This document shows, one piece after another, positions 1 to 64,000 of a stretch of DNA of 64,000 nucleotides; the stretch's first letter is position 1, and each line of letters starts with the position of its first letter. Source of the DNA: Rossellomorea sp. AcN35-11 (GTDB lineage: Bacteria > Bacillota > Bacilli > Bacillales > Bacillaceae_B); NCBI GenBank assembly GCA_030388825.1, contig CP128835.1:248001-312000 (forward strand). Reading direction: 5' to 3'. The position numbers and the translations under genes were made by a program. The notes under the pieces are model-generated. The model made no database searches. It saw only the letters and a program-made list of their open reading frames with translations, and had not been told where the DNA came from.

Positions 1-944
1 TCGGAACGTGATTGTAAAGCTGCCTTGATACCACTTTTATACAACTTAGTCTTCTGTCCAATTCTTGTTGTAAATAAACCACGTGAAGTTCTTCTATCCA
101 TGGAAGTAGACATTTTTTTAATGTGTCTAATGAATAATCATAGTGATTATCAAACTTCCTAATTTCTTGATTACTTTTCTCTTCATAGTTTGACAAATGT
201 TCAATGGCAAGCACGTTTTCTTTTTCTTGTTTAGAGAAATTCTGTCTCTTGGTTACTTCATTTACGACATGAAGGGATTTATTCTGCCAATTAAGTAAAA
301 AAAGCTTCTTCTAATGACTTAACTTGAGCCTTAGATAAATGTGTGTGAGTACCAGCACCTGCTGCAATTATTTCTTTATTGTTGATTACTAAAGTAATAA
401 CTAAATAAAGAGGACTAAACGAAAGATTATAAAATTGAATTACTTTGCTGCCATCCTGCTCAATCAAAGACCAGTATTTACTCGTTTTCAATAAATTATC
501 TTTAATCCTGTATCCTAACTTGCCGTACCAAAATAAATACAACGCATTCTTCTCAATTAACTCCGCTACAGCCCTTTTTAAAGCCTCTTTTGGAAAATAA
601 TGTGCTGCTGTACCAGTAGTGTCTATAGGACAATCCATATTGGTGGAATAGGTTGTGAATTCGTAAGGGACAGAAGAAACCTGGTCTTTAATTAAATTAA
701 ATGTCTCTACTCTCCCCAATGAACTAGCCTTTCCACCATTCATTAACGCTCGACGTTCTATTACTTCAGAATATGCTTTCTTTAGCGTGATGATCTTATT
801 CTCTCCAAGGGCATTAGCTGTATCAGGATTAACTGATCCGTCTTTTACGATTGATCCTATTCTAGCAAAGGAGACAAATAAATTATCTTTATTGAATGTG
901 TTGATTGGTACACTATACGTTTTCCCCCTTTTATGTTTTATCAT
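1..944 (-). pseudogene. YcaO-domain azoline-forming cyclodehydratase (D protein), frameshifted and cut by window edge
   Basis: YcaO enzymes use ATP to cyclise Ser/Thr/Cys of a precursor peptide to azolines. The frame from ATG 944 shows YcaO landmarks: SEVIERRAL near residue 60 and DTTGTAAHYF followed by ELIEKNAL around residues 110-135. It stops at 291-293, but removing one A from the A7 run at 297-303 keeps it open to base 1 for about 98 more residues, with a typical C-terminal stretch (CIKVVSRQLYNHVP). The start is ATG 944, which overlaps the SagB stop as ATGA and follows GGAGAAG. The longer start at 962 lies inside sagB. The gene is last in the transcript visible here. The break is either sequencing error or a real frameshift; the far C-terminus is outside the window. 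Confidence 0.85.
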
Positions 945-1753
945 CTTACTTCTCCAAACCATTGAAGGGATACCACAGGTGCTTCTCTAGTATTTAAACC
1001 AACAAGCCTCGTCAGCATATTATCGTTAAATCCAGACCACATACATTGCCCCAAATTGAAATCATTCGTATTGTGCAGTTCGTTAATGAAACTTTGGGCC
1101 ATGAGGCCAACTTCGATCAAACTGTGTCTGTAGCCTCTCATTCTATACTTTGTAACAGCCCTTCTTAAATCAATTGAATATACAAGAGCTGTATTCGAAA
1201 GGGGATTTCCCAGAGGATTGATGGCTTCCAATACGGAGTCCAGAGTTTCCGAATCCCATTGTTCCAGTTGTATTAGTCGGTGCTTTGTGCCATCAAACAA
1301 ATAAGAACCTGGCTCAGCAATCCCTTCGACTGCGTCTCCTTTTAGTACTAGCAATATAGGCATTACAGGGTAAAGGGCACCAGCAGAAGGGTATTTTTTT
1401 GAACTTTTCCCCTTACTTCTCCCAAATGCTCCAACAAGTAGATTTTCAATAACCCGTTTGGAAATTATATTTTCTTTATTAAACTCTCTTGATGTGCCAG
1501 GATAGGATTTTTCATTAGGTTGAAACTCAATGATTTTGTTCAAATTATTGGGGAAAACGTCGGTATTCTCAACTTTTTGTAACCAATCAAAGATTTCTTT
1601 CGTATAAGGATAGGACTTAATATCTTTTGTTAACAGAAAATTAGAAGATTGATGAAAATTAACAATCTTATTTAATACATCAAGTGATATTGCATCATCT
1701 TGAAAATAATCCCGGATTAAACGATCATTAACAAATTCATTCATAGCAATCAC
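941..1753 (-). CDS. SagB-type FMN-dependent azoline dehydrogenase (B protein)
   Basis: About 270 residues of the nitroreductase-like SagB/ThcOx family, which oxidises azolines to thiazoles or oxazoles with FMN. Diagnostic stretches are KKYPSAGALYPV (about 122-133) and RMRGYRHSLIEVGLMAQ (about 203-219), equivalent to the conserved SagB flavin-site region. It overlaps the upstream McbB-like gene by 17 bp and the downstream YcaO gene by 4 bp (ATGA), so all three are probably translationally coupled. The start could be GTG 1753 (GGGAG four bases upstream) or ATG 1744. Function follows from the family and from its partners; the substrate is inferred to be the three small peptides encoded upstream. 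Confidence 0.88.
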   Translation of the reverse strand: MIAMNEFVNDRLIRDYFQDDAISLDVLNKIVNFHQSSNFLLTKDIKSYPYTKEIFDWLQKVENTDVFPNNLNKIIEFQPNEKSYPGTSREFNKENIISKRVIENLLVGAFGRSKGKSSKKYPSAGALYPVMPILLVLKGDAVEGIAEPGSYLFDGTKHRLIQLEQWDSETLDSVLEAINPLGNPLSNTALVYSIDLRRAVTKYRMRGYRHSLIEVGLMAQSFINELHNTNDFNLGQCMWSGFNDNMLTRLVGLNTREAPVVSLQWFGEVR

Positions 1754-2630
1754 ACAACTCCCAATGAAATGCTATATCTTTCATCTCAGCGAAATTATTT
1801 AGATCAAGAACTAAGGATTGATGATATTCTTCTGGAAATACGATGTTAGAATTTTCAAGCCTAACAATCTTATCAATAAAGTTAATTATTTTGGAATAGA
1901 TGGTTATTAGTTGCCCATAGTTTAGTGGAAAAGAAACATTGAATGTTTCTAACTCAGAGTATAAAGAATCAATTATGTTTTGATAGGTGTTATTTCCTGT
2001 TGTATTGATTCGAAGTTGTGCTTCAATATTTTCAATATGGCATATGTGGCAAGGATTTCCCCAGTTATACGAATAAAGACTATCCATATAAAATGCGTCA
2101 TTATAGGTATAGGTCATCAGTAATTTTGCCTTTTTGTTAATTTGGAAAATGTCTCTTATTTCTTTTGCGAACTTTTTATTGTAAGGATTTAAAAACACTA
2201 CTACTAAGTCTTCATTTCCGAAAGGCTTTGATTTTAACAATTCGTCATCAATTGCTTCTATTTTCATATCACCTTGATGGGCTTCTTTATATGCTAAGAA
2301 TTTTTTTTTCATTTCATGATGATTGGTGTAAAAGTATGTGTTTGAAATACTAAAGTTAAATAAACTTGCTTTGTCTTCTGAGATGATATTGTACAATTGT
2401 AAAAAAGATAGAAGTTCGTCGGTTTCTTCTTTAAATACGCTATAAACTTCTTCATTTGTAAGATGCTGCTGTTGTGTACTTTCCCATTGTTTAACTAGTT
2501 TGACTAACCGATTTTCAGTGATTTTGGTTATACCTCGGGCGTTTTGAACGATAATCCCTGTTGGATGCTCATGATATACAAATTTATTAATTTTATATTT
2601 TTTTACATTCTCAATTACTGGCGATCCCAT
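1737..2630 (-). CDS. McbB-like E1/ocin-ThiF-type cyclodehydratase partner (C protein)
   Basis: A 297-residue protein resembling the McbB family, the zinc-containing partner that binds the leader peptide and presents it to YcaO. Overall similarity is not obvious by eye. The call rests on four Cys arranged as a likely zinc tetrathiolate (CHIC near residue 196 and CDC at the extreme C-terminus), on size, and on its place between precursor genes and SagB/YcaO. The start ATG 2630 has an AAGGAGG eight bases upstream. It is the first enzyme gene after the precursors and is separated from them by a hairpin. With SagB and YcaO it makes a full B/C/D heterocyclase set. Confidence 0.7.
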   Translation of the reverse strand: MGSPVIENVKKYKINKFVYHEHPTGIIVQNARGITKITENRLVKLVKQWESTQQQHLTNEEVYSVFKEETDELLSFLQLYNIISEDKASLFNFSISNTYFYTNHHEMKKKFLAYKEAHQGDMKIEAIDDELLKSKPFGNEDLVVVFLNPYNKKFAKEIRDIFQINKKAKLLMTYTYNDAFYMDSLYSYNWGNPCHICHIENIEAQLRINTTGNNTYQNIIDSLYSELETFNVSFPLNYGQLITIYSKIINFIDKIVRLENSNIVFPEEYHQSLVLDLNNFAEMKDIAFHWELCDCYE

Positions 2631-2655
2631 ATATAAAACCTCCTTCTTAAGGGGA

Positions 2656-2680
2656 GGACTACTCTTTTTATGAGTAGCCC
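2656..2680 (-). terminator. Intercistronic hairpin between precursor and enzyme genes
   Basis: GGACTACTC (2656-2664) pairs with GAGTAGCCC (2672-2680), with one wobble pair and a 7-base loop. No U-run follows on the minus strand. It therefore fits a partial terminator or 3'-end stabilising hairpin that would favour precursor mRNA over the modification genes; the role is inferred. Confidence 0.5.
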
Positions 2681-2693
2681 TTATAAGTATAAT

Positions 2694-2876
2694 TTATTTG
2701 TTTTCCTTTTTATTCGTTGATCCACCACAGGCAATGATACTTGAACTACTTGCATCGCTAAACCTTACTTCGTCGTTCTTCTGTGAAATCAGAGCACCTG
2801 CTCCGAATTTTTCGTGTTGAACTTCTTCATCATATTTAGGGTTTGTTTTTTGATGTTGCACGTCAGCTTTTTTCAT
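2694..2876 (-). CDS. TOMM precursor peptide, copy 3 (60 aa)
   Basis: Small basic/polar peptide with a leader (QHEKFGAGALISQ at about 20-32) and a Ser/Thr/Cys-rich candidate core (SDASSSSIIACGGSTNKK, about 40-57). It is the third gene transcribed of three near-identical tandem copies and differs from the others mainly by a Lys at position 3 and a shorter C-terminus (KENK in place of KAKGDE). A run of four Ser plus one Cys followed by Gly-Gly is what azole-forming enzymes act on, and the three enzymes encoded immediately downstream support this. No leader cleavage motif could be assigned. Confidence 0.85.
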   Translation of the reverse strand: MKKADVQHQKTNPKYDEEVQHEKFGAGALISQKNDEVRFSDASSSSIIACGGSTNKKENK

Positions 2877-2878
2877 TT

Positions 2879-3067
2879 TTATTCATCTCCCTTTGCTTTC
2901 TTGTTTGTTGACCCACCACAAGCAATGATGCTTGAACTGCTTGCATCGCTAAACCTTACTTCGTCGTTCTTCTGTGAAATCAAAGCACCTGCTCCGAATT
3001 TTTCGTGTTGAACTTCTTCATCATATTTAGGGTTTGTTTTTTGATGTTGCACGTCAGCGTTTTTCAT
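2879..3067 (-). CDS. TOMM precursor peptide, copy 2 (62 aa)
   Basis: Middle copy of the triplicated precursor, with the same leader and identical SDASSSSIIACGGSTNKK core. Its ribosome binding site AAGGGAGA overlaps the last codons of the preceding copy, and its ATG lies two bases after that stop, so translation is probably coupled. The C-terminal AKGDE tail exists because those codons double as the next gene's ribosome binding site. Confidence 0.85.
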   Translation of the reverse strand: MKNADVQHQKTNPKYDEEVQHEKFGAGALISQKNDEVRFSDASSSSIIACGGSTNKKAKGDE

Positions 3068-3069
3068 TT

Positions 3070-3258
3070 TTATTCATCTCCCTTTGCTTTTTTATTTGTT
3101 GATCCACCACAAGCAATGATGCTTGAACTACTTGCATCGCTAAATCTTACTTCCTCGCTCTTCTGTGAAATCAGAGCACCTGCTCCGAACTTTTCGTGTT
3201 GAACTTTTTCATCGTATTTAGGGTTTGTTTTTTGATGTTGCACGTCAGCGTTTTTCAT
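3070..3258 (-). CDS. TOMM precursor peptide, copy 1 (62 aa)
   Basis: First gene of the cluster. Start ATG 3258 is preceded by AAAGGAG with about 10 bases spacing. It is the most divergent copy in the leader (DEKV and KSEEV instead of DEEV and KNDEV) but keeps an identical core. The predicted promoter and a 36-bp palindrome lie directly upstream. Divergence restricted to the leader with a fixed core suggests the product is under selection, though recent duplication alone could also explain it. Confidence 0.85.
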   Translation of the reverse strand: MKNADVQHQKTNPKYDEKVQHEKFGAGALISQKSEEVRFSDASSSSIIACGGSTNKKAKGDE

Positions 3259-3280
3259 CTTTATTCATCTTCTCCTTTTG

Positions 3281-3345
3281 TTTGATTAAAGGTGTTCCGG
3301 AAACCTCTTAATCAAAGCATAACAGCACTGAAAATAACTTTACAA
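3281..3345 (-). promoter_or_regulatory. TOMM operon promoter overlapped by a 36-bp operator-like palindrome
   Basis: On the minus strand a -35-like TTGTAA (3340-3345) and a -10-like TATGCT (3316-3321) are 18 bases apart. The predicted start point falls inside an imperfect palindrome at 3281-3316, with outer arms TTTGATTAA/TTAATCAAA and centre TTCC/GGAA. A repressor binding here would block initiation. No regulator gene is nearby in the window. Confidence 0.55.
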
Positions 3346-3629
3346 CACAGTGTAGTTGGGAAAAAATGATGTTAAAAAAATACAAATTGAATGCATTTAT
3401 ATACATTTTCTTCAAATACAGTAGAGAATGTTTGTTTTCTAACTATTTATTTGGGAAATTCTTAATTTTTCTTATCAAATTTTTTCAAGTTAATCGTAAA
3501 AAAAATACTGCAGAGAGCAAAAAAAGGATATACATAGGTGAAAATATAGATTTACAGTAGAGAATTAATAATGACTTTTGGAATTTAGTGTTTTACAAAT
3601 TAAAGTTTAACAGTCATTAAAAAGAAAAA

Positions 3630-3668
3630 GGTATGAGCAAATTCACTGCTCATACCCTTTCCTTTTTT
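3630..3668. terminator. Bidirectional intrinsic terminator
   Basis: Ten-bp perfect stem GGTATGAGCA / TGCTCATACC with a 7-base loop, flanked by T-rich sequence on the right and A-rich sequence on the left, so it can stop transcripts from both sides. No intact gene lies in the roughly 370 bases upstream (3259-3629) beyond the TOMM promoter. Confidence 0.8.
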
Positions 3669-3678
3669 CAAGTATTCT

Positions 3679-3951
3679 TTAAGGAGAAATAGTCCATCTC
3701 TTCTTCCCAAGTCCTCTTTTTAGAATATCTATGTAGCTTGTATTATAAGACTTCTTGCCACGATAGAGAATGATCCATTCGGAAAACGGCACATACTTTT
3801 CATGATTTAGCTTATTAATCTGCCTTGCCACGATTCTCGCTTCCTCCTTGTTTAAGTTACAAGGGTCTGTTTCCCTCCTAATATGGTTAGAAATATCGTT
3901 CCATTCTTTTTGTGCAGTAATATGTAATATTATGGTAACATGAAGTAAAAA
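3679..3951 (-). pseudogene. 5'-truncated gene remnant, unknown protein
   Basis: A 90-codon frame open from an upstream stop (3952-3954) to TAA 3679-3681 without any usable start codon. The predicted peptide has gene-like composition, for example KEEARIVARQINKLNHEKYV and RGLGKKRWTISP at its end. It directly precedes the bidirectional terminator, as a real 3' gene end would. I do not recognise the family. It is most likely the surviving C-terminal part of a gene whose 5' half was deleted. Confidence 0.5.
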
Positions 3952-3974
3952 TCAAATTCTATTCCTCCCTTTAA

Positions 3975-4235
3975 CTTCAAGATCTGCACACCAAAACCAT
4001 CGAGATCCACGTCATCAAGCAGGCCGCCGTCGATTATCTGGTATCATCCATTAATACCAATACCTATCATCCTGAAATACTCTCTACATATATAGAAGAA
4101 AGTAACCTAAAAATGAGTGAGCTTCGTCCTCTCATGATAGAAGGATTACAAAGGGCCGACTTGCGATACGAGGTGAATCAGGACGGTACGCTGACGTATT
4201 GGGTGAAGGATCATTATTCTCGGACGTTGGAATGA
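3975..4235 (+). pseudogene. 5'-truncated gene remnant, unknown protein
   Basis: An 87-codon frame beginning right after TAA (3972-3974) and ending at TGA 4233-4235. It encodes a helical-looking soluble segment (for example EIHVIKQAAVDYLVSSIN and LRPLMIEGLQRADLRYEV) and then WVKDHYSRTLE. Only an internal ATG at 4113 is available and it lacks a clear ribosome binding site. It faces the remnant at 3679-3951, so the junction near 3955-3975 looks like a deletion scar between two truncated genes. Family not recognised. Confidence 0.45.
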
Positions 4236-4282
4236 AGGAATGAAGAGTGTGAGATACATATTTTCAAAAAGGAGTGTTCAAC

Positions 4283-4489
4283 ATGGAAATGAAACATACC
4301 GGCATTCTACTTTCCTGCATGGCCATTCTGACCTTTTGCGTTGTCAAAGGAGTGGAAGAAGCAGCAAGATATATATCTGAAGGATGGTTTAATTCCATGA
4401 GTTGGTATATATATGGATTAATCTTCATCGTGTTCACGGTGGGGATGGTGATGTTCGTGAAAGGCTTGAAGAAAGAGGGGGAGAAATAA
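4283..4489 (+). CDS. Small two-helix membrane protein
   Basis: About 68 residues with two hydrophobic segments (near residues 6-22 and 42-60) and a basic C-terminus KGLKKEGEK. The start is ATG 4283, eight bases after GGAG (4271-4274). The GTG at 4274 would lie inside that ribosome binding site. Its stop TAA abuts the ATG of the next gene, so the two are probably co-translated. No family recognised. Confidence 0.65.
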   Translation: MEMKHTGILLSCMAILTFCVVKGVEEAARYISEGWFNSMSWYIYGLIFIVFTVGMVMFVKGLKKEGEK

Positions 4490-5404
4490 ATGAGTATGCA
4501 AGGACAAACGTTGAATAAAACGATTGAATTGAAAGATGGATTGAGATTAGTGTATCAAGAACCCAGCGAATTCGTTCGGTATTATTCCATTTATTATGGA
4601 CAGAAGCATGCAGACTACTACTTCAGAAGATCGACGGCGGCGTTAACCGAAATAGCCTCCATCTTCGACTGCGGCTATTTCATCATGAAAGGGGAAACCG
4701 TCATTGGCGGTGTCTTCCTAAAACCGAATTTCATGTCCGATTTATTTGTTGTGCCACCCTTTAAGGATTATGAAGGGCTGGTTCGCACGCTTTTAAACTA
4801 TTTGAAAGAGATCTCGAAGACTGAAGAGAAAATCATCATCAGAGAAGTGGTAGAAGAACACGTGGCAGCGTACCAACGTAATGGATGCCGAATTGGAGAA
4901 GTGAACTACTGGATGATCCGCCCGACGAGCTCAATGGAGGCCAAGCTTCCTGAAGGGTATCGATCAAGACCGGTTTCCAGTGAAGACCCCAATGGTATTG
5001 CAAGCTTACTGGTGAAAGCCTATAAAGCGAACCCGGCATATCAACAAATCGGGACCAAAGAGGATTATATTCACCATGTAGAGGAATTCATAGAAAAATA
5101 TCAAACCCATCACATCATGGATGAGTGCTCAAGAGTCATTATTGATCAGAGCGGGAACATCGTTGGTGTCTGCCTTCACATGGAATTTGAAGGCTACCCC
5201 CTCATCATGAGCTTGGCCGTACACCCTGACCATCAGCAGAAAGGGCTTGGGCGATACTTGTTAACCCATTCCATACACATATCAAGTAAAGAGTACCCCG
5301 CTACCCGCTTGGCTGTCATCAAAGACAATTCAGCGATAAAGCTTTATGAGGACCTTGGATTTATCCGGAATCAATCGATTACGGATATGTATGTAGGAGG
5401 ATGA
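4490..5404 (+). CDS. GNAT family N-acetyltransferase
   Basis: A 304-residue protein whose C-terminal half (about 150-304) is a GNAT fold. It contains MSLAVHPDHQQKGLGRYLL, the acetyl-CoA binding motif A (Q/RxxGxG/A), followed by RLAVIKDNSAIKLYEDLGF (motif B). The N-terminal half may be a second, degenerate GNAT-like domain (VIGGVFLKPNF). The substrate is unknown. It starts immediately after the stop of the small membrane protein gene. Confidence 0.85.
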   Translation: MSMQGQTLNKTIELKDGLRLVYQEPSEFVRYYSIYYGQKHADYYFRRSTAALTEIASIFDCGYFIMKGETVIGGVFLKPNFMSDLFVVPPFKDYEGLVRTLLNYLKEISKTEEKIIIREVVEEHVAAYQRNGCRIGEVNYWMIRPTSSMEAKLPEGYRSRPVSSEDPNGIASLLVKAYKANPAYQQIGTKEDYIHHVEEFIEKYQTHHIMDECSRVIIDQSGNIVGVCLHMEFEGYPLIMSLAVHPDHQQKGLGRYLLTHSIHISSKEYPATRLAVIKDNSAIKLYEDLGFIRNQSITDMYVGG

Positions 5405-5444
5405 AGTAGACACGAGGAAACTACTAATGTAAAGGACGGTTGGA

Positions 5445-6296
5445 ATGAACAAACATCTCACACTAAACGGTCAATCAATCTATGTAAAACAGTTCGAAAG
5501 CGGAGAACCGATCGTGTTCCTCCACGGCGGTCCCGGGGGCAGCCACGAGTTCTTTCTCCCCTTTGCAGAAAGGCTCGCTGAAGACTACACCGTCGTCCTG
5601 TATGATCAAAGTGGATGCGGGCTGTCGGGGAAGGTGGAAGGTAACGCGTATTCGATTCAGAATGAAGTAGAGACCCTGGAAGCACTGAGGCAAGCGTTAG
5701 GTCTCCATCACATGCATCTTTTCGGCGAATCATGGGGCAGCATGCTGGCACTATCGTATGCCGCCACCTACCCCCACCATGTAGACAAACTGATGCTAAC
5801 CGCTGCCATCGGACTCACCAACAGCGCATACACCTCGTTTAAAACCGAACTATTGAAGAAGCTCGGCACCTTGGAGAAACTAAGATTCCTCACCAATGGC
5901 CTGTTACATACAGTCGGCATCAACCGCACCAAGCAGATCCTCGACCTTCTGGACCCATACTACGTATACTCGAAAGAAACGTTAGGTACGAAGAAACACA
6001 TCCCCTTTAATGATGTGGTCCTAAGCACCATCACGAAGGACATCGAGAAATCATACAACCTGGTCCCTCATACCAATACGATAAGCACCATTCCCATCAT
6101 GATCGCCCAAGGCTCACATGACATCCGCACCCCGGAGCAGGTGAAGGACCTATTTCATCCACACCTCCCCCATGTGGAGGTGTTCGAAATAAACGAAAGC
6201 GGCCATTGGACGACCCTGGAACAGCCTGAGGAAATGGTGAGGCTGATGAGGAGATTTTTTTCAGAAGGCTGTGGTTCATACGTAATATCAAACTGA
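5445..6296 (+). CDS. Alpha/beta-fold hydrolase, proline iminopeptidase-like
   Basis: A 283-residue hydrolase with the oxyanion-hole motif HGGPGG (about 27-32), DQSGCGLS (about 54-61), nucleophile elbow GESWGS (Ser near 99), probable acid in GSHDIRTP (about 225-232) and the catalytic His in SGHWTTLEQPEE (about 252). These match the proline-iminopeptidase-like subfamily. Specificity (aminopeptidase or other amide/ester) cannot be set from sequence. It is probably cytoplasmic, since no signal peptide is present. Confidence 0.88.
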   Translation: MNKHLTLNGQSIYVKQFESGEPIVFLHGGPGGSHEFFLPFAERLAEDYTVVLYDQSGCGLSGKVEGNAYSIQNEVETLEALRQALGLHHMHLFGESWGSMLALSYAATYPHHVDKLMLTAAIGLTNSAYTSFKTELLKKLGTLEKLRFLTNGLLHTVGINRTKQILDLLDPYYVYSKETLGTKKHIPFNDVVLSTITKDIEKSYNLVPHTNTISTIPIMIAQGSHDIRTPEQVKDLFHPHLPHVEVFEINESGHWTTLEQPEEMVRLMRRFFSEGCGSYVISN

Positions 6297-6298
6297 CC

Positions 6299-6335
6299 GG
6301 GTGTCTGCCATCTTGTTCTTCTGGGGGGGACACCC
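6299..6335. terminator. Hairpin between convergent genes
   Basis: GGGTGTC (6299-6305) pairs with GACACCC (6329-6335) around a 23-base loop. It lies between the ends of two convergent genes. The loop is large and the U-run poor, so this is a weak terminator call. Confidence 0.4.
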
Positions 6336-6362
6336 TATCTCGTTTATCATCACACATTTCAC

Positions 6363-6860
6363 TTAAATCGAAGCCCCAGAAGAAGCAGCCGACTGATCCG
6401 ACTTCACACAATCAATGGCAATGACGAGTGCGATGATGATTCTTTCCATGTCTTCGTCTAGTATGCCAACCTTATAGCTGTCCCCCCAGCTGAACCATTC
6501 CTTGCTCACTTCGCCTATGACTTTGCCATGCTGCAGCACCTGAAACTCCATATCCCACCAGTTCCCCTGCACCTCAATGCCCGCCGCATCAATCGTATAG
6601 CGCGCCTTAATGAAGGAAAGTTCCTTCTTGATCGTCAACACCTCTTCCCCATTTACCTCAACATAAAACTTCGGCAAGAAGCTTAACATCTTCTTCGTAA
6701 TCTTGGCTACTTCCTCTCTTCCTGCATTCATAATGGAGAAGGTCTTCGGGATTTTCATAAAACTCCCCTCCACAACATACACATCCTTCTCCTCCTGATC
6801 CTTAACTGTAAACTCCCCGCTCAGACTGAACACCTTCTGCTTTATATAAAGCTGTTTCAT
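6363..6860 (-). CDS. LURP-one-related (YxjI-like) protein
   Basis: A 165-residue protein with the tubby-like LURP-one pattern: YIKQKVFSLSGEFTVKD at the start, then VYVVEGSF, repeated beta strands with KKMLSFLPKFYVEV, WWDMEFQV and a hydrophobic C-terminal helix (ERIIIALVIAIDCV). Bacterial members such as B. subtilis YxjI are uncharacterised and may interact with membranes. The start ATG 6860 is preceded by GGGGAGG. Confidence 0.8.
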   Translation of the reverse strand: MKQLYIKQKVFSLSGEFTVKDQEEKDVYVVEGSFMKIPKTFSIMNAGREEVAKITKKMLSFLPKFYVEVNGEEVLTIKKELSFIKARYTIDAAGIEVQGNWWDMEFQVLQHGKVIGEVSKEWFSWGDSYKVGILDEDMERIIIALVIAIDCVKSDQSAASSGASI

Positions 6861-6944
6861 ACTGATGCCTCCCCTTCTAACGTCTTTCCTTTATTTACGT
6901 TTGAGATGGGATTTGGTTCCAGGTCGGTAGTTTAATATAAAGAA

Positions 6945-6990
6945 ACACGAGAACAGTCCTAGTGGTTCATTATGACTGTCCCCTGGCTCT
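6945..6990. repeat. Degenerate copy of the dispersed GGGACGGTTCTC palindrome
   Basis: CACGAGAACAGTCC and GACTGTCCCCTGGCTCTC face each other, matching the two arms of the dispersed repeat seen at 29.7, 34.6, 38.6 and 43.7 kb. It sits at the 3' end of the gene on the minus strand and may act as a terminator. Confidence 0.45.
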
Positions 6991-6993
6991 CAT

Positions 6994-7494
6994 TTATCCA
7001 CTCGATTTACTCTCTTCTTGATCCTTCTTCGCTTCCAGCACTCGTTCCTCAATTTCCTTCAATGCTTCATCATAGTGGTCTTCCCCGGATATCTTTTTTA
7101 TCGTTTCTTTGTTTTCATCCGAGATTTCGAAATGATCAATTTCGATTATTTTTCCGTCGTTTAGGATGTTTCCGTCATCGTCGAACGAAATCCGGACATT
7201 GAAATCAGAGCTGTTGGAGAAATCAGGATTAAGTGTTTCGGGCACGAAGGATGAGCCTGCACCGTTGTCTTGACGAATGTATATGACATAATACTTGTTC
7301 TCCTGAACAGGCACGGGATCACCGGACTCTTCAGAAGGAACGGGATTGGAATTGGCCGATTGATGTACCGGAGGGCTTTCCTCCACACTCGTCTGTTCCT
7401 CCTTATCCATTGTAAAGTAGTAGTACACACTTCCAGAAGCTAAGAATATAAAGGTTGCCGTTAAGATGAATACCATGGATTTTCTATTCACCAT
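6994..7494 (-). CDS. Membrane-anchored hypothetical protein
   Basis: A 166-residue protein with one N-terminal transmembrane segment (about 8-28), a Ser/Glu/Pro-rich linker (about 31-62) and an exported domain ending in a charged helix (EALKEIEERVLEAKKDQEES). No family recognised. It lies downstream of, and in the same direction as, the bacteriocin-972 locus and could be its last gene, but nothing in the sequence ties it to that function. Confidence 0.65.
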   Translation of the reverse strand: MVNRKSMVFILTATFIFLASGSVYYYFTMDKEEQTSVEESPPVHQSANSNPVPSEESGDPVPVQENKYYVIYIRQDNGAGSSFVPETLNPDFSNSSDFNVRISFDDDGNILNDGKIIEIDHFEISDENKETIKKISGEDHYDEALKEIEERVLEAKKDQEESKSSG

Positions 7495-7515
7495 TTCGTC
7501 TCTCCCTTTCTCTCG

Positions 7516-7731
7516 TTATTGATGAATCAGTACATCTTTTGCTGCGTTCCTTTCTTTTATCATGATTACTATCGTCATCAACACTATATCTATACAAGCA
7601 AGGGAACACGCGATTCCCGGAATGAATGAAGGTGTATGAGCGGCAAAGAATGAAATCATAAGAGATACATTCCAAAACACCAGTATGGATAAATAGACTA
7701 GATAATGCTTTTCAAAAAAAGGAATATCCAA
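7516..7731 (-). CDS. Small integral membrane protein of the lactococcin-972-type locus
   Basis: A 71-residue protein with two hydrophobic helices (about 10-30 and 38-58) and a charged tail KERNAAKDVLIHQ. Its start lies 20 bp inside the 3' end of the large immunity/transport membrane protein gene, so it is translationally coupled to it. I do not recognise a family. A role in producer immunity or as a transporter subunit is inferred from position only. Confidence 0.6.
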   Translation of the reverse strand: MDIPFFEKHYLVYLSILVFWNVSLMISFFAAHTPSFIPGIACSLACIDIVLMTIVIMIKERNAAKDVLIHQ

Positions 7732-9670
7732 ATATCCATTGGATCGCCAGTGTCTGTTTATTTATTTCCAAATAATATATAGAAGAAAAAAACAACAGAA
7801 TAAAAGTCAAAATTAATAGGAGTAAAGAATAGAGCGTTGTTAGTTGAATCTCCTCTGTCATTTTCGCCATTTTTAACTCAACAGTCGAATAAGCTACAGA
7901 TACTGGTTGAAGGATGTCATGAAACTCATACTTCTTTAAAATGGTTTGAGTCCCTTTGAACGGGTCATCATGTTCCTGTACTTTCGTATAGTATCCATAC
8001 CCCCGGGCTACAGTATTAGCCAAAATCATTGGATCAATTTCGGCGTTTACGATGACAGCAATCGGGTCATCAATCTCATAATGATGGTTGGATGCCATTT
8101 GCGTAGAATACGTGAAGTAGGATTGCTCATTCTTTACATAGATGATTTTCGCTTCTACAGGTGCGGGATCTATCAGATTATATATGCCTTGATAGTCTTG
8201 TTCGATAGACTGTTCAATATCCTTTTGATAGGGTTTGAATTTTTCGGGCACGAGTATCTGAATTTCATTTTTAGTCGGAGATGGGATTGTAATAGGATCG
8301 CCGTTCGTATCCTTTATTGGATTCACGTCTAGATAGTTTCTATTTATTTCTACTTTTTTCCCTTCCATACCCCACGGATTAGGATTTAGCGGAGGATTAG
8401 ATATGTCGTCCAGATAGTAATTGGAAGGAGAAATATAAAAAGCTCCCTGAGACTCTAATTCTTTATACAGTGCACGAAATTTCTTGCCCTTTTCACTATC
8501 TTGCTCAAAGTTAAAGACTTCCGTACCTGGATCCGCCACAACCCCCATATAGGTGTAATCTTTGAGGACAGACCATTTTTGTTGTGAGGCGTTGGTACTT
8601 TTCAACTCGAGAAACGTACTCAATCCTTGCTGTAGTCCTAAAATAAGAAAGACAGATACTACTAACCTGACAAGAATATTGATATAGAACACCATTTTTA
8701 TTGGTTTTTTATTTTTTATCATGTGCGAGATGTTAATATATTTTGTCCCTATCCAAGTCCCAATGAACAATAACGTCAAAATCAATACCATTTTCAATAT
8801 GTTTTCCATCCAGAAAAATAGAAAGGGAACAAATTGTTGAAGTTGATTGTAAAAATATAAAAAGAGTGTAAACCCTAAAATGGAGGAAACCAATGAACTT
8901 AAAAAGATCTTGCTATATTTCCTTACCAGGAACACTCCGACATCTAAGAAGTTATCTCCGAATAAAAGCCGCACAGCCACCTCTTTAAAATGATTCATCA
9001 CATCATAGACCAGGGCAAGCATGATGAATAAGGAAAGAACCAAAGCGCATACATACATCATCTTCTGATAAGGGTATTCAGTGAATATACCTTGCATTTG
9101 TTCTTTGGAGATCTCGACCGGTAATCCGTATTCTCCAGCTATTCGTTTAAACTCTTGAGCTTTTTGGTCTCCAATGATTGTGTAGGTTCCGGTTAGATTC
9201 CGGGCTTTCTTAGCAGCTGCCAGCGGCCTGATTTCAATCGGATCAAAACTATGGAAAATTTCCATTTGACCAATCTGGTTTTGATCACCGGTCTGTATGG
9301 TAGACAGAAATGCATCCGGACTGCTGTCTCTGGTTAAATAATCTCCCTCTATTAAGTGAATGGATTCAAAATATTTCTCTTCATCATAAAGATAGACGTA
9401 GTATACTACTTTATCCTCGTTATTTTCACTCTTTTCGTATGAAACTCTTTGCAGATTCACCTTTGATTTGAGTGAGATTTCCTCAAGCATTCGGAAATTT
9501 TCATCTTTGTCTTTCTGAGGATCCCCCCCTTTAATCATGACATTCCAAGCTTCGTCGTTTGTATTGTGCTGATTGAACGACTGGAATTGCAGAAACTCGA
9601 ATTGTTTCATAGACAGAAAGCTTACTAGTAGAAAAGTAATCGTCAAGAGAAAGTAGAGTAATCGTTTCAT
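7712..9670 (-). CDS. Bacteriocin-associated integral membrane protein (lactococcin 972 group, putative immunity/export permease)
   Basis: About 652 residues. The N-terminal signal-anchor is followed by an extracellular domain, three central membrane segments (about 205-340), a second large extracellular domain, and C-terminal membrane segments. The layout and length fit the bacteriocin-associated 7-TM protein family (DUF1430) found with lactococcin 972 homologues. The start is ATG 9670, preceded by GGAGGGATCAAC; the upstream frame extension overlaps the ABC gene and lacks a ribosome binding site. Together with the upstream ATPase it probably forms a MacB-like exporter/immunity transporter. 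Assignment rests on topology and context. Confidence 0.8.
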   Translation of the reverse strand: MKRLLYFLLTITFLLVSFLSMKQFEFLQFQSFNQHNTNDEAWNVMIKGGDPQKDKDENFRMLEEISLKSKVNLQRVSYEKSENNEDKVVYYVYLYDEEKYFESIHLIEGDYLTRDSSPDAFLSTIQTGDQNQIGQMEIFHSFDPIEIRPLAAAKKARNLTGTYTIIGDQKAQEFKRIAGEYGLPVEISKEQMQGIFTEYPYQKMMYVCALVLSLFIMLALVYDVMNHFKEVAVRLLFGDNFLDVGVFLVRKYSKIFLSSLVSSILGFTLFLYFYNQLQQFVPFLFFWMENILKMVLILTLLFIGTWIGTKYINISHMIKNKKPIKMVFYINILVRLVVSVFLILGLQQGLSTFLELKSTNASQQKWSVLKDYTYMGVVADPGTEVFNFEQDSEKGKKFRALYKELESQGAFYISPSNYYLDDISNPPLNPNPWGMEGKKVEINRNYLDVNPIKDTNGDPITIPSPTKNEIQILVPEKFKPYQKDIEQSIEQDYQGIYNLIDPAPVEAKIIYVKNEQSYFTYSTQMASNHHYEIDDPIAVIVNAEIDPMILANTVARGYGYYTKVQEHDDPFKGTQTILKKYEFHDILQPVSVAYSTVELKMAKMTEEIQLTTLYSLLLLILTFILLFFSSIYYLEINKQTLAIQWIFGYSFF

Positions 9671-9686
9671 GTTGATCCCTCCCTCC

Positions 9687-10310
9687 TCACAGTTGTATCG
9701 TTCTTGAAAATACTTGGGACAAGTTCTCATCATGAGTGACCATGATGATGGTTTTCCCGCGTTTATGTAATTGTTGAAATAAAGAAACGATCATATCTCG
9801 ATTCTCCACATCCAAAGATCCAGTCGGTTCATCCGCTAATATGATGTCCGGGTCCTTCAGAAGTAACCGAGCCATTGCCACCCTTTGTTGTTCACCGCCA
9901 CTTAAGGTATGAATCTTTTCTTTCTCATAGTCTTTAAGACCGACTTCCGTTAAAGCATTTGTCATGGCCTCTCGTTTCTGTCGTTTCGTCATTTTCTTAT
10001 GTTTAAGGGCGATTTCTACATTTTCATTTACGGTTGCATTATCGATTAACGCATAGTTCTGGAAGATAAAACCTATATGATGTCGTAACAGGAATCTCTG
10101 CGTCTTTTTATGATCCAAACGATGCCCCATGATTTCAATCGTCCCTGCATCCGGTTTTTCGAGAGTGCCCATCATATTTAAGAGCGTTGTTTTCCCTTGC
10201 CCGCTTTTCCCCATGATCCCGATAAACTCTCCTGATTCCACTTCCAAATTAAAATCTTTGAATAACGTTTTTCTTTGAAAAGACTTATTCATACACTCAA
10301 TCTTGATCAT
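9687..10310 (-). CDS. ABC transporter ATP-binding protein (lactococcin 972 group)
   Basis: About 207 residues with all nucleotide-binding motifs: Walker A GKSGQGKTT, Q-loop FIFQN, signature LSGGEQQR, Walker B IILADEPTG and H-loop VTHD. It belongs to the MacB/LolD-like class that pairs with FtsX-type permeases. Start ATG 10310 follows AAAGGAGAGTAGAA; the longer frame to 10355 runs through the hairpin and ribosome binding site. It lies between the bacteriocin gene and the membrane protein gene. Confidence 0.9.
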   Translation of the reverse strand: MIKIECMNKSFQRKTLFKDFNLEVESGEFIGIMGKSGQGKTTLLNMMGTLEKPDAGTIEIMGHRLDHKKTQRFLLRHHIGFIFQNYALIDNATVNENVEIALKHKKMTKRQKREAMTNALTEVGLKDYEKEKIHTLSGGEQQRVAMARLLLKDPDIILADEPTGSLDVENRDMIVSLFQQLHKRGKTIIMVTHDENLSQVFSRTIQL

Positions 10311-10331
10311 TTCTACTCTCCTTTTCATAGG

Positions 10332-10369
10332 GAAGGGGGAATTATATTCAAACAATATAATTCCCCTTC
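10332..10369 (-). terminator. Intercistronic hairpin downstream of bacteriocin gene
   Basis: GAAGGGGGAATTATATT (10332-10348) pairs with AATATAATTCCCCTTC (10354-10369) around a 5-base loop, with one bulge. There is no U-run, and it lies directly between the bacteriocin stop and the ABC ribosome binding site. It probably attenuates or protects transcript ends so that bacteriocin mRNA exceeds transporter mRNA. Confidence 0.6.
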
Positions 10370-10374
10370 GCCGC

Positions 10375-10656
10375 TTACTTAATATACTTGTTAAAAGTAA
10401 CTTTATATGGACCAGTGTAGTCTAAGTAAAATCGGGACCAATATCCTGCGCTTGCTGTCGGACCAAAATAAGTAATGCCATTTTTAGTCGTTGTCGTATA
10501 ATGACTATAACTTGAATGGTAATAATGGTTATAATGGCGCATTTTCGTTTTGTCATAACCATATTCCCATGTTTCAGCAGCAGAAGCTGCCAAAGGTATA
10601 ATTGCACTTACTATTAACAATGAAAGTAAAGAAAATGTAATCATTTTTTTCTTCAT
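10375..10656 (-). CDS. Lactococcin 972 family bacteriocin precursor
   Basis: A 93-residue secreted peptide. The Sec signal peptide (KKK, hydrophobic core, cleavage near ASA-AE at about 27) precedes a mature region of about 66 residues rich in Tyr, His, Ser and Thr without Cys. The mature start ETWEYGYD and the later SAGYWSRFY match the W-x-YG and AGxWS landmarks of lactococcin 972, which binds lipid II and blocks septum formation. The adjacent ABC ATPase and 7-TM protein genes are its usual companions. The start has AGGAGG about eight bases upstream. Confidence 0.85.
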   Translation of the reverse strand: MKKKMITFSLLSLLIVSAIIPLAASAAETWEYGYDKTKMRHYNHYYHSSYSHYTTTTKNGITYFGPTASAGYWSRFYLDYTGPYKVTFNKYIK

Positions 10657-10758
10657 TTTATTTCCTCCTCAAATGCGTGAAATCTATTAGTTTTTAGTAA
10701 TGATAAGCTTTATATAGTTCCTAAAAGAAACTTAATTTCTCAATTACTGCATTGATGA

Positions 10759-10902
10759 TCATTTATGTTCTTTAGCCGTATGATTTAGTAACACTTCTGA
10801 TTTCCCGAGAAAATTAGAAAGTAGAGTGTATACGAACAAGCCTATTACGGTTCCTAACGTATTAGTCATTAAATCATCTACATCAAAACTTTGTAAAATT
10901 CT
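10759..10902 (-). pseudogene. VanZ-like gene fragment (C-terminal end)
   Basis: A 47-codon frame without a start encodes SFDVDDLMTNTLGTVIGLF, which matches the conserved VanZ FDVDDLxxNTLGxxIG signature, then a tail ending at TGA 10759-10761. The N-terminal membrane helices are missing, so this is a remnant. Confidence 0.6.
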
Positions 10903-11050
10903 TCAAAGCGGCTTGAGTAGTTATTGGTGCCATCATAATAGCAGTTATATCACCACTCCAAATACCTTTGTTCATTTCTTTTTCATTTTCAAGACATCCT
11001 CTTAAAACGTAAATTTTACCATTTGCGCAAACAGCAAATTTATTATCCTG
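10883..11050 (-). pseudogene. Short gene remnant, unknown protein
   Basis: A 55-codon frame between two stops encodes KFAVCANGKIYVLRGC and later MMAPITTQAALKNFTKF. It overlaps the VanZ fragment in another frame. Composition looks coding but no family was recognised and no start is visible. The surrounding 10.66-11.24 kb holds nothing else I can identify. Confidence 0.3.
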
Positions 11051-11249
11051 CTAAACCAAAATTTAATCAACACATTTTAACATTTCAGTAAAAATTTACT
11101 ACTAAACTATATTTTCCAGGCATTTTCACCTACAGCACCACGAGTCGTTTACTTTCACTTTTTTTTTTCGTTTAGTACACTCTCCAATAAAATATAGACT
11201 GACAGGTTAGGAGATATACCCACTTCTTACCTCTTAATAAGGAAGCACG

Positions 11250-11583
11250 GTGACGGTTCTGGCACTTCCTAATAATGGCGAGAGCCCGTATACCGTATTC
11301 GCGCCGACGGATGCTGCGTTTGAAAAGCTGCTGAAGAAATTAGGCATTACGGCAGAAGAATTATTGGCAAGAGAAGATTTGAAGGACATTCTCCTGTACC
11401 ATGTGCTTTCTGGTAAAGTGATGTCTACAGATCTTAAAGATGGTACAAAGGCGGAAACACTAGCGAAGAAAACAGTGCTCACTGGACCCTGTTCGCGTCA
11501 ACAATGTGAATGTGGTGAAAGCCGATATCCAGGCTTCCAATGGTGTCATTCACGTGATCGACGAAGTGTTACTTCCAGAGTAA
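11250..11583 (+). pseudogene. Fasciclin (FAS1) domain protein, truncated and frameshifted
   Basis: The first frame contains the FAS1 H1 box ([17 protein letters not shown]) and [14 protein letters not shown]. After about 11478 the family match moves to another frame that encodes [19 protein letters not shown] and [13 protein letters not shown] (H2 box), ending at TAA 11581-11583. One extra C near 11479-11482 explains the shift. The signal peptide and first helices of the domain are missing; the 5' boundary coincides with sequence resembling the dispersed GGGACGGTTCT repeat. Confidence 0.8.
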
Positions 11584-11598
11584 GTTCTGGAAAAAATG

Positions 11599-11647
11599 AA
11601 GCTCGCTCAATAGTCCGGTTGCGACTTTTTGAGCGAGCTTTTTATTT
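11599..11647 (+). terminator. Intrinsic terminator after the FAS1 remnant
   Basis: Perfect 12-bp stem AAGCTCGCTCAA / TTGAGCGAGCTT followed by TTTATTTAT. It shows that the fasciclin gene once was an expressed unit. Confidence 0.85.
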
Positions 11648-11730
11648 ATGGGAATGTTAGGGAATAGAGAAGCATAGAGACGTTCTGATGCTTCTTATCC
11701 AAGGAAAAAAAGCAGGAAAACTGTCCCCAT

Positions 11731-12492
11731 CTACTCTGAATCCACCTTAGGCTTAGACTTGATCCATCCAACGATTCCGATTCCAATCAGTACTGTCCAG
11801 AAAATTCCTTTCCAAAGTGATCCCTTTGCAAATTCATACGAGATGATCCCCAACGACGGATGAGCTAATGCGTAAACCGCAAGCTTCACACCCACCCAGC
11901 CCACCACAACAAAGGCAGCGGATTCGAGCCCGGGACGTTTCTCCAGCAGGGTCACAAACGATGATGCGGCAAATCGCATGATGACGAGACCGATGATTCC
12001 TCCCAGTAGGATAACGATGAAATGTCCTCCGTCAAGACCGCCGATGTCAGGTAGATTCGTCTCAGGCAACGTCACCGCCAGGGCAACGGCTGCGAGGATG
12101 GCATCCACGGCGAATGCGATATCCGCCAGTTCTACTTTAATAACGGTCCACCAGAAACCGGATCCCTGTGTTTCTTTATCTTTGTGCTTCTCAATCTGCT
12201 TCTTTATGACATGCTTCTTGAGTAAGTGGTAGGCTGCGATCCCAAGCAGATACAGGGCACCGATGGCCTGCACCTGCCAGATGTCCACAAGATACGAGAT
12301 CAGGAACAGGGACCCGAAACGGAACACAAACGCTCCCGCCAACCCGTAAAACAACGCCTTCTTTCGCTTATCCTCCGGCAGGTGCCGGACCATCGTGGCA
12401 ATGACCAACGCATTATCTGCAGCGAGAATCCCTTCCAGCGCAATTAAAATCATCAAGACCCAGCCATACTCCAACAATAAAGACCATTCCAA
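11731..12492 (-). CDS. TerC family membrane protein (YkoY-like Mn exporter)
   Basis: A 253-residue protein with about seven transmembrane helices. Conserved TerC acidic motifs are ALEGILAADNALVIA (about 19-33) and ELADIAFAVDAILAA (about 121-135), whose Asp/Glu are thought to bind metal. TerC proteins related to YkoY/YceF export Mn(II), including metalation of secreted proteins. The start is TTG 12492 with AGAGGG seven bases upstream. A yybP-ykoY Mn(II) riboswitch lies upstream, strongly supporting a manganese role. Confidence 0.92.
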   Translation of the reverse strand: MEWSLLLEYGWVLMILIALEGILAADNALVIATMVRHLPEDKRKKALFYGLAGAFVFRFGSLFLISYLVDIWQVQAIGALYLLGIAAYHLLKKHVIKKQIEKHKDKETQGSGFWWTVIKVELADIAFAVDAILAAVALAVTLPETNLPDIGGLDGGHFIVILLGGIIGLVIMRFAASSFVTLLEKRPGLESAAFVVVGWVGVKLAVYALAHPSLGIISYEFAKGSLWKGIFWTVLIGIGIVGWIKSKPKVDSE

Positions 12493-12588
12493 TGATTATC
12501 CCTCTTTCCCCATTTTGATATTCAAACCCATTGACGTGCGACTCAACGACTTGCTGCGCAAAGCATCCCCCGGACACCACTCCTTTTC

Positions 12589-12626
12589 CAATAGAAAAAG
12601 ACCTCTACCGATTGGTAAAGGTCTTT
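12589..12626 (-). terminator. Riboswitch expression-platform terminator
   Basis: AAAGACCTTTACC pairs with GGTAGAGGTCTTT (arms 12614-12626 and 12597-12609) and is followed on the minus strand by TTTTTC. Its 5' arm resembles the aptamer's own AGACCTTTGCC stretch, consistent with a terminator that competes with aptamer folding. Confidence 0.8.
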
Positions 12627-12639
12627 CATCTGCATCTAT

Positions 12640-12768
12640 ACAGAGGGGGTCCTTTACCTTACAGGCAAAGGTCTCGCAAGCAACATCGCAGTTGCCAAGC
12701 AGGCCGGAGACGGGAATCCCATCACGAAATGACGACATACTTGAAAGCTACTCCCCTTTGGAGTCTTA
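12640..12768 (-). ncRNA. yybP-ykoY manganese riboswitch
   Basis: The minus-strand leader of the TerC gene contains the hallmark AAAGGGGAGTAGC (about 12748-12760) and GAGACCTTTGCC (about 12663-12674), the two conserved ends of yybP-ykoY aptamers, joined by variable helices. In known examples Mn(II) binding favours antitermination of Mn exporter genes. The terminator just downstream fits that design. Confidence 0.88.
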
Positions 12769-12829
12769 TTCATGTTTTCCACCTTAAAGGTGTTCTTACG
12801 TTAACTATAGCAAGTGGACAAAGCGTTCG

Positions 12830-13609
12830 TCAAGTAGGCGATTGCATGGTTTTTTTGAAGTCTGGGGACGACATGATTACTGCACCATATTTGTCCTTCA
12901 TCCTCACAGAATGTTCTTCTTTCATTTGTTCCAGCTCGGTTTCTGACTTAACGAGGTTTTCCTTAACAAGTAATCCACGCTTGTCCCCTTTTTTCTTACT
13001 ACGACAGAAAGGATGCTTACATTGAACAAATTTGGCTTCAATGCTGATGTCTGTCTCGAATTGTCCTGTGAAAGGTCCACCACATCCTTCCAGCAGACTG
13101 GCAAATCCACTTATTGTTCCAGTAAACAGGATAGGTTGTTTCTTAGGCACTTCCCCATCTTCTTCTAATGGGAAACGTAAGGTACAGCATTTCTTATCTT
13201 TACATACACATTTCCTACATAAACCGCCTCCCTCATGAAGATCACATTCCACAAGAAAATCATCCCATATGACAAAAGCTTGTTTTCCATCAGGTGAGAG
13301 AAAACCTGAGATGGACCCATCCGGACATCCATCTGGACAGTCCTTTTGAGGAATGGCTTGAATACTTGTGATACTTGCCGGCCCACTAATAGATGCTTCA
13401 AGTGAATCGAGCGCTATAAACCCTCCTCCCCCAAGACTCGTACAGCAGATACTCACAATCGTTTCGAGATCCAAAAAGAAGTCATCACCTGGACAAACAG
13501 GCAGTTGAATGCAAAGCTTATTTTTCACTTTTGCCCGACCACTAGCTTTATTTCCAATCGTAAAAACATCCCGATGGCATGTAATGCTACGATACTTCCT
13601 TTTAGTCAT
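12830..13609 (-). CDS. Cys-rich protein, probable spore-coat or spore-associated protein
   Basis: About 259 residues with many Cys in short clusters: CPGDDF, ICCTS, CPDGCPDG, CRKCVCKDKKCC, CGGPF and CKHPFC. Glycine-rich beta-type stretches lie between them, and there is no signal peptide. The start is ATG 13609 with GGGAGG eight bases upstream. A near-perfect sigma-K promoter precedes it, which places expression in the late mother cell. I do not recognise a named family. Coat or exosporium cross-linking through Cys is inferred from composition and promoter. Confidence 0.65.
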   Translation of the reverse strand: MTKRKYRSITCHRDVFTIGNKASGRAKVKNKLCIQLPVCPGDDFFLDLETIVSICCTSLGGGGFIALDSLEASISGPASITSIQAIPQKDCPDGCPDGSISGFLSPDGKQAFVIWDDFLVECDLHEGGGLCRKCVCKDKKCCTLRFPLEEDGEVPKKQPILFTGTISGFASLLEGCGGPFTGQFETDISIEAKFVQCKHPFCRSKKKGDKRGLLVKENLVKSETELEQMKEEHSVRMKDKYGAVIMSSPDFKKTMQSPT

Positions 13610-13662
13610 AGACACACCTCCCTTCAGCGAGATCTAATAGAAGACAAAACTTCTATTGATAC

Positions 13663-13690
13663 TATCGTATGAAGGAAAAAGATAGTGGTG
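13663..13690 (-). promoter_or_regulatory. Sigma-K-type promoter
   Basis: Minus strand CACC (13687-13690) and CATACGATA (13663-13671) separated by 15 bases match the sigma-K consensus mACm / CATAnnnTA. It lies about 55 bases upstream of the Cys-rich gene start. Confidence 0.65.
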
Positions 13691-13893
13691 AAGGAGGGTG
13701 TCCTGCTAATAACGGATGTTTTACATCAGTCTATTTGGTAGATGCGTTTTACTCTATTATTGCTCTCAAATAACAAGAATCTTCGTTACAACCTAGCTAA
13801 CTACCAAATTATAGAATTAATGACAATCTATAGATAAGATGAAATGTTTTTGTTATATTGTTGTAATGTAATTGAAAGAAAGGATGATCCAGA

Positions 13894-14487
13894 TTGAAAA
13901 AGTTTTTCATGGTTTTGTTGTCCATTACTGTTTTGGCAGCTTGTTCTTCAGAAGAGGCCAACAAGGATGATAAGAGTAAAAAGGAAGAAAGTGTAGACGT
14001 AGATAAAAAGTTATTTAATGTTGAGGTAACGTTGCCGGCTTCTATGTTTGAAGGCCAAAACGTTGAAGATATTAAGGCTGAGGCGAAAGAAAATGATATT
14101 AAAGAAGTCACCGAAAATGAAGACGGGTCCATTACATATAAAATGTCTAAATCGGTTCATAAAGAGATGATGAAAGAAATCTCTTCAGGTATCAAAGAAA
14201 CAGTAGAGGAAACAAAAAGTAGCGAAGACTTTGTTTCTATTAGCGATATAAAGTACAATGATTCATTCTCTGAATTTACGATGGTAGTAGATAAAGAGGC
14301 TTATGAAAATAGCATGGATGGGTTTGCCACTTTGACACTTGGCATGTCTGGTATGCTTTATCAGATGTACGATGGGGTAAGTGAAGATGATTACTCAGTA
14401 ACAATCAAAATGCAAGATGAAACGACAGGAGAAGTATTCGATGAAGTGGTTTATCCAGATGCACTGGAAGAAGTAGAAGAAAGTTAA
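13894..14487 (+). CDS. Lipoprotein, unknown function
   Basis: A 197-residue protein starting at TTG 13894 with a lipoprotein signal ending LAAC (Cys about 17). A Lys/Glu/Asp-rich linker leads to a soluble domain with KLFNVEVTLPASMFEGQ and an acidic C-terminus. It is attached to the outer face of the membrane. Similar small lipoproteins occur in Bacillus next to FxLYD lipoproteins, as here. The molecular role is unknown. Confidence 0.75.
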   Translation: MKKFFMVLLSITVLAACSSEEANKDDKSKKEESVDVDKKLFNVEVTLPASMFEGQNVEDIKAEAKENDIKEVTENEDGSITYKMSKSVHKEMMKEISSGIKETVEETKSSEDFVSISDIKYNDSFSEFTMVVDKEAYENSMDGFATLTLGMSGMLYQMYDGVSEDDYSVTIKMQDETTGEVFDEVVYPDALEEVEES

Positions 14488-14569
14488 AGCAGTTGGAAGA
14501 GTCACGAAGGTGTTACCAGATATTTAATAGATAGAAATAGGTTATCCAGTGCATAGATGAGGGGGATTC

Positions 14570-15382
14570 ATGTTGATGAAAAAGCTTGGTAAGTATGTTG
14601 TTATTATGATAGCAGCCTTCCTAATGGTATCCATAGTAGGTTGTTCACAAGAGGCTGCAACTGACAAGAAAGAAGAAAAAAGTATAGACACTGCTTTTAT
14701 TCATGATCTAGAAAAAGCGTTAGAGAAGAGATGGAAGTACATTGATGATGTAGATAACGGAAAAAAAGTGGTTGAAGATGATAGTGAGTACATGGAAGAG
14801 TTACTATCATTCGAAAAGGAACTTTATGACTACCTGGATAAAGACTTTAACGATCCAAAATTAAAGGCCATTGCCACTGATTATCTGGATGGATTAAAGG
14901 CACAGGAAGAGTCCACTAAATATTATAACGTAGACTTTATTAAATACGATGAATTATGGAGTAAGGGATATAATTCAAGAAGCACCTCACTATTAAAATT
15001 AGTAGAAGAGTATGGGCTTGATTTAAATGAAGAACAATTCAAAGATTTAAAGACCAACGCCCAAATAGTAAAAAAAGAGAATAAAATAACTGAGAATATC
15101 GAGGAAATGGTACGCACTATCAATTTCACCGAAGTAAAAACAGAATATGACTGGACAACCTACAATACCACTCTTGAAAATACTTCTGGAGCGGACTTAG
15201 AAAGTTTTAGTATTGATATTAATTTCTTTGATGCAGAGGGAGTCATTATTGGTACTGCTTACGCTTACCATGACAATACGTGGAAAGCAGGTCAAAAGGT
15301 TTTATTCGAATTTGAAACAGATATTCAAGAATTCGAAAAAATGGAATGGGAAGCAGATTACTATATTGCAGAATCAGAATAA
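14570..15382 (+). CDS. FxLYD-like lipoprotein
   Basis: A 270-residue protein with a lipobox SIVGC (Cys about 25). A helical domain (about 40-180) is followed by a beta domain with NTTLENTSGADLESFSIDIN and TWKAGQKVLFEFE, the pattern of FxLYD-type domains. The start is ATG 14570 or ATG 14576; the latter has better spacing from GAGGGGG. It is probably co-transcribed with the preceding lipoprotein (82-bp gap) and followed by a terminator. Confidence 0.72.
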   Translation: MLMKKLGKYVVIMIAAFLMVSIVGCSQEAATDKKEEKSIDTAFIHDLEKALEKRWKYIDDVDNGKKVVEDDSEYMEELLSFEKELYDYLDKDFNDPKLKAIATDYLDGLKAQEESTKYYNVDFIKYDELWSKGYNSRSTSLLKLVEEYGLDLNEEQFKDLKTNAQIVKKENKITENIEEMVRTINFTEVKTEYDWTTYNTTLENTSGADLESFSIDINFFDAEGVIIGTAYAYHDNTWKAGQKVLFEFETDIQEFEKMEWEADYYIAESE

Positions 15383-15391
15383 AGGTACTTT

Positions 15392-15424
15392 AGAGGCATT
15401 CTTTTTGTAGAGTGCCTCTTTTCA
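15392..15424 (+). terminator. Intrinsic terminator after lipoprotein pair
   Basis: AGAGGCA (15392-15398) pairs with TGCCTCT (15413-15419), followed by TTTTC. The next 280 bases (to 15705) hold no gene I can support. Confidence 0.75.
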
Positions 15425-15705
15425 ATTTCCAAATAATAGCCTCTGCTTATTCAATTAAAACGAAAGATGCACACCGACAGTCCTTATGCTCCCTCATAAA
15501 AAGAAACAAAAGACCCTCCTTACCCTTCACTTCCCACACCATCCCGCCTTTATATAGTTTTCTTTTCACCCATGTTAAAAAAACTAAGCCTGAACGCCCA
15601 TTGGAACGGGCTGAACCCCCCCTCCATCCTTCCCAATTGAGAAAGGATTCCACTCATTCACGGCCTTTTCTCCCGGGCATGTCGCCCCTCCTTTTCTATC
15701 CTCTG

Positions 15706-15747
15706 TTTACATTCATTTACAACAGGTTCAAAATCGTCTCCTATACT
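15706..15747 (+). promoter_or_regulatory. PhoP box and promoter of the phoD operon
   Basis: Three direct repeats TTTACA (15706-15711), TTTACA (15716-15721) and TTCAAA (15727-15732) occur with 10-11 bp period, as in Bacillus PhoP boxes. They are followed after 9 bases by a -10-like TATACT (15742-15747). This predicts induction on phosphate starvation through PhoP-PhoR. Confidence 0.7.
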
Positions 15748-15790
15748 ATGAACTGGTTCATTCAATAGATTCATGAAGGGAGTCATCCAC

Positions 15791-17545
15791 ATGACGAATG
15801 AGAGATCGATGGAGAATTGGATTCAAAAGCTTAATGAAGAGACCTTACATAAAGGGGTCGACCGACGCAGCTTCCTTCAGGGCGCGGGGAAAGTCGCAGG
15901 GATTTCGTTAGGGGTGGCGATTGCTCAATCCATGGGCGGTTTGTCTGTCTCTGCAGAAGAAGCAGCGTTTGAGGATTTCCCGTTTTCTCTTGGGGTAGCT
16001 TCCGGTGACCCTCTCCCGGATAGTGTTGTATTATGGACGCGTTTAGCCACCGACCCTCTTAATGGCGGCGGCATGCCTGATCGGAACATTCCAGTGAAGT
16101 GGGAAATCGCCAAGGATGAACATTTCCGCCGGATCGTTCAGCGCGGCAGGGAAATGGCAAGTCCCGCCCTCGCCCACTCTGTTCATGCCGAGGTCGGGAA
16201 CCTGGAAGCAGGTACGGTGTACTATTACCGGTTCAAGGTCGGGAAGGATTTTAGCCCCATCGGCAGGACGAAAACCCTTCCTTCCCTGAATGCTGACGTT
16301 TCAAGCCTGGCTTTTGCCTTTGCTTCCTGCCAGCAATATGAGCACGGCTATTACACTGCCTATCGACACATGGCCAAAGAAGACCTTGATCTCGTGTTTC
16401 ATCTTGGAGACTACATTTATGAATACGGTCCCGATGAGTATATAAGTAAAACAGGAAATGTCCGGCATCACAAAGGTCCTGAAATCCAATCGTTGGAGGA
16501 CTACCGGAACCGTCATGCCCAGTACCGGACAGACGGGGATTTACAGGCTGCTCATGCGGCTTTCCCTTGGGTTGTCACGTGGGATGACCATGAAGTGGAG
16601 AATAACTATGCTGACATGATTCCGGAAAAAGGCCAGTCCGTGGAAGAGTTCGTCCAGCGCCGTGTCGCTGCGTATCAAGCCTACTATGAGCATATGCCGT
16701 TACGAAAATCCTCCATGCCCCATGGAACAGACATGCAGCTCTACCGTCAGTTCTCATACGGGAACCTGGCTAATTTCATGGTCCTTGATTCCCGTCAGTA
16801 CCGCTCGGATCAGGCGAATGGGGATAAAAGCTCTCCCCAGACGGAGGAATCCCTGGATCCTTCACGGACTTTATTAGGAAGCGAGCAGGAGCAATGGCTT
16901 CTCCATCATCTCGGCAGCTCCACCACCGCCTGGAATGTACTGGCCCAGCAGATCTTTTTTGCCAAGAGGAATTATGGACGGAGCCCTGACAGTCCTCTAT
17001 TCAGTATGGATGGCTGGGACGGCTACACACCTGCCAGGGAGCGGATCACGGAATTTGCCCGTAAAAAAAACATGGACAACTTGATCGTCCTGACAGGGGA
17101 TGTGCATGCGAACTGGGCTTCCAATATTCTGGCGGACTTTGATGATCCGTCCTCCACCATGCTTGGAGCCGAGTTTGTCGGCACGTCCATCACCTCAGGT
17201 GGTAACGGGGCAGACAAACGGGCTGACACGGACCGCATCCTTGCCCAGAACGAGCATATTAAATTCTTCAATGATTATCGGGGCTATGTGCGCTGTCATG
17301 TGACGCCGACGGAGTGGAAAACCGATTACCGCGTGCTTCCATTCGTCTCGAATCCCGGCGCAGATATGTCAACGAGAGCATCGTTTGTATACAAAAGGGA
17401 TTCCGAGGGACTGAAGGAAGTATCGGCATCCACCGTTCCTCAAGGGATACAGAAGTCTTCTGAGGTGGAGGATGACCGTCATGAAGCGCACGCCCGCGCC
17501 CATAAGAAGCAAAGCCAAAAAGGCAAATCCATGCAGCTGAACTAG
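15791..17545 (+). CDS. phoD: Alkaline phosphatase D, Tat-exported phosphodiesterase
   Basis: About 584 residues. The N-terminal Tat signal has DRRSFLQG followed by a moderately hydrophobic stretch ending near SVSAEE. The catalytic domain carries the PhoD metal ligands in FASCQQYEHGYYTAY, LVFHLGDYIYEYG, VVTWDDHEVENNY and LTGDVHANW. PhoD is a Ca/Fe-dependent phosphodiesterase that degrades teichoic acids and phospholipids under phosphate limitation. The start is ATG 15791 with GAAGGGAG eight bases upstream; the frame start at 15773 overlaps that site. First gene of phoD-tatC-phoX-tatA. Confidence 0.93.
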   Translation: MTNERSMENWIQKLNEETLHKGVDRRSFLQGAGKVAGISLGVAIAQSMGGLSVSAEEAAFEDFPFSLGVASGDPLPDSVVLWTRLATDPLNGGGMPDRNIPVKWEIAKDEHFRRIVQRGREMASPALAHSVHAEVGNLEAGTVYYYRFKVGKDFSPIGRTKTLPSLNADVSSLAFAFASCQQYEHGYYTAYRHMAKEDLDLVFHLGDYIYEYGPDEYISKTGNVRHHKGPEIQSLEDYRNRHAQYRTDGDLQAAHAAFPWVVTWDDHEVENNYADMIPEKGQSVEEFVQRRVAAYQAYYEHMPLRKSSMPHGTDMQLYRQFSYGNLANFMVLDSRQYRSDQANGDKSSPQTEESLDPSRTLLGSEQEQWLLHHLGSSTTAWNVLAQQIFFAKRNYGRSPDSPLFSMDGWDGYTPARERITEFARKKNMDNLIVLTGDVHANWASNILADFDDPSSTMLGAEFVGTSITSGGNGADKRADTDRILAQNEHIKFFNDYRGYVRCHVTPTEWKTDYRVLPFVSNPGADMSTRASFVYKRDSEGLKEVSASTVPQGIQKSSEVEDDRHEAHARAHKKQSQKGKSMQLN

Positions 17546-17564
17546 CATCAAGGAGGCAGAGGCT

Positions 17565-18320
17565 ATGAAAGATCGCAACCAGCAGCTGATCGGACACCTG
17601 GAAGAGCTCAGGAGCCGGGCCATCATCACGGCACTCGCCTTTATCGGTTTCCTGTTTGTCGGGATGGCGTTTATGAAACCGATCTACGGGTGGCTGATCA
17701 GAGACTTGGATATGAAGCTTGCGATACTCGGACCGAGCGACATTTTATGGGTGTACTTGATGATCGCCGCTGTCTTTTCACTGGCAGCGACCATTCCAGT
17801 CGCTGCCTATCACATATGGCGGTTTGTCGCTCCGGGTCTGAGCCCAACTGAAAGAAGAGTCACCTTACGCTTCATACCCGCACTGTTTTTTTTGTTCCTT
17901 TTCGGTATCGGGTTCGGTTACTTTTTACTTTTTCCCATCGTCCTGAATTTCTTAACCTCCCTGTCAGCCGACCAGTTTGAAACCATGTTCACAGCGGAAA
18001 AATACTTCCGGTTTATGCTACACCTGACGTTACCTTTTGGATTGTTATTTGAAATGCCTTTAGTGATCGTTTTTCTGACCGTGCTTGGCATATTAGACCC
18101 GGCCAAATTGAAGAAATCAAGAAGGATCGCCTATTTTTTACTCATTGTCGTTTCGGTGTTGATTACGCCGCCGGATTTCCTTTCGGATGTACTCGTCATC
18201 CTGCCGCTTCTCCTTTTATATGAGGTCAGCATTACCTGTTCAACGATTGCGTATAAGAAGCGTGCAACTCGTTCGGCGGAGTTCCAAGAAAATGTAGTTT
18301 TAGGGAGTGAAAAGGTTTGA
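17565..18320 (+). CDS. tatC: Twin-arginine translocase subunit TatC (TatCd type)
   Basis: A 251-residue protein with six transmembrane helices. The N-terminal LIGHLEELRSR motif binds the twin-arginine signal, and the conserved FVAPGLSPTERR and TLPFGLLFEMP loops are present. Located between two Tat-dependent phosphatase genes, so it most likely serves as the PhoD/PhoX-dedicated translocon. It overlaps the start of the next gene by 4 bp. Confidence 0.95.
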   Translation: MKDRNQQLIGHLEELRSRAIITALAFIGFLFVGMAFMKPIYGWLIRDLDMKLAILGPSDILWVYLMIAAVFSLAATIPVAAYHIWRFVAPGLSPTERRVTLRFIPALFFLFLFGIGFGYFLLFPIVLNFLTSLSADQFETMFTAEKYFRFMLHLTLPFGLLFEMPLVIVFLTVLGILDPAKLKKSRRIAYFLLIVVSVLITPPDFLSDVLVILPLLLLYEVSITCSTIAYKKRATRSAEFQENVVLGSEKV

Positions 18321-19750
18321 ATAAACACGATATGAACAGACGAGATTTTCTGAAAGCAAGCGGGATCGGCACAGCTGCCCTTGCCCTGAGCACGACTGGA
18401 TTGATGTCTTTCGGCGGAGATAAAGCATTTGCCGGTACGCCCAGAAACAGGAGAACAACAGGCGGGTATGGTCCCCTAGTCAAAGACCCTGGCGGAGTGA
18501 TGGACCTTCCCCGCGGCTTCCAGTACCGGATCATTTCAGAGGAAGGCGGGACTCTATCCGATGGAAGACCTGTCCCTGCCAACTTCGATGGGATGGCCGC
18601 CTATAGAGGGCCCCATGACTCTACGATCCTGGTGAGAAACCATGAATTGAGCGGAAATACTCCATACCCCGTAATCGGGAAAAATCCTTACCGTCGGGAT
18701 GAATCAGGCGGAACCACCTCCTTGGTGATCGGCCCAGACCGTCAAGTAAGGAAGGAATACGTTTCTTCTTCGGGTACCATCCGCAACTGCGCAGGCGGAG
18801 CAACGCCGTGGGGCACTTGGCTCACATGTGAAGAAACGCTGGAAGAAGGGCATGGCTATGTGTTTGAAGTCGACCCTGCCAACCCTGAAAATACCATCTC
18901 GAAAACCCCGATCAGGGACATGGGTGCCTTCTCTCATGAAGCCACGGCCATTGACCCGGCAACCGGGATCGTTTATTTAACCGAAGACGCCGGTCCCAGC
19001 TACCTGTATCGGTTCCTTCCCAACGACCGCAGTCAACGGGTCGGTGCCCTGCAAAAAGGCGGGAAGCTTCAGGCAGCAGCCATCGAAGAGATGAGCAAAA
19101 ACGAAACAAGCGAGTTCCATACAGGTCAGACATTCGGCATTGTATGGAAGGATGTCAATCCGGAGAAACCAACCCTTGATGCAGAGAGACAAGGATGCAT
19201 TGCCTTCAGCCGTCTGGAGGGCGCTTATTTCGAAGGCGGCGTGTTCTGGTTTGATGATACATCCGCCGGGGATAAAGCGTTGGGCCGTGTGTACCGCTAT
19301 ATCCCTGCCACCAACACACTGGAGCTATTCTATGAATCTACGGCGCAAAATGATCTAGAAATGCCTGATAACATCTGCATCACGCCATGGGGAGATTTAT
19401 GGATTGCAGAAGACGGCGGCGGTGTCGATCGCATCATCGGCATGACACCGGAAGGCGAAACGTACGTGTTCGCAGAAAATAAAGTGAACAACTCTGAGCT
19501 TGCCGGCCCGACGTTCTCGACAGACGGCCGAACATTCTTCATCAATATTCAGTCACCCGGCATGACCTTTGCCATCTGGGGACCATTCGCCAGAAGAAAT
19601 GCAGCAAGAAGAAGGCTGATGGGCCACGCTGCCCCGCCTGCTGCCTATGCACCGAAGATCTCAGACAACCTGTCGGCCTTTGCAGAAGTTCAGGGAATGT
19701 CAGACCTAGAAGCCGCTGCCTTCGCACGCCACGGCATGCCGATCCTATAA
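18317..19750 (+). CDS. phoX: PhoX-family alkaline phosphatase (DUF839), Tat-exported
   Basis: A 477-residue protein starting at TTG 18317 after AGGGAGTGAAAAGG. The Tat signal NRRDFLKASG is followed by a hydrophobic stretch to about residue 40 (AFAG). The mature part shows PhoX beta-propeller signatures: LVRNHELSG, NCAGGATPWGTWLTCEE, GAFSHEA and DLWIAEDGGG. PhoX enzymes are Ca/Fe-dependent phosphomonoesterases. Overlap with tatC indicates a single operon, presumably PhoP-controlled. Confidence 0.9.
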   Translation: MNKHDMNRRDFLKASGIGTAALALSTTGLMSFGGDKAFAGTPRNRRTTGGYGPLVKDPGGVMDLPRGFQYRIISEEGGTLSDGRPVPANFDGMAAYRGPHDSTILVRNHELSGNTPYPVIGKNPYRRDESGGTTSLVIGPDRQVRKEYVSSSGTIRNCAGGATPWGTWLTCEETLEEGHGYVFEVDPANPENTISKTPIRDMGAFSHEATAIDPATGIVYLTEDAGPSYLYRFLPNDRSQRVGALQKGGKLQAAAIEEMSKNETSEFHTGQTFGIVWKDVNPEKPTLDAERQGCIAFSRLEGAYFEGGVFWFDDTSAGDKALGRVYRYIPATNTLELFYESTAQNDLEMPDNICITPWGDLWIAEDGGGVDRIIGMTPEGETYVFAENKVNNSELAGPTFSTDGRTFFINIQSPGMTFAIWGPFARRNAARRRLMGHAAPPAAYAPKISDNLSAFAEVQGMSDLEAAAFARHGMPIL

Positions 19751-19768
19751 ACCCAACAGGAGGGAATC

Positions 19769-19993
19769 ATGATGCTAACGAATATCGGAATTCCAGGATT
19801 AATCCTTGTACTTGTGATTGCTTTAATCATCTTTGGACCTTCCAAACTACCAGAAATCGGACGGGCCTTCGGAACGACATTGAAAGAATTTAAAAGCGCT
19901 ACGAATGATTTAGTCAATGGGAATGATAAAGAGAAAGACGAAGGTCAAAAGCTGAAGGCTGTGGAAAAAGAGCGACAGCATACAGGTAGCTGA
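19769..19993 (+). CDS. tatA: Twin-arginine translocase subunit TatA (TatAd type)
   Basis: A 74-residue protein. The N-terminal membrane helix [20 protein letters not shown], with the FGPxKLPE hinge, is followed by the amphipathic helix [15 protein letters not shown] and a charged tail. It assembles the Tat pore with the tatC product two genes upstream. AGGAGGG lies six bases before the start. Confidence 0.95.
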
Positions 19994-20005
19994 TCGGTGT
20001 TACAG

Positions 20006-20045
20006 CAAACGTCCAGGGGTTTGTCATCCTGGACGTTTGTTTCGT
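20006..20045 (+). terminator. Intrinsic terminator of the pho-tat operon
   Basis: Perfect 12-bp stem CAAACGTCCAGG / CCTGGACGTTTG with a 10-base loop and a following TTTCGTTATTTTT tract. Confidence 0.9.
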
Positions 20046-20183
20046 TATTTTTGACCGTTTTTTAATCGGGTCCGTACCCCACCGCGTTAATACGTCAGTC
20101 GACTGGGTCAAACCCCGATAATTCCGGGACTTGCCCCCACAACTAATATTTCCGCACAAACTAAAAAGGATAGAGCGCATCCT

Positions 20184-20420
20184 CTATCCCTGACTTTCCT
20201 TCTGTTTCTCTCTCACATAATTCTCATATGCATCCCTTGCCCTATCCGGGTTGGGCATCTCTCTTGACACTCTTCTATGTATATCATTCAATAAATAAAT
20301 CCCCCTGAACAAACAACCTGCAATAATGCCGAAAGCAAGAATGCCGCCAACCCAGGGTCCCGATACGAATAATAACAAACCTAGTATACTCGCTAAAAAA
20401 ATAGATAGCATCAAGTACAA
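20184..20420 (-). CDS. Small two-helix membrane protein
   Basis: A 78-residue protein with two hydrophobic helices (about 3-20 and 24-45) and a charged amphipathic tail (REMPNPDRARDAYENYVREK). It starts at TTG 20420, seven bases after GAGGGG. No family recognised; it stands alone. Confidence 0.6.
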   Translation of the reverse strand: MYLMLSIFLASILGLLLFVSGPWVGGILAFGIIAGCLFRGIYLLNDIHRRVSREMPNPDRARDAYENYVREKQKESQG

Positions 20421-20441
20421 AGTAATTCCCCTCTCCCCTTT

Positions 20442-20930
20442 TTAGTTCTGCCATCCAAACTTTCGAGTCTTACAAAGCTTGAATACTTTTCCCATTATGT
20501 CAAAAGACTTACAACGCTTCAAACTTGCCATGAAGGTAAATCCCGCATAGCAGTCCTGAATGAACTTCCTTCGATCCTCTGCACTCAGTAAGTGAATGAG
20601 GGCATAGCTAAGGATCTCATCATGCTGTTCGTTGTCAAACGGCATCTCGGACACCGAACCATGATAAATCGGAATCTCAATCCAGTTTAGCCTTGCCAGT
20701 TCAGCCGCTTGTGAAATCTCAATCCCCGTCACACTCATTCCGCGGTCCATAAAGACCTTCGCATTCCGCCCATATCCAATACCAGAAATCAGCACATCCT
20801 TCACATTCTTTTGTAAGAAGAAATCCCCGGTCCGGATGGCAAAATAAAGAGGCTCTATTTCCCACATCGTTTGATGTGCAATGAAGCTTGATTTCAAGCA
20901 TTCCCCACTTTTTTCACAGATCTTGATCAA
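20442..20930 (-). CDS. Class I SAM-dependent methyltransferase, apparently C-terminally truncated
   Basis: A 162-residue protein with the SAM-binding motif I DVLISGIGYGRNAKVFMDRG and the following acidic position in VTGIEIS, plus LSYALIHLLSAEDRRKFIQD (post II region). After about residue 130 the sequence (CKSFDIMGKVFKLCKTRKFGWQN region) no longer resembles methyltransferases, and the protein is some 40-60 residues short. A 3' deletion or frameshift with a replaced tail is likely, so activity is doubtful. Confidence 0.65.
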   Translation of the reverse strand: MIKICEKSGECLKSSFIAHQTMWEIEPLYFAIRTGDFFLQKNVKDVLISGIGYGRNAKVFMDRGMSVTGIEISQAAELARLNWIEIPIYHGSVSEMPFDNEQHDEILSYALIHLLSAEDRRKFIQDCYAGFTFMASLKRCKSFDIMGKVFKLCKTRKFGWQN

Positions 20931-21027
20931 AAAACATCAATTTCTACAGGTTTCTGGCTGATATCCCGGAGCAGCCCCCCATTCAAGGCCCACAATCCCC
21001 CCGATTTCCCCCGCCAGCCCTGACTTA

Positions 21028-21117
21028 TTTTCAAAAACAGGCATGTTATTTTCAATAATCGGGATATATTTTCAAAAACACGACTTTTATTTTCAAAAAT
21101 CCACATTTTATTATCAA
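21028..21117. repeat. Five degenerate tandem repeats of about 21 bp
   Basis: TTTTCAA-type units start at 21028, 21049, 21069, 21090 and 21111 (the last as TTATCAA). On the minus strand they encode a heptad-like peptide repeat (IFENKSR, VFENISR, LLKITC). Intergenic; see findings. Confidence 0.75.
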
Positions 21118-21175
21118 AACGCCAATAGGGCACAGTAGCCTAAGCCTACCGTGCCCCATATACTCCCTGCCTTAC

Positions 21176-21538
21176 CTACCGGCTGACAGATCCCGTCCCA
21201 ATGGAGAAATAGAAATACTTCACATTTCTGTCACTCCCCATTGCGTCTGTGCAGTCCACCCACTTCGCGTGCTGAAGCTTCTCATCCAGTTTCCGGTTGA
21301 TCTCCTTTTCAATCTCCCTCATCTCCACCATGAATCTTCCATAGGTGAGAGAAAAGTGATCGGCAGCCTGGCGGTGGGGAGCGTGCTGGATGAGCAGGTT
21401 CATGAATTCATCAGACGTTGATGCCTGCCGGGCCAGTTCATCTTCCCGCTGGACGACATACTGATACATGTCTCTTTTCCGTGGAGGAAGGGACTTCACT
21501 ATGTCTCTCGCGAGGATCTCCATCAAGTTATCGTTCAT
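21176..21538 (-). CDS. Hypothetical soluble protein
   Basis: A 120-residue, mostly helical, charged protein without membrane segments (SLPPRKRDMYQYVVQRED, EMREIEKEINRKLDEKL). Start ATG 21538 follows AAAGGTGT. It lies downstream of the rpsN2-rpmE2 pair, beyond a hairpin, and may receive read-through. No family recognised. Confidence 0.6.
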   Translation of the reverse strand: MNDNLMEILARDIVKSLPPRKRDMYQYVVQREDELARQASTSDEFMNLLIQHAPHRQAADHFSLTYGRFMVEMREIEKEINRKLDEKLQHAKWVDCTDAMGSDRNVKYFYFSIGTGSVSR

Positions 21539-21565
21539 GTCGAACACCTTTCTTATGCCAGAAAC

Positions 21566-21587
21566 GGGCTGCACACGTATGCAGCCC
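21566..21587 (-). terminator. Hairpin after rpmE2
   Basis: GGGCTGCA / TGCAGCCC with a 6-base loop. It is GC-rich but not followed by a long U-run, so termination may be partial. Confidence 0.45.
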
Positions 21588-21594
21588 CCTTCGA

Positions 21595-21843
21595 TTATTT
21601 GTTCATATTGTATTTTTTCATGAAGCGCTCTGCACGCCCGCCCCGATCGGAGAACTTCTGTCTTCCTGTATAGAACGGGTGAGTGTCAGAACTGATCTCC
21701 ACTTTCAATAGGGGATAGACATTCCCGTCCTCCCACTCAATCGTTTCATTTGAAGTCTTCGTTGAACCAGTCAAGAAAGTAAATCCGCTGTTTGTATCCA
21801 TAAATACGACATCATGATAGTCAGGGTGAATTCCATTTTTCAT
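21595..21843 (-). CDS. rpmE2: Ribosomal protein L31 type B (zinc-free paralogue)
   Basis: An 82-residue protein matching type B L31 (B. subtilis YtiA): [52 protein letters not shown]. It lacks the CxxC zinc motifs of type A L31, which it replaces on the ribosome under zinc starvation, freeing zinc. GGAGGAG precedes the start. It forms an operon with rpsN2 and is predicted to be Zur-regulated. Confidence 0.95.
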
Positions 21844-21869
21844 AGGTGATACTCCTCCTTTTATAGCTC

Positions 21870-22139
21870 TTACCAGCTTGATTTCTTCACGCCGGGAATC
21901 TGGCCTTTATGTGCAAGCTCCCGGAATGCAATACGTGACATTTTGAACTTTCTCAGATATCCACGGGGACGGCCCGTCACCTCGCAGCGGTTCTTCAATC
22001 GTGTTGGAGAAGAATCACGTGGAAGCTTGGCCAGTGCCTCATAATCCCCTTTCTCCTTCAACTCTCTTCTCAATGCTGCATATTTCAACACCGTCTCCTG
22101 GCGCTTCTTTTCCTTTGCTACCTTTGATTTCTTTGCCAA
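21870..22139 (-). CDS. rpsN2: Ribosomal protein S14, zinc-free paralogue
   Basis: An 89-residue protein, the length of the Zn-independent S14 (B. subtilis YhzA): [45 protein letters not shown], and C-terminal GVKKSSW. The CxxC pairs of the zinc form are absent. The start is TTG 22139 with GGAGGA eight bases upstream; the longer frame would include that ribosome binding site. A perfect Zur box lies just upstream. Confidence 0.95.
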
Positions 22140-22166
22140 TTGAATGTCCTCCAATCATATTAATAA

Positions 22167-22181
22167 TCGTAATCATTACGA
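22167..22181 (-). promoter_or_regulatory. Zur operator
   Basis: TCGTAATCATTACGA is a perfect 7-1-7 palindrome matching the Bacillus Zur box. It is 28 bases upstream of the rpsN2 start, so zinc-loaded Zur should repress rpsN2-rpmE2. Confidence 0.88.
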
Positions 22182-22248
22182 TTTAATAACTATAAAAATA
22201 TTAAACCACATCCATTCCGAATATGCAAACTCATTGTTTCAAGCCAGA

Positions 22249-22267
22249 GGGACAGGCACCCTGTCCC
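22249..22267. terminator. GGGACAGG/CCTGTCCC hairpin
   Basis: Short palindrome GGGACAGG / CCTGTCCC with a 3-base loop, between the convergent-side end of the anti-sigma gene and the Zur promoter region. It is similar in core to the dispersed GGGAC repeats. Probable terminator of the sigma/anti-sigma operon, although a U-run is missing. Confidence 0.45.
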
Positions 22268-22302
22268 ACCACCCCCCAAACAAGCACAACACCCGTCCCC
22301 TG

Positions 22303-22986
22303 TCAAAACCCAAACCTCTCCTTCACTTCCTCACTCGCTTCCGGCAGTTTCATCCCCTTTTTCCAAATCAACGTTTTATCCTTTGGCGTTCCAAAATAAA
22401 TCGCCTTGACCTCCTGCCCCCTGAAATCCTCCTGATCGTGAATGTCGATGAAGTCATGACCTTTCTCCAGGGTATACGGCGGAAGCGATTCCTCCTTCAC
22501 AACCGGGCGCAAAGCGGTGATATATAAATTCCCGCTGTCATCCATGTCATACTTCAATGTATTGACCCGGTAGCCGTCATCAATATCCAGGTAGTACACA
22601 ATCTTGCCGTCTGCCGTTTCACTGATATCACTGATCTCTGCCTTGTCTGACGCCACACTTATGATGTTCCATTTAAACAGTCCCGCGTAGGCAAGGATCA
22701 GGATGGAAATCGACAGGGCTGAGATGAGGACGCCTTTCGTAAACGACCTGGCCCTTCCCTTTTTCCACGTGGCAGCAATCTTCTCGATGACGCGATCGTC
22801 TGTGGAATGATCGACGTGTTCTTTCTCCGGAAGAGACAGATCCGTCTGGATGCGTGCTAATTTTATCCGGCACTGTTCACACCCTGCTAGATGTTCGTCT
22901 ACCATCTTCCTGCTCTCCTCACTGCACACCTCATCGTGGTACAGGGGCAGCAGATCTTCAATGATTTCGCATGGTACTTCTCGCAT
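22303..22986 (-). CDS. Zinc-finger anti-sigma factor
   Basis: About 228 residues. The N-terminal zf-HC2 (ZAS) domain has HLAGCEQC (H-x3-C-x2-C near residues 32-39) and an upstream Cys in PCEIIEDLLPLYHD. One transmembrane helix (about 86-105) precedes an extracellular domain with repeated Asp-rich strands (LDIDDGYRV, DMDDSGN). It sequesters the sigma factor encoded immediately upstream. The start is ATG 22986, seven bases after AAGGAGG inside the sigma gene's last codons; the frame's TTG 22992 lies too close. Confidence 0.88.
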   Translation of the reverse strand: MREVPCEIIEDLLPLYHDEVCSEESRKMVDEHLAGCEQCRIKLARIQTDLSLPEKEHVDHSTDDRVIEKIAATWKKGRARSFTKGVLISALSISILILAYAGLFKWNIISVASDKAEISDISETADGKIVYYLDIDDGYRVNTLKYDMDDSGNLYITALRPVVKEESLPPYTLEKGHDFIDIHDQEDFRGQEVKAIYFGTPKDKTLIWKKGMKLPEASEEVKERFGF

Positions 22987-22988
22987 CG

Positions 22989-23468
22989 TCAATCCTCCTT
23001 TAGCCTTTCGTGCATTTTTTGTTTCCCACGGTAATACGTCACCCTTGCCCAGCTTTCCGTCCTTCCGAAAAGCTCGCTGATTTCCTTAAAGGAAAGCTCC
23101 CCGAATATCCGCAGGGTGAACACTTCTTTATATGGCTCTTGTAGGGAATGCAGGACTTGATGGACCCGAAATGCTTCTTCTTTTCTTTCTATGAGCTTCT
23201 CGATGGCCGTGTCGCAGGCCGCTTCCTCCCCCTCATCATGAACATACCGTTTTTGCCTGGCATGATGGGTGAAGTAGGTATTCTTGGCAATCTGGCACAG
23301 CCACACATTGATCTTGCAGTGTCCTTTATATTGATCAATACTCTTCAATGCTTTGAAAAACGTCTCCTGTGTAATCTCTTCCCCAGTCTTTTCATCCCGG
23401 CTCATGGTGAGGACGAACGCGTACACTTCCCGGAAGTATTGATCATAAATCCCCTCAAACTCAGTCAC
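22989..23468 (-). CDS. ECF RNA polymerase sigma factor
   Basis: A 159-residue sigma-70 family ECF protein. Region 2 (FREVYAFVLTMSRDEKTGEEITQETF) and region 4 (LQEPYKEVFTLRIFGELSFKEISELFGRT plus helix SWARVTYYRGKQKM) are both present. The downstream gene encodes its anti-sigma factor. A TGTAAC / AGTC-like ECF promoter lies upstream, suggesting autoregulation. The inducing signal is unknown. Confidence 0.92.
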   Translation of the reverse strand: MTEFEGIYDQYFREVYAFVLTMSRDEKTGEEITQETFFKALKSIDQYKGHCKINVWLCQIAKNTYFTHHARQKRYVHDEGEEAACDTAIEKLIERKEEAFRVHQVLHSLQEPYKEVFTLRIFGELSFKEISELFGRTESWARVTYYRGKQKMHERLKED

Positions 23469-23492
23469 CCTCCTGCCTCCCTTCCCAAGTAA

Positions 23493-23518
23493 GACTATGC
23501 TGGAGTGATTTTGTTACA
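23493..23518 (-). promoter_or_regulatory. Candidate autoregulated ECF promoter
   Basis: Minus strand TGTAAC (23513-23518) and AGTC (23493-23496) with 16 bases between resemble Bacillus ECF promoters (TGAAAC-type -35, CGTC-type -10). It is placed about 25 bases upstream of the sigma gene. Confidence 0.5.
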
Positions 23519-23550
23519 AAAAAAATAAAAAACTTCCTGCTTCCCACAAC

Positions 23551-23580
23551 AAAAAGGGACAAAGCCCTCCTTGTCCCTTA
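23551..23580 (-). terminator. Intrinsic terminator overlapping a stop codon
   Basis: AAGGGACAA / TTGTCCCTT (arms 23572-23580 and 23554-23562) followed on the minus strand by TTTTTG. The stem begins at the stop codon of the gene ending at 23578. Confidence 0.75.
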
Positions 23581-25262
23581 CTCCTCAATATACGGCTGTT
23601 CCTTCAAATGACTCGTATGCTCCACCATGGCATAATAAAAATGGGGATACTCCACCCACCGCAATGGAACCGTCAGTTGAAGCACATTGTCTTTATTGAA
23701 AACGTTGATCTGCTTCTTATCATACGTCACTTTCTTGATCTCCTGGAGAGGGATGCTTTCCTTCTTATCCCCTTTTACCTTGATCAATTCACGGCCCACA
23801 ATCGATACCGCACTCCGCTTTTTCTTCCAAAGTTCAAAGACGGTCAGGATCCCGCCTATAAGAGTGAAGGCAAGGGATATATAAATCTCTTTATCGATTC
23901 CGTTCATGAGGACCTTTGCCCAGTGACCGATCAGGATGGCATAGAAGAACCATAATCCTTTCGACAATCCAGGTGAGCTGTCATAATAAACGGTCTGTTC
24001 ACTCTCCCGTTCGTTCTCTTCCCGCATTTTCAAAAACTGTTGTTTATGCTCCTCCACCGTTCTGTCACCGAAGGGCTCGAGATCCGTGTAGGTGCCTTCC
24101 CACATGTCCGCGCCGTCATCCTCTTCCTCGAGATCGTACCCCCCGACCCAGGCCGTGAGCACGTCTTCACCATGGGAAAAGCTCATGAGATAATAGCGGA
24201 GGGACTGACCGTAAGAATTGACGGTGTCCACTTTGTCCACCACCTGGATATTCTCTGGATAGATGTTCAAGTGCTCCCCTTCTTCATCATGCAAAAAGGC
24301 AAGATGGCTGAACAGATGCGACCTGGCCAGCACCGGCTGTTTAGGGTGTACGGGAAAGACATGTTCTTTATGATGTTCCGCGAGTCCCCAATACAGCATC
24401 TCGGCACTTTCCACATTCCCAGCCAGAGCTTCAAGGGTTTCCTGTTGCACAGGGATGTTCTTATTCAAACAGACGACTGCCGCATTCGAGCTGATCCGCG
24501 GATCGTTGAATAGCACAGCCTCCTTCAGCAGCTCTTCTGTCTCTTCAGCGTAGTAAAAGTTCATCAATCCGATCAGCGTATTGATCCGATACATCAGGAC
24601 AAAGTAGCTGCCCTTCCAGGATCGATACACGTATTCCGCTTTATACTCCGCATCGTACACCCGATACTCGTCCCTCAGCTGTTGATAATCAGCAAGGAGC
24701 ACCGGCATCACCTGTGACTTTCTATACCCCGCCTCGACACCTGATTCATTGATGGCCGTCAGGAAAGCATAGTACATATATTTATAATGTGGCGATTCCA
24801 GCTGTTTAAACGTCTTATCCACGATGCCTCTTAACAGGACTGGAAACTCACACAATTCATCAACGGGCAGCTCCACTTCCTCATCCAGGATCAACCGGAC
24901 CGCCTTATCATGAATCTCCTGGAAAATCCCCTCATCCTTCGTGGACAGAAGACAGGTCAGGGCACGGACCTTCGCATCGGAATCCAACTGGTCAAAATAA
25001 CGAATGATCTCATCAATGATCTCCGGCATCGGATAATCACAGACAAAATCCATTAAAGCAAGAGAAGGGTTGTCCCAACTGTCCACACGCTCAGGAAAAG
25101 AAGAAGCCGCGCTGCCTTCACCATATCCTTTAATACTTCAATCCGAATCTGCAGGTGATCATTCTCTTTCAACTCATACAAACTACCCACCGCTTCAAAC
25201 CGTTTCCCCGGGTCAGAATGATGGAATTGCTTCATAATACTTCTTACTTTCATCTCGCTCAT
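23578..25262 (-). pseudogene. Large hypothetical protein with C-terminal membrane segments, frameshifted
   Basis: Two frames join as one gene. The N-terminal part from ATG 25262 (MSEMKVRSIMKQFHH) runs to about 25110, where GCGC in place of GC shifts it; the rest continues through AASSFPERVDSWDNPSLALMD and stays open to 23578. The whole is about 560 residues: helical, HEAT-like N-terminal two-thirds (VRALTCLLSTKDEGIFQEI), an acidic segment, two membrane helices near the end (WFFYAILIGHWAKVL, AFTLIGGILTVFELW) and a small C-terminal PH-like beta domain (GRELIKVKGDKKESIPLQEI). Function unknown. The 2-bp insertion may be a sequencing error. Confidence 0.7.
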
Positions 25263-25533
25263 GGTTACCCCTTCTCTTAACATTCGACATATTCTTATTT
25301 TAATATGGGGAAACAGGCGACACATGGTTCTTTATACCTATTACATTTAAAATATTTACAGGTATCCCCTCCTCACTCATAGTACAATCCACCATTGCAT
25401 TCACACTGTTTGTGATCATTCTATTCCTAACTCTATAAGTCTTAAGTCGTATGTAGAGATCAATCTCAGGCTCATTATCTATAAAGCATATATTTTGTAC
25501 CATTAGATTGTACGATAGTGATGTCTGAGGAGA

Positions 25534-26247
25534 GTGGAGAAGATCGTGAAAAATATATATTTTATTCATGGATTGATGGGAACAGGAGAATCCCATTTCA
25601 AAGAACAAATGGATCGCTTTAAAAAGGAATACAACGTTTTTCCAATTGATTTGCCGGGTCACGGACAGAATGCTCAAGATGCAGAGGATCCCTTTTTTGA
25701 ACCTACTCTTGAATGGCTGATGAAAGAACTTCGAAAAACAGGACCTGGTTATATTATCGGACTTTCTATGGGAGCAAGCTTTGCTTTACATTTAGCAATT
25801 CGATACCCTGAACTTACAAAAGGGATTGTTCTAACAGGCTATGTCCCAACGATTCCTAAACATATGCACGCGACGATGGAAAAGCAATACCACTATTTAC
25901 ACACCATCAAAGAAGAGGTGCCTGAGGCAGCCACTGAATACCTTTTTCTACATGGGGGACGGTGGGAAGATACGTTACATAAAGTGGTGAAGTGTTTTAC
26001 CTATCACTACCCTGTTGTTTCTGATCAACAAATTAAAGAGTTAACCGTCCCAACATTCATCGTAAATGGAGGAAAAGAACAACATGAAGTCGATTCCGTT
26101 CACCATTTATCTTCACTTAACAAGAGGATCAGGCCGGAAATCATTCAGGATGGTGGACACCTTGCCAATATGGAGTACCCTTCTTTGTTTAATGAACTGA
26201 CTTTACGCTTTATTCATACCATTGAAAAGTCAACTCCTATTAAATAA
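25534..26247 (+). CDS. Alpha/beta hydrolase
   Basis: About 237 residues with FIHGLMGTGESH (oxyanion region), IDLPGHGQN, nucleophile elbow GLSMGAS (Ser near 97), a likely acid in VNGGKEQHE and a terminal His in DGGHLANMEYP. It resembles YbfF/MenH-type small hydrolases; the substrate is unknown. The start is GTG 25534 or GTG 25546; GAGGAG upstream suits either. The 270 bases before it carry no other supported gene. Confidence 0.82.
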   Translation: MEKIVKNIYFIHGLMGTGESHFKEQMDRFKKEYNVFPIDLPGHGQNAQDAEDPFFEPTLEWLMKELRKTGPGYIIGLSMGASFALHLAIRYPELTKGIVLTGYVPTIPKHMHATMEKQYHYLHTIKEEVPEAATEYLFLHGGRWEDTLHKVVKCFTYHYPVVSDQQIKELTVPTFIVNGGKEQHEVDSVHHLSSLNKRIRPEIIQDGGHLANMEYPSLFNELTLRFIHTIEKSTPIK

Positions 26248-26353
26248 TCAAAAAATAGATACCTGAAAATTCCTATTTATACACGCCTAACCCCACCTCC
26301 CCATGTTACAATATTCCTGAAGTGCGTCTTTTAAATTAGGAGGGGGAATACAC

Positions 26354-26848
26354 ATGTTCACAACCGTACAAGATTTCTTACAAGAATGGAAACAAGAAGC
26401 AGCCGTCACTCAAAAGGTACTGAATACCTTGACGGATGAATCGTTGAAGCAAGAGGTATCTGAAGATTTATACAGCATCGGAAGTGTCGCCTGGCATATC
26501 ACGGGAGCCGCTTATTATTTCCCTGCCCAGGTCGGGATTACGTTCGAAGTGCCGGATCTTCGTAAAGAAGCCCCTGCCTCTGCAGCTGAGATCAGCGAAA
26601 CGTATCATCTCGTCAGTGAGCGTCTGTCAGAAGCCGTTGCGGATCAGGTGTCCGACGAGAAAATGAATGAAATGGTGAATCTGTTCGGGATGGAGATGCC
26701 GATTCAGGCTGTGTTCCGCCTTCTCATTCAGCACCAGGCTCATCACCGCGGTCAATTGACGGTCCTAATGAGGCAGGCTGGCCTGAAGGTACCTGGCGTG
26801 TATGGTCCGAGTAAGGAAGAAATGGAAGCCATCAGTGCGCAGAAATAA
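26354..26848 (+). CDS. DinB family metal-binding protein
   Basis: A 164-residue four-helix protein of the DinB/YfiT superfamily. The metal-binding His are in SVAWHITGAAYY (about 48) and QHQAHHRGQLTVLMRQAG (about 127-131), the arrangement typical of bacillithiol-dependent transferase relatives. AGGAGGGGG precedes the ATG. Substrate unknown. Confidence 0.88.
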   Translation: MFTTVQDFLQEWKQEAAVTQKVLNTLTDESLKQEVSEDLYSIGSVAWHITGAAYYFPAQVGITFEVPDLRKEAPASAAEISETYHLVSERLSEAVADQVSDEKMNEMVNLFGMEMPIQAVFRLLIQHQAHHRGQLTVLMRQAGLKVPGVYGPSKEEMEAISAQK

Positions 26849-26856
26849 GGAATGGG

Positions 26857-26885
26857 GACAGCCGGCGGGAGCCGGCTGTTTTAGT
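26857..26885 (+). terminator. Intrinsic terminator between convergent DinB genes
   Basis: ACAGCCGGC / GCCGGCTGT with a GGGA loop followed by TTTTAG. Confidence 0.8.
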
Positions 26886-26894
26886 GGAAACATG

Positions 26895-27428
26895 TTACGA
26901 ACGCTTATTCAACACCCCTAGGTACGCCTCCCAAGGGCCGACGTCATCCCTGTAACGTTCTGAAAACACCCGCACAATTTGGGAAAGGTGAGTCAGATCA
27001 TGGACGACCCACGTCGAGATAAGCTCCCTGGCAGAGACTACACCGAAAGCAGGATGCAGCCCTCTGGCATCAAGGGAGTGCTTCGGATCGAGGAGGATCT
27101 CCTGTACCTCTCGGATGTTTTCAGAACGAAGAGTGCGAAACTCCATGAGCTTTTCTTCCAGACTCGTTGAAGCACCTTCTGCTAAATGTGAATACCGGTT
27201 GAATTCAGGAAACACCTGATTTTCTCCATCTTGAAAGATCATCTTCAATCTCGGGATCCAGTTATGCTTTTCCCCTTCAATCAAATGCTCGACTACCTGA
27301 ACCGCATTCCACGACCCGTCGCCTTCATCACACTGGAGCCACCCTTTCGACAATCCCGTCAGGAAATGGTCAAGGGTGATCGGCGTTCTTTCCAACACCT
27401 CTATTGCTTCTTGTAAGTCGAATTTCAT
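26895..27428 (-). CDS. DinB superfamily protein
   Basis: A 177-residue helical bundle protein. VEHLIEGEKHNWIPRL (about 46-61) and STWVVHDLTHLSQIVRVF (about 138-155) carry the His residues expected for the DinB metal site, and LGVLNKRS ends the chain. It faces the other DinB gene convergently. Enzymatic role unknown. Confidence 0.82.
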   Translation of the reverse strand: MKFDLQEAIEVLERTPITLDHFLTGLSKGWLQCDEGDGSWNAVQVVEHLIEGEKHNWIPRLKMIFQDGENQVFPEFNRYSHLAEGASTSLEEKLMEFRTLRSENIREVQEILLDPKHSLDARGLHPAFGVVSARELISTWVVHDLTHLSQIVRVFSERYRDDVGPWEAYLGVLNKRS

Positions 27429-27468
27429 TCTCTTTCCCCCTTCACAGTTTGGACGTTCCCCATCGTAC

Positions 27469-28395
27469 TCAGCTCCGTTTTTGGTTTTCCCAGTCCTCCA
27501 TTACCATCTCACCGTTCAGTGTTGCCCCAAGTTCATATCCTTCACTGGCTGCCATGATTAATCCTGAGAACCCGTTCTTCGCATCTCCGATAATGTACAA
27601 TCCTTTTATATCAGTCTCACTCTTTTCATTGACTTTATATCCACCCATTTCGTTTACCTCGACCCCTAATGAGAATGGAATATCACTTGCATGAGTCTGA
27701 CCTGTATCCAATAGAAATCCATCGGTCCTTTCAAAGGATTCCCCCGTTTCCACGACTACTCTTTCTAATTGTCCATCTGTTGATTCCAGCTCAACGATTG
27801 GAGATTCCACCAGTTGGACGCCATGCCCCATGAGGTCCTCCCTCTCACTTTCTGTTAACTGGGCTTTCCCGTTTGTAAACACAATGAGGTCCTTACTCCA
27901 GTGGTAGATCATTTTCAAATAGGGCATGAGCCAATCGTCGTTGCCGAATAAGGCTACCTTCTTATCCCTTCTTTCCCATCCGTCACAATAAGGACACGGA
28001 AAAACAGAGCTCCCATAGACTTCTTTCAGTCCTTTAATAGGAGGGAGAACATCCTTCATACCTGTTGCAAAAATGACCTTTTTACTTCTATATCTCTTCT
28101 TCTCATTCGTTGTGACTTGGAAAATGGAGTTTATTTTGACCACATCCACTACACGATCCTGTTCATAGCGGATGGTCGGATATTTCAATAATTGTTCTAA
28201 CGACAGCTGCTTGAATTCTTCAGGTTCTATTCCGTCACGACTTAAAAATCCATGGGAGGCACGGGTCACTCTGTTTCGTGGCTGATTTTCATCAATGATC
28301 AGTGTGCTTCTCCTGGAACGCCCTAAAACAAGTGCTGCACTGAGCCCGGCTGCGCCTCCTCCAATGACGATACAATCCAACATGCTTTCAGTCAT
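27469..28395 (-). CDS. Thioredoxin reductase-like FAD/NAD(P)H oxidoreductase
   Basis: A 308-residue class II pyridine nucleotide-disulfide oxidoreductase. The FAD motif is VIGGGAAGLSAALVLGR, the redox-active CPYC is within FPCPYCDGWE (about 135-138), the NADPH region is KKVALFGNDDW (variant of GxGxxA), and the final FAD motif is GLYIIGDAKNG. The atypical nucleotide motif leaves the electron donor uncertain. It overlaps the methyltransferase gene by 8 bp and is the last gene of the TetR operon. Confidence 0.88.
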   Translation of the reverse strand: MTESMLDCIVIGGGAAGLSAALVLGRSRRSTLIIDENQPRNRVTRASHGFLSRDGIEPEEFKQLSLEQLLKYPTIRYEQDRVVDVVKINSIFQVTTNEKKRYRSKKVIFATGMKDVLPPIKGLKEVYGSSVFPCPYCDGWERRDKKVALFGNDDWLMPYLKMIYHWSKDLIVFTNGKAQLTESEREDLMGHGVQLVESPIVELESTDGQLERVVVETGESFERTDGFLLDTGQTHASDIPFSLGVEVNEMGGYKVNEKSETDIKGLYIIGDAKNGFSGLIMAASEGYELGATLNGEMVMEDWENQKRS

Positions 28396-29008
28396 GATTC
28401 ATCCATCCTTTCTTTACGATCACTTTGGTGGTGACACCTTCAAATGAACCTTCTTGATGACCGATTGGGATTGTTTTCACTTCATCTTGTTGTTCAAGTA
28501 GTTGAACTCCATTGAACCCAAGCCATTCTTCAGCAACTTGTTTAGACGATGGAAATTCTTCAGGACTTGCCCCTTCTGGAGTTGAATGTCTATCTTTGAA
28601 AAAGCCGAGATAAATGAATACTCCGTCATCCTTTAATAGGCTATTGATCTTGCTGAACAGCTTCAGTCGCTCCTCTTTAGGGAGATGGACGTAGGAGAGG
28701 AGAGCAAGGTCGAATGTTTCATTGCTTTCATAACTGACTATATTCCCCACTTCTGCATGAATTCTATAACTCCTGCGCTTCGCTTCGGATCGAATGAATT
28801 GAACCGCAGTGGGAGCCAAATCTATACTCACAACGTCGAATCCTTCTTTAGCCAGCCAAAAGCTGTTTCCTCCTTCACCTGCCCCAAGATCGATGGCTTT
28901 CCCCCTTTTGATCTCCAGCTTTTTTAATCCGTTTACGAATCCTTCATCTGGTTCGGTCCAAGGATTCTCATTCCCTTTGTAATATTCTTCTAACGAATAA
29001 TCATTCAT
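28388..29008 (-). CDS. Class I SAM-dependent methyltransferase
   Basis: A 206-residue protein with SAM motif I AIDLGAGEGGNSFWLAKEG, acidic motif II VVSIDLA, and LALLSYVHLPKEERLKLF; TehB/YtxR-like size. Overlapping neighbours (TetR upstream by 1 bp, reductase downstream by 8 bp) show one operon. The substrate is unknown; detoxification of the TetR ligand is a reasonable inference. Confidence 0.87.
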   Translation of the reverse strand: MNDYSLEEYYKGNENPWTEPDEGFVNGLKKLEIKRGKAIDLGAGEGGNSFWLAKEGFDVVSIDLAPTAVQFIRSEAKRRSYRIHAEVGNIVSYESNETFDLALLSYVHLPKEERLKLFSKINSLLKDDGVFIYLGFFKDRHSTPEGASPEEFPSSKQVAEEWLGFNGVQLLEQQDEVKTIPIGHQEGSFEGVTTKVIVKKGWMNHD

Positions 29009-29565
29009 TATTCTTTTTCACCTCTTTCCATTAACAAACCGTTCTTAAATGTGGTCCATGATAAATTCGGGATCTCATTCGGGGCAACGGAGCCATTATG
29101 CATCGTTTCCCACGCTGTAAAAAGAACGCCGTCATACATATGGAATACCCATGCGTCTGGAATTTCATGGGAGATATATCCTTCTCCTCGTAACTGTTTG
29201 ATCAGTTCACTTAACTCTTTGTTCACTTCAGAAAATCGACATGTTTCCGGGTTATGGTCTTCATGTTCTTTATTTTCTTTCATAAGAAGAACAAATCCCT
29301 TTTCACCTGCGTTCCGCATAATGATTTCTTTCATCTGTTCAACTGGATGTTCGTATGTTTCCTTTGCTTGTTTAAAGATCGCTAATGTACGTTGAATCAG
29401 GGTTTCGTGAATCTCTTTAAACAGCGTCTCTCGATTTTGGAAATTCCTGTGAAGCGTCATTCTACTGACTCCGGCAGCTTTAGCGATGTCTTCTAATGAA
29501 GCAGACTCATCTTGGCTCAACATGTGAATGGCCTTTTCAAGTAACAGAGCTTTTGACTTACTCAT
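29008..29565 (-). CDS. TetR/AcrR family repressor
   Basis: A 185-residue protein. The N-terminal HTH (SLEDIAKAAGVSRMTLHRNFQNRETLF, about 22-48, written here as the recognition region) is followed by a helical ligand domain. First gene of the operon with methyltransferase and reductase. A perfect palindrome just upstream is its likely operator, so it should repress its own operon and respond to an unknown small molecule. Confidence 0.92.
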   Translation of the reverse strand: MSKSKALLLEKAIHMLSQDESASLEDIAKAAGVSRMTLHRNFQNRETLFKEIHETLIQRTLAIFKQAKETYEHPVEQMKEIIMRNAGEKGFVLLMKENKEHEDHNPETCRFSEVNKELSELIKQLRGEGYISHEIPDAWVFHMYDGVLFTAWETMHNGSVAPNEIPNLSWTTFKNGLLMERGEKE

Positions 29566-29582
29566 GGAACAACCTCCTTTTT

Positions 29583-29598
29583 GTTACATCGTTGTAAC
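29583..29598 (-). promoter_or_regulatory. TetR operator palindrome
   Basis: GTTACA TCGT TGTAAC, a perfect 6-4-6 inverted repeat 18 bases upstream of the tetR-like start codon. Confidence 0.7.
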
Positions 29599-29684
29599 AT
29601 ATAGTACACCTAAGTAACACGAAGAGTCAACTCTGACGTTTTAGTGACTCTTCTTCACAATGACATTTCTGATGATTCCCTCTT

Positions 29685-29754
29685 AAGCATGGGGACGGTT
29701 CCCACGCTTCCTCTCTGAAAGCACACGAACCGTCCCGTAGCATCCCGCAGAGGA
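29685..29754. repeat. Dispersed GGGACGGTTCTC palindrome, copy
   Basis: AAGCATGGGGACGGTT and CGAACCGTCCCGTAGCAT are inverted around about 30 bases. Same family as at 34.6, 38.6 and 43.7 kb. Confidence 0.75.
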
Positions 29755-29799
29755 AGAGCACCCATTCAAATCACGTAACGGAAGGCTTTACAAAGCACA

Positions 29800-29842
29800 C
29801 TGCCCCCCGTCGAACGTCTGGTTTTCGTTCAACGGGGGGCAG
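29800..29842. terminator. Strong GC-rich hairpin downstream of ABC operon
   Basis: CTGCCCCCCGTCGAACG pairs with CGTTCAACGGGGGGCAG (one mismatch) around a 9-base loop. It follows the permease gene on the minus strand; there is no U-run, but the stem is strong. Confidence 0.6.
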
Positions 29843-29889
29843 AAGCCAATCGATATTCACTGGGATGTCGGGTTTCAATGATGATTTCG

Positions 29890-31083
29890 TTATTCGAATT
29901 CCTTGCCTTTTTTCAAGAGGTGAATGATATCCTCCCGACAGATTTTCCTGATTCCCATGAGATAGACGAATGCTAATGTGAACACTAGGATGACGGCATC
30001 CAGCAACACGATGCTCCATAAATGAGTGAAGCTGACCGGGATGAGCTTCAGGAAATAGTTAAGGAGGAAAAGGAGAACCGCCATAAAGAAAATGGTGCGA
30101 AACAGAATAAAGAGCAGCTTTGTATAAATTCTGATGATCGCTTCCGTCTTATACCCTATTAATTTAAGAATCGCGATCTCCTTCTTTTGTATCCTGAGGA
30201 AGTTAATCATCAATAATATGGCGGTTACAATGGATGTCAGAACCAGGAATGCACTTAGAATGATGAGAATGAATTGATTGGTCGAGATGTTGATGGAGAA
30301 ATTTTCAAAGCTGTTGAACGTGTAGCTTGTATAATAGTTTCCTTCTTTCAGAAGCTTGCCGACACGGTCTACATCTTTGATATCCTTCACGTACACAATC
30401 ACTTTATTCAGCTGTGATTCTTGAATGTATTCGAAGCTGTTTGAAGATTCCTGATACATGATTCTTGTCAGCTTCTCCGCCTCTTTTTCATTCACATAGG
30501 CCTGGTTGTTATCCGGGATAGAATGGATCAACACAGCATTCTCATTGGTCGCACCCTTTTCAGCGGTCATTTCCATAGGAACGGCTTTACTCGAGGAGAA
30601 GCCCCCGTCCTTTTCTTCAATGACAGGTACGTTCAAGGTAAGCTTGTCCTCCTGACTGTCACGGACACAGATGCTGTTGTCCTTTAACGTACAATCCTCA
30701 CTGACTAAAAAAGCGAGCTCCTCACTGATCCCCACGAGGGAATAGGCTGTTTCCATGGACGAATGATAGACTGTTGGCAGCGTATAAACGGGATACGCCT
30801 TCGCCTCTTCAGACAGATCATGTTTCTCCAACAGACCATTGATGCTTGTATAGTCTTCCAGTCCGACATTCGTCGTTGACTCGCCATTTCCTTTCCCGCT
30901 CACATGAATCACCTTGACATTGTTGTTGTCGAGGAAATCCCGGTTGATCATCTCATATTGGTTGGAAATATAAGCTGCCATAAAGTTCAGCATGCTGAGG
31001 GAAATGACCATGACGACCATGGATATGGTAAGGAAGTGATGTGTTTTCTTCCTGAGCATTTTCACAACAAACGATTGATTCAT
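29890..31083 (-). CDS. ABC transporter permease, FtsX-like
   Basis: A 397-residue protein with one N-terminal membrane helix (about 18-38), a large extracellular domain (about 40-275), and three C-terminal helices separated by the FtsX-type cytoplasmic loop RIQKKEIAILKLIGYKTEAI. This is a half-size MacB/FtsX-like permease. The start overlaps the ATPase stop by 4 bp. With that ATPase, the lipoprotein and the secreted protein it forms a four-gene set. Confidence 0.85.
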   Translation of the reverse strand: MNQSFVVKMLRKKTHHFLTISMVVMVISLSMLNFMAAYISNQYEMINRDFLDNNNVKVIHVSGKGNGESTTNVGLEDYTSINGLLEKHDLSEEAKAYPVYTLPTVYHSSMETAYSLVGISEELAFLVSEDCTLKDNSICVRDSQEDKLTLNVPVIEEKDGGFSSSKAVPMEMTAEKGATNENAVLIHSIPDNNQAYVNEKEAEKLTRIMYQESSNSFEYIQESQLNKVIVYVKDIKDVDRVGKLLKEGNYYTSYTFNSFENFSINISTNQFILIILSAFLVLTSIVTAILLMINFLRIQKKEIAILKLIGYKTEAIIRIYTKLLFILFRTIFFMAVLLFLLNYFLKLIPVSFTHLWSIVLLDAVILVFTLAFVYLMGIRKICREDIIHLLKKGKEFE

Positions 31084-31682
31084 TGAAATGTACCTCTTTC
31101 TAACGAGAGCGTCGTGTCTGCATACTCCTTCACCAGGGAATCATGCGTCGATACGATGATTAATCGTTCTTTCGAGAGATTCACAAGTAAATGCAATAGA
31201 TCTTCCTTTATTTCATAATCGATACTGGCCGTCGGTTCATCCAACAGGATGACCTCTGGAGCATTTAACAGGGCCCTGGCAATGGATACTCTCTGTTTCT
31301 CCCCGCCGGAAAGGAACGAGACCTTTTCATGGATCAGACTCTCGATACTGAGCTTCCTGCATATGTCCTGAATGACTCCATCGTACTCTTCTTCTTTGTA
31401 CTCGGTGATGTTCAGCTTCAAATATAAATTTTCTTTCACCGTGATATTTGTCAGGAGCATGTGTTCCTGCATGACATATTCAAGCTGGTGGAAGTTCTTT
31501 ACAACCTTGCCGGCATCCGGTTTTTCAAAACCGGCGATGATGTTTAACAAAGTGGATTTGCCACTGCCGCTGGCCCCGTAAATGGCATACAATCCCTTGG
31601 AATGAAACGTGTAATCGAGACCAGAAAGAACAGCTTGTCTATACCTTTTCGTAAGATTCTTTACTTCCAGTAATGTACTCAC
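31080..31682 (-). CDS. ABC transporter ATP-binding protein
   Basis: About 200 residues: Walker A GASGSGKST, Q-loop YVMQEH, signature LSGGEKQR, Walker B VILLDEPTA, H-loop STHDSL. It starts at GTG 31682 with GGAGGG six bases upstream; the longer frame runs back into the lipoprotein gene. Its start immediately follows the true stop of the lipoprotein gene (31684-31686), so the genes are tightly coupled. Confidence 0.9.
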   Translation of the reverse strand: MSTLLEVKNLTKRYRQAVLSGLDYTFHSKGLYAIYGASGSGKSTLLNIIAGFEKPDAGKVVKNFHQLEYVMQEHMLLTNITVKENLYLKLNITEYKEEEYDGVIQDICRKLSIESLIHEKVSFLSGGEKQRVSIARALLNAPEVILLDEPTASIDYEIKEDLLHLLVNLSKERLIIVSTHDSLVKEYADTTLSLERGTFQ

Positions 31683-31683
31683 G

Positions 31684-32564
31684 TTATCCCTCCAACTCGT
31701 ACACGTTGCCATCAGAGTAAATGGTCAGGGAAGAGCCGTCCACATCAAACCCCAGAAAATGGCTTCCTGATTGAACAAGTCTTCGGTCATCGATCTCTCT
31801 CACTTCAAATCCCCCCTGAATCATCCACTTCCACTATAAAGCTGCCGGCCTGCCCAGGCAAAGACCGTCCCTTCCTCCAATTCTTTCACCGCCTCACGTC
31901 CGCAGAAGAAGGTTTCAGCTTTTACATAGCACACCTCTCCGGAACGGGCACTGATATTCTGAGAGATGTCTTCTGCCACCAACTCAAATGTTGAAAGGGA
32001 AAGATCGGTTTGATAGACGTTCTGCTTGTCTTCTTCGTTCAATAATAGGAACAGGTGATTCTCTGATGATATTCCAACCCCAAAGATGTTTTCCGTTTTT
32101 TCGTTTTTCTCTGTTTTCAGCTGTTCCAGTTCATCCTCTTCATTCAGCTGAAAAAGCCCCTTGAACGTCTGCTGATCTGCTGAATATTCCATCACAGCGA
32201 AAATATACTGTTCATCCATGACCCCCACTGGGAAAAGGGCCTCTTGATCATTCTTATGTTCGTACACCGTTTGAAAACGCTCATTGACCATCTTTAGAAT
32301 CTTGAATTCATTCGTTATGGAGTTCCCGCTTGTCACATATTCATCGTTTCCGGGTAACCGGTACTGAAACTCGTTTTCTGTTGAATCCAGCTTCCCCGTG
32401 CTGGATTTCACCTTTGTATCATATGTAAAATATTGAACACCATCATACACCAGCCTGCAGTCTTCCCCTGAACATCCGGCCGTTTCATATTTTCCACCGG
32501 CCTGTTCATCACAACCGCTCAATAATAGAAACATGGTCATTCCTATGAATAAAAGCATTCTCAT
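31684..32564 (-). pseudogene. Lipoprotein of the ABC locus, with two frameshifts near the 3' end
   Basis: The N-terminal 230 residues carry a lipobox LLLSGC (Cys 18), several extra Cys (ETAGCSGEDC, EVCYV, FFCGRE) and beta-propeller-like repeats. The frame stops at 31821, but removing one C near 31845-31850 and one C of the C6 run at 31811-31816 extends it to GFEVREIDDRRLVQSG, GFDVDGSSLTIYSDGN and YELEG, ending at 31684. That leaves two bases before the ATPase GTG. Membrane-attached accessory or immunity lipoprotein is an inference from neighbours. Confidence 0.7.
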
Positions 32565-32680
32565 GTCATCATCTCCATAAAAAAGATGGAGTCAGATTGT
32601 TTATGTTACATGAACGAGCCTGTTGCCCATATAACCATCGCTTACAAACTAAACTCCATCCATTGTTTTGTTTCGATTGT

Positions 32681-32729
32681 CTGTCCCTTCAAACGGCCAT
32701 TCATGGTCATAGACCGATTGGAGGGACAG
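32681..32729. repeat. Imperfect inverted repeat between secreted protein and lipoprotein genes
   Basis: CTGTCCCT (32681-32688) and AGGGACAG (32722-32729) form the base of an extended imperfect stem (inner ACGGCCATT / ATGG pairs). It is likely an intercistronic hairpin separating the secreted protein gene from the downstream ABC genes. Confidence 0.55.
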
Positions 32730-32764
32730 GTTCATTCTAAGACTTCATAAAGATTAGCATTCTA

Positions 32765-33277
32765 TTAAACAGAAGCGTTGACCGACCAAGATCTTGCATC
32801 GCCCTTGATTTTCACTTTCGCTTCGTTTTGAATGGAAACCGTGCCGCTTCGGTAATCCCCTTTAGGTTTGATTACCGCATTTCTAGTTTCAGAATACGCA
32901 CCTTTGGCACCGTTTGAGTTCTGCCAATAAGCACTCTGACAAACATTTTGCCATGAACTGCTTGCGCTGGCGGAAGCACCGTCGGCAGAAATACCAATGG
33001 ACATGGACGCACTGTTTCTTAGTGAAGCACACGCTTCCCAAGTCGTTTTAATCCAATCAACAGAGTTGCTGCCAGAATACACGGCAGAAGTCTGATACGT
33101 GAACTGATACGTATTCCCACTCGTTGAAAGGCTGGATCTCCATGCATTTGAAGTCAGCTTTCCATAAGGTGTATTGACGTAACTTGAATCGGATGCTGCA
33201 CTTGCACTGCTGATGGTAAAACCAAATGCACAAATACTAACCAATAATCCCAACATAACCTTCTTGAACTTCTTCAT
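32765..33277 (-). CDS. Secreted Ser-rich protein, bacteriocin candidate
   Basis: A 170-residue protein with a clear Sec signal (cleavage near ASA-AS, about 28). The mature part of about 142 residues is rich in Ser, Ala, Asn and Trp with alternating beta-type sequence and only two Cys (WEACASLRN, WQNVCQSAYW), which could form one disulfide. No family recognised. The gene precedes a lipoprotein and a MacB-type ABC transporter, the same order as in the lactococcin-972-type locus at 7.5-10.7 kb, hence the bacteriocin suggestion. GGAGGAG precedes the ATG. Confidence 0.65.
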   Translation of the reverse strand: MKKFKKVMLGLLVSICAFGFTISSASAASDSSYVNTPYGKLTSNAWRSSLSTSGNTYQFTYQTSAVYSGSNSVDWIKTTWEACASLRNSASMSIGISADGASASASSSWQNVCQSAYWQNSNGAKGAYSETRNAVIKPKGDYRSGTVSIQNEAKVKIKGDARSWSVNASV

Positions 33278-33791
33278 CTCATTTCTCCTCCTAAAGGAAC
33301 CTTTGTATTTTTTGGATCATGCAGAAGTAAGTATGAATGTCACTCTCTGACAGAGTCTTACATTATGTCGATTATCATCATGGTGGATGTGCCAAACCTG
33401 TTCAATGCCTCATGAGTAAACCTTCGAATCGATTCGACAATATCGTATCATATTAACATTGATTGGACGTATTCTTTTAGGAATGATTTCATAAATAGGA
33501 CTATTATTCTATTATTGGGTATCTTTACCTTTTATTCACTTTTATTGGAATATCACGGTGATCCCCCAGCTTTTTGCATGTGAACATCTTGTCGGAATGG
33601 ATTGATTCGTGACTATCCTCCTAACCGGGATGATAGCTGCCCTCATAGGACAGTCCCTCTCTACTGATCGTTGCACGTGAAAAGCATAAATAAGATCCAG
33701 CCTCTCACTGACACAGGACGAGTTATCCTTCCACACGCATCCCCCCTGTGCTATAGTATCCTAGTGTATTCAACAGGAACGGAGTGAGAAT

Positions 33792-34625
33792 ATGAATACG
33801 ACTGTAAAAGAAATCACATTGATTATCATCGGATCCCTCTTCTTCGCCCTCGGGGTCAACCTGTTTGCCATCCCGAACGAACTCGGTGAAGGCGGCGTGA
33901 CGGGGATTTCCATGGCTCTTTATTATGTACTGGGCTGGTCGCCGGGTATTACGAACTTTGTCATGAACGGCATCCTCTTAGCCATTGGATATAAAGTGCT
34001 CAATAAACGGGTGACATGGTATACCATGCTTGCCATCTTCTTTACCTCCCTCTTCATCCACTTTACAGAAGGGATGGGGAGCCCTGTCGACATCATGCTC
34101 GGGACGGTCTTCGCCGGCGTGTTCATCGGGATCGGACTCGGTCTTGTCCTTCGGTCAGGCGGGACGACGGGCGGATCGACCATCATTGCCCGCATGCTCA
34201 ATCAGCGTTTCGGCTGGGCGGTGAGTACATCCATGTTCGTGTTCGATATCCTGGTTGTTCTCGGTTCAGCCTTTGTCATCGGGATCGAGAATACGATGTA
34301 TACAGGGATCAGCATCTACATCAGCACGAAAATCCTCGATTACCTGATCGACGGGTTCGATACCCGAAAGGCCGTCACCATCATTTCCGCCCACACCGAT
34401 GCCATCGCTGAGAAAGTGAGCGCCGAAATGGACCGGGGAGTGACCGTCATCAACGCAAGAGGTCACTATTCGAAGGAATCCAAGGACATCCTGTATGTGG
34501 TCATCAATAAGCAGGAGCTCTTCCTCTTAAAGAAAATGATCCAGCACATCGATGAGAAAGCATTCGTCGTGGTCCATGATGTAAGAGACGTATTCGGGGA
34601 AGGATTTACGTTTCCGAAGACATAA
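33792..34625 (+). CDS. YitT family membrane protein
   Basis: A 277-residue protein with five to six N-terminal transmembrane helices, including GVNLFAIPNELGEGGVTGIS and LGLVLRSGGTTGGSTIIAR (YitT signature glycine motifs), and a C-terminal cytoplasmic DUF2179 domain (about 195-277: HTDAIAEKVSAEMDRGVTVI, GHYSKESKDILYVV). Function of the family is unclear. The preceding 33278-33791 stretch contains only a weak ACTCT-AGAGT dyad near 33342. Confidence 0.9.
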   Translation: MNTTVKEITLIIIGSLFFALGVNLFAIPNELGEGGVTGISMALYYVLGWSPGITNFVMNGILLAIGYKVLNKRVTWYTMLAIFFTSLFIHFTEGMGSPVDIMLGTVFAGVFIGIGLGLVLRSGGTTGGSTIIARMLNQRFGWAVSTSMFVFDILVVLGSAFVIGIENTMYTGISIYISTKILDYLIDGFDTRKAVTIISAHTDAIAEKVSAEMDRGVTVINARGHYSKESKDILYVVINKQELFLLKKMIQHIDEKAFVVVHDVRDVFGEGFTFPKT

Positions 34626-34631
34626 AAAAAG

Positions 34632-34694
34632 GAAGCATGGGGACGGTCCTCATGCTTCTTCTTTATGCAATAAGAAGGACGAGATCCGTCCCGG
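34632..34694 (+). terminator. Dispersed palindromic repeat acting as terminator
   Basis: GAAGCATG / CATGCTTC with inner GGA / TCC pairs (34632-34658) then TTCTTTAT, followed by the second arm GATCCGTCCCGG. Copy of the dispersed GGGACGGTTCTC family, placed seven bases after the YitT stop. Confidence 0.75.
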
Positions 34695-34702
34695 TTCAAC
34701 CC

Positions 34703-35794
34703 CTAAGGCGTAAACAACACCGTTTTCGTCCCTACTAAGGCATTTTCATTGTTGACAAAATTATAGTTGGACGCACCATCCACTCTTAATGGCCCCGTCC
34801 ATTCAATTTTCTCGAAATCACTATTGTATACACCTGTCGGCGGAAGGTCACTTGCCGCCTCCGGGATCTTGACGTCGCCCCGGAACCATGTAGAGTTAAT
34901 CATACTATAGGCGGCCACATTGATGATGCCGTCTGCACGGCTGTCCACCATTCGCTGAATCCTTAATCCGCTGTGCACCATCCGATTGATCCGGGTACTG
35001 TAGAGATACGCGTTCACACCCCCCATATGGCCGGCCTGCTGGATGTCCCCCACCACCCGTGCATTTAAAAGCTGAAATTCAACCGGGGTAACCGGGTCGA
35101 CGGCATCGACATTTTGAAACGTGATATCCCCACTGATGATGGCTCCATTTGTGTAATTGGAATTCGTGCTCACCGAGGTCCCATTATTGATGGTCCCCAC
35201 TACGGTCACGGGTCTTGCTTCAAATGCCGGCCCCTGGGACGTATAGGCTTTTTCAGCCGTTATACTGGTCTGAATGGTCATATTTCTTGGAACCGATGAA
35301 GCAAAGTCGGCTAAAGTCGAATCACCGAGCTGCCACGGTCCGACTCCGAGCATCTGTACATGCCGTGCAGGAGGGATCACCACATCTTCGTTAAAGGAAG
35401 AGTTAAGGGCAATGAGGACAATGATCCTCGCTCTCATCCCGGACTGAACGGCCTCTTCACTGTTCGTTCCCGCATCAATCGCTGCCTGAAGCGACGGAAA
35501 CGGGTTCGACGGCGTCCCATCTCCCGGGCCGGGTGCATTGGAATCTGCCCAAATCACCAGTTCCCCCCATTCAAACACACCAGGTCCTTGTGTCCCCTGC
35601 TCACCCTGTATACCCTGCGGTCCTTGTGGTCCTTGTTCACCTTGTGGTCCCTGGGGTCCCTGGGGCCCTTCTGGACCCTCATTTTGATAAGGAAAAAAGT
35701 CACAGCTCTGAGGAGGAAGGAAGTCGGCACTTTTCTTCAACGATCCCCCTTTTCTAAGCTTCGGAAATAAATGGTTATGATCAAATCTTTTCAT
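34703..35794 (-). CDS. Collagen-like protein with beta-helix domain, exosporium/spore-surface candidate
   Basis: About 363 residues. A basic N-terminal region (to about 40) is followed by eleven Gly-X-Y triplets (GPE, GPQ, GEQ, GIQ, GTQ types, about 41-73) and a C-terminal region of about 290 residues with short repeated strands and AAIDAGTNS, resembling a right-handed beta-helix (pectate-lyase-like). Collagen-triplet proteins in Bacillaceae are often exosporium filaments (BclA-like). ATG 35794 follows AGAGGTGA. No convincing sigma-K promoter was found upstream. Confidence 0.75.
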
Positions 35795-35921
35795 CGTATT
35801 CACCTCTATCCCATTCTATTCAGGAGACAGATAGAGGTATGGACCATTCAACCAGTATCTGGGGGATTCCCTATATTTTTGGTAAAGCGCGGTAAAAATT
35901 ACGTATTTCCGTACATACCCC

Positions 35922-35952
35922 TTGAACTTCCATACCAGATTGGTACTATAAT
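35922..35952 (+). promoter_or_regulatory. Sigma-A-type promoter with operator-like dyad
   Basis: TTGAAC (35922-35927) and TATAAT (35947-35952), spacer 19, enclose TACCA-GAT-TGGTA (35933-35945). A repressor site is suggested for the MFS gene that begins at 36017. Confidence 0.5.
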
Positions 35953-36016
35953 AGGAGAAACATTCATTTGAGAATAGTAGTTACATAAACCATACCAAGT
36001 TTAGGACGGAGAACAA

Positions 36017-37343
36017 ATGAAAATAAATTCTAGTTTTGACCATCATGAAGAAGCCCTTACAAAGAGTAAGGACCCTTCCGAATACCAACAGGCTTTATAT
36101 AAGCGAACACTGATAATCATCATGGTCGCCCAAATCTTTGGAGGGGCGGGTCTTGCTGCCGGTATCACGGTAGGGGCGCTTCTCGCTCAGGATATGCTGG
36201 GAACCGACAGCTTCTCAGGCATGCCCGTTGCCCTGTTCACTCTTGGGTCCGCCGGGGCAGCCCTGTTTGTCGGACGTCTGTCCCAGCGCTACGGAAGACG
36301 AATCGGTCTTTCTGTCGGTTTCTTGATCGGAGGCTTGGGTGCAGTCGGGACCGTCGCTGCTGCCGTGCTCGATTCGATTATCCTTCTGTTCGTCTCTCTC
36401 CTCATCTATGGTGCGGGTTCGGCCACGAACCTGCAGACGCGCTATGCAGGAACAGATCTGGCCAAGCCTTCCCAAAGAGCGACTGCCGTGAGTTTCGCCA
36501 TGGTGGCGACAACATTCGGAGCCGTCGCCGGACCTAATCTGGTGGATGTGATGGGCAGGTTTGCCGAAGTGATCGGCATCCCTCCCCTCGGGGGACCATT
36601 CATTCTCGCATGTGCCGCCTACACCCTCGCCGGGACTATCATCTTTATCTTGATGAAACCGGATCCCTATTTCGTGGCAAGAGCTCTATCGACGGCACAG
36701 AAGACCAATGACGGCATGGCTGGGGAAGCGCTCCAGTCTTCCAGACGAAACAAAGGAGGCATACGTCTCGGGGCCACCGTCATGATCCTGACTCAGATCG
36801 TCATGGTCGCTGTTATGACCATGACCCCGGTCCATATGGGCCATCATGGACATGGATTATCGGCCATCGGTCTCATCATCGGCATACACATCGGAGCCAT
36901 GTATCTTCCGTCACTCGTGACCGGGATCCTTGTGGACAAGATCGGGCGGATGCCCATGGTGGCTGCCGCTGCCCTGACCTTACTTGCAAGCGGGAATCCT
37001 GGCAGCCATGGCACCAGCCGATTCCATCCTGACCCTTGCCATTGCCCTCGCCCTCCTTGGACTCGGGTGGAACTTCGGACTGATCAGCGGCACGGCCATC
37101 CTTGTCGACTCAACGGACCCTTTCACCAGGGCCAAAACTCAAGGATCGGTGGACGTTTTCGTCGCATTAGCCGGTGCCACGGGAGGAATAGTATCTGGAG
37201 TCATTGTCGCCTTCTCCAGCTATCCCGCCCTCTCCATCGGCGGAGGCATCATTTCCCTCGTGCTTATCCCTGCCATGATCTGGTTTCTCGTCGTGTCCAG
37301 AAAAGAGAAGAAGGATAAAGACAGTTCTCATGCAGCCTCATAA
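36017..37343 (+). pseudogene. MFS transporter, frameshifted
   Basis: A 12-TM major facilitator superfamily protein of about 441 residues when repaired. Frame one covers TM1-9 including the loop GRLSQRYGRRIGLSVG (motif A). At GGGAA (36992-36996) one surplus base shifts it; without it LTLLASGILAAMAPADS continues to the stop at 37341-37343. The last residues KDSSHAAS are encoded by a copy of the dispersed GACAGTTCTCATGC repeat. Start ATG 36017 follows GGAGAAC. The substrate is unknown; multidrug or metabolite efflux is plausible. Confidence 0.82.
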
Positions 37344-37355
37344 TGTACAGAAAGA

Positions 37356-37398
37356 GATGGTTCTCTTGCTCAAAGGAGCAGAACCATCCCTTTTTATT
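37356..37398 (+). terminator. Intrinsic terminator after the MFS gene
   Basis: GATGGTTCT...GCTC / GAGC...AGAACCATC stem followed by CCTTTTTATTTTT. Confidence 0.8.
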
Positions 37399-37478
37399 TT
37401 TGAGGGTAAGCATGTATGTGAAACTTTCCTTCATCTTCTTCGTACTAGTATAAGAAGAATAGGAGAGAGGATGGAAAA

Positions 37479-37852
37479 ATGGAGCTACACTACAAGACAC
37501 CACCTGAGCATCAGACTGTCACCAAGGCCAAGAAGCCTTTGTCTGTAAGGACGTTATTAAACAGCATCGGATTGTTTCTATTCGGAGGGTTATGGGTACA
37601 GGGGATCTCCATCCCGATCACTCTTACAAAGAGCGGGGGTTCTCCCATATTGAAAAAATGACCATGAAGGCAGGCGATCTCCTTGAATACTCCCTGTTCA
37701 TTTTCGTATGCTGGCTCCTCTATACCTTCCTCGTAAACAGCTATTTCATGGGAGAAAAATGGAGAAAATTATGTTTCTTCAGCCTGACTCTGTTGGGCTG
37801 TATCAGTATGTTTATGGTTTTTTACCTGATCCTGCATCCCCCCTCACACTAG
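37479..37852 (+). pseudogene. Small membrane protein, frameshifted
   Basis: ATG 37479 opens a frame (SVRTLLNSIGLFLFGGLWVQ, one TM) that stops at an A6 run (37653-37658). With A7 it would continue as ILKKMTMKAGDLLEYSLFIFV and two more membrane helices to 37852, giving about 124 residues with three helices. Family not recognised. The shift is typical of a homopolymer error. Confidence 0.6.
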
Positions 37853-37923
37853 AATTTAGAGGGTATCCACACCCGTACATAGAATAAGAGATAAGTAGAT
37901 TCTTAAAACAAGAGGTGATTCAT

Positions 37924-38625
37924 TTGGCAATCGTCACAGTTGATTTCGATGGAACGCTTTATCAGGGAAATTCCTTTACGATTATGATGGAAATGGGAAA
38001 AAAGCGGTTTACCATCAAGCAGTGGGCCGTCGTGGGAAATGGATTGGTAAAGGCCGCTGCCGTAGGTGCCGTCAAAGGCAAGAATCGGTTTCGCCATGAC
38101 TTTTTCAAAGCATTTGCCAGAGCGTTCAAAGGCAACACCGATGAAGAATTGGAGCAGTTCTTCCGGGAGCTTGTCAAGCGTGGAAAGAAAGATGTCCATG
38201 GTGATCTGGTGGAAACCATCCGCGAGCATCAACGGAACGGGGATACCGTCGTGTTGTTGTCGGGAGCCCTTCAGCCCTTTCTGAAACTATTCGCTCAGGA
38301 ATTACAACTTGACGTCCATATTTTAAGCACCGAATTAGAGTGCGATGAAGACGGCATCTGCACAGGAGAGCTTGGACAGATTGTCAACGGCAGGATAAAG
38401 GTGGAGAGATTGCTTCAATGGATCGATTCCAACCAGCACTCGGAAGCTCATCATGCTTCAGAAATCTGGGCCTATGCTGACAGCGAAAGTGATATCCCCC
38501 TCCTGCACTATGCCACCCACCCCATTCTCGTCAACCCGAAGGAAGACATGATCAAGGTGGCCGAACAAAACAAATGGGCGATCTTTGCCGGAAAGCACGG
38601 GGACAGTTCTCACGCTTCCACATAA
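37924..38625 (+). CDS. HAD-IB family phosphatase
   Basis: About 233 residues with HAD motif I VDFDGTLYQ, motif II LLSGALQPF, and motif IV WAYADSESDIPLL. This is the SerB-like subclass acting on small phosphomonoesters. The start is TTG 37924, seven bases after AGAGGTG; GTG 37915 overlaps that site. The last eight codons (KHGDSSHAST region) coincide with a copy of the dispersed palindromic repeat, so the original C-terminus may have been replaced. Confidence 0.85.
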   Translation: MAIVTVDFDGTLYQGNSFTIMMEMGKKRFTIKQWAVVGNGLVKAAAVGAVKGKNRFRHDFFKAFARAFKGNTDEELEQFFRELVKRGKKDVHGDLVETIREHQRNGDTVVLLSGALQPFLKLFAQELQLDVHILSTELECDEDGICTGELGQIVNGRIKVERLLQWIDSNQHSEAHHASEIWAYADSESDIPLLHYATHPILVNPKEDMIKVAEQNKWAIFAGKHGDSSHAST

Positions 38626-38665
38626 TGCAGAAAGAAGCACAGGAAACGGTCCCGTGCTTCTTTTT
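38593..38665 (+). terminator. Dispersed palindromic repeat as terminator, overlapping gene end
   Basis: AAGCACGGGGAC... and GGTCCCGTGCTTC pair over about 70 bases, followed by TTTTTAA. The left arm is coding (HAD C-terminus). Member of the dispersed GGGACGGTTCTC family. Confidence 0.75.
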
Positions 38666-38739
38666 AATGGGTAAAAAATCCCATTGAAAAATCTTACATA
38701 TTATCATATTATTGTAAAGTGATATTCTGCAGAGTATTC

Positions 38740-38949
38740 CTATATCACTCGTTTCAACAGACAATTGTCAATGACTTGAACAATCGAATAGAAATAACGC
38801 TCGTATAAACTCAGTAATAAGGTCTGAGAGTTTCTACCTAATTCCCATTGTAAGAATTGGACTACGAGATAATGTTTGCTTTTTGGTAATAAGAGGTTCA
38901 TTTCATCACCTAACAGCGGGATCAATCGCTCTGCTGGGATCACCTGCAT
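38740..38949 (-). CDS. Possible small protein or remnant
   Basis: A 69-codon AT-rich frame (MQVIPAERLIPLL ... LLLSLYERYFYSIVQ) without a convincing ribosome binding site. Composition is protein-like but no family is recognised. It may be a fragment; listed for completeness. Confidence 0.25.
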   Translation of the reverse strand: MQVIPAERLIPLLGDEMNLLLPKSKHYLVVQFLQWELGRNSQTLLLSLYERYFYSIVQVIDNCLLKRVI

Positions 38950-39045
38950 CTATTGAACATAACCGTGTTGATGAGGGTTTCTTTCCGTTGTATCTTCTAT
39001 ACTTACGGGATGGAACCAATGTTCTCTTATCATAATGTACGATTC

Positions 39046-39110
39046 AGCCAAGTAAAGTGAGACTTATCTCTGATGTTGAGTATAAGGACTCTTTTACTTG
39101 GCTTTTTATT
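39046..39110 (+). terminator. Long leader hairpin with U-tract upstream of HD-domain gene (attenuator-like)
   Basis: AGCCAAGTAAA (39046-39056) pairs with TTTACTTGGCT (39093-39103); an inner GAG-CTTAT / ATAAG-CTC stem and a TTTTATTTTG tail follow. It ends about 30 bases before the start codon, so it could be a 5' attenuator for the operon or the terminator of an upstream transcript. Confidence 0.6.
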
Positions 39111-39142
39111 TTGTCTTTTACTTAAAGAAGGGACTTATGTTC

Positions 39143-40366
39143 ATGCGTCAATCCCTGTATCAAGAATGTGACGGCCTTAGGATGATCGATGAAGAGAAGA
39201 AGCCTGGCCCTTTTTCTGAAGATCTTCAACGGGTGCTGGCATCTGAGCATTTTAGAGTATTATCAGGAAAGACTCAAATGATCCCGGATGCGAAGATTTA
39301 TCATAACCGGTTCACTCACTCCCTGGACGTCTGTTCCTTGTCCGGCATCATCGCCAAGAAGGTGAACGAAGATCTGCAGAAGGCGGAAATACAACCTGTG
39401 AATGACGACCTGCTCAAGGTGGCGAGCTTAGCTCATGATATCGGCCACCCTCCCTTTGGCCATACAGGAGAACGAACGTTGGATAAAGTGATGGCGAAAC
39501 GGGGAGGATTTGAATCGAATGCCCAATCTATCAAAATCCTGGTGGAAAGCCCCTTTAATGTCACCTATCGAACACTCGGCTCTTTATTGAAGCACACGAA
39601 AAGCATCCCGACAGTCCGGGAAGACTATATGGGACTCGTGAAAGGGTATTACGGCTATATGTCGTCTACTCTACATCCATTATTCTCAATCTACCAAAGG
39701 GGTGTTTTGGAACAATCGATTGTAGACATGGCTGACACCTTATCTTATCTAGTTTCAGATATGAAGGATCTCATCGCATTCTGTGGGAAGCATCATTTTT
39801 CACAGAAGGTTCATGGCTATTTGACTGACATGGAAGTACTGGATGATGCGAGTCTGTCTTTCAACCAGGTCAGTACGGGAGAACTGCAGTATGTGATAGG
39901 GAAGGCAGGGGCAGAGATCATGGAGAATCTGCTTATTCCCTTATTGAGTACAAACGAAAAAAAGCGTTTAAACCATCACTCATTTATCCAATCCATCATT
40001 TGTAATCTGACAGTCGAAATCGATCCGATTAAACCCATGTACAGCAGGTTGAACATTCCTCTAGTAGATCACCTTAAGATATTCATCCTCACTCAACTTA
40101 CACGTAAATGCTTCTTAGAAACGGACATCAGCATGGCCATAGACAGGAAAATCGATGATGTAGTGAAAAGAGCGTTTGACTATCTTTTTCACTGTAGTGA
40201 TGAGGTATCATTGGTACCTTTTGATCGTGCTGTGATGGAAAATCTCGCAAACATGTCTGATGAGGCTGAAAAGGCAAGAAAGGTTTGCGACTTAATCTGC
40301 CGATTAACAGATGATCAACTGGTCCATCTCAGCAGTAAATTAAACGAGAAAATCATAGTAGTCTAA
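39143..40366 (+). CDS. HD-domain dNTP triphosphohydrolase-like protein
   Basis: About 407 residues. The HD metal site is in RFTHSLDVCSLS and LAHDIGHPPFGHTGE (about 52-115), with further dGTPase-like QSIVDMADTLSYLVSDMKD. Family members hydrolyse dGTP or other (d)NTPs to nucleoside and triphosphate. ATG 39143 is nine bases from AAGGGA; ATG 39137 is also possible. First gene of an operon with P450, hydrolase and transporter genes, an unusual setting for a dNTPase, hinting at a specialised phosphohydrolase. Confidence 0.85.
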   Translation: MRQSLYQECDGLRMIDEEKKPGPFSEDLQRVLASEHFRVLSGKTQMIPDAKIYHNRFTHSLDVCSLSGIIAKKVNEDLQKAEIQPVNDDLLKVASLAHDIGHPPFGHTGERTLDKVMAKRGGFESNAQSIKILVESPFNVTYRTLGSLLKHTKSIPTVREDYMGLVKGYYGYMSSTLHPLFSIYQRGVLEQSIVDMADTLSYLVSDMKDLIAFCGKHHFSQKVHGYLTDMEVLDDASLSFNQVSTGELQYVIGKAGAEIMENLLIPLLSTNEKKRLNHHSFIQSIICNLTVEIDPIKPMYSRLNIPLVDHLKIFILTQLTRKCFLETDISMAIDRKIDDVVKRAFDYLFHCSDEVSLVPFDRAVMENLANMSDEAEKARKVCDLICRLTDDQLVHLSSKLNEKIIVV

Positions 40367-40381
40367 TCAGGGGGAAATGAA

Positions 40382-41638
40382 ATGAATGTCATTCAAAAAC
40401 AAGCAGTAGAACAGTTCAGTGTCTATAGTAAAGAGTATCTGGAAAACCGATACGATTATTATAAGCGTCTAAGAGCAGATGCACCGGTTTACTGGAATGA
40501 AGAAATGAAGTCATGGTTTATTACCCGGTACGATGACATCACTAAGAATTTACCTGGCGAGAAATTCATCTCCAGTACGGTCATTGACAACAAGATGAGT
40601 AATCTGGCTGAAGGGGAAGACAAACACTTTAAAGACATCACCGATATTATCAGGACTTGGATGGTCTATAATGACCGCCCGATTCATACCCAGCTTAAAG
40701 GACACATGAATAGAGCCTTTCTAGTAAATGAAATCGAGCTAATTACACCTGAAATCAAGAAAATCGTTTCACACACCATCGATAAAGTCGTGGAGGAGAA
40801 TACGGGTTCCTTCGATTTCGTTGAAGAGATTGCCCACCCGATTCCTGCCATGGTTCTATGTAAAATGCTTGGGATCCCTGGAGAAGAAGTAGACAGGTTT
40901 ATCAAATGGTCCGATGATATTGCCTTGTTTATGCAGAATTTCGTCGTGTCTCATGTTCCGAGCAAAGAAATCAGCGAACAAATCCGGGGCAGTGTCAACG
41001 AAATTTATTCCTACCTGTCTGAAGCGATCGCAGAAAGAAGAATCGAAAGGAAAAATGACCTATTAAGCCGTTTGATTTCAGACACTCCCGGAGTCGATGG
41101 TGAGTTAACGGACGAGCAGCTGATTGCCCAAACCATGCACTTGATTTTCGGCGGACATAAAATTCCTCAATTTGTATTGAGCAATACGCTGCATCTTCTG
41201 TTTAACAATCGACATGTACTAGATGCACTGAAGGAAGATATGTCCCTTCTGCCAAAAGTTCTCGATGAAACCATGCGATTAGAAGGACCCATCCAATATA
41301 TTGTGAGGCATGCTTCACAGGATATCGAACTGCATGGCCAGCAAATCAAGAAAGATGATTCCGTGTATTTCTTCCTGGCTTCCGCAGGGCGTGACGAACG
41401 GGTATTCCAAAATCCGGAGATTATGGATATAGGCAGAACGGGGTTCCGTCACCTTGCCTTTGGCGGCGGATATCATACTTGTATAGCAGCAGCCTTTGCC
41501 CGTGCGGAGATCATAGAGATTCTCAGAGAAGTTCTGACTCGATTCCCGGACATTGAAGCGTTGTATGATCTGGAAAAACCAGATTGGACATCTAACCCTA
41601 CGTTCACCGGCATTTCCCATATGCCAGTCCAATACTAA
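40382..41638 (+). CDS. Cytochrome P450, atypical I-helix
   Basis: A 418-residue soluble bacterial P450. The ExxR motif is in DETMRLEGP (about 296), the haem loop is FGGGYHTCIA with Cys near 361. In the I-helix the usual AGxET/DTT is replaced by FGGHKIPQF (about 259-267), so the acid-alcohol pair that delivers protons to the iron-oxygen species is missing (Lys-Ile instead of Glu/Asp-Thr). Such P450s are often peroxide-dependent or use a substrate hydroxyl. The redox partner is not encoded here. Reaction unknown. Confidence 0.9.
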   Translation: MNVIQKQAVEQFSVYSKEYLENRYDYYKRLRADAPVYWNEEMKSWFITRYDDITKNLPGEKFISSTVIDNKMSNLAEGEDKHFKDITDIIRTWMVYNDRPIHTQLKGHMNRAFLVNEIELITPEIKKIVSHTIDKVVEENTGSFDFVEEIAHPIPAMVLCKMLGIPGEEVDRFIKWSDDIALFMQNFVVSHVPSKEISEQIRGSVNEIYSYLSEAIAERRIERKNDLLSRLISDTPGVDGELTDEQLIAQTMHLIFGGHKIPQFVLSNTLHLLFNNRHVLDALKEDMSLLPKVLDETMRLEGPIQYIVRHASQDIELHGQQIKKDDSVYFFLASAGRDERVFQNPEIMDIGRTGFRHLAFGGGYHTCIAAAFARAEIIEILREVLTRFPDIEALYDLEKPDWTSNPTFTGISHMPVQY

Positions 41639-41644
41639 AAGGAC

Positions 41645-41687
41645 AAGAAGCATACTAAGAGCTAGACCTTGGTATGCTTCTTTTCTC
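41645..41687 (+). terminator. Internal terminator between P450 and hydrolase genes
   Basis: AAGAAGCATAC / GTATGCTTCTT with further inner pairs, followed by TTTCTC. It partially separates the P450 from downstream genes; read-through is likely. Confidence 0.7.
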
Positions 41688-41703
41688 AGAAAGGATGCTG
41701 AAT

Positions 41704-42318
41704 ATGCCTGACTCAAGGAATCGTGAGAATCTCGTTATCATCATTCACGAAATACATGGTGTCAATCGCCATATGGAATATATGTCTACTTTAATAGGTG
41801 ACCTTGGTATGGATGTCATCTGCCCAAACTTATATCCACCTGAAGCTTCATTGGGAGAAAGCGAAGAGGATGCGTATAAGAGCTTCTTTCAGCATGTAGG
41901 ATTTCAGAAAGCGGCAGCCACCATCAAAGAGTTGATGGAGAAAAACCGGTCACAGTATAAGAATATCTATTTAGTGGGATTCAGTGTGGGAGCCACAGTT
42001 GCCTGGCTATGCAGTGATCACTCATCCGTCAAAGGAATCTTCTGCTTCTACGGATCGAGGATAAGAGATTATGTTCACATGAACCCAACCTGCCCGACAC
42101 GGTTATTCTTTTCTCGCATTGAAAAATCATTCGATGTAAATCCTCTATTGAAGGAACTTGAGAAGAAAGAGAATGCCTTTATTTCGTTTCATTTATTTGA
42201 CGCTCCCCATGGATTTGCCAACCCGTATTCAAACACGTTCAGCCAAGACGCGTTTGACGAATCCTTCGCTCTTTTAAAAAGTGCGTTAACCCATGCAACG
42301 GAGGTCGTAGAACGGTGA
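41704..42318 (+). CDS. Dienelactone hydrolase-like protein
   Basis: About 204 residues: alpha/beta fold with VIIIHEIHGVNRH (Glu of the DLH-type oxyanion/charge relay), nucleophile elbow GFSVGAT where Ser replaces the Cys of classical DLH, and a His in DAPHGFANPYS near the end. Start ATG 41704 follows AGAAAGGATG. It overlaps the MFS gene by 4 bp. Role probably ester or lactone hydrolysis of the P450 pathway compound. Confidence 0.85.
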   Translation: MPDSRNRENLVIIIHEIHGVNRHMEYMSTLIGDLGMDVICPNLYPPEASLGESEEDAYKSFFQHVGFQKAAATIKELMEKNRSQYKNIYLVGFSVGATVAWLCSDHSSVKGIFCFYGSRIRDYVHMNPTCPTRLFFSRIEKSFDVNPLLKELEKKENAFISFHLFDAPHGFANPYSNTFSQDAFDESFALLKSALTHATEVVER

Positions 42319-43492
42319 TCAACTTCTGGTTATCCATGAGATATTTTGCCTTTTTCTTTACGTGGGGAGTGTTCTTACCGTATTGGACGGTTTGGTTGGT
42401 GGAAGGTAAACATTTCTCCGTAGAGGAGGCGGGGATGATTGTCGGAACAGGATTGGTCTTCCGGGCATTATCCAGTATGTATGTCTTCCCTTACGCTTGC
42501 AGAAGAATATCGATGTATCATTTAACGTGGTTATTCCCTTTCATTTCCACGGTCATCGTCATCTTTTTCATACCGGTTCAGTCATTTGAGAGTATGATCC
42601 TCCTCATGATTCTGTTCAATCTATGTTATCCGGTTCTATTGCCCATGAATGAAACCATCTCCACCCTCCTTTCAAAGGAGCATACGATCCATTACGGAAG
42701 AAGTCGTTCCTGGGGATCCGTAGGTTTCATCGCATCATTATTGACCGTTGGGTTTCTTACAAAATCGTATGGTGATGACGTCATCATCATTATTATGATC
42801 ACCGGGTGTATGTTTATCTATTTAAGCAGTGTATTCAGGACTCCCACCGCTCTTAAGAAAACGACGGGAAAAGAAAGAAAATCCTTTTCCCTTCTGTTCA
42901 AGTCCCCGAATTTCATATGGGTACTGATGATTTGCGTCATGCTTCAGGGCTCACACGCAGCCTATTACAATTACGGTGCAATCTATCTGGAAAACCTACA
43001 CATTGATAAAGTCTTGGTTAGCGTCATCTTGATGTTGGCTGTAGTAGCCGAAGTCGCGTTCTTCGCCTTTTCCAACACGCTCTTTAAGAGGTCTACCGTC
43101 TATTTTATGTTCGTGTTAGCTTCCGTTGCCTCGATTACTAGATGGGTGCTGGTGTTTTTGTTTAACAATCCAGGTATTTTCATTGGTTCACAAATCCTCC
43201 ATGCCTTTACATTCGGTCTCGCCCATTATGCTTTCATACGATATGTAACCGAAGAGATATCAGAGGATTTAATGCCGTTGGCACAAGGCATGTATGCAGC
43301 ACTCGCCATGAGCTTGAGCACAGGAATTCTTACTCTAGTAAGCGGCTATTTATATGCGGCCGGGCCAGAGTTGCCGTTTCTCGGAATGGCGCTGATCACC
43401 GCTCTCCCGCTCTATTGATCAGTGGCATGTTAATGATTCAAGGTGGAAAAACAAATTTAATCAGAAGAGGAAGGATGAAAAGTGAATTTTAA
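42315..43492 (+). pseudogene. MFS transporter (LacY/HcaT-like), frameshifted at the 3' end
   Basis: A 12-TM protein of about 391 residues. TM1 begins RYFAFFFTWGVFLPYWTVW, typical of the MFS_1-like/HcaT group, and GRSRSWGSVGFI gives the LacY-type loop. At CCC 43406-43408 the frame stops early; with one more C it continues as PALLISGMLMIQGGKTN and RRGRMKSEF to TAA 43490-43492. Overlaps the hydrolase by 4 bp (GTGA) and the next small gene by 11 bp. The transported compound is unknown. Confidence 0.8.
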
Positions 43493-43703
43493 AAGCATTG
43501 AAGGCTGTCACGTTACCCTCTTAATCGAGGGTGGTTTCGCAGGAACAAATGGAACCTTTATTAGCAGTAATGAACACGGAGTTTTCTTGGAGTGTAATCA
43601 AGCTCTCGAGTTCTTCCCGTTTGTAGGTTTTCAGAGAATCATCATAAAAAAGGAAGAACTGAATCAACCCATGGAACAGATGGTCCAGGTTAACATGACG
43701 TAA
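43482..43703 (+). CDS. Small LSm-like hypothetical protein
   Basis: A 73-residue protein starting at GTG 43482 after AGGATG. The beta-rich pattern GCHVTLLIEGGFAGTNG and GVFLECNQALEFFPFVG is Sm/LSm-like but this is an impression only. It overlaps the MFS gene end, so it belongs to the same operon; it could be its last gene. Confidence 0.55.
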   Translation: MNFKSIEGCHVTLLIEGGFAGTNGTFISSNEHGVFLECNQALEFFPFVGFQRIIIKKEELNQPMEQMVQVNMT

Positions 43704-43708
43704 TGGAA

Positions 43709-43766
43709 AAGCACGGGGACGGTTCTCATGCTTCCTATGAAAAGAAGTCAGAGAACCGTCCCGCTC
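43709..43766. repeat. Dispersed GGGACGGTTCTC palindrome, best copy
   Basis: GGGACGGTTCTC and GAGAACCGTCCC are perfect 12-bp arms around 23 bases, preceded by AAGCACG. It separates two convergent operons and can serve both as terminator. Confidence 0.8.
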
Positions 43767-43771
43767 CATTC

Positions 43772-44785
43772 CTATTCCCCCAGCTCAATCACAATCGGCG
43801 CGAGCTCCATTTCTTCATGTCCTTCACCAGACATCAGACTTGCGATGATAATGGGCTGAATGATTAGTTCTCCGGCCCCTTCCTCTATGGTTCCAAACGC
43901 CGTCGTTCCTTCGAACGTTTTCCCGTTATCTGGTGAAACACCTCCGCCTCCCGTTCCATCCATGTACACATGGCCACGATCATCCGTCACCCGGAATACA
44001 GGGGTGACACTCGGCCACTCTTCTAGGAATGCCTCTTTCACCACCTGTTCATAGCTGATGACCGTGGACACATCCGTAAATTCCACGGATTTCAGCGTAA
44101 AGGTGACCTCATCTGACTGGACGGTTTCGTTCACCAGCTTCTGATTTCCTTCAAGTCGCTCCAACGAAAAGGCGAATGACCATTCCCCCTTCACCTCTAC
44201 ATCCTGTTCAATGCCACTTAAACGCTGGGGATTCCATGTGATGTCCACCTTTTCAGGATACTCCCCATTTTCGAAGTGCGGAGTGAAGGTGGATAAGCCC
44301 ACATAGCGTGTTTCACTGATCTTCGTGATTTCACTGCTGCCGCCGCTGCCTGTGGAACCGGCAACGTCAAATCCGTTCGCCCCTGTCATGTGCACGTTTT
44401 CTCCAAGATCCTTATCCGTTTCAATGGCAAACGATACCGTAATGTTCGTACCGTCATACACCGCATCGTCAATCATCACCGTCACTCCTTGATCCGTCTC
44501 GGCAAGGCCGATATCCGTAGAGAACTCTTCAAAGCCGTCCTCCCCTTCAAAATAACGGATGACATCATCCATGAAAGGAATTTGTGACGCAACAGACGGC
44601 ATCACAAACGTAGTGGCAGTGGCCGCCCCGATCCCAATGACAGCAGCGGCGGCCACTGTACGCCAGGCCGGCGCCTTTCTTCGTTTCTTCAAGACATGTT
44701 GCTTCACCCGTGCTTTTTCCTTATCCGACACATCCAGTAACTCCAGCTGCTCCACATCGAGATCCATCCATTCCTTCATGCTCAT
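43772..44785 (-). CDS. Anti-sigma factor-like membrane protein (DUF4179)
   Basis: A 337-residue protein. The N-terminal cytoplasmic segment (about 1-40) is followed by one membrane helix (AWRTVAAAAVIGIGAATATT) and a large extracellular beta domain with GVTVMIDDAVYDGTNITVSF, the DUF4179 pattern. Encoded directly after an ECF sigma factor with an ATGA overlap and AAGGAG eight bases upstream, so it is the probable anti-sigma factor. Confidence 0.85.
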   Translation of the reverse strand: MSMKEWMDLDVEQLELLDVSDKEKARVKQHVLKKRRKAPAWRTVAAAAVIGIGAATATTFVMPSVASQIPFMDDVIRYFEGEDGFEEFSTDIGLAETDQGVTVMIDDAVYDGTNITVSFAIETDKDLGENVHMTGANGFDVAGSTGSGGSSEITKISETRYVGLSTFTPHFENGEYPEKVDITWNPQRLSGIEQDVEVKGEWSFAFSLERLEGNQKLVNETVQSDEVTFTLKSVEFTDVSTVISYEQVVKEAFLEEWPSVTPVFRVTDDRGHVYMDGTGGGGVSPDNGKTFEGTTAFGTIEEGAGELIIQPIIIASLMSGEGHEEMELAPIVIELGE

Positions 44786-45345
44786 ACCAACAGCTCCTTT
44801 AATTTCACATTCGTGGCCAGGATTTTCTTCCCCCGGTACAGGCGGTTGTCCACCGCTGCTTTCGACAGACCGAGATGGTCGGCAATTTCACCATTGGAAA
44901 GCTCCAGGTAATATTTCATCATAAAAATATCCCTGTCATGCTCCTTCAGCTGACTGATCGCCGCCACCCATTCATTCCGTTCTTCCCGTTTCATGACCGT
45001 CACATCCGTCTGAACGTCACTTGCCTTCTGTCTCAGCGGTTCATCCGATTGTTCATGGGCCAATCGCTTTTTAGCCTGACGATATCCATCGATGGCTTTA
45101 TACTTCGCAATCATGCCAATCCATTTCTTAAAGTCCTGGGGATCCCCTTCAAACTGGTGGGCATTCTGCCAAACCGTCAGAAACACGTCATTGACACATT
45201 CATCCACATCGGACTGCTTTAAACTGTGCAAAACCTTCGTCGCAATCGTCTTCACAAGGGGCATATACGCCTCAATGATGTACTCGAGTGCATCTTCCTT
45301 CTGTCTTTTCAACCTGGGAATAAAATTAGTAGAGGAACTTTTCAT
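44782..45345 (-). CDS. ECF RNA polymerase sigma factor
   Basis: A 187-residue sigma-70 ECF protein: region 2 (DVDECVNDVFLTVWQNAHQFEG and YKAIDGYRQAKKRL) and region 4 (DRDIFMMKYYLELSNGEIADHLGLSKAAVDNRLYRGKK), quoted only as positions about 45-85 and 135-172. Pairs with the DUF4179 anti-sigma gene. A candidate ECF promoter upstream suggests autoregulation. Confidence 0.9.
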   Translation of the reverse strand: MKSSSTNFIPRLKRQKEDALEYIIEAYMPLVKTIATKVLHSLKQSDVDECVNDVFLTVWQNAHQFEGDPQDFKKWIGMIAKYKAIDGYRQAKKRLAHEQSDEPLRQKASDVQTDVTVMKREERNEWVAAISQLKEHDRDIFMMKYYLELSNGEIADHLGLSKAAVDNRLYRGKKILATNVKLKELLV

Positions 45346-45383
45346 CTTTTCCGCTCCTTTTGCTATGCTCTTTCATAATGTAC

Positions 45384-45409
45384 AACGACAGGGATGGGGG
45401 GATGTTCTC
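45384..45409 (-). promoter_or_regulatory. Candidate ECF promoter
   Basis: Minus strand GAGAAC (45404-45409) and CGTT (45384-45387) with about 16 bases between, preceded by AACTTTTT; similar in form to ECF self-promoters in Bacillus. Confidence 0.45.
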
Positions 45410-45552
45410 AAAAAGTTTTTAAGATGGGATATTTTTAAAAGGGGGTTATTCACTAGAAGATAATGAAATGCTTCAATGGATTGGAGCTTAGTTATGAGTT
45501 TCCTAGTTTATTTAAGATGTATAATTCTATGTTGCTAGTATAGAGAGTAGAG

Positions 45553-45619
45553 GTTGATTTCCGCTGCAGGTGCTCGCTTTCCGCGGGGCGGGAGTTGAGC
45601 ACCTGCAGCGGAAATCAAC
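45553..45619. repeat. Perfect 23-bp inverted repeat (mobile palindrome)
   Basis: Arms 45553-45575 and 45597-45619 are perfect complements starting GTTGATTTCCGCTGCAGG, with a 21-base GC-rich loop CTTTCCGCGGGGCGGG. A degenerate copy is at 60878-60923. The remaining 45.4-45.9 kb contains no gene I can support. Confidence 0.85.
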
Positions 45620-45900
45620 TATCGATGGATGAGCTTCAAATGATCTAATGTAAAAGTTCGTATGACACGTTAAACTCTGCCTTTCAAATAACCCTATAAC
45701 AAACACTGATTGAAAGAAAACTGGCAAATCATGTGTTCAATACAACAATCGCCATGTCTTTTTTACGACTTTTCTTCTCTCCATGGCCTTTTCCTTTCAT
45801 CTGGAACCACCTGACTTTAATTTTTGGTCACTTACCTTCCCTACCATGCGTTTCAATTATTCTAAAAAAAAAGCAAGATTGCCATACCCTGTGGATCCCA

Positions 45901-46800
45901 TTACCGGTCCTTGGTCACTCTCCATTCAAAACTCACCACCCCATGGATCAAGTCAAACCCTGCAGCCTGATACAGATGGATGGCCTGATCATTCTCCTTA
46001 CTCACACAAAGGGTGATGTCGGCAATGGCGTCGTGATGAAACAGCCGCTGCACAGAAGCTTTGACGAGCCGGGTGCCGATCCCCTGTTTCCGGTACAAAG
46101 GGGAAACCGCAATGAACTCTATATCGCCTTCACCATGCTCCGGGTTTGCCTCGATATAGGAATATCCTTTGATTCTCTGATTACCGTCTTTGATGATCAG
46201 GAGGTCCTTGTGTGGGTCGCCAAGAAAGTCAAGGATGTCATCAGCATGATAATAGGCATCGGGAAAGGCTGACTGATGCAGTTCTGAAAACGACTCCTTG
46301 AATGAAGCTGAAAATGGCTGGACTTCATTCGTGTCTACACCAATAAACCGATCCCGCTTTATTTTCAGAATGAGATGGCCCCCCTTCTCTTCTGCTTCGA
46401 TATCAGCAAGGAACTTCCGCGCCTGTTTATTTCGTTCATTAATAAAAAAGTAGATTCTCTCTAAAGGAATGTCAATGGAAGCAAGGAGTCTTCTCATCAA
46501 TTCACCGGCTACCTCTCCCCCATCCTCCTCTTCATTTACGAAAGGTCCCCAGGCCTCTGCGCTCTGATCTTCCAAGTCCACATCAAACCCCAGAGCCCCA
46601 ACGATTTCCTCTCCCCTTAAGACAACGAGAAAGGATTTCCTTACACCCAGATCTGAAAAGTCATTCTCTAAAGAATCCAGAATCTCACTTACCTTTTCCC
46701 CGCAGTATCCTATATGATGCTGTGATTGATTGTTAATTTTTTCAATATACCGCGCCAGCTCTTCAAGGCTGACAGGCGGTTGAATGGTTAGTTGTTGCAT
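45901..46800 (-). CDS. GNAT family N-acetyltransferase (tandem GNAT)
   Basis: A 299-residue protein with two GNAT-like halves. The N-terminal half (SFLVVLRGEEIVGALGFD) is degenerate; the C-terminal half carries IEFIAVSPLYRKQGIGTRLV (motif A) and LCVSKENDQAIHLYQAAGF. Substrate unknown. Starts with a GGAGGG eight bases upstream. Confidence 0.85.
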   Translation of the reverse strand: MQQLTIQPPVSLEELARYIEKINNQSQHHIGYCGEKVSEILDSLENDFSDLGVRKSFLVVLRGEEIVGALGFDVDLEDQSAEAWGPFVNEEEDGGEVAGELMRRLLASIDIPLERIYFFINERNKQARKFLADIEAEEKGGHLILKIKRDRFIGVDTNEVQPFSASFKESFSELHQSAFPDAYYHADDILDFLGDPHKDLLIIKDGNQRIKGYSYIEANPEHGEGDIEFIAVSPLYRKQGIGTRLVKASVQRLFHHDAIADITLCVSKENDQAIHLYQAAGFDLIHGVVSFEWRVTKDR

Positions 46801-46844
46801 GTTCTTCCCTCCTCATGAATGGGTAAAGAGCCTATCTTTCCTTC

Positions 46845-48389
46845 TCACTCCACCACTCGCGGTCCCACCACATGCAGCACGATATCCGCTGTAAAATGAG
46901 CGATCATGGCAAATTCGAGCCCCATAAAGACGAAGAGTGCCCCGAACACCAAGCCTCCAATCCCGTTGATGACCAGCATACTGAGAAATAAGCCGAGGGT
47001 CATGTCAAAATGAGACGACGCCACACCATAATGCATGATGCCGAAGACCAGGGAGGCAAGGATGATGGCCGTCCATTTCTTGGTGTTGGTTGCCGTTCCT
47101 TTGACTAATTTCATCTGCAGCCAAATGAGCAAGGTCACAAGGAACAGGCGGAAGATCGATTCCTCATTCACCGCCGCTCCAAATGACCCCAAAGTCCCAA
47201 GCCACCAAGCAGGTTCATTCAGGGACGAATTGTCCACTCCCAGGGGCCCTGATACAAGCAGGCTGAAGACGCTGATGGCCACCCCTGCGAGGATCCCGTA
47301 TAAAGCGGATTGGAGGATGGGTTTGTGAAAAGTTCGAAGCGGTTTCTTTTTGTTAAAGAAGGCTTCAATGATCGGGATCTGAAGCTTGATCTTTCTCCCC
47401 AGCCATAAAGCGATGAATAACAGAATTCCTGCTTCCAGAAGGACCTGGATGACATAGTACAGGGTAAAGGACAGCTTGCTCAGTCCCATGACTTCATGCA
47501 GATTCTCCCGTGCCATGGCATAGGGGGAAATCGCCAATGCGCCCATTATATTCAGAATAAGCAGAGTGACATAGACCTTCCAGTTGATGATTCCCGGCCT
47601 TTTCCCCTCCTGAGCGGCGGCGACTAAACGATCCTCTCCCATTTCTTCGCTTTCCTCATAGCTCTTCACCTTTTCCTTGAGATCCAGGATGAACGGTTCC
47701 GGATCTTCCATGGACAGCAACGCCTTCTTCACTTCTTTCTTCTGACCGAAATAGCCTCTGGCATCAATCGGTTCCTTAAAGATGATTTCATATTTCAGTT
47801 CGTCCATCATCCCAAAGACGCGTGTGAACACCCTGGGAAGCATGCTCACATGGTAGGCACGCTTCTCGTGGATGATGCCACCTCCCTTGTTATACTGCGT
47901 CCTTGCCGGCTGAATAGCAGCCACATCCCTGATATGGAAGGTCAATGACCGTCTCGCCCCGATGTTCATGATGACGTTGTTCCCTTTTATGAGGATCGGG
48001 GAATTCCGGACGAGGTTGTAGTCCCCGAGCATATAGAGGATGCTGTAGACATGGAGCACCACCAGGATATTCGCCCTCAACGGGTCGATTTCCTTTAAGT
48101 AAATGTGAAAGACGATCCCTTCGATGACCTGTTCATGAAGAAGGGCGATGAACAGCCAGAAGTAATTCGAACCTTTATGATAGGCGTAGCTTCCCGCCCC
48201 TTCTCCTTGACCTTTCTTTGTTTTCCATTTAAACACTGCATAAAAAAGAATCATCCACTCTTTTTTCAGGATCGTCATGAACGGATTGCTGTCCATGTCT
48301 CCCCTTCTGTATTTCACAAACAGGATGACGGCCCCGACTTCCGCCAGGGTAATCAATAGAATGATTGAGATGATCAACTGAGTATCCAT
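46845..48389 (-). CDS. CPBP family intramembrane metalloprotease-like protein
   Basis: A 514-residue protein. N-terminal membrane helices and a cytoplasmic region (about 150-260) precede a C-terminal CPBP/Abi domain with NEESIFRLFLVTLL (EExxxR), FGIMHYGV and IAHFTADIVLHVVG, the putative zinc ligands Glu, His and His. CPBP proteins process prenylated or lipid-modified peptides, or protect against bacteriocins. Co-transcribed with a membrane protein and an HTH regulator gene. Confidence 0.82.
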   Translation of the reverse strand: MDTQLIISIILLITLAEVGAVILFVKYRRGDMDSNPFMTILKKEWMILFYAVFKWKTKKGQGEGAGSYAYHKGSNYFWLFIALLHEQVIEGIVFHIYLKEIDPLRANILVVLHVYSILYMLGDYNLVRNSPILIKGNNVIMNIGARRSLTFHIRDVAAIQPARTQYNKGGGIIHEKRAYHVSMLPRVFTRVFGMMDELKYEIIFKEPIDARGYFGQKKEVKKALLSMEDPEPFILDLKEKVKSYEESEEMGEDRLVAAAQEGKRPGIINWKVYVTLLILNIMGALAISPYAMARENLHEVMGLSKLSFTLYYVIQVLLEAGILLFIALWLGRKIKLQIPIIEAFFNKKKPLRTFHKPILQSALYGILAGVAISVFSLLVSGPLGVDNSSLNEPAWWLGTLGSFGAAVNEESIFRLFLVTLLIWLQMKLVKGTATNTKKWTAIILASLVFGIMHYGVASSHFDMTLGLFLSMLVINGIGGLVFGALFVFMGLEFAMIAHFTADIVLHVVGPRVVE

Positions 48390-48401
48390 GGGCTTCCCCC
48401 T

Positions 48402-48827
48402 TTAGCTGAATCGTTTCATCTGGAACCAATAAATAAGGTACTGAACAACCCCCATTCCGATCAATAGAATGATAGGAAAGTAGGGAATGTGATGCAAATA
48501 GGCGGTAAGGGCAATGCCGATGGGAATCGCGAAGGCAAAGAAAATGTACACCTTCCGCGTCGCCTTGAACGTAAGCCACTGCATCCCCTCATCCTCTTCC
48601 CTGAGCTCCATGGGGATCACGCTCGGCTTGATCACATGATCAGGATGCCTTCTATTGTAAATCGGGATGACCGCCAACATGATAAGGATCGGAATCCCAA
48701 GCACCATGGAATCCACCACGAGCCAATCAGGGATATGGGCGCTGTAATGATCTCCCAACATGATGATCCCAAAGCTGATAATGAGAACGGCATTGAACAG
48801 GGGTGACTGAAATATCTTCTTTAACAT
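48402..48827 (-). CDS. Four-helix hypothetical membrane protein
   Basis: A 141-residue protein with four hydrophobic segments (about 8-25, 36-55, 88-107, 113-133). It overlaps the HTH gene by 7 bp and lies 12 bp before the CPBP gene, forming an HTH-membrane-CPBP operon. Family not recognised. Confidence 0.7.
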   Translation of the reverse strand: MLKKIFQSPLFNAVLIISFGIIMLGDHYSAHIPDWLVVDSMVLGIPILIMLAVIPIYNRRHPDHVIKPSVIPMELREEDEGMQWLTFKATRKVYIFFAFAIPIGIALTAYLHHIPYFPIILLIGMGVVQYLIYWFQMKRFS

Positions 48828-49033
48828 GAACCTCTCTCCTCTTCCAAGCGAAATATCTCTTCCACCGGCACATGAAAGGCGTGTGCCATCTTCAAAGCCA
48901 GCGTGATGGACGGTGCATAATCCCCTTTTTCGATCAATCCGATCGTCTGTCTGGTGACGCCGATTCGATCTGCCAGATCCTGCTGAGTCAAGCGGTACCT
49001 GGCACGTAACTCACGAACAGAATTATTCAACAT
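48821..49033 (-). CDS. Small XRE/Cro-type HTH regulator (YozG-like)
   Basis: A 70-residue protein consisting of one HTH domain: RYRLTQQDLADRIGVTRQTI and EKGDYAPSITLALKMAHAF. Such small regulators usually control the membrane proteins encoded with them. First gene of the three-gene operon. Confidence 0.9.
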   Translation of the reverse strand: MLNNSVRELRARYRLTQQDLADRIGVTRQTIGLIEKGDYAPSITLALKMAHAFHVPVEEIFRLEEERGSC

Positions 49034-49182
49034 CTCCCATATTTCTCCTTTTCTGGATTTATTACCTTAAATGTAAAGGATCCATTGCATTATGTATAGA
49101 ATCATTTACTTTTTTTGCTAGTTGTTCAATAGATTGTGGCGATATTGTTAATATTTGGGTTTTGGGTTGACGGATTAAAAAA

Positions 49183-49213
49183 GACAGGTACCACATTATA
49201 TGTGGTACCTGTC
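49183..49213 (-). terminator. Intrinsic terminator
   Basis: Perfect 14-bp stem GACAGGTACCACAT / ATGTGGTACCTGTC with a 3-base loop; TTTTTT follows on the minus strand. It terminates the small genes that lie to its right. Confidence 0.9.
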
Positions 49214-49245
49214 CATTAAAAACGCTGACAAAGCCTATTCAACTT

Positions 49246-49410
49246 TCACATCTCAAATCCCGATCTCCTTAAGATAAACAAAGACGTACTCAAGATAACC
49301 GGTATCGACACAACTACATATAGAACACCTTTAGGCATCCACAGGTTAAACAGGTAGAAAAACAACGTTACCCAAATGCCTGTAATGGCTATTCCAAGTG
49401 ATTTTTTCAT
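49246..49410 (-). CDS. Small two-helix membrane protein (54 aa)
   Basis: ATG 49410 to TGA 49246. MKKSLGIAITGIWVTLFFYL and then GVLYVVVSIPVILSTSLFIL form two membrane helices, ending RRSGFEM. A weak ribosome binding site (GTGAGAG) precedes it. A strong terminator lies 33 bases after the stop. Family unknown. Confidence 0.55.
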   Translation of the reverse strand: MKKSLGIAITGIWVTLFFYLFNLWMPKGVLYVVVSIPVILSTSLFILRRSGFEM

Positions 49411-49448
49411 AAGTATTTCTCTCACTTCTTCTAAATGACTCCAGGATA

Positions 49449-49793
49449 TCAGCTTACATGTATTGTATGGCAGGAAAAGTGAATGACCATTAGATCCATC
49501 GTAATCTTCACTTCATATTTCCCCTGGTATTTCCTTCTTTTCTCTTTTTCTATTTCCACAGCACTGATGTCTTGGATTAAATAAGGACTCATTCCCATCT
49601 CCCAATCTTTAGGGGACAGTTCCTCGTCATGGGAAACATGGTAGTTCTCGATCTTTCATTGGTTACACCCAGTAAACTGAAACGTTCCCTCTTCGCAGGA
49701 TAAAATCAGTTCGTCTGCAAAATGGTTAACCTCTAGCCTCAGTAAGGTTGAATCCCAGTAATGAATGGTTTGAATGACTTCTTGGATATTCAT
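49449..49793 (-). pseudogene. Hypothetical protein interrupted by an in-frame TGA
   Basis: A 114-codon frame from ATG 49793 (MNIQEVIQTIHYWDSTLLRL) to TGA 49449 is interrupted once, at codon 46 (TGA 49656-49658), between FTGCNQ and KIENYHVSHDEEL. Restoring TGG would give a continuous protein ending KITMDLMVIHFSCHTIHVS. The HYWDSxLxxLE start resembles small immunity-like or DUF proteins, but no firm family. Either a nonsense mutation or a sequencing substitution. Confidence 0.65.
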
Positions 49794-49802
49794 TGTGCCC
49801 GC

Positions 49803-50789
49803 CTAACACCTCACATACTTCCGCTTAAATCCGATCTTCCCTCTCTCCACTTCCTTCTCGATGCTCTCTGTAGCCCGCAGGATACTGCTCTTCTTCCCGT
49901 CCCGTTTCATTTCCACGGGTCCGATCTCTTTAGCCGTCTGCAGGGCCACTTCATGAAGGGGCACATAGGAGATCCCAACGGTGGCGACAAAGTTATTCAT
50001 AGACGATTTCGTCCGTTCCGGCGCATCATGGATCGTCTCCTTTACCGTTTCAAGCATGCCCTTAAGCTTCGTCTCTGAGAACTCTTCGTCCTTCCGGTTC
50101 CCAAGGAGCCAGCAGTAGCAGCTCCACCCTGCAGACATCTTCAGCTCCTCACCACTCTGGATCCACTTATCGGCTACATCCTGGGCGATATCCGTTTCTG
50201 CCAGTGTGACCGCCACTACGTAGTCGGACAGCATAAAAAAGTATGCCCCCTCGATCCAGCGGTCGAAGTCTTCCTCGGTCATGGCTTTCGGTTCGGCGAT
50301 GACGCCGGCAAAGTACATGGCGTCGTAATTCCCTGTTGCATATAGCTCCTCAGCGAGAGCCTGATCCTTCTTGATTTTCTTCGCCATCGGCTTCATGGCA
50401 CCTGTCGCGACGCCAAAAACCGGTTCGTGGGCACCGCTGGACATGTACATTTTTTTCGTCCGCTCCTTGCCCAGTGCTTCGAGCTCCTCCATAACGGTTT
50501 GTACATCCATGTTATCCACTTCTATCGATTGTCCAGTTGACTTTACCGGTTCAGGCGCCGATTGGTTCCCTCTTTCTTCATTCATCTTTCTAAAGGACAG
50601 CCCTCTTCCGTCCAGCGCCTCCCTCAATAATTCCACTGCTTTCGGTCCGACTCCGTGAATCTTCAGGACATCGGATTCAGACACATTGGTCAACTCCTCG
50701 AGGCGAACGAATCCTGCGTTATGGAGCCCGCGGATTGCGGGCTTACTCATTTTAGGCCATTCGTTCTCCAGTGCTTGGGTATTCGTCAT
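49803..50789 (-). CDS. DNA alkylation repair protein with N-terminal helix-hairpin-helix domain
   Basis: About 328 residues. The N-terminal HhH region (about 12-60: PAIRGLHNAGFVRLEELTNV, ILKIHGVGPKAVELL) is joined by a polar linker to a HEAT-like AlkD-type domain (about 95-325: EELYATGNYDAMYFAGVIA, WIEGAYFFMLSDYVVA). AlkD-like glycosylases remove alkylated bases. The start is the second ATG of the frame, eight bases after AAAGGAG. Confidence 0.8.
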   Translation of the reverse strand: MTNTQALENEWPKMSKPAIRGLHNAGFVRLEELTNVSESDVLKIHGVGPKAVELLREALDGRGLSFRKMNEERGNQSAPEPVKSTGQSIEVDNMDVQTVMEELEALGKERTKKMYMSSGAHEPVFGVATGAMKPMAKKIKKDQALAEELYATGNYDAMYFAGVIAEPKAMTEEDFDRWIEGAYFFMLSDYVVAVTLAETDIAQDVADKWIQSGEELKMSAGWSCYCWLLGNRKDEEFSETKLKGMLETVKETIHDAPERTKSSMNNFVATVGISYVPLHEVALQTAKEIGPVEMKRDGKKSSILRATESIEKEVERGKIGFKRKYVRC

Positions 50790-50891
50790 GTCCATTCTCC
50801 TTTCATGCCTGCATTCAGCTTCTTATCATAAATCGTACTACTGTTTAGTATTCTCCCTAACCGGTGCCTCTCCTTTATTTCCTGACAAAAA

Positions 50892-50915
50892 AAACTGTCA
50901 CAAGGACAGTTCTTT
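50892..50915 (-). terminator. Intrinsic terminator
   Basis: AACTGTC / GGACAGTT (stem, 4-base loop) flanked by A-run and TTCTTTTT; can act in both directions between genes. Confidence 0.65.
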
Positions 50916-50924
50916 TTCACACAA

Positions 50925-52170
50925 TCACTCTGGAAGAGGGACAGGCTTCCCGGCTTCAACCAACACCTGATCCCGGCCCATCATAATGGAAAGAAGGATG
51001 GTCAGTATACCGGTTCCGATGAGGAGCCACTCGATGGCCACGATATCCGCCAAGGGCCCGAATATCAGCATGCCGATGGGCATCATCGACGTGGAGATCA
51101 TCCCCATGACCCCGAAGACCCTTCCTAAATAATTCTCTTCGATTTTCTCCTGGAGCAAGACCATGGTCGGGGTGTTGAAAATCGGCATGGCCACTCCGAA
51201 TATTGCCATGAAGACAAGGTAGAACCAAAACGCCGGAACGATGCCAAGGGCAAAGGTGCAGATCCCCATGATCAAGCTTGAGAACGTCATCGTGGCAATC
51301 TTATTGTGAAATCCTCCCCCAGGAAGCGATGATCCCACCACCTGCCATCATTCCGATGGAAAAGGCGATTTCAATGGCCGTCAGTCTCCATATATCATCG
51401 CCGAAGCTCCTGGCGACCTGCAGGGGAGTCAAAAAGGCCGCAGGTGCCATCAGAACAAAAAAGATGGCGAAGAACAGGAAGAACTTCTTCAGGAACCCAT
51501 GGCTGTTGACATAGGACAAGCCTTGCTTGAAGTCACTGAAGTAGCTTGTTGTTTGTTTGCCTGCTGCCTTCTCATGTACCGAGATGTTCAAGAAAGCCAG
51601 CAGGGTGATGATCGCGATGGCGGCGGTAATGACATCGATGAAGAAAATGATTTCAATGGACGCCATTCCGAGTAGAGCCGCACTGACAAGCGGGGAAACG
51701 AACATAATGACAGCCTGAATGCTTCCATTTGCCCCGTTCACCTTCGTCAGCTTCTCCTTCGGGACAATCTGCGGCAGAATCGCACCGACAGCAGGTGTCT
51801 GAACTCCGGCTCCAAGGGCCCGGATCGCTGCCATGACAAACAGCAGCCAGATTGAATCGTATCCCATTAAGAAGAGAATCGCGAGGACCAACGTAGAAGT
51901 CGCGATCAATCCATCCGATAACACAATCAGCAGCTTCCGGTTATACCGATCCGCCCAGACCCCCGCAACCGGTGACAACAGAAAGGTCGGGATAAATCCG
52001 CAAATAATAAACAAGGTCATCATCAAACCCGATTCCGTCGTTAACGTAATATGCCACATGATGGCATATTGCACCAGGGACGACCCGAACAGGGAGATGG
52101 TCTGACTGCTGAGAAAGAGAATGATATTTCTTAACCAATTTTCCTTATGGTCGTGATTGACTGCGTTCAT
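50925..52170 (-). pseudogene. MFS transporter (macrolide-efflux type), frameshifted
   Basis: About 414 residues when repaired. It shows 12 TM segments with SPVAGVWADRYNRKLLIVLSD (motif A variant) and ALGAGVQTPAVGAILPQIV, typical of the MFS_3/MdtG-like efflux group. The frame breaks at C5 51316-51320; with C4 it reads GIIASWGGFHNKIATMTF and goes on to 50925. ATG 52170 follows GAGGTGGTGG. Annotated as multidrug efflux by family only. Confidence 0.83.
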
Positions 52171-52222
52171 TTCCCACCACCTCATTTCCAATTATTTCGT
52201 CTGTTTAAGACGTATAGACAGG

Positions 52223-52255
52223 AAAAAAGAAGGGAGATTTCTCCCCTCTTTTAAG
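52223..52255. terminator. Short bidirectional terminator
   Basis: AAAAGAAGGGAGA / TCTCCCCTCTTTT around a small loop, with A-run and T-run on opposite sides. Confidence 0.6.
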
Positions 52256-52433
52256 CATATAAACGACTACCGTTTTTCATCAAATAGGATCACTGAACAA
52301 TGGCATTCAATGAACGAATACGGTCTAAAGAAAAACCTTCATTTCCGTTATAAGTAAGAATATCATAGCAGAGGGCCCATGCCGGCGCAATCGTTTTCTA
52401 AACCGTTCAGGGACTCATTTTTATTGACATTTT

Positions 52434-52904
52434 TCAAGAGCTTGCCACTTTTGTTTTCTCCAAATAATCTTTCAAGGAATCCAAGTCCTTTGCACACGCT
52501 TTCTTAAATGTCCCTGCGATTAATTTGCCGAACCACTTGGACAGGCCGGTCAGGTTCCTGATTTCACCAAGCATCGTCACTTCCGTATGATCACCTGAAG
52601 AAGTCAGTAAATACGTAAAGATGAATTCCCCTTTACCCGTCGTTCCCTTCGTGCCGTCGCACCTCACCACAACCTTGTCAGGCTCTGTAAGCTCCACAAC
52701 TTCAAAATGCTCCGAAGCCTCTTTGCCGAACATCTTCCTCGTTTCCCTCCACTGACTTCCTTCACGGAGTGCCCCTTCATCCAGCCTCTCGATTCCCACT
52801 AACCCTTTCATCCACTGGTCAGCAGAATCTAAATCGATCAAACTCTCATATACTTTTTCTTTGGAAACGGTAAAGTTTCGTTGTACTTCGAATGTGAAAC
52901 TCAA
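52434..52904 (-). CDS. SRPBCC (START/Bet v1-like) family protein
   Basis: A 156-residue protein with the SRPBCC pattern: VQRNFTVSKEKVYESLIDLD at the start, WMKGLVGIERLDEG, GSQWRETR, FEVVELTEPDKVVVRCDG, and a C-terminal helix KDLDSLKDYLEK. Binds hydrophobic ligands; role unknown. AGGAGG precedes the ATG. Confidence 0.82.
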   Translation of the reverse strand: MSFTFEVQRNFTVSKEKVYESLIDLDSADQWMKGLVGIERLDEGALREGSQWRETRKMFGKEASEHFEVVELTEPDKVVVRCDGTKGTTGKGEFIFTYLLTSSGDHTEVTMLGEIRNLTGLSKWFGKLIAGTFKKACAKDLDSLKDYLEKTKVASS

Positions 52905-52985
52905 AATGGCAGACCTCCTCTTTCATCGTGCTTATGAAATGATTTTGGCAACGTTGAATGATTTCCTTTTTTCAAGATAACTTCC

Positions 52986-53456
52986 TTAATGAGGATGAAT
53001 TTTCGGCTTAAAGCCGCCTAGCTCCACCAGCTCTTTCTTTCCATTGACCGTCACCAGGTAGAAATCCTCCCGGTCTGTCTTCTCCACGTCTTCCACAGTC
53101 CACCCTTTGTCAGCATAGAACGCTTCGATTTCCCTTCGATCAAAAGGAGAGATCTCGCCTTTTTCCGTTTCCTTTTGGGGTGCAGGGGGATCCGGTTGAG
53201 GTTCTTCAGGCGGTGCAGGCTCCCGCTGATTAAAGATCCCCTGGAGAAGCTTGATGATTTCAGCAAACCCGAAGAACACGATCCCCCATAGTACTCCTTT
53301 TAGGAACAGACCAAACCCTATGCCGGTCTGAAGCGGACCGAACTGCATGAAACCATCGGACATCCCATAGTACAGCCCCGAGACGACGCCCGATGTGATG
53401 GACAGAATCCCCACTACGGTCAGGGCTGATGCCACTTTGTTTTTCTTACTGGTCAA
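52986..53456 (-). CDS. Membrane protein with Pro-rich linker and C-terminal domain
   Basis: A 156-residue protein with two hydrophobic helices (about 10-30, 45-68), a Pro/Glu-rich linker (PAPPEEPQPDPPAP) and a small C-terminal domain (AFYADKGWTVEDVEKTDRE to KELVELGGF). Restriction-endonuclease-like anchored domains have a similar layout, but the evidence is weak. Unknown function. Confidence 0.65.
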   Translation of the reverse strand: MTSKKNKVASALTVVGILSITSGVVSGLYYGMSDGFMQFGPLQTGIGFGLFLKGVLWGIVFFGFAEIIKLLQGIFNQREPAPPEEPQPDPPAPQKETEKGEISPFDRREIEAFYADKGWTVEDVEKTDREDFYLVTVNGKKELVELGGFKPKIHPH

Positions 53457-53583
53457 ACGGTTCCCTCCTCAGTCTTTTCATAGTAGATGGTTTCTTATTA
53501 GAACTTATTCTCTTCGTACAGGGGGATTTCCTTTTTTTCGGGATTGATGTCCCTTGTACTAGCACCTGTCACGACGCCACTAT

Positions 53584-53626
53584 AAAAAAGGACCTCTCCC
53601 ATGGCTTGCTGACCATGGACAGGCCC
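53584..53626 (-). terminator. Terminator of the Mur/ATP-grasp gene
   Basis: GGGCCTGTCC-ATGG / CCATGGGAGAGGTCC stem followed on the minus strand by TTTTTTATA, 28 bases after the stop codon at 53654. Confidence 0.8.
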
Positions 53627-53653
53627 ATTCATTGTGTGAAGCATACTCTCCAG

Positions 53654-56063
53654 TTAAAACCCCGCCAATGCCTTCGCATATTCAAATGGAGTTGGAAGGA
53701 TATGGGGAAGGACTCTTTGTTCCCCTTCACTTCTGAATTGCTTGATTTCTGCTGCGTAATTAAGCTGGGGCTCCAGCACCCAGAACTTCCCTTCTTGATC
53801 GACTACAAGATCGAAGCATGCATCGCCAAGTTTATGTCCTTTGATCTCCATGATCTTGAGGATGCGGGTACAGATATAGGTCATCTCCTCGATTGTCTTT
53901 TTGGCTTCCTCTCTGCTCATTCCGTAGAATTGCTGAAGCGCCTGACCGCCGGGGATGATGTCCTGCCTTTTCTTCGAGTTGGCGATGATGCTTTCCTTAT
54001 GGCCCACCTTCGTTTCGATCCCGGAGAATCTCCATTGCTTCGTATAGTCCTTCTGGATGTAGAGGCGAAAGTCAATTTTGTTTCGTTCCTTATTGAATGA
54101 AGAGATTTCCTCCTGAACGATATAGTTCTTCCTTTTGACGAGCTGGGATTTAAGGATGGCGATGAACTGCTCCTTCGAGGTAATGTGTGTTTGGTTCCCT
54201 TCAATATCGGTCCACAGATAGCCCTCCTCTATCCGTTTCACGTGGAAAATGCCATTTCCCCCCGCCATGGATGCAGGCTTCAAATAGACGGCATCGCAAT
54301 GTTTCAGTGCTTTCAGGACACTATTCACATCAAGGTATTTCTTCGTCCTCGGCAGATGATTCTTGATTCCGGGCTGCATCTTCATCATCTTCCAAAAGGT
54401 GAGCTTATCGGTGTTCCCATAAGGATAATTGAAGATCCTGTCCCCGATATGCTTCTTAAGATACTGATATCTGGAGGCTCTCAGGGGAATGCGGTTGAAG
54501 ATGGAATCCGGGAAAGGGAACGTTCCCCATTTAAAGGATTGGGATGTGGGGTGGTAGTAGTATCCTGAAATCGTTTTTCGCTGCACATCAAGAGTATCAG
54601 GGAAGAAGAAATAGAGAAGTCCGTTTATCTTGTGATAATCAACAAACCTTAGGAGCTGCTGCTTGGGATCCTCCATATACCGGTTATAGACGATCATCCC
54701 GATTACGGGTCCCAGATGTAATCGATCCCCCTCCCAATAATAGTCATACGGCAGGGACGGAATGGAAACATCCTTTGATAATCTCTTCGGTATACGGACT
54801 TCCCCCCGTTTAAGCCCGTCATTCAAGACCACCTTGAGGATTTTCTTCAGCTGGCCGAACTGAAGGATCGCCTGTTCCTTTAACAGATCAAGGGATTCCA
54901 GCGTATCCGCACTCATCTCCATCGTATAGTCGGCAATCGAAGGATCGATATGAATGGAATAAAAATAGCGGTCGAGGAGGTACTGAACCGTTTTATTCAT
55001 ATTCATGGCGCTGGAGCCTTTCACAAGGATGACACTGTCCTTGTCCATGGTTTTCTTCAGCTCCCTGTGCATGTCATCTCTCGTTTTAAAGTGCATGACC
55101 TTCTGCGGGTCCATCCCTGCCTCAACGGCACCGTGAACAAAATGCTCGGCTGCCCGTCCGTATGTGAAAAGATGGTTCACTCCCACCTTTGCGGCATAGG
55201 CACCGACTTCTTTATGCCCTTTTTCGGCATGATCACCTAATTCAAGCATGCTCCCAAGGACGACAATCCGTTTCTTTCCTTTGCCTAATTCTTTTTGAAC
55301 ATCGAGGGCAGCGTTCACGGATTGGGGATTGGCATTCACCGTATCATCGATTAAAAGGGAGCCGTTGGCCAATTCGTGCATATTGAGGCGTTTGATGGGA
55401 ACCTCGTAAGCCGCGAGCCCTGCTTTGATTTCCTGTGCCGTAAACCCTGCTGTATGTGCGACTGCCCATGGCGAGGAGCGCATTATGGATATTGTGCAGG
55501 CCAAAGGAAGGCAGGAAGAAGTCTTCCACCGCTCCGTCAAGCTTCACCTTGAACTCCATCCCACCCTTCACATAGTGGATGTCGGTGGCACGATAATCCG
55601 CGTCCCGTTTCGTCCCGACTGTCATCAACCGGCCCCGGAAGGAACCCGTATCCAACAGCTCCGAATTCTCATCGTCCCCGTTCAGCACCAATAAACCGTC
55701 ACGCTTCATATATTTGATCAAAGCGGATTTATTTTGGGCGGTGGACTCAATGCTGTTGCCGAGATTCCCGTAGTGGGCCGTGCCGATATTCGTGATCACC
55801 GACATATTGGGCTGTATATGACTGCAGTGCCTCTCCCCGGCTCCGGGTTTTCCCATGCCAAGCTCAAGGACGATGGCATCAATCGTCGGATCGTACTTCT
55901 CGGCGATCTGCTTTGTATTGTTGGGAAGATTTTTATTTCCCGTATTCTTTAACACTTTCCATTTTTGCTCCAAAATGGATGAAAGTATTTCTCGTGTCGT
56001 TGTTTTTCCCGAGCTGCCCGTGATGGCAACCGTCGGGATTTCCAAAATTAAGGGATCGAGCAT
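53654..56063 (-). pseudogene. Mur ligase-like (MurF-type) / YheC-YheD ATP-grasp fusion protein, frameshifted
   Basis: About 802 residues when the extra G at 55465-55467 is removed. Residues about 1-330 are a MurF-like ligase: P-loop TGSSGKTTTRE, GLHNIHNALLAM, DDTVNANPQSVNAAL and VLGSMLELGDHAEKGH. The usual N-terminal UDP-MurNAc-peptide domain is missing. From about 340 to the end is a YheC/D ATP-grasp: VYLKPASMAGGNGIF, KIDFRLYIQKD, ACFDLVVDQEGKFWVLEPQLNY. Start ATG 56063, seven bases after GGAGGT. The domain pair recalls cyanophycin synthetase in the opposite order. Spore-related polyamide or tag synthesis is inferred. Confidence 0.8.
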
Positions 56064-56174
56064 TCTATTACCTCCAGCATGATACATGTTATTTTATCTC
56101 CTGCTTACATCCTTTTTCTCAGGCTGTGGTCAATCGGGGACGTTCACACAGGTGGCTGTGGAAGCATCCTTTGC

Positions 56175-56226
56175 AAAAAAAAAATCAAGCTCCAAGAGAG
56201 TCCTTCTTTTATCCCTCAAGTGCTTG
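56175..56226 (-). terminator. Terminator overlapping the racemase stop codon
   Basis: TCAAGC / GCTTGA outer stem with imperfect inner pairs, followed by a T10 run on the minus strand. It partly separates the racemase from the Mur/ATP-grasp gene. Confidence 0.6.
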
Positions 56227-56908
56227 ATGAATGGCAAACTTCGCGAATAGCAGCGTCGGGTCGATCAGCGTCATCTCTGTAGTGAAAAACCTGAACATAA
56301 GAGGAATTTCGGTGCAGCAGCCCATTACGAGAGAAGCTCCCCGATTCTCATAGGAATGTAAGATTTCGTGAAGCTGCGTCACTGCTCGGGCAGAGAGGTT
56401 TCCTTCCTTCACTGTATGAATCGTTTGATCCACCACCCATTGTTCATGCCTGGTTGGAACGATTGCCTCAAAGCCTGTGTCGAGAAAGGCCCTCTGATAA
56501 AGGCGGGAATCAATCGTATGCTGCGTTGCCAGCAGCAGGACCCTTTTGTCCTCGGCATCATGATATTGACGGGTGACTGCTTTCACGGTTTCAGTGATCA
56601 AGCTGTAAAAAGGGGACGGTCGTGGCACGTTGGATGTGATCGTACCAAATATGGGCCGTATGACACGGCATGATGATGAAATCGGCCCCTGCCTGTTCTA
56701 TGAGTCTTGCAGACCTAATGATTTCAGGTACTGGGTCCTGTCCTTCTTTCGGAACTAACATCCTGGGCGGGATCTTGGGATTATTGTAGATCAAGATTTT
56801 GATATGCTCCTGGTCTCTGGAAGCTTCTGTGTTTGCCACGATCTTCTGAAATAAATCCACTGTAGCAGCAGGTCCCATCCCCCCGAGTATTCCAATCGTT
56901 TTCTCCAT
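56209..56908 (-). pseudogene. Aspartate/glutamate racemase family protein, frameshifted
   Basis: About 232 residues when one A of the A5 run 56607-56611 is dropped (VPFYSLITETVKAV then continues). The catalytic pair is visible: the first Cys in IIMPCHTAHIW, the second in LVMGCCTEIPLM; the start MEKTIGILGGMGPAATVDLF is the Asp-racemase signature. Family members interconvert L- and D-Asp or Glu. It sits between three small protein genes and the ligase fusion. Whether it feeds D-amino acid to the ligase is inference. Confidence 0.85.
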
Positions 56909-56944
56909 TCTTGAATCGCTCCTACATTCAATGATGGGCCTGGA

Positions 56945-57163
56945 CTATAATTCTTGTAATCTCTTCCAGGCCTCTTCGAACTGTTCTGCGGTCAATTGCT
57001 TGGACGCTAACAGTGAATACAACATGGCAAAGGCTACGGGTTTGACATCCACGTCGATGGTAATATGAACGTCCACATCTGAATTTCCGCTGCCCGTGAT
57101 TGTCGATTGGGCTTTATAATCTGTAGAATCCTTTCTATAGGGTTTCGCCTGTTCTTCACTCAT
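56945..57163 (-). CDS. Small SGNS-motif protein 3 (spore-associated candidate)
   Basis: A 72-residue protein. The polar N-terminus is followed by TGSGNSDVDVHITIDVDVKP (alternating beta pattern) and a C-terminal helix FAMLYSLLASKQLTAEQFEE. The SGNS plus alternating Val/Ala core is shared with the two genes upstream. AAAGGCGG precedes the ATG. The pattern faintly recalls CotX/CotV spore-coat repeats; function unknown. Confidence 0.6.
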   Translation of the reverse strand: MSEEQAKPYRKDSTDYKAQSTITGSGNSDVDVHITIDVDVKPVAFAMLYSLLASKQLTAEQFEEAWKRLQEL

Positions 57164-57182
57164 CGATTACGAACCGCCTTTG

Positions 57183-57380
57183 TTAAAAATTTATTTCTTG
57201 CTCTTGTTTCTGATCCTGATCGGCTTCAGCTTTTACCTGTGATTCCAATTTCGCCTTTGAATTGGCGTACACATTGATACAGTTCTTCGAATTTCCACTG
57301 TTTTCAACAACAGCTGAATTCCTCCTAACCGGATCCTCATTGCTTTTCTTCGATTGAAGCTGACTATAATTCGTGTTCAT
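57183..57380 (-). CDS. Small SGNS-motif protein 2 (spore-associated candidate)
   Basis: A 65-residue hydrophilic protein: ENSGNSKNCINVYANSKAKL and an acidic/Gln tail EADQDQKQEQEINF. Start is the second ATG (57380), seven bases after AGGAGG; the first ATG (57386) abuts that site. Homologous to the neighbouring gene at 57403 in the SGNS-N-x-V-A core. Unknown function. Confidence 0.65.
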   Translation of the reverse strand: MNTNYSQLQSKKSNEDPVRRNSAVVENSGNSKNCINVYANSKAKLESQVKAEADQDQKQEQEINF

Positions 57381-57402
57381 ACACATTCCTCCTGATTCTT
57401 AA

Positions 57403-57609
57403 TTAACCTTCTTCTTCATTAATGAATTGCCTTTGTTCCTGTTCCTGCTCTGCATCAGCTTTGACAGCCGATTTCGTATTGGCATCTGCATGAGCCCAAA
57501 CATTCAGTTCATTTGTTGAATTTCCACTATCGATTACTTTTGCTATGTTTTCAGATTCCTTCTTGCCGTCAGACGGCTTTCTCACAGGTTGATCCCAACA
57601 ATTAGACAT
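57403..57609 (-). CDS. Small SGNS-motif protein 1 (spore-associated candidate)
   Basis: A 68-residue hydrophilic protein: IDSGNSTNELNVWAHADANT and acidic Gln/Glu tail DAEQEQEQRQFINEEEG. First gene of the cluster, behind a sigma-K-like promoter; GGGAGG seven bases before ATG. Strong similarity to protein 2. The Gln/Glu-rich tails might be sites for enzymatic amide modification; this is speculative. Confidence 0.65.
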   Translation of the reverse strand: MSNCWDQPVRKPSDGKKESENIAKVIDSGNSTNELNVWAHADANTKSAVKADAEQEQEQRQFINEEEG

Positions 57610-57641
57610 AACAATCCTCCCTTTGAATCAAGCTATATTGT

Positions 57642-57670
57642 TACTATATGCCGAGTGGTACAAACCGGTA
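57642..57670 (-). promoter_or_regulatory. Sigma-K-type promoter of the sporulation locus
   Basis: Minus strand TACC (57667-57670), 16-base spacer, and CATATAGTA (57642-57650), a full match to the sigma-K -10 CATAnnnTA. It is 33 bases upstream of the first small gene and implies late mother-cell expression. Confidence 0.6.
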
Positions 57671-58057
57671 AGGCGGATACACTACTTGGAGGGATTTATT
57701 TTTTTGGGGGGAGTGGCGGCACAGAGTGGTGTTTTAGCGGATACGAAAGTTAGGTTGTCCATTATTAGCTGGAGTGTGATCCTGAAGGGGAAGATGGAGG
57801 CCGAAATCAGAGTTGCGGACCCCCTTCCCGAATTAATTGATCCGTTTTGGCGGAGATTCAATCCTGAAATCAGATAATCAATCTTTTTTCAAAAAAATTA
57901 ATCCTGCTCTACCTTTATTCATCCTCTTTTCAATTAATTGATCCACAGTGTCGAATTTTCTTTAAATCAAGCTTCCCTTTATGAACAAAACGTTAAATGT
58001 ATCCATCCCAGACCCTTCAAACTTTCATTCAAAATTCCAATCCTTTATAATGTTAGA

Positions 58058-58072
58058 TAAGAATCATTATAA
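58058..58072 (+). promoter_or_regulatory. PerR box upstream of katG
   Basis: TAAGAATCATTATAA matches the PerR consensus TTATAATnATTATAA at 12 of 14 fixed positions. It lies about 60 bases upstream of katG, so peroxide derepression is expected. The 57.67-58.05 kb stretch holds no supported gene. Confidence 0.65.
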
Positions 58073-58134
58073 TTGTCACACTATTTCGTGATAATCGCTT
58101 CATCCCAATCCCATAACAGGAAGGTGAGTTTTAA

Positions 58135-60351
<2,217 letters not shown>

Positions 60352-60360
60352 AAAGATTAG

Positions 60361-60417
60361 AAATCAAAACACGCCTTTTCCCTGCATGGGATCGGGCGTG
60401 TTTTGATTTTTTTATTA
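60361..60417 (+). terminator. katG terminator
   Basis: AATCAAAACACGCC / GGCGTGTTTTGATT long stem followed by TTTTTTTATT. Confidence 0.9.
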
Positions 60418-60420
60418 TTC

Positions 60421-60496
60421 ATCAAAATATTTTGATTAAAACAGTTGCATTTTTCTGAACTCTCCAGTACACTGTAATTAATCAAGAAAAATTGAT
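60421..60496 (+). promoter_or_regulatory. Two ArsR operators upstream of arsR
   Basis: ATCAAAATATTTTGAT (60421-60436, perfect palindrome) and ATCAAGAAAAATTGAT (60481-60496) share the ATCAA-N6-TTGAT form. They flank the predicted promoter, fitting autorepression by the ArsR-type regulator. Confidence 0.72.
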
Positions 60497-60514
60497 GAAA
60501 AGGTGGTGAATACA

Positions 60515-60844
60515 TTGACCTTTGAGATTCCTCTACAGAACCAGCAGCTTGAACAGTCTTTCAAAACGTATGAAAAAAAGTTTAAAGCCTTATCCGATGC
60601 TAAACGATTGCACATCATGTATGAACTCACACAAGCCGGGGAGCTTTGTGTATGTGACCTTTCTGAAAAACTGCTTCTCCCTCAATCCAAGCTTTCCTAT
60701 CATCTGAAAATCTTAGTGGATGCCAACCTGATCACCAAAGATACCCGGGGAACCTGGAGTTACTACAAACTCAACCCGAAAGAAGTCAATCACATCCTGT
60801 CTGAAGAACTCTGCTGTCTGTTTCGTACCAATGAAGAGTGCTGA
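60515..60844 (+). CDS. arsR: ArsR family metalloregulator
   Basis: About 109 residues with a winged helix (KALSDAKRLHIMYELTQAGE, then LPQSKLSYHLKILVDANLI) and the metal-binding ELCVCDL motif in helix alpha-3, the As(III)/Sb(III) site of ArsR. Further Cys are in ELCCLFRTNEEC at the C-terminus. The start is TTG 60515 with AAAAGGTGG seven bases upstream; the GTG starts at 60503/60506 overlap that site. Likely controls itself and the arsI-like gene downstream. Confidence 0.88.
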   Translation: MTFEIPLQNQQLEQSFKTYEKKFKALSDAKRLHIMYELTQAGELCVCDLSEKLLLPQSKLSYHLKILVDANLITKDTRGTWSYYKLNPKEVNHILSEELCCLFRTNEEC

Positions 60845-60877
60845 TGTTGGATGACAGGCTCATCGTAAAGGGTTAAA

Positions 60878-60923
60878 GTTGATTGACGCGGAAAGGGCAT
60901 GAATGCGCCCCGCGGAAATCAAC
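60878..60923. repeat. Degenerate copy of the 45.6-kb palindrome
   Basis: GTTGATTGACGCGGAAAG and CCCCGCGGAAATCAAC share ends and loop motif with the perfect inverted repeat at 45553-45619. It lies between arsR and arsI. Confidence 0.6.
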
Positions 60924-60967
60924 TGGTATTTTTCTCAAATGAGAACCCAAAATTTTTTCAACTATTA

Positions 60968-60985
60968 AATCAAAAAAAATTGATT
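60968..60985 (+). promoter_or_regulatory. ArsR operator upstream of arsI
   Basis: AATCAA-AAAAAA-TTGATT has the same ATCAA-N6-TTGAT form as the arsR sites and abuts the ribosome binding site of the downstream gene. Confidence 0.65.
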
Positions 60986-61001
60986 AAAGGAGTGCTTGAC
61001 C

Positions 61002-61409
61002 ATGATGAAAACTCATATCGGCCTTAACGTATCAGATTTACATGCTTCCATCGACTTCTACACGAAAATCTTCAACGGAGAACCTGTGAAAGTGAAAGCA
61101 GATTACGCTAAATTCCTGCCGGATCATTTGGCATTAAACTTCACTTTGAACCTTAAGGATGAAGTCCAAGGCAATCAGGTAGGTCACTTCGGCATTCAAG
61201 TCGATAGCCTTGAAGAAGTCGTAAGTCAGAAAGACCGGCTCGAAAAGCTGGGATTCTTTGCACGAGAAGAAATGAATACGAATTGCTGCTACGCCCTGCA
61301 GGATAAATTCTGGGTTACGGATCCTGATGGAAACGAGTGGGAGTTCTTTTTCACGAAGCAAGATACGGAGAAAGCAGATGAACCGGGGATGGCAGACACG
61401 CGTTTATAA
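61002..61409 (+). CDS. arsI: ArsI/CadI-type vicinal-oxygen-chelate protein
   Basis: About 135 residues of the glyoxalase fold: THIGLNVSDLHASIDFYTKIF (metal His), GHFGIQVDSLEEV (metal His) and TDPDGNEWEFFF (metal Glu). NTNCCYAL provides the paired Cys that bind trivalent organoarsenicals in ArsI, a C-As lyase that demethylates MAs(III). CadI-like cadmium-induced proteins are similar, so the call is family level; pairing with arsR supports an arsenic role. Start ATG 61002 follows AAAGGAG. Confidence 0.82.
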   Translation: MMKTHIGLNVSDLHASIDFYTKIFNGEPVKVKADYAKFLPDHLALNFTLNLKDEVQGNQVGHFGIQVDSLEEVVSQKDRLEKLGFFAREEMNTNCCYALQDKFWVTDPDGNEWEFFFTKQDTEKADEPGMADTRL

Positions 61410-61439
61410 AGAAGCGGATCATTCGAACATGCTGAATCC

Positions 61440-61473
61440 GTCAGGCGGTTGCCTTAAGTGGCAATCGCCTGAC
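61440..61473 (+). terminator. Hairpin after arsI
   Basis: GTCAGGCGGTTGCC / GGCAATCGCCTGAC (stem, one wobble, 6-base loop). No clear U-run. Confidence 0.55.
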
Positions 61474-61497
61474 CATGTTGTCGGGAGGGAATCTCCC

Positions 61498-61704
61498 TTA
61501 CTCCTTCCCCTCCCCCTTCCTGAAATCGTCCGTTAACATCCCGCTATACCCCCAGTCAGACTCCTCTGTTTCATGGATCAGCACATAGGTATGGGCTGGA
61601 TTCTTCCCCAACACGGTTTGGAGTGTCTGGGTAAATTCACGTACAATCTGTTCTTTTTGATTGCGGCTGGCACCCTTGGTAATATGCAAATGAACGACTG
61701 GCAT
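61498..61704 (-). CDS. 4-oxalocrotonate tautomerase family protein
   Basis: A 68-residue protein with catalytic N-terminal Pro (MPVVHLHITKGASRNQKEQI) and FTQTLQTVLGKNPAHTYVLI, typical of the small tautomerase fold. It forms oligomers and catalyses keto-enol shifts; the natural substrate is unknown. GAGAAG lies before the start. Confidence 0.85.
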   Translation of the reverse strand: MPVVHLHITKGASRNQKEQIVREFTQTLQTVLGKNPAHTYVLIHETEESDWGYSGMLTDDFRKGEGKE

Positions 61705-61912
61705 TATTCACTTCTCCTTTACTCCTGTCATTTTGTCATGACTTTTCTGCCTGCCTTAATGAAAGGCTAAGCTTCTTTTCTACTTCGCTTTCCATCACCG
61801 TTTCTCCTCTTTTCTTCCTGCGAGCCCTTTTGGAATTTGCCGAAACATCTTCCTCTACATGGCAGGAATCTATGATACGATTTTACCAATACCATTCATT
61901 GGAGGGATTTCC

Positions 61913-62239
61913 ATGTCATTTTCCGCTACACCGCCCCCACCTTATTATGCTGTTATCTTCACTTCTCAAAGGACAGAAGAAGATTCTGAAGGGTACAGCC
62001 GTACAGCTGATCTCATGGTGGAGCTTGCCTCTACACAACAAGGGTTTCTGGGGGTTGAAAGCTCAAGAGATCAACACGGCTTCGGCATAACGGTTTCCTA
62101 TTGGGATTCCCTTGATTCCATCAAACAGTGGAAAGAACATGTGACTCATCGAGAAGTTCAGGAAAAAGGAAAACAAGATTGGTACTCTTCCTACATCACT
62201 CGAATCTGCAAAGTCGAGCGTGATTACTACTCAGTGTGA
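61913..62239 (+). CDS. Antibiotic biosynthesis monooxygenase-like (ABM) protein
   Basis: About 108 residues: PPYYAVIFTSQRTEEDSEGY, LASTQQGFLGVESSRD, ISYWDSLDSIKQWKEH pattern of the dimeric ABM ferredoxin-like fold. ATG 61913 has GGAGGG seven bases upstream. Members act on quinoid or haem-like substrates; role unknown. Confidence 0.82.
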   Translation: MSFSATPPPPYYAVIFTSQRTEEDSEGYSRTADLMVELASTQQGFLGVESSRDQHGFGITVSYWDSLDSIKQWKEHVTHREVQEKGKQDWYSSYITRICKVERDYYSV

Positions 62240-62276
62240 CAGAAGGATGCTCATACTTTTTGTAACCCCATAAAAA

Positions 62277-62320
62277 AAGGACCCCTCCCAAAGACTTTGA
62301 ACAAGCCTGGGGAGAAATCC
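62277..62320 (-). terminator. Terminator between convergent genes
   Basis: GGACCCCTCCC / GGGGAGAAATCC-type imperfect stem with A-run left and T-run right; serves the YdcZ-like gene on the minus strand and probably the ABM gene. Confidence 0.55.
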
Positions 62321-62340
62321 ATTTTTCCAGCGTGAAACCT

Positions 62341-62820
62341 TCACGCCCCTATTCTTTCACGTACAACTTCCTGTTCTCCGTCCGTCGTCCGCTTCTCAAG
62401 CTTATACACCAACACCCCGCCGATCAACAAGGCGATTCCAAGGAGCTTCTCCCAGGACAGGGCAGACGGTTCAAAGCCGAACCAGCCCCCTGTGTTGACG
62501 ACGAGGGCAATCGTGATTTGGGAAATCAGGGCGATGGAGATGGCATACGCCGGACCGATCAACGTGACCCCCCTCATGAGGAAGAACACAATGCCGACTC
62601 CGAAGACGCCGCTGAACAGAAAGACCGGGTTGACGCCGCTGAAGTCAAAGAGACTCTTGTCTTCCATCGTATAAAAGACCGGCAGTGAGCAGACGAGGCC
62701 AAGACCTAGGACGAGGCTTGTCGTGGCCCAGGGGCCCGTTTTTTCACTGACACGTGCATTGAAAACATTTTGTAGACTGATTAAAATTCCTGCCATGATG
62801 GCTAATCCGATTCCGATCAT
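62341..62820 (-). CDS. DMT superfamily transporter, YdcZ-like (DUF606)
   Basis: A 159-residue protein with five hydrophobic helices and the repeated YdcZ pattern LISLQNVFNARVSEKTGPWA and VTLIGPAYAISIALISQITI. Half-size EamA-like subunits usually work in pairs; the gene at 63545 encodes a second one. Adjacent to a Crp-family gene. Confidence 0.85.
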   Translation of the reverse strand: MIGIGLAIMAGILISLQNVFNARVSEKTGPWATTSLVLGLGLVCSLPVFYTMEDKSLFDFSGVNPVFLFSGVFGVGIVFFLMRGVTLIGPAYAISIALISQITIALVVNTGGWFGFEPSALSWEKLLGIALLIGGVLVYKLEKRTTDGEQEVVRERIGA

Positions 62821-62832
62821 ACGGGACCCTCC

Positions 62833-63528
62833 TTATTCATAGATGTTTCCTTTTGCAAGGACGCTGAGCTTTTCAAGATCCTTGATGGTGATGGAGCCGT
62901 TGACCCGTTCGATGAGTCCGTCCGTCACCATTTTCTTCAGAACCCGGTTCAGGTGACGGTAGCTGGTGCCGATCCATTCAGCCAGCTCCATGAGGTTTGA
63001 GGTGTGCATCTCCTGATGGAACATGGTTCCCTCACCCGCTTCTGAAATGGACAAGAGATAGCTTGCCAGGCGGACCTCGACGGGATAGAGCATATGCATG
63101 CTCGTGATATGTGATTCCGTGTAAAATTTATGGGCTACCGTATCAAATAGAAAGCGCATGATGGGGGGATGCTCTTGTTCAAGTCTTGCCAGGTCAGTGA
63201 ACGCCACTGACAGGAACACCCCGTCCGTCACGGCTTCCACTGAATTGAGGACGGCCGTGCCTTTTGAATATTCCACATCCCCGATGAGGGCAGGGGGACG
63301 CTTGAACCGGTTGATCAACAGCTTCCCTTCAGGGGTGTGGGTGAAGATCTTGATTTTCCCTTCTGTAAGGAAGTACAGGTCGTCGAGTTCTTCTCCAGTT
63401 GAGAAGAGGACATCTCCTTTTTCAAAGGAATAGACCTTGAGATGCTTTCTGAACCCTTCGGGAAATAAGGAACCCAGTTCGAATTCTTCTATATATGGAT
63501 GGGGATCGACCCCTTGTATTTCTTTCAT
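62833..63528 (-). CDS. Crp/Fnr family transcriptional regulator (YeiL-like)
   Basis: About 231 residues. Cyclic-nucleotide-like effector domain (FSTGEELDDLYFLTEGKIKI, IGDVEYSKG) and C-terminal winged helix (SNLMELAEWIGTSYRHLNRV). It lacks Cys clusters for an Fe-S cluster in the repaired start region. The start is ATG 63528, seven bases after AAAGGAG; the 63570 start would include an unlikely CSNCRKR extension. Placed between two YdcZ-like transporter genes, which it probably regulates. Confidence 0.86.
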   Translation of the reverse strand: MKEIQGVDPHPYIEEFELGSLFPEGFRKHLKVYSFEKGDVLFSTGEELDDLYFLTEGKIKIFTHTPEGKLLINRFKRPPALIGDVEYSKGTAVLNSVEAVTDGVFLSVAFTDLARLEQEHPPIMRFLFDTVAHKFYTESHITSMHMLYPVEVRLASYLLSISEAGEGTMFHQEMHTSNLMELAEWIGTSYRHLNRVLKKMVTDGLIERVNGSITIKDLEKLSVLAKGNIYE

Positions 63529-63544
63529 TGCATGGCTCCTTTTT

Positions 63545-63970
63545 CTACAATTGGAACAGGATGACCCCAATCAGCATCATGGAGAGGCCGACACCCTGAC
63601 GCAGCGTCACCGGGATCTTCTCCTCTCCGAACCAGCCGCGTGATTCAATGAGGAAAGCCGTCCCGATCTGGGCAACCAGCAGGATCGCAATCGCTGCTGC
63701 CGGGCCGATCATATGGATCGCTGTCAGTTCCGAGAATACCACAATCACGCCGAATGTGCCCCCGATCAGATACAGTCCCGGCACCTGCCTGAAGCTTTTT
63801 CCTTTTCCATCTCTTACTTTCATATAAATCGCCATGGCGATCACAAAGGCCACCAGGTGGACCATGGAAGTCGTATGCCACCCGCCGATGGCGTCACTCA
63901 TCCTTGCATTGAAGATTCCCTGCATGGTGATGGAGAGCCCTCCGAGTAAAGCAAAAATAGCACCTTTCAT
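63545..63970 (-). CDS. DMT superfamily transporter, YdcZ-like (DUF606)
   Basis: A 141-residue protein with four to five helices: ALLGGLSITMQGIFNARMSD, GVIVVFSELTAIHMIGPAAA and final LSMMLIGVILFQL. Partner of the transporter encoded at 62341. A GGAGGA lies upstream of the ATG. Solute unknown. Confidence 0.85.
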   Translation of the reverse strand: MKGAIFALLGGLSITMQGIFNARMSDAIGGWHTTSMVHLVAFVIAMAIYMKVRDGKGKSFRQVPGLYLIGGTFGVIVVFSELTAIHMIGPAAAIAILLVAQIGTAFLIESRGWFGEEKIPVTLRQGVGLSMMLIGVILFQL

Positions 63971-64000
63971 CGTTCATCCTCCTATTCTTTGTTCTATTAA

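What the first reader, a model, noticed from the sequence alone, without database searches (positions are those of the whole stretch)
53654..57670. Sporulation locus pairing a Mur-ligase/ATP-grasp fusion with a racemase and small SGNS proteins
Three small homologous hydrophilic proteins, an Asp/Glu racemase and a fused MurF-type ligase plus YheC/D ATP-grasp enzyme lie in one direction behind a sigma-K-like promoter. The Mur module has no UDP-MurNAc domain, so it is unlikely to make peptidoglycan precursor. Mur-ligase plus ATP-grasp in one chain is the architecture of cyanophycin synthetase, but here the order is reversed. I infer a pathway that adds amino acids (possibly D-Asp/Glu) to a spore-surface protein or polymer, with the small Gln/Glu-tailed proteins as candidate acceptors. 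YheC/D and the sigma-K site are established or consensus-based; the chemistry is inference. A terminator between racemase and fusion weakens the single-operon idea.
Basis: partly seen in the sequence, partly recalled or inferred. Interest (0 to 1): 0.8.

Follow-up and report, generated by a model that had tools for sequence, protein, structure and literature searches.

The report
Racemase-paired double ligase of spore formers
Some spore-forming bacteria carry a conserved gene pair, a racemase of the aspartate/cysteate family beside one protein that fuses two enzymes of peptide-ligase families, which together likely attach mirror-image acidic amino acids to something on the spore surface; the product is unknown and no function has been tested.

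Summary
SGNS1-2-3, a racemase and a MurF-like/YheCD ATP-grasp fusion lie on one strand behind a sigma-K-type promoter. Racemase and fusion are both frame-broken here, but intact in another genome of the species. Pontibacillus halophilus has the same five genes in order. The intact ~800-aa fusion is one clade, found in 8 species; the racemase is its neighbour in 6 of 8, and within the genus the close racemase occurs only where the fusion does (3 of 3; 0 of 33 others). Eight of eight racemases tested pass NCBI's cysteate-racemase cut-off. The Mur half is MurF without its N-terminal substrate domain. The ATP-grasp half models closest to TTLL, LysX and RimK, which extend acidic protein tails; glutathione synthetase and Ddl nearly tie. 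A separate reverse-order fusion occurs in clusters with CotZ-type coat proteins. SGNS1/2 are not obligate: 6 of 8 fusion species lack them, and 21 of 23 genomes with relatives show no strong enzyme hit. Best reading: a spore-surface two-step peptide ligase fed by a dedicated D-acidic-amino-acid racemase. Chemistry and acceptor are inferred.

The parts
57642..57669 (-). sigma-K-type promoter-like site (AC-N17-CATATAGTA) ending 33 bases before the SGNS1 start
   Evidence: strict pattern hit in window and L006; the pattern occurs upstream of 20 of 853 background ORFs
57403..57609 (-). SGNS1, 68 aa, Gln/Glu-rich tail
   Evidence: ORF; 53% identity to first SGNS protein of Pontibacillus L075; no Pfam family
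57183..57386 (-). SGNS2, 67 aa, same family as SGNS1
   Evidence: ORF; alignment A2
56945..57163 (-). SGNS3, 72 aa, separate small family (PF27320)
   Evidence: ORF; 13 hits including near-identical copies; alignments A3, A4
56591..56908 (-). N-terminal part of amino-acid racemase (frame change follows)
   Evidence: PF01177 1.8e-23; intact relative L006:6666-7364 is 232 aa
56209..56628 (-). C-terminal part of the racemase in another frame
   Evidence: PF01177 6.9e-10
55344..56087 (-). fusion, part 1: Mur ligase middle domain; starts at the ATP loop, no UDP-substrate domain
   Evidence: PF08245 6e-33; the two window pieces match the L006 fusion at 98.0% and 99.0%
53654..55540 (-). fusion, part 2 in another frame: Mur ligase C-terminal domain and YheC/D-type ATP-grasp
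   Evidence: PF02875 2.5e-17 and PF14398 3.6e-48

Best explanation
A racemase of the aspartate/cysteate family and a MurF-like/ATP-grasp fusion are encoded side by side in 6 of 8 fusion-bearing species of spore formers, here behind a sigma-K-type promoter, and together they likely build or extend a short peptide carrying D-acidic residues on a spore-coat component. Shown: gene order, conservation, domain make-up, kept catalytic positions, and co-occurrence with spoIVA. Predicted: both halves fold as ligases. Inferred: the racemase makes a D-acidic amino acid (D-Asp, D-Glu or D-cysteate); each ligase half activates a carboxylate with ATP and joins an amino acid to it, one bond type per half as in cyanophycin synthetase; the acceptor is a protein or polymer tail and not a UDP-sugar, because the UDP-binding domain is gone. 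The SGNS proteins would be lineage-specific acceptors or co-deposited coat proteins in the window species, Pontibacillus and perhaps Metabacillus, not a general part.
Confidence: 0.45

Rival explanations
1. The fusion is a stand-alone polymerase that makes a free two-component polymer (a cyanophycin-like or poly-gamma-glutamate-like coat or capsule polymer) with a D-acidic residue, without a protein acceptor.
Against: Order reversed; TIGR02068 only 57-60 bits against a cut-off of 850, PgsB at most 30 of 222.7. No such capsule or NlpC/P60 gene was recognised among the called neighbours of the fusion in L006, though those neighbours were not scanned with Pfam.
Confidence: 0.25
2. The pair makes a small D-amino-acid-containing dipeptide or amide (glutathione- or D-Ala-D-Ala-like metabolite) that is stored in or signals from the spore.
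For: Glutathione synthetase and Ddl nearly tie with the tail ligases in the fold comparison; L-amino-acid ligases occur in sister clusters; cysteate-type racemase.
Against: Two fused ligases are more than a dipeptide needs; some sister clusters carry coat proteins.
Confidence: 0.15
3. The SGNS proteins are the substrates: the ATP-grasp half extends their Gln/Glu-rich tails as RimK, TTLL and LysX/ArgX extend acidic tails.
For: Co-encoded and co-conserved in L006 and L075; tail motif VKA-x(3)-Q-x-Q-x-Q in 6 of 6 rows, which come from two species; top fold matches extend acidic protein tails. SGNS3 relatives lie on contigs with the same lengths as those of fusion hits, including two short ones of 11981 and 14514 bases.
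Against: SGNS1/2 not found in 6 of 8 fusion species (SGNS3 was not searched genome-wide); 21 of 23 order genomes with SGNS1/2 relatives have no enzyme hit at E <= 1e-80; SGNS pairs away from the enzyme.
Confidence: 0.2
4. In this organism the locus is a decaying remnant.
For: Racemase, fusion and neighbouring MFS gene are all in two frames.
Against: All intact in another genome of the same species; spoIVA is in two pieces in this same assembly, which fits assembly indels.
Confidence: 0.1

Closest known systems
YheC/YheD of Bacillus subtilis (Pfam PF14398)
   Same: The C-terminal half carries the domain over its cut-off; B. subtilis YheC/YheD are sporulation-controlled and YheD surrounds the spore (PMC517825, PMC7911427, passages read)
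   Different: YheC/YheD are stand-alone (recalled) and have no Mur half; the window genome's own cluster of four YheCD genes is elsewhere and branches apart from the fusion
Cyanophycin synthetase CphA
   Different: Order reversed; far below family cut-offs
MurF, D-Ala-D-Ala-adding peptidoglycan ligase
   Different: Lacks the first ~100 residues (UDP-MurNAc-peptide domain); fused to ATP-grasp; the species has its own full MurF
Cysteate racemase CuyB / aspartate racemase (1jfl)
   Same: 8 of 8 racemases tested exceed the NF052483 cut-off; nearest solved structure by sequence is an aspartate racemase, 172 bits
   Different: Context is ligases, not cysteate degradation; substrate untested
RimK, LysX/ArgX, TTLL tail-extending ATP-grasp ligases
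   Different: 13-17% identity; glutathione synthetase and Ddl nearly tied; no acceptor shown

Membership tests
YheCD-type ATP-grasp (PF14398) | domain over curated cut-off | tested here: met
   164.5 bits against 26.8 in the window piece; 159-168 bits in 4 of 4 intact relatives
Cyanophycin synthetase | ATP-grasp N-terminal to the Mur ligase | tested here: not met
   Mur 14-350, ATP-grasp 542-799 in P0001
Cyanophycin synthetase | TIGR02068 over cut-off | tested here: not met
   57.4-60.0 bits against 850 in three intact fusions
MurF | N-terminal UDP-MurNAc-peptide-binding domain | tested here: not met
   alignment of 6 fusions with the species' own MurF; model starts at about residue 102 of 4qf5
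MurF | Mur catalytic residues (ATP loop, carbamylated-Lys position, H/N, R, D-x-x-N-A) | tested here: met
   alignment of 6 fusions with MurF and invariant columns of A1; residue roles recalled
MurF | TIGR01143 over cut-off | tested here: not met
   255.8-285.2 bits against 288.6 in three intact fusions
PgsB/CapB poly-gamma-glutamate ligase | TIGR04012 over cut-off | tested here: not met
   30 bits against 222.7 in P0001, not listed for P0005 and P0041
Cysteate racemase CuyB | NF052483 over cut-off | tested here: met
   198-226 bits against 190 in 8 of 8 intact racemases; of 14 control genomes 10 have some hit and 1 a hit over the cut-off. The window's own broken halves do not reach it
Cysteate racemase CuyB | racemises cysteate | not testable with these tools
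   needs enzyme assay
RimK/LysX/TTLL-type tail ligases | adds amino acids to an acidic protein tail | not testable with these tools
sigma-K regulon | -35 AC, 14-16 gap, gCATAnnnTA | tested here: met
   site in window and L006; spacing from PMC517825 passages, consensus letters recalled; expression not tested

The most novel reading that the evidence does not exclude
Spore formers own a third Mur/ATP-grasp peptide-polymer system besides cyanophycin and poly-gamma-glutamate: a spore-coat ligase that writes D-acidic (D-Asp or D-cysteate) isopeptide chains onto acidic-tailed coat proteins, assembled twice in evolution by fusing the same two enzymes in opposite orders.
Probability: 0.2. Interest if true: 0.85.

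Novelty: new variant of a known kind. Interest (0 to 1): 0.62.

Why it matters
YheC/YheD were placed in the sporulation regulon by 2004 (PMC517825), and a 2021 paper still calls YheD's function undetermined although it coats the spore (PMC7911427). The racemase pairing, the MurF-derived partner and the two opposite fusions say which substrates and partners to test first (D-acidic amino acids, two ligation steps). If right, it would add a non-ribosomal D-amino-acid modification to the spore surface.

Tried and rejected
Mur half as a peptidoglycan enzyme: rejected, N-terminal domain absent and the species has its own MurF. Terminator between racemase and fusion: not supported. SGNS proteins as universal acceptors: rejected. 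Fusion as an artefact of this assembly: rejected; 51 of the 120 listed database hits carry all three domains.

Sigma-K pattern before free-standing SGNS genes: found in 2 of 19 starts tried, one of them guessed, so no support. The background set of that call is ORFs of 100 aa or more in loci of 15 kb or more; it contains some operon genes and both L006 and L073. For each species I tested the gene I took to lead the operon; for G109 that was the racemase, although a 434-aa gene just upstream may belong to the operon.

Some of the 23 SGNS1/2 genomes rest on weak or spurious hits, for example a 513-aa protein in G063 and a match with three stops in G295. All 21 without an enzyme hit bear handle numbers first issued, which is how I take them to have been searched there.

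Literature: no paper on this fusion, its racemase pairing or the SGNS proteins appeared in those listings. I read only listings with abstract beginnings, and passages of PMC517825, PMC7911427, PMC11382572 and PMC11915815. One protein search with SGNS1 returned only the close relative.

Full report
What is in the window. On the minus strand, from 57669 down to 53654, lie a sigma-K-type promoter, three small ORFs (SGNS1, SGNS2, SGNS3), a racemase and a Mur-ligase/ATP-grasp gene. Racemase and fusion are each split over two frames. The same species has another genome (L006/L073, recorded as Bacillus sp. RO3; the genome G024 is 'same species') in which both are intact, 232 and 810 aa as listed from the first start codon; the database fusion is 802 aa. 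Of 19 L006 ORFs with a match, 3 are split in the window, and spoIVA is split elsewhere in the same assembly. The genus is probably Rossellomorea: the fusion of the same-genus genome G001 is 90% identical to that of R. oryzaecorticis. NCBI files strain RO3 under Bacillus.

Conservation. A protein search with the 628-aa piece gave 151 hits, 120 listed, of which 51 carry all three domains. Genome searches found intact fusions in G024 and G001 of 36 in the genus (plus the broken G000), G216 and G109 of 397 in the order, G497, G605 and G454 of 398 in the class, and G1003 of 299 in the phylum. That is 8 species, G000 and G024 counted as one. Four proteins are identical to named records: G024 (Bacillus sp. 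RO3), G216 (Pontibacillus halophilus), G497 (Caldalkalibacillus mannanilyticus), G605 (Brevibacillus humidisoli). In trees of 70 Mur and 63 YheCD domains the fusions form one clade (97/97 and 99/97). Six proteins with the reverse order, YheCD then Mur, lie elsewhere in both trees, together with one stand-alone Mur and seven stand-alone YheCD domains; one of them was checked against Pfam. I read this as two separate fusion events.

Racemase pairing. The racemase is the direct neighbour in 6 of 8 fusion species: L006/L073, L075, L076, L108, L109, L110. In L109 and L110 it follows the fusion, in the others it precedes it. It is not beside the fusion in L064 (G001) or L111 (G1003). The same racemase type also stands near stand-alone YheCD genes in L066, L077, L079 and L124. 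In the genus, only the three fusion genomes have the close form; 20 others have a relative of about 111 bits or less, and 13 have none at the cut-off. All eight racemases tested exceed the CuyB cut-off; L066 and L124 were not tested there. CuyB interconverts L- and D-cysteate (PMC11382572, passages). The nearest solved structure by sequence is an aspartate racemase. I therefore call the substrate acidic, not more.

Sporulation link. All 54 of the 398 class genomes with a profile hit at E <= 1e-110 also have spoIVA (lists compared by eye), against 266 of 398 overall; hypergeometric 5e-11, not corrected for kinship. Most of these 54 hits are stand-alone Mur relatives; 4 are fusion genomes, G000 included. 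All 15 selected genomes with hits have a spoIVA match, 14 over the cut-off; in G497, as in G000, it is in two pieces. The strict sigma-K pattern precedes 4 of 8 fusion operons (window species, G454, G001, G1003) against 20 of 853 background ORFs; binomial 2e-5. Sister clusters that combine Mur ligases, YheCD, L-amino-acid ligases and NlpC/P60 carry CotZ proteins over the Pfam cut-off in L065, L067, L068, L080, L081 and L125; L083 is just below. These seven were picked because they clustered as one family; L070-L072, L082, L126 and L127 showed no member. In B. subtilis, yheC and yheD are SpoIIID-stimulated members of the sigma-E regulon (PMC517825), and YheD forms a shell round the spore, function unknown (PMC7911427).

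SGNS proteins. SGNS1 and SGNS2 share N-x-A, SGNS and the tail motif VKA-x(3)-Q-x-Q-x-Q with their L006 and L075 relatives. Mostly 70-130-aa relatives, rich in D, N, S, Q and E, occur in 23 of 299 order genomes at E <= 0.01, a few of them weak or spurious. SGNS3-type genes were flagged in 12 of 18 such loci, and no Mur or YheCD gene was flagged among the printed neighbours. 21 of the 23 genomes are not among the enzyme hits at 1e-80. In fusion genomes, SGNS1/2 relatives were found only in G024 and G216 of the 8 species, and in none of three racemase-YheCD genomes. They are therefore not required. They look like coat-type proteins recruited to this operon in some Bacillaceae; that too is inference.

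Mechanism. Shown: anatomy, conservation, catalytic positions, co-occurrence with spoIVA. Inferred: a D-acidic amino acid is made by the racemase and joined to a carboxylate acceptor in two ATP-dependent steps on the forming spore. The acceptor and the polymer length are open, and rivals are given. I rate the general statement 'spore-associated double ligase fed by a dedicated acidic racemase' near 0.8 and the fuller mechanism 0.45.

Noticed in passing
L065, L067, L068, L069 (same-genus genomes); L080, L081, L082, L083, L125, L127: Clusters of Mur ligases with YheCD ATP-grasps, L-amino-acid ligases (LAL_C2) and NlpC/P60 enzymes, many with CotZ-type coat proteins, some with an M14 peptidase and a GNAT: apparently spore-coat peptide-ligase islands, perhaps more striking than the given locus.
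   Followed up: partly
L127:9757-11919 and homologues in L080, L081, L082, L083, L125: A 721-724-aa fusion in the opposite order (YheCD first, Mur second), apparently of independent origin.
   Followed up: yes
L114, L115, L116, L118, L120: Stand-alone Mur relatives beside PGA_cap (CapA-type) genes in five genomes.
   Followed up: partly
L151-L168: Free-standing SGNS1/2-type and SGNS3-type genes, often adjacent, in many Bacillaceae, rich in D/N/S/Q/E; role unknown.
   Followed up: partly
window 50925-52191: MFS transporter gene in two frames in the window, intact in L006; with split racemase, fusion and spoIVA this points to indel errors in the assembly.
   Followed up: partly
L071:5611-6954 and L082:13561-13911: Small related proteins (113-120 aa in L071, 116 aa in L082) beside YheCD/Mur clusters, no Pfam match for the L082 copy; possible substrates there.
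   Followed up: no
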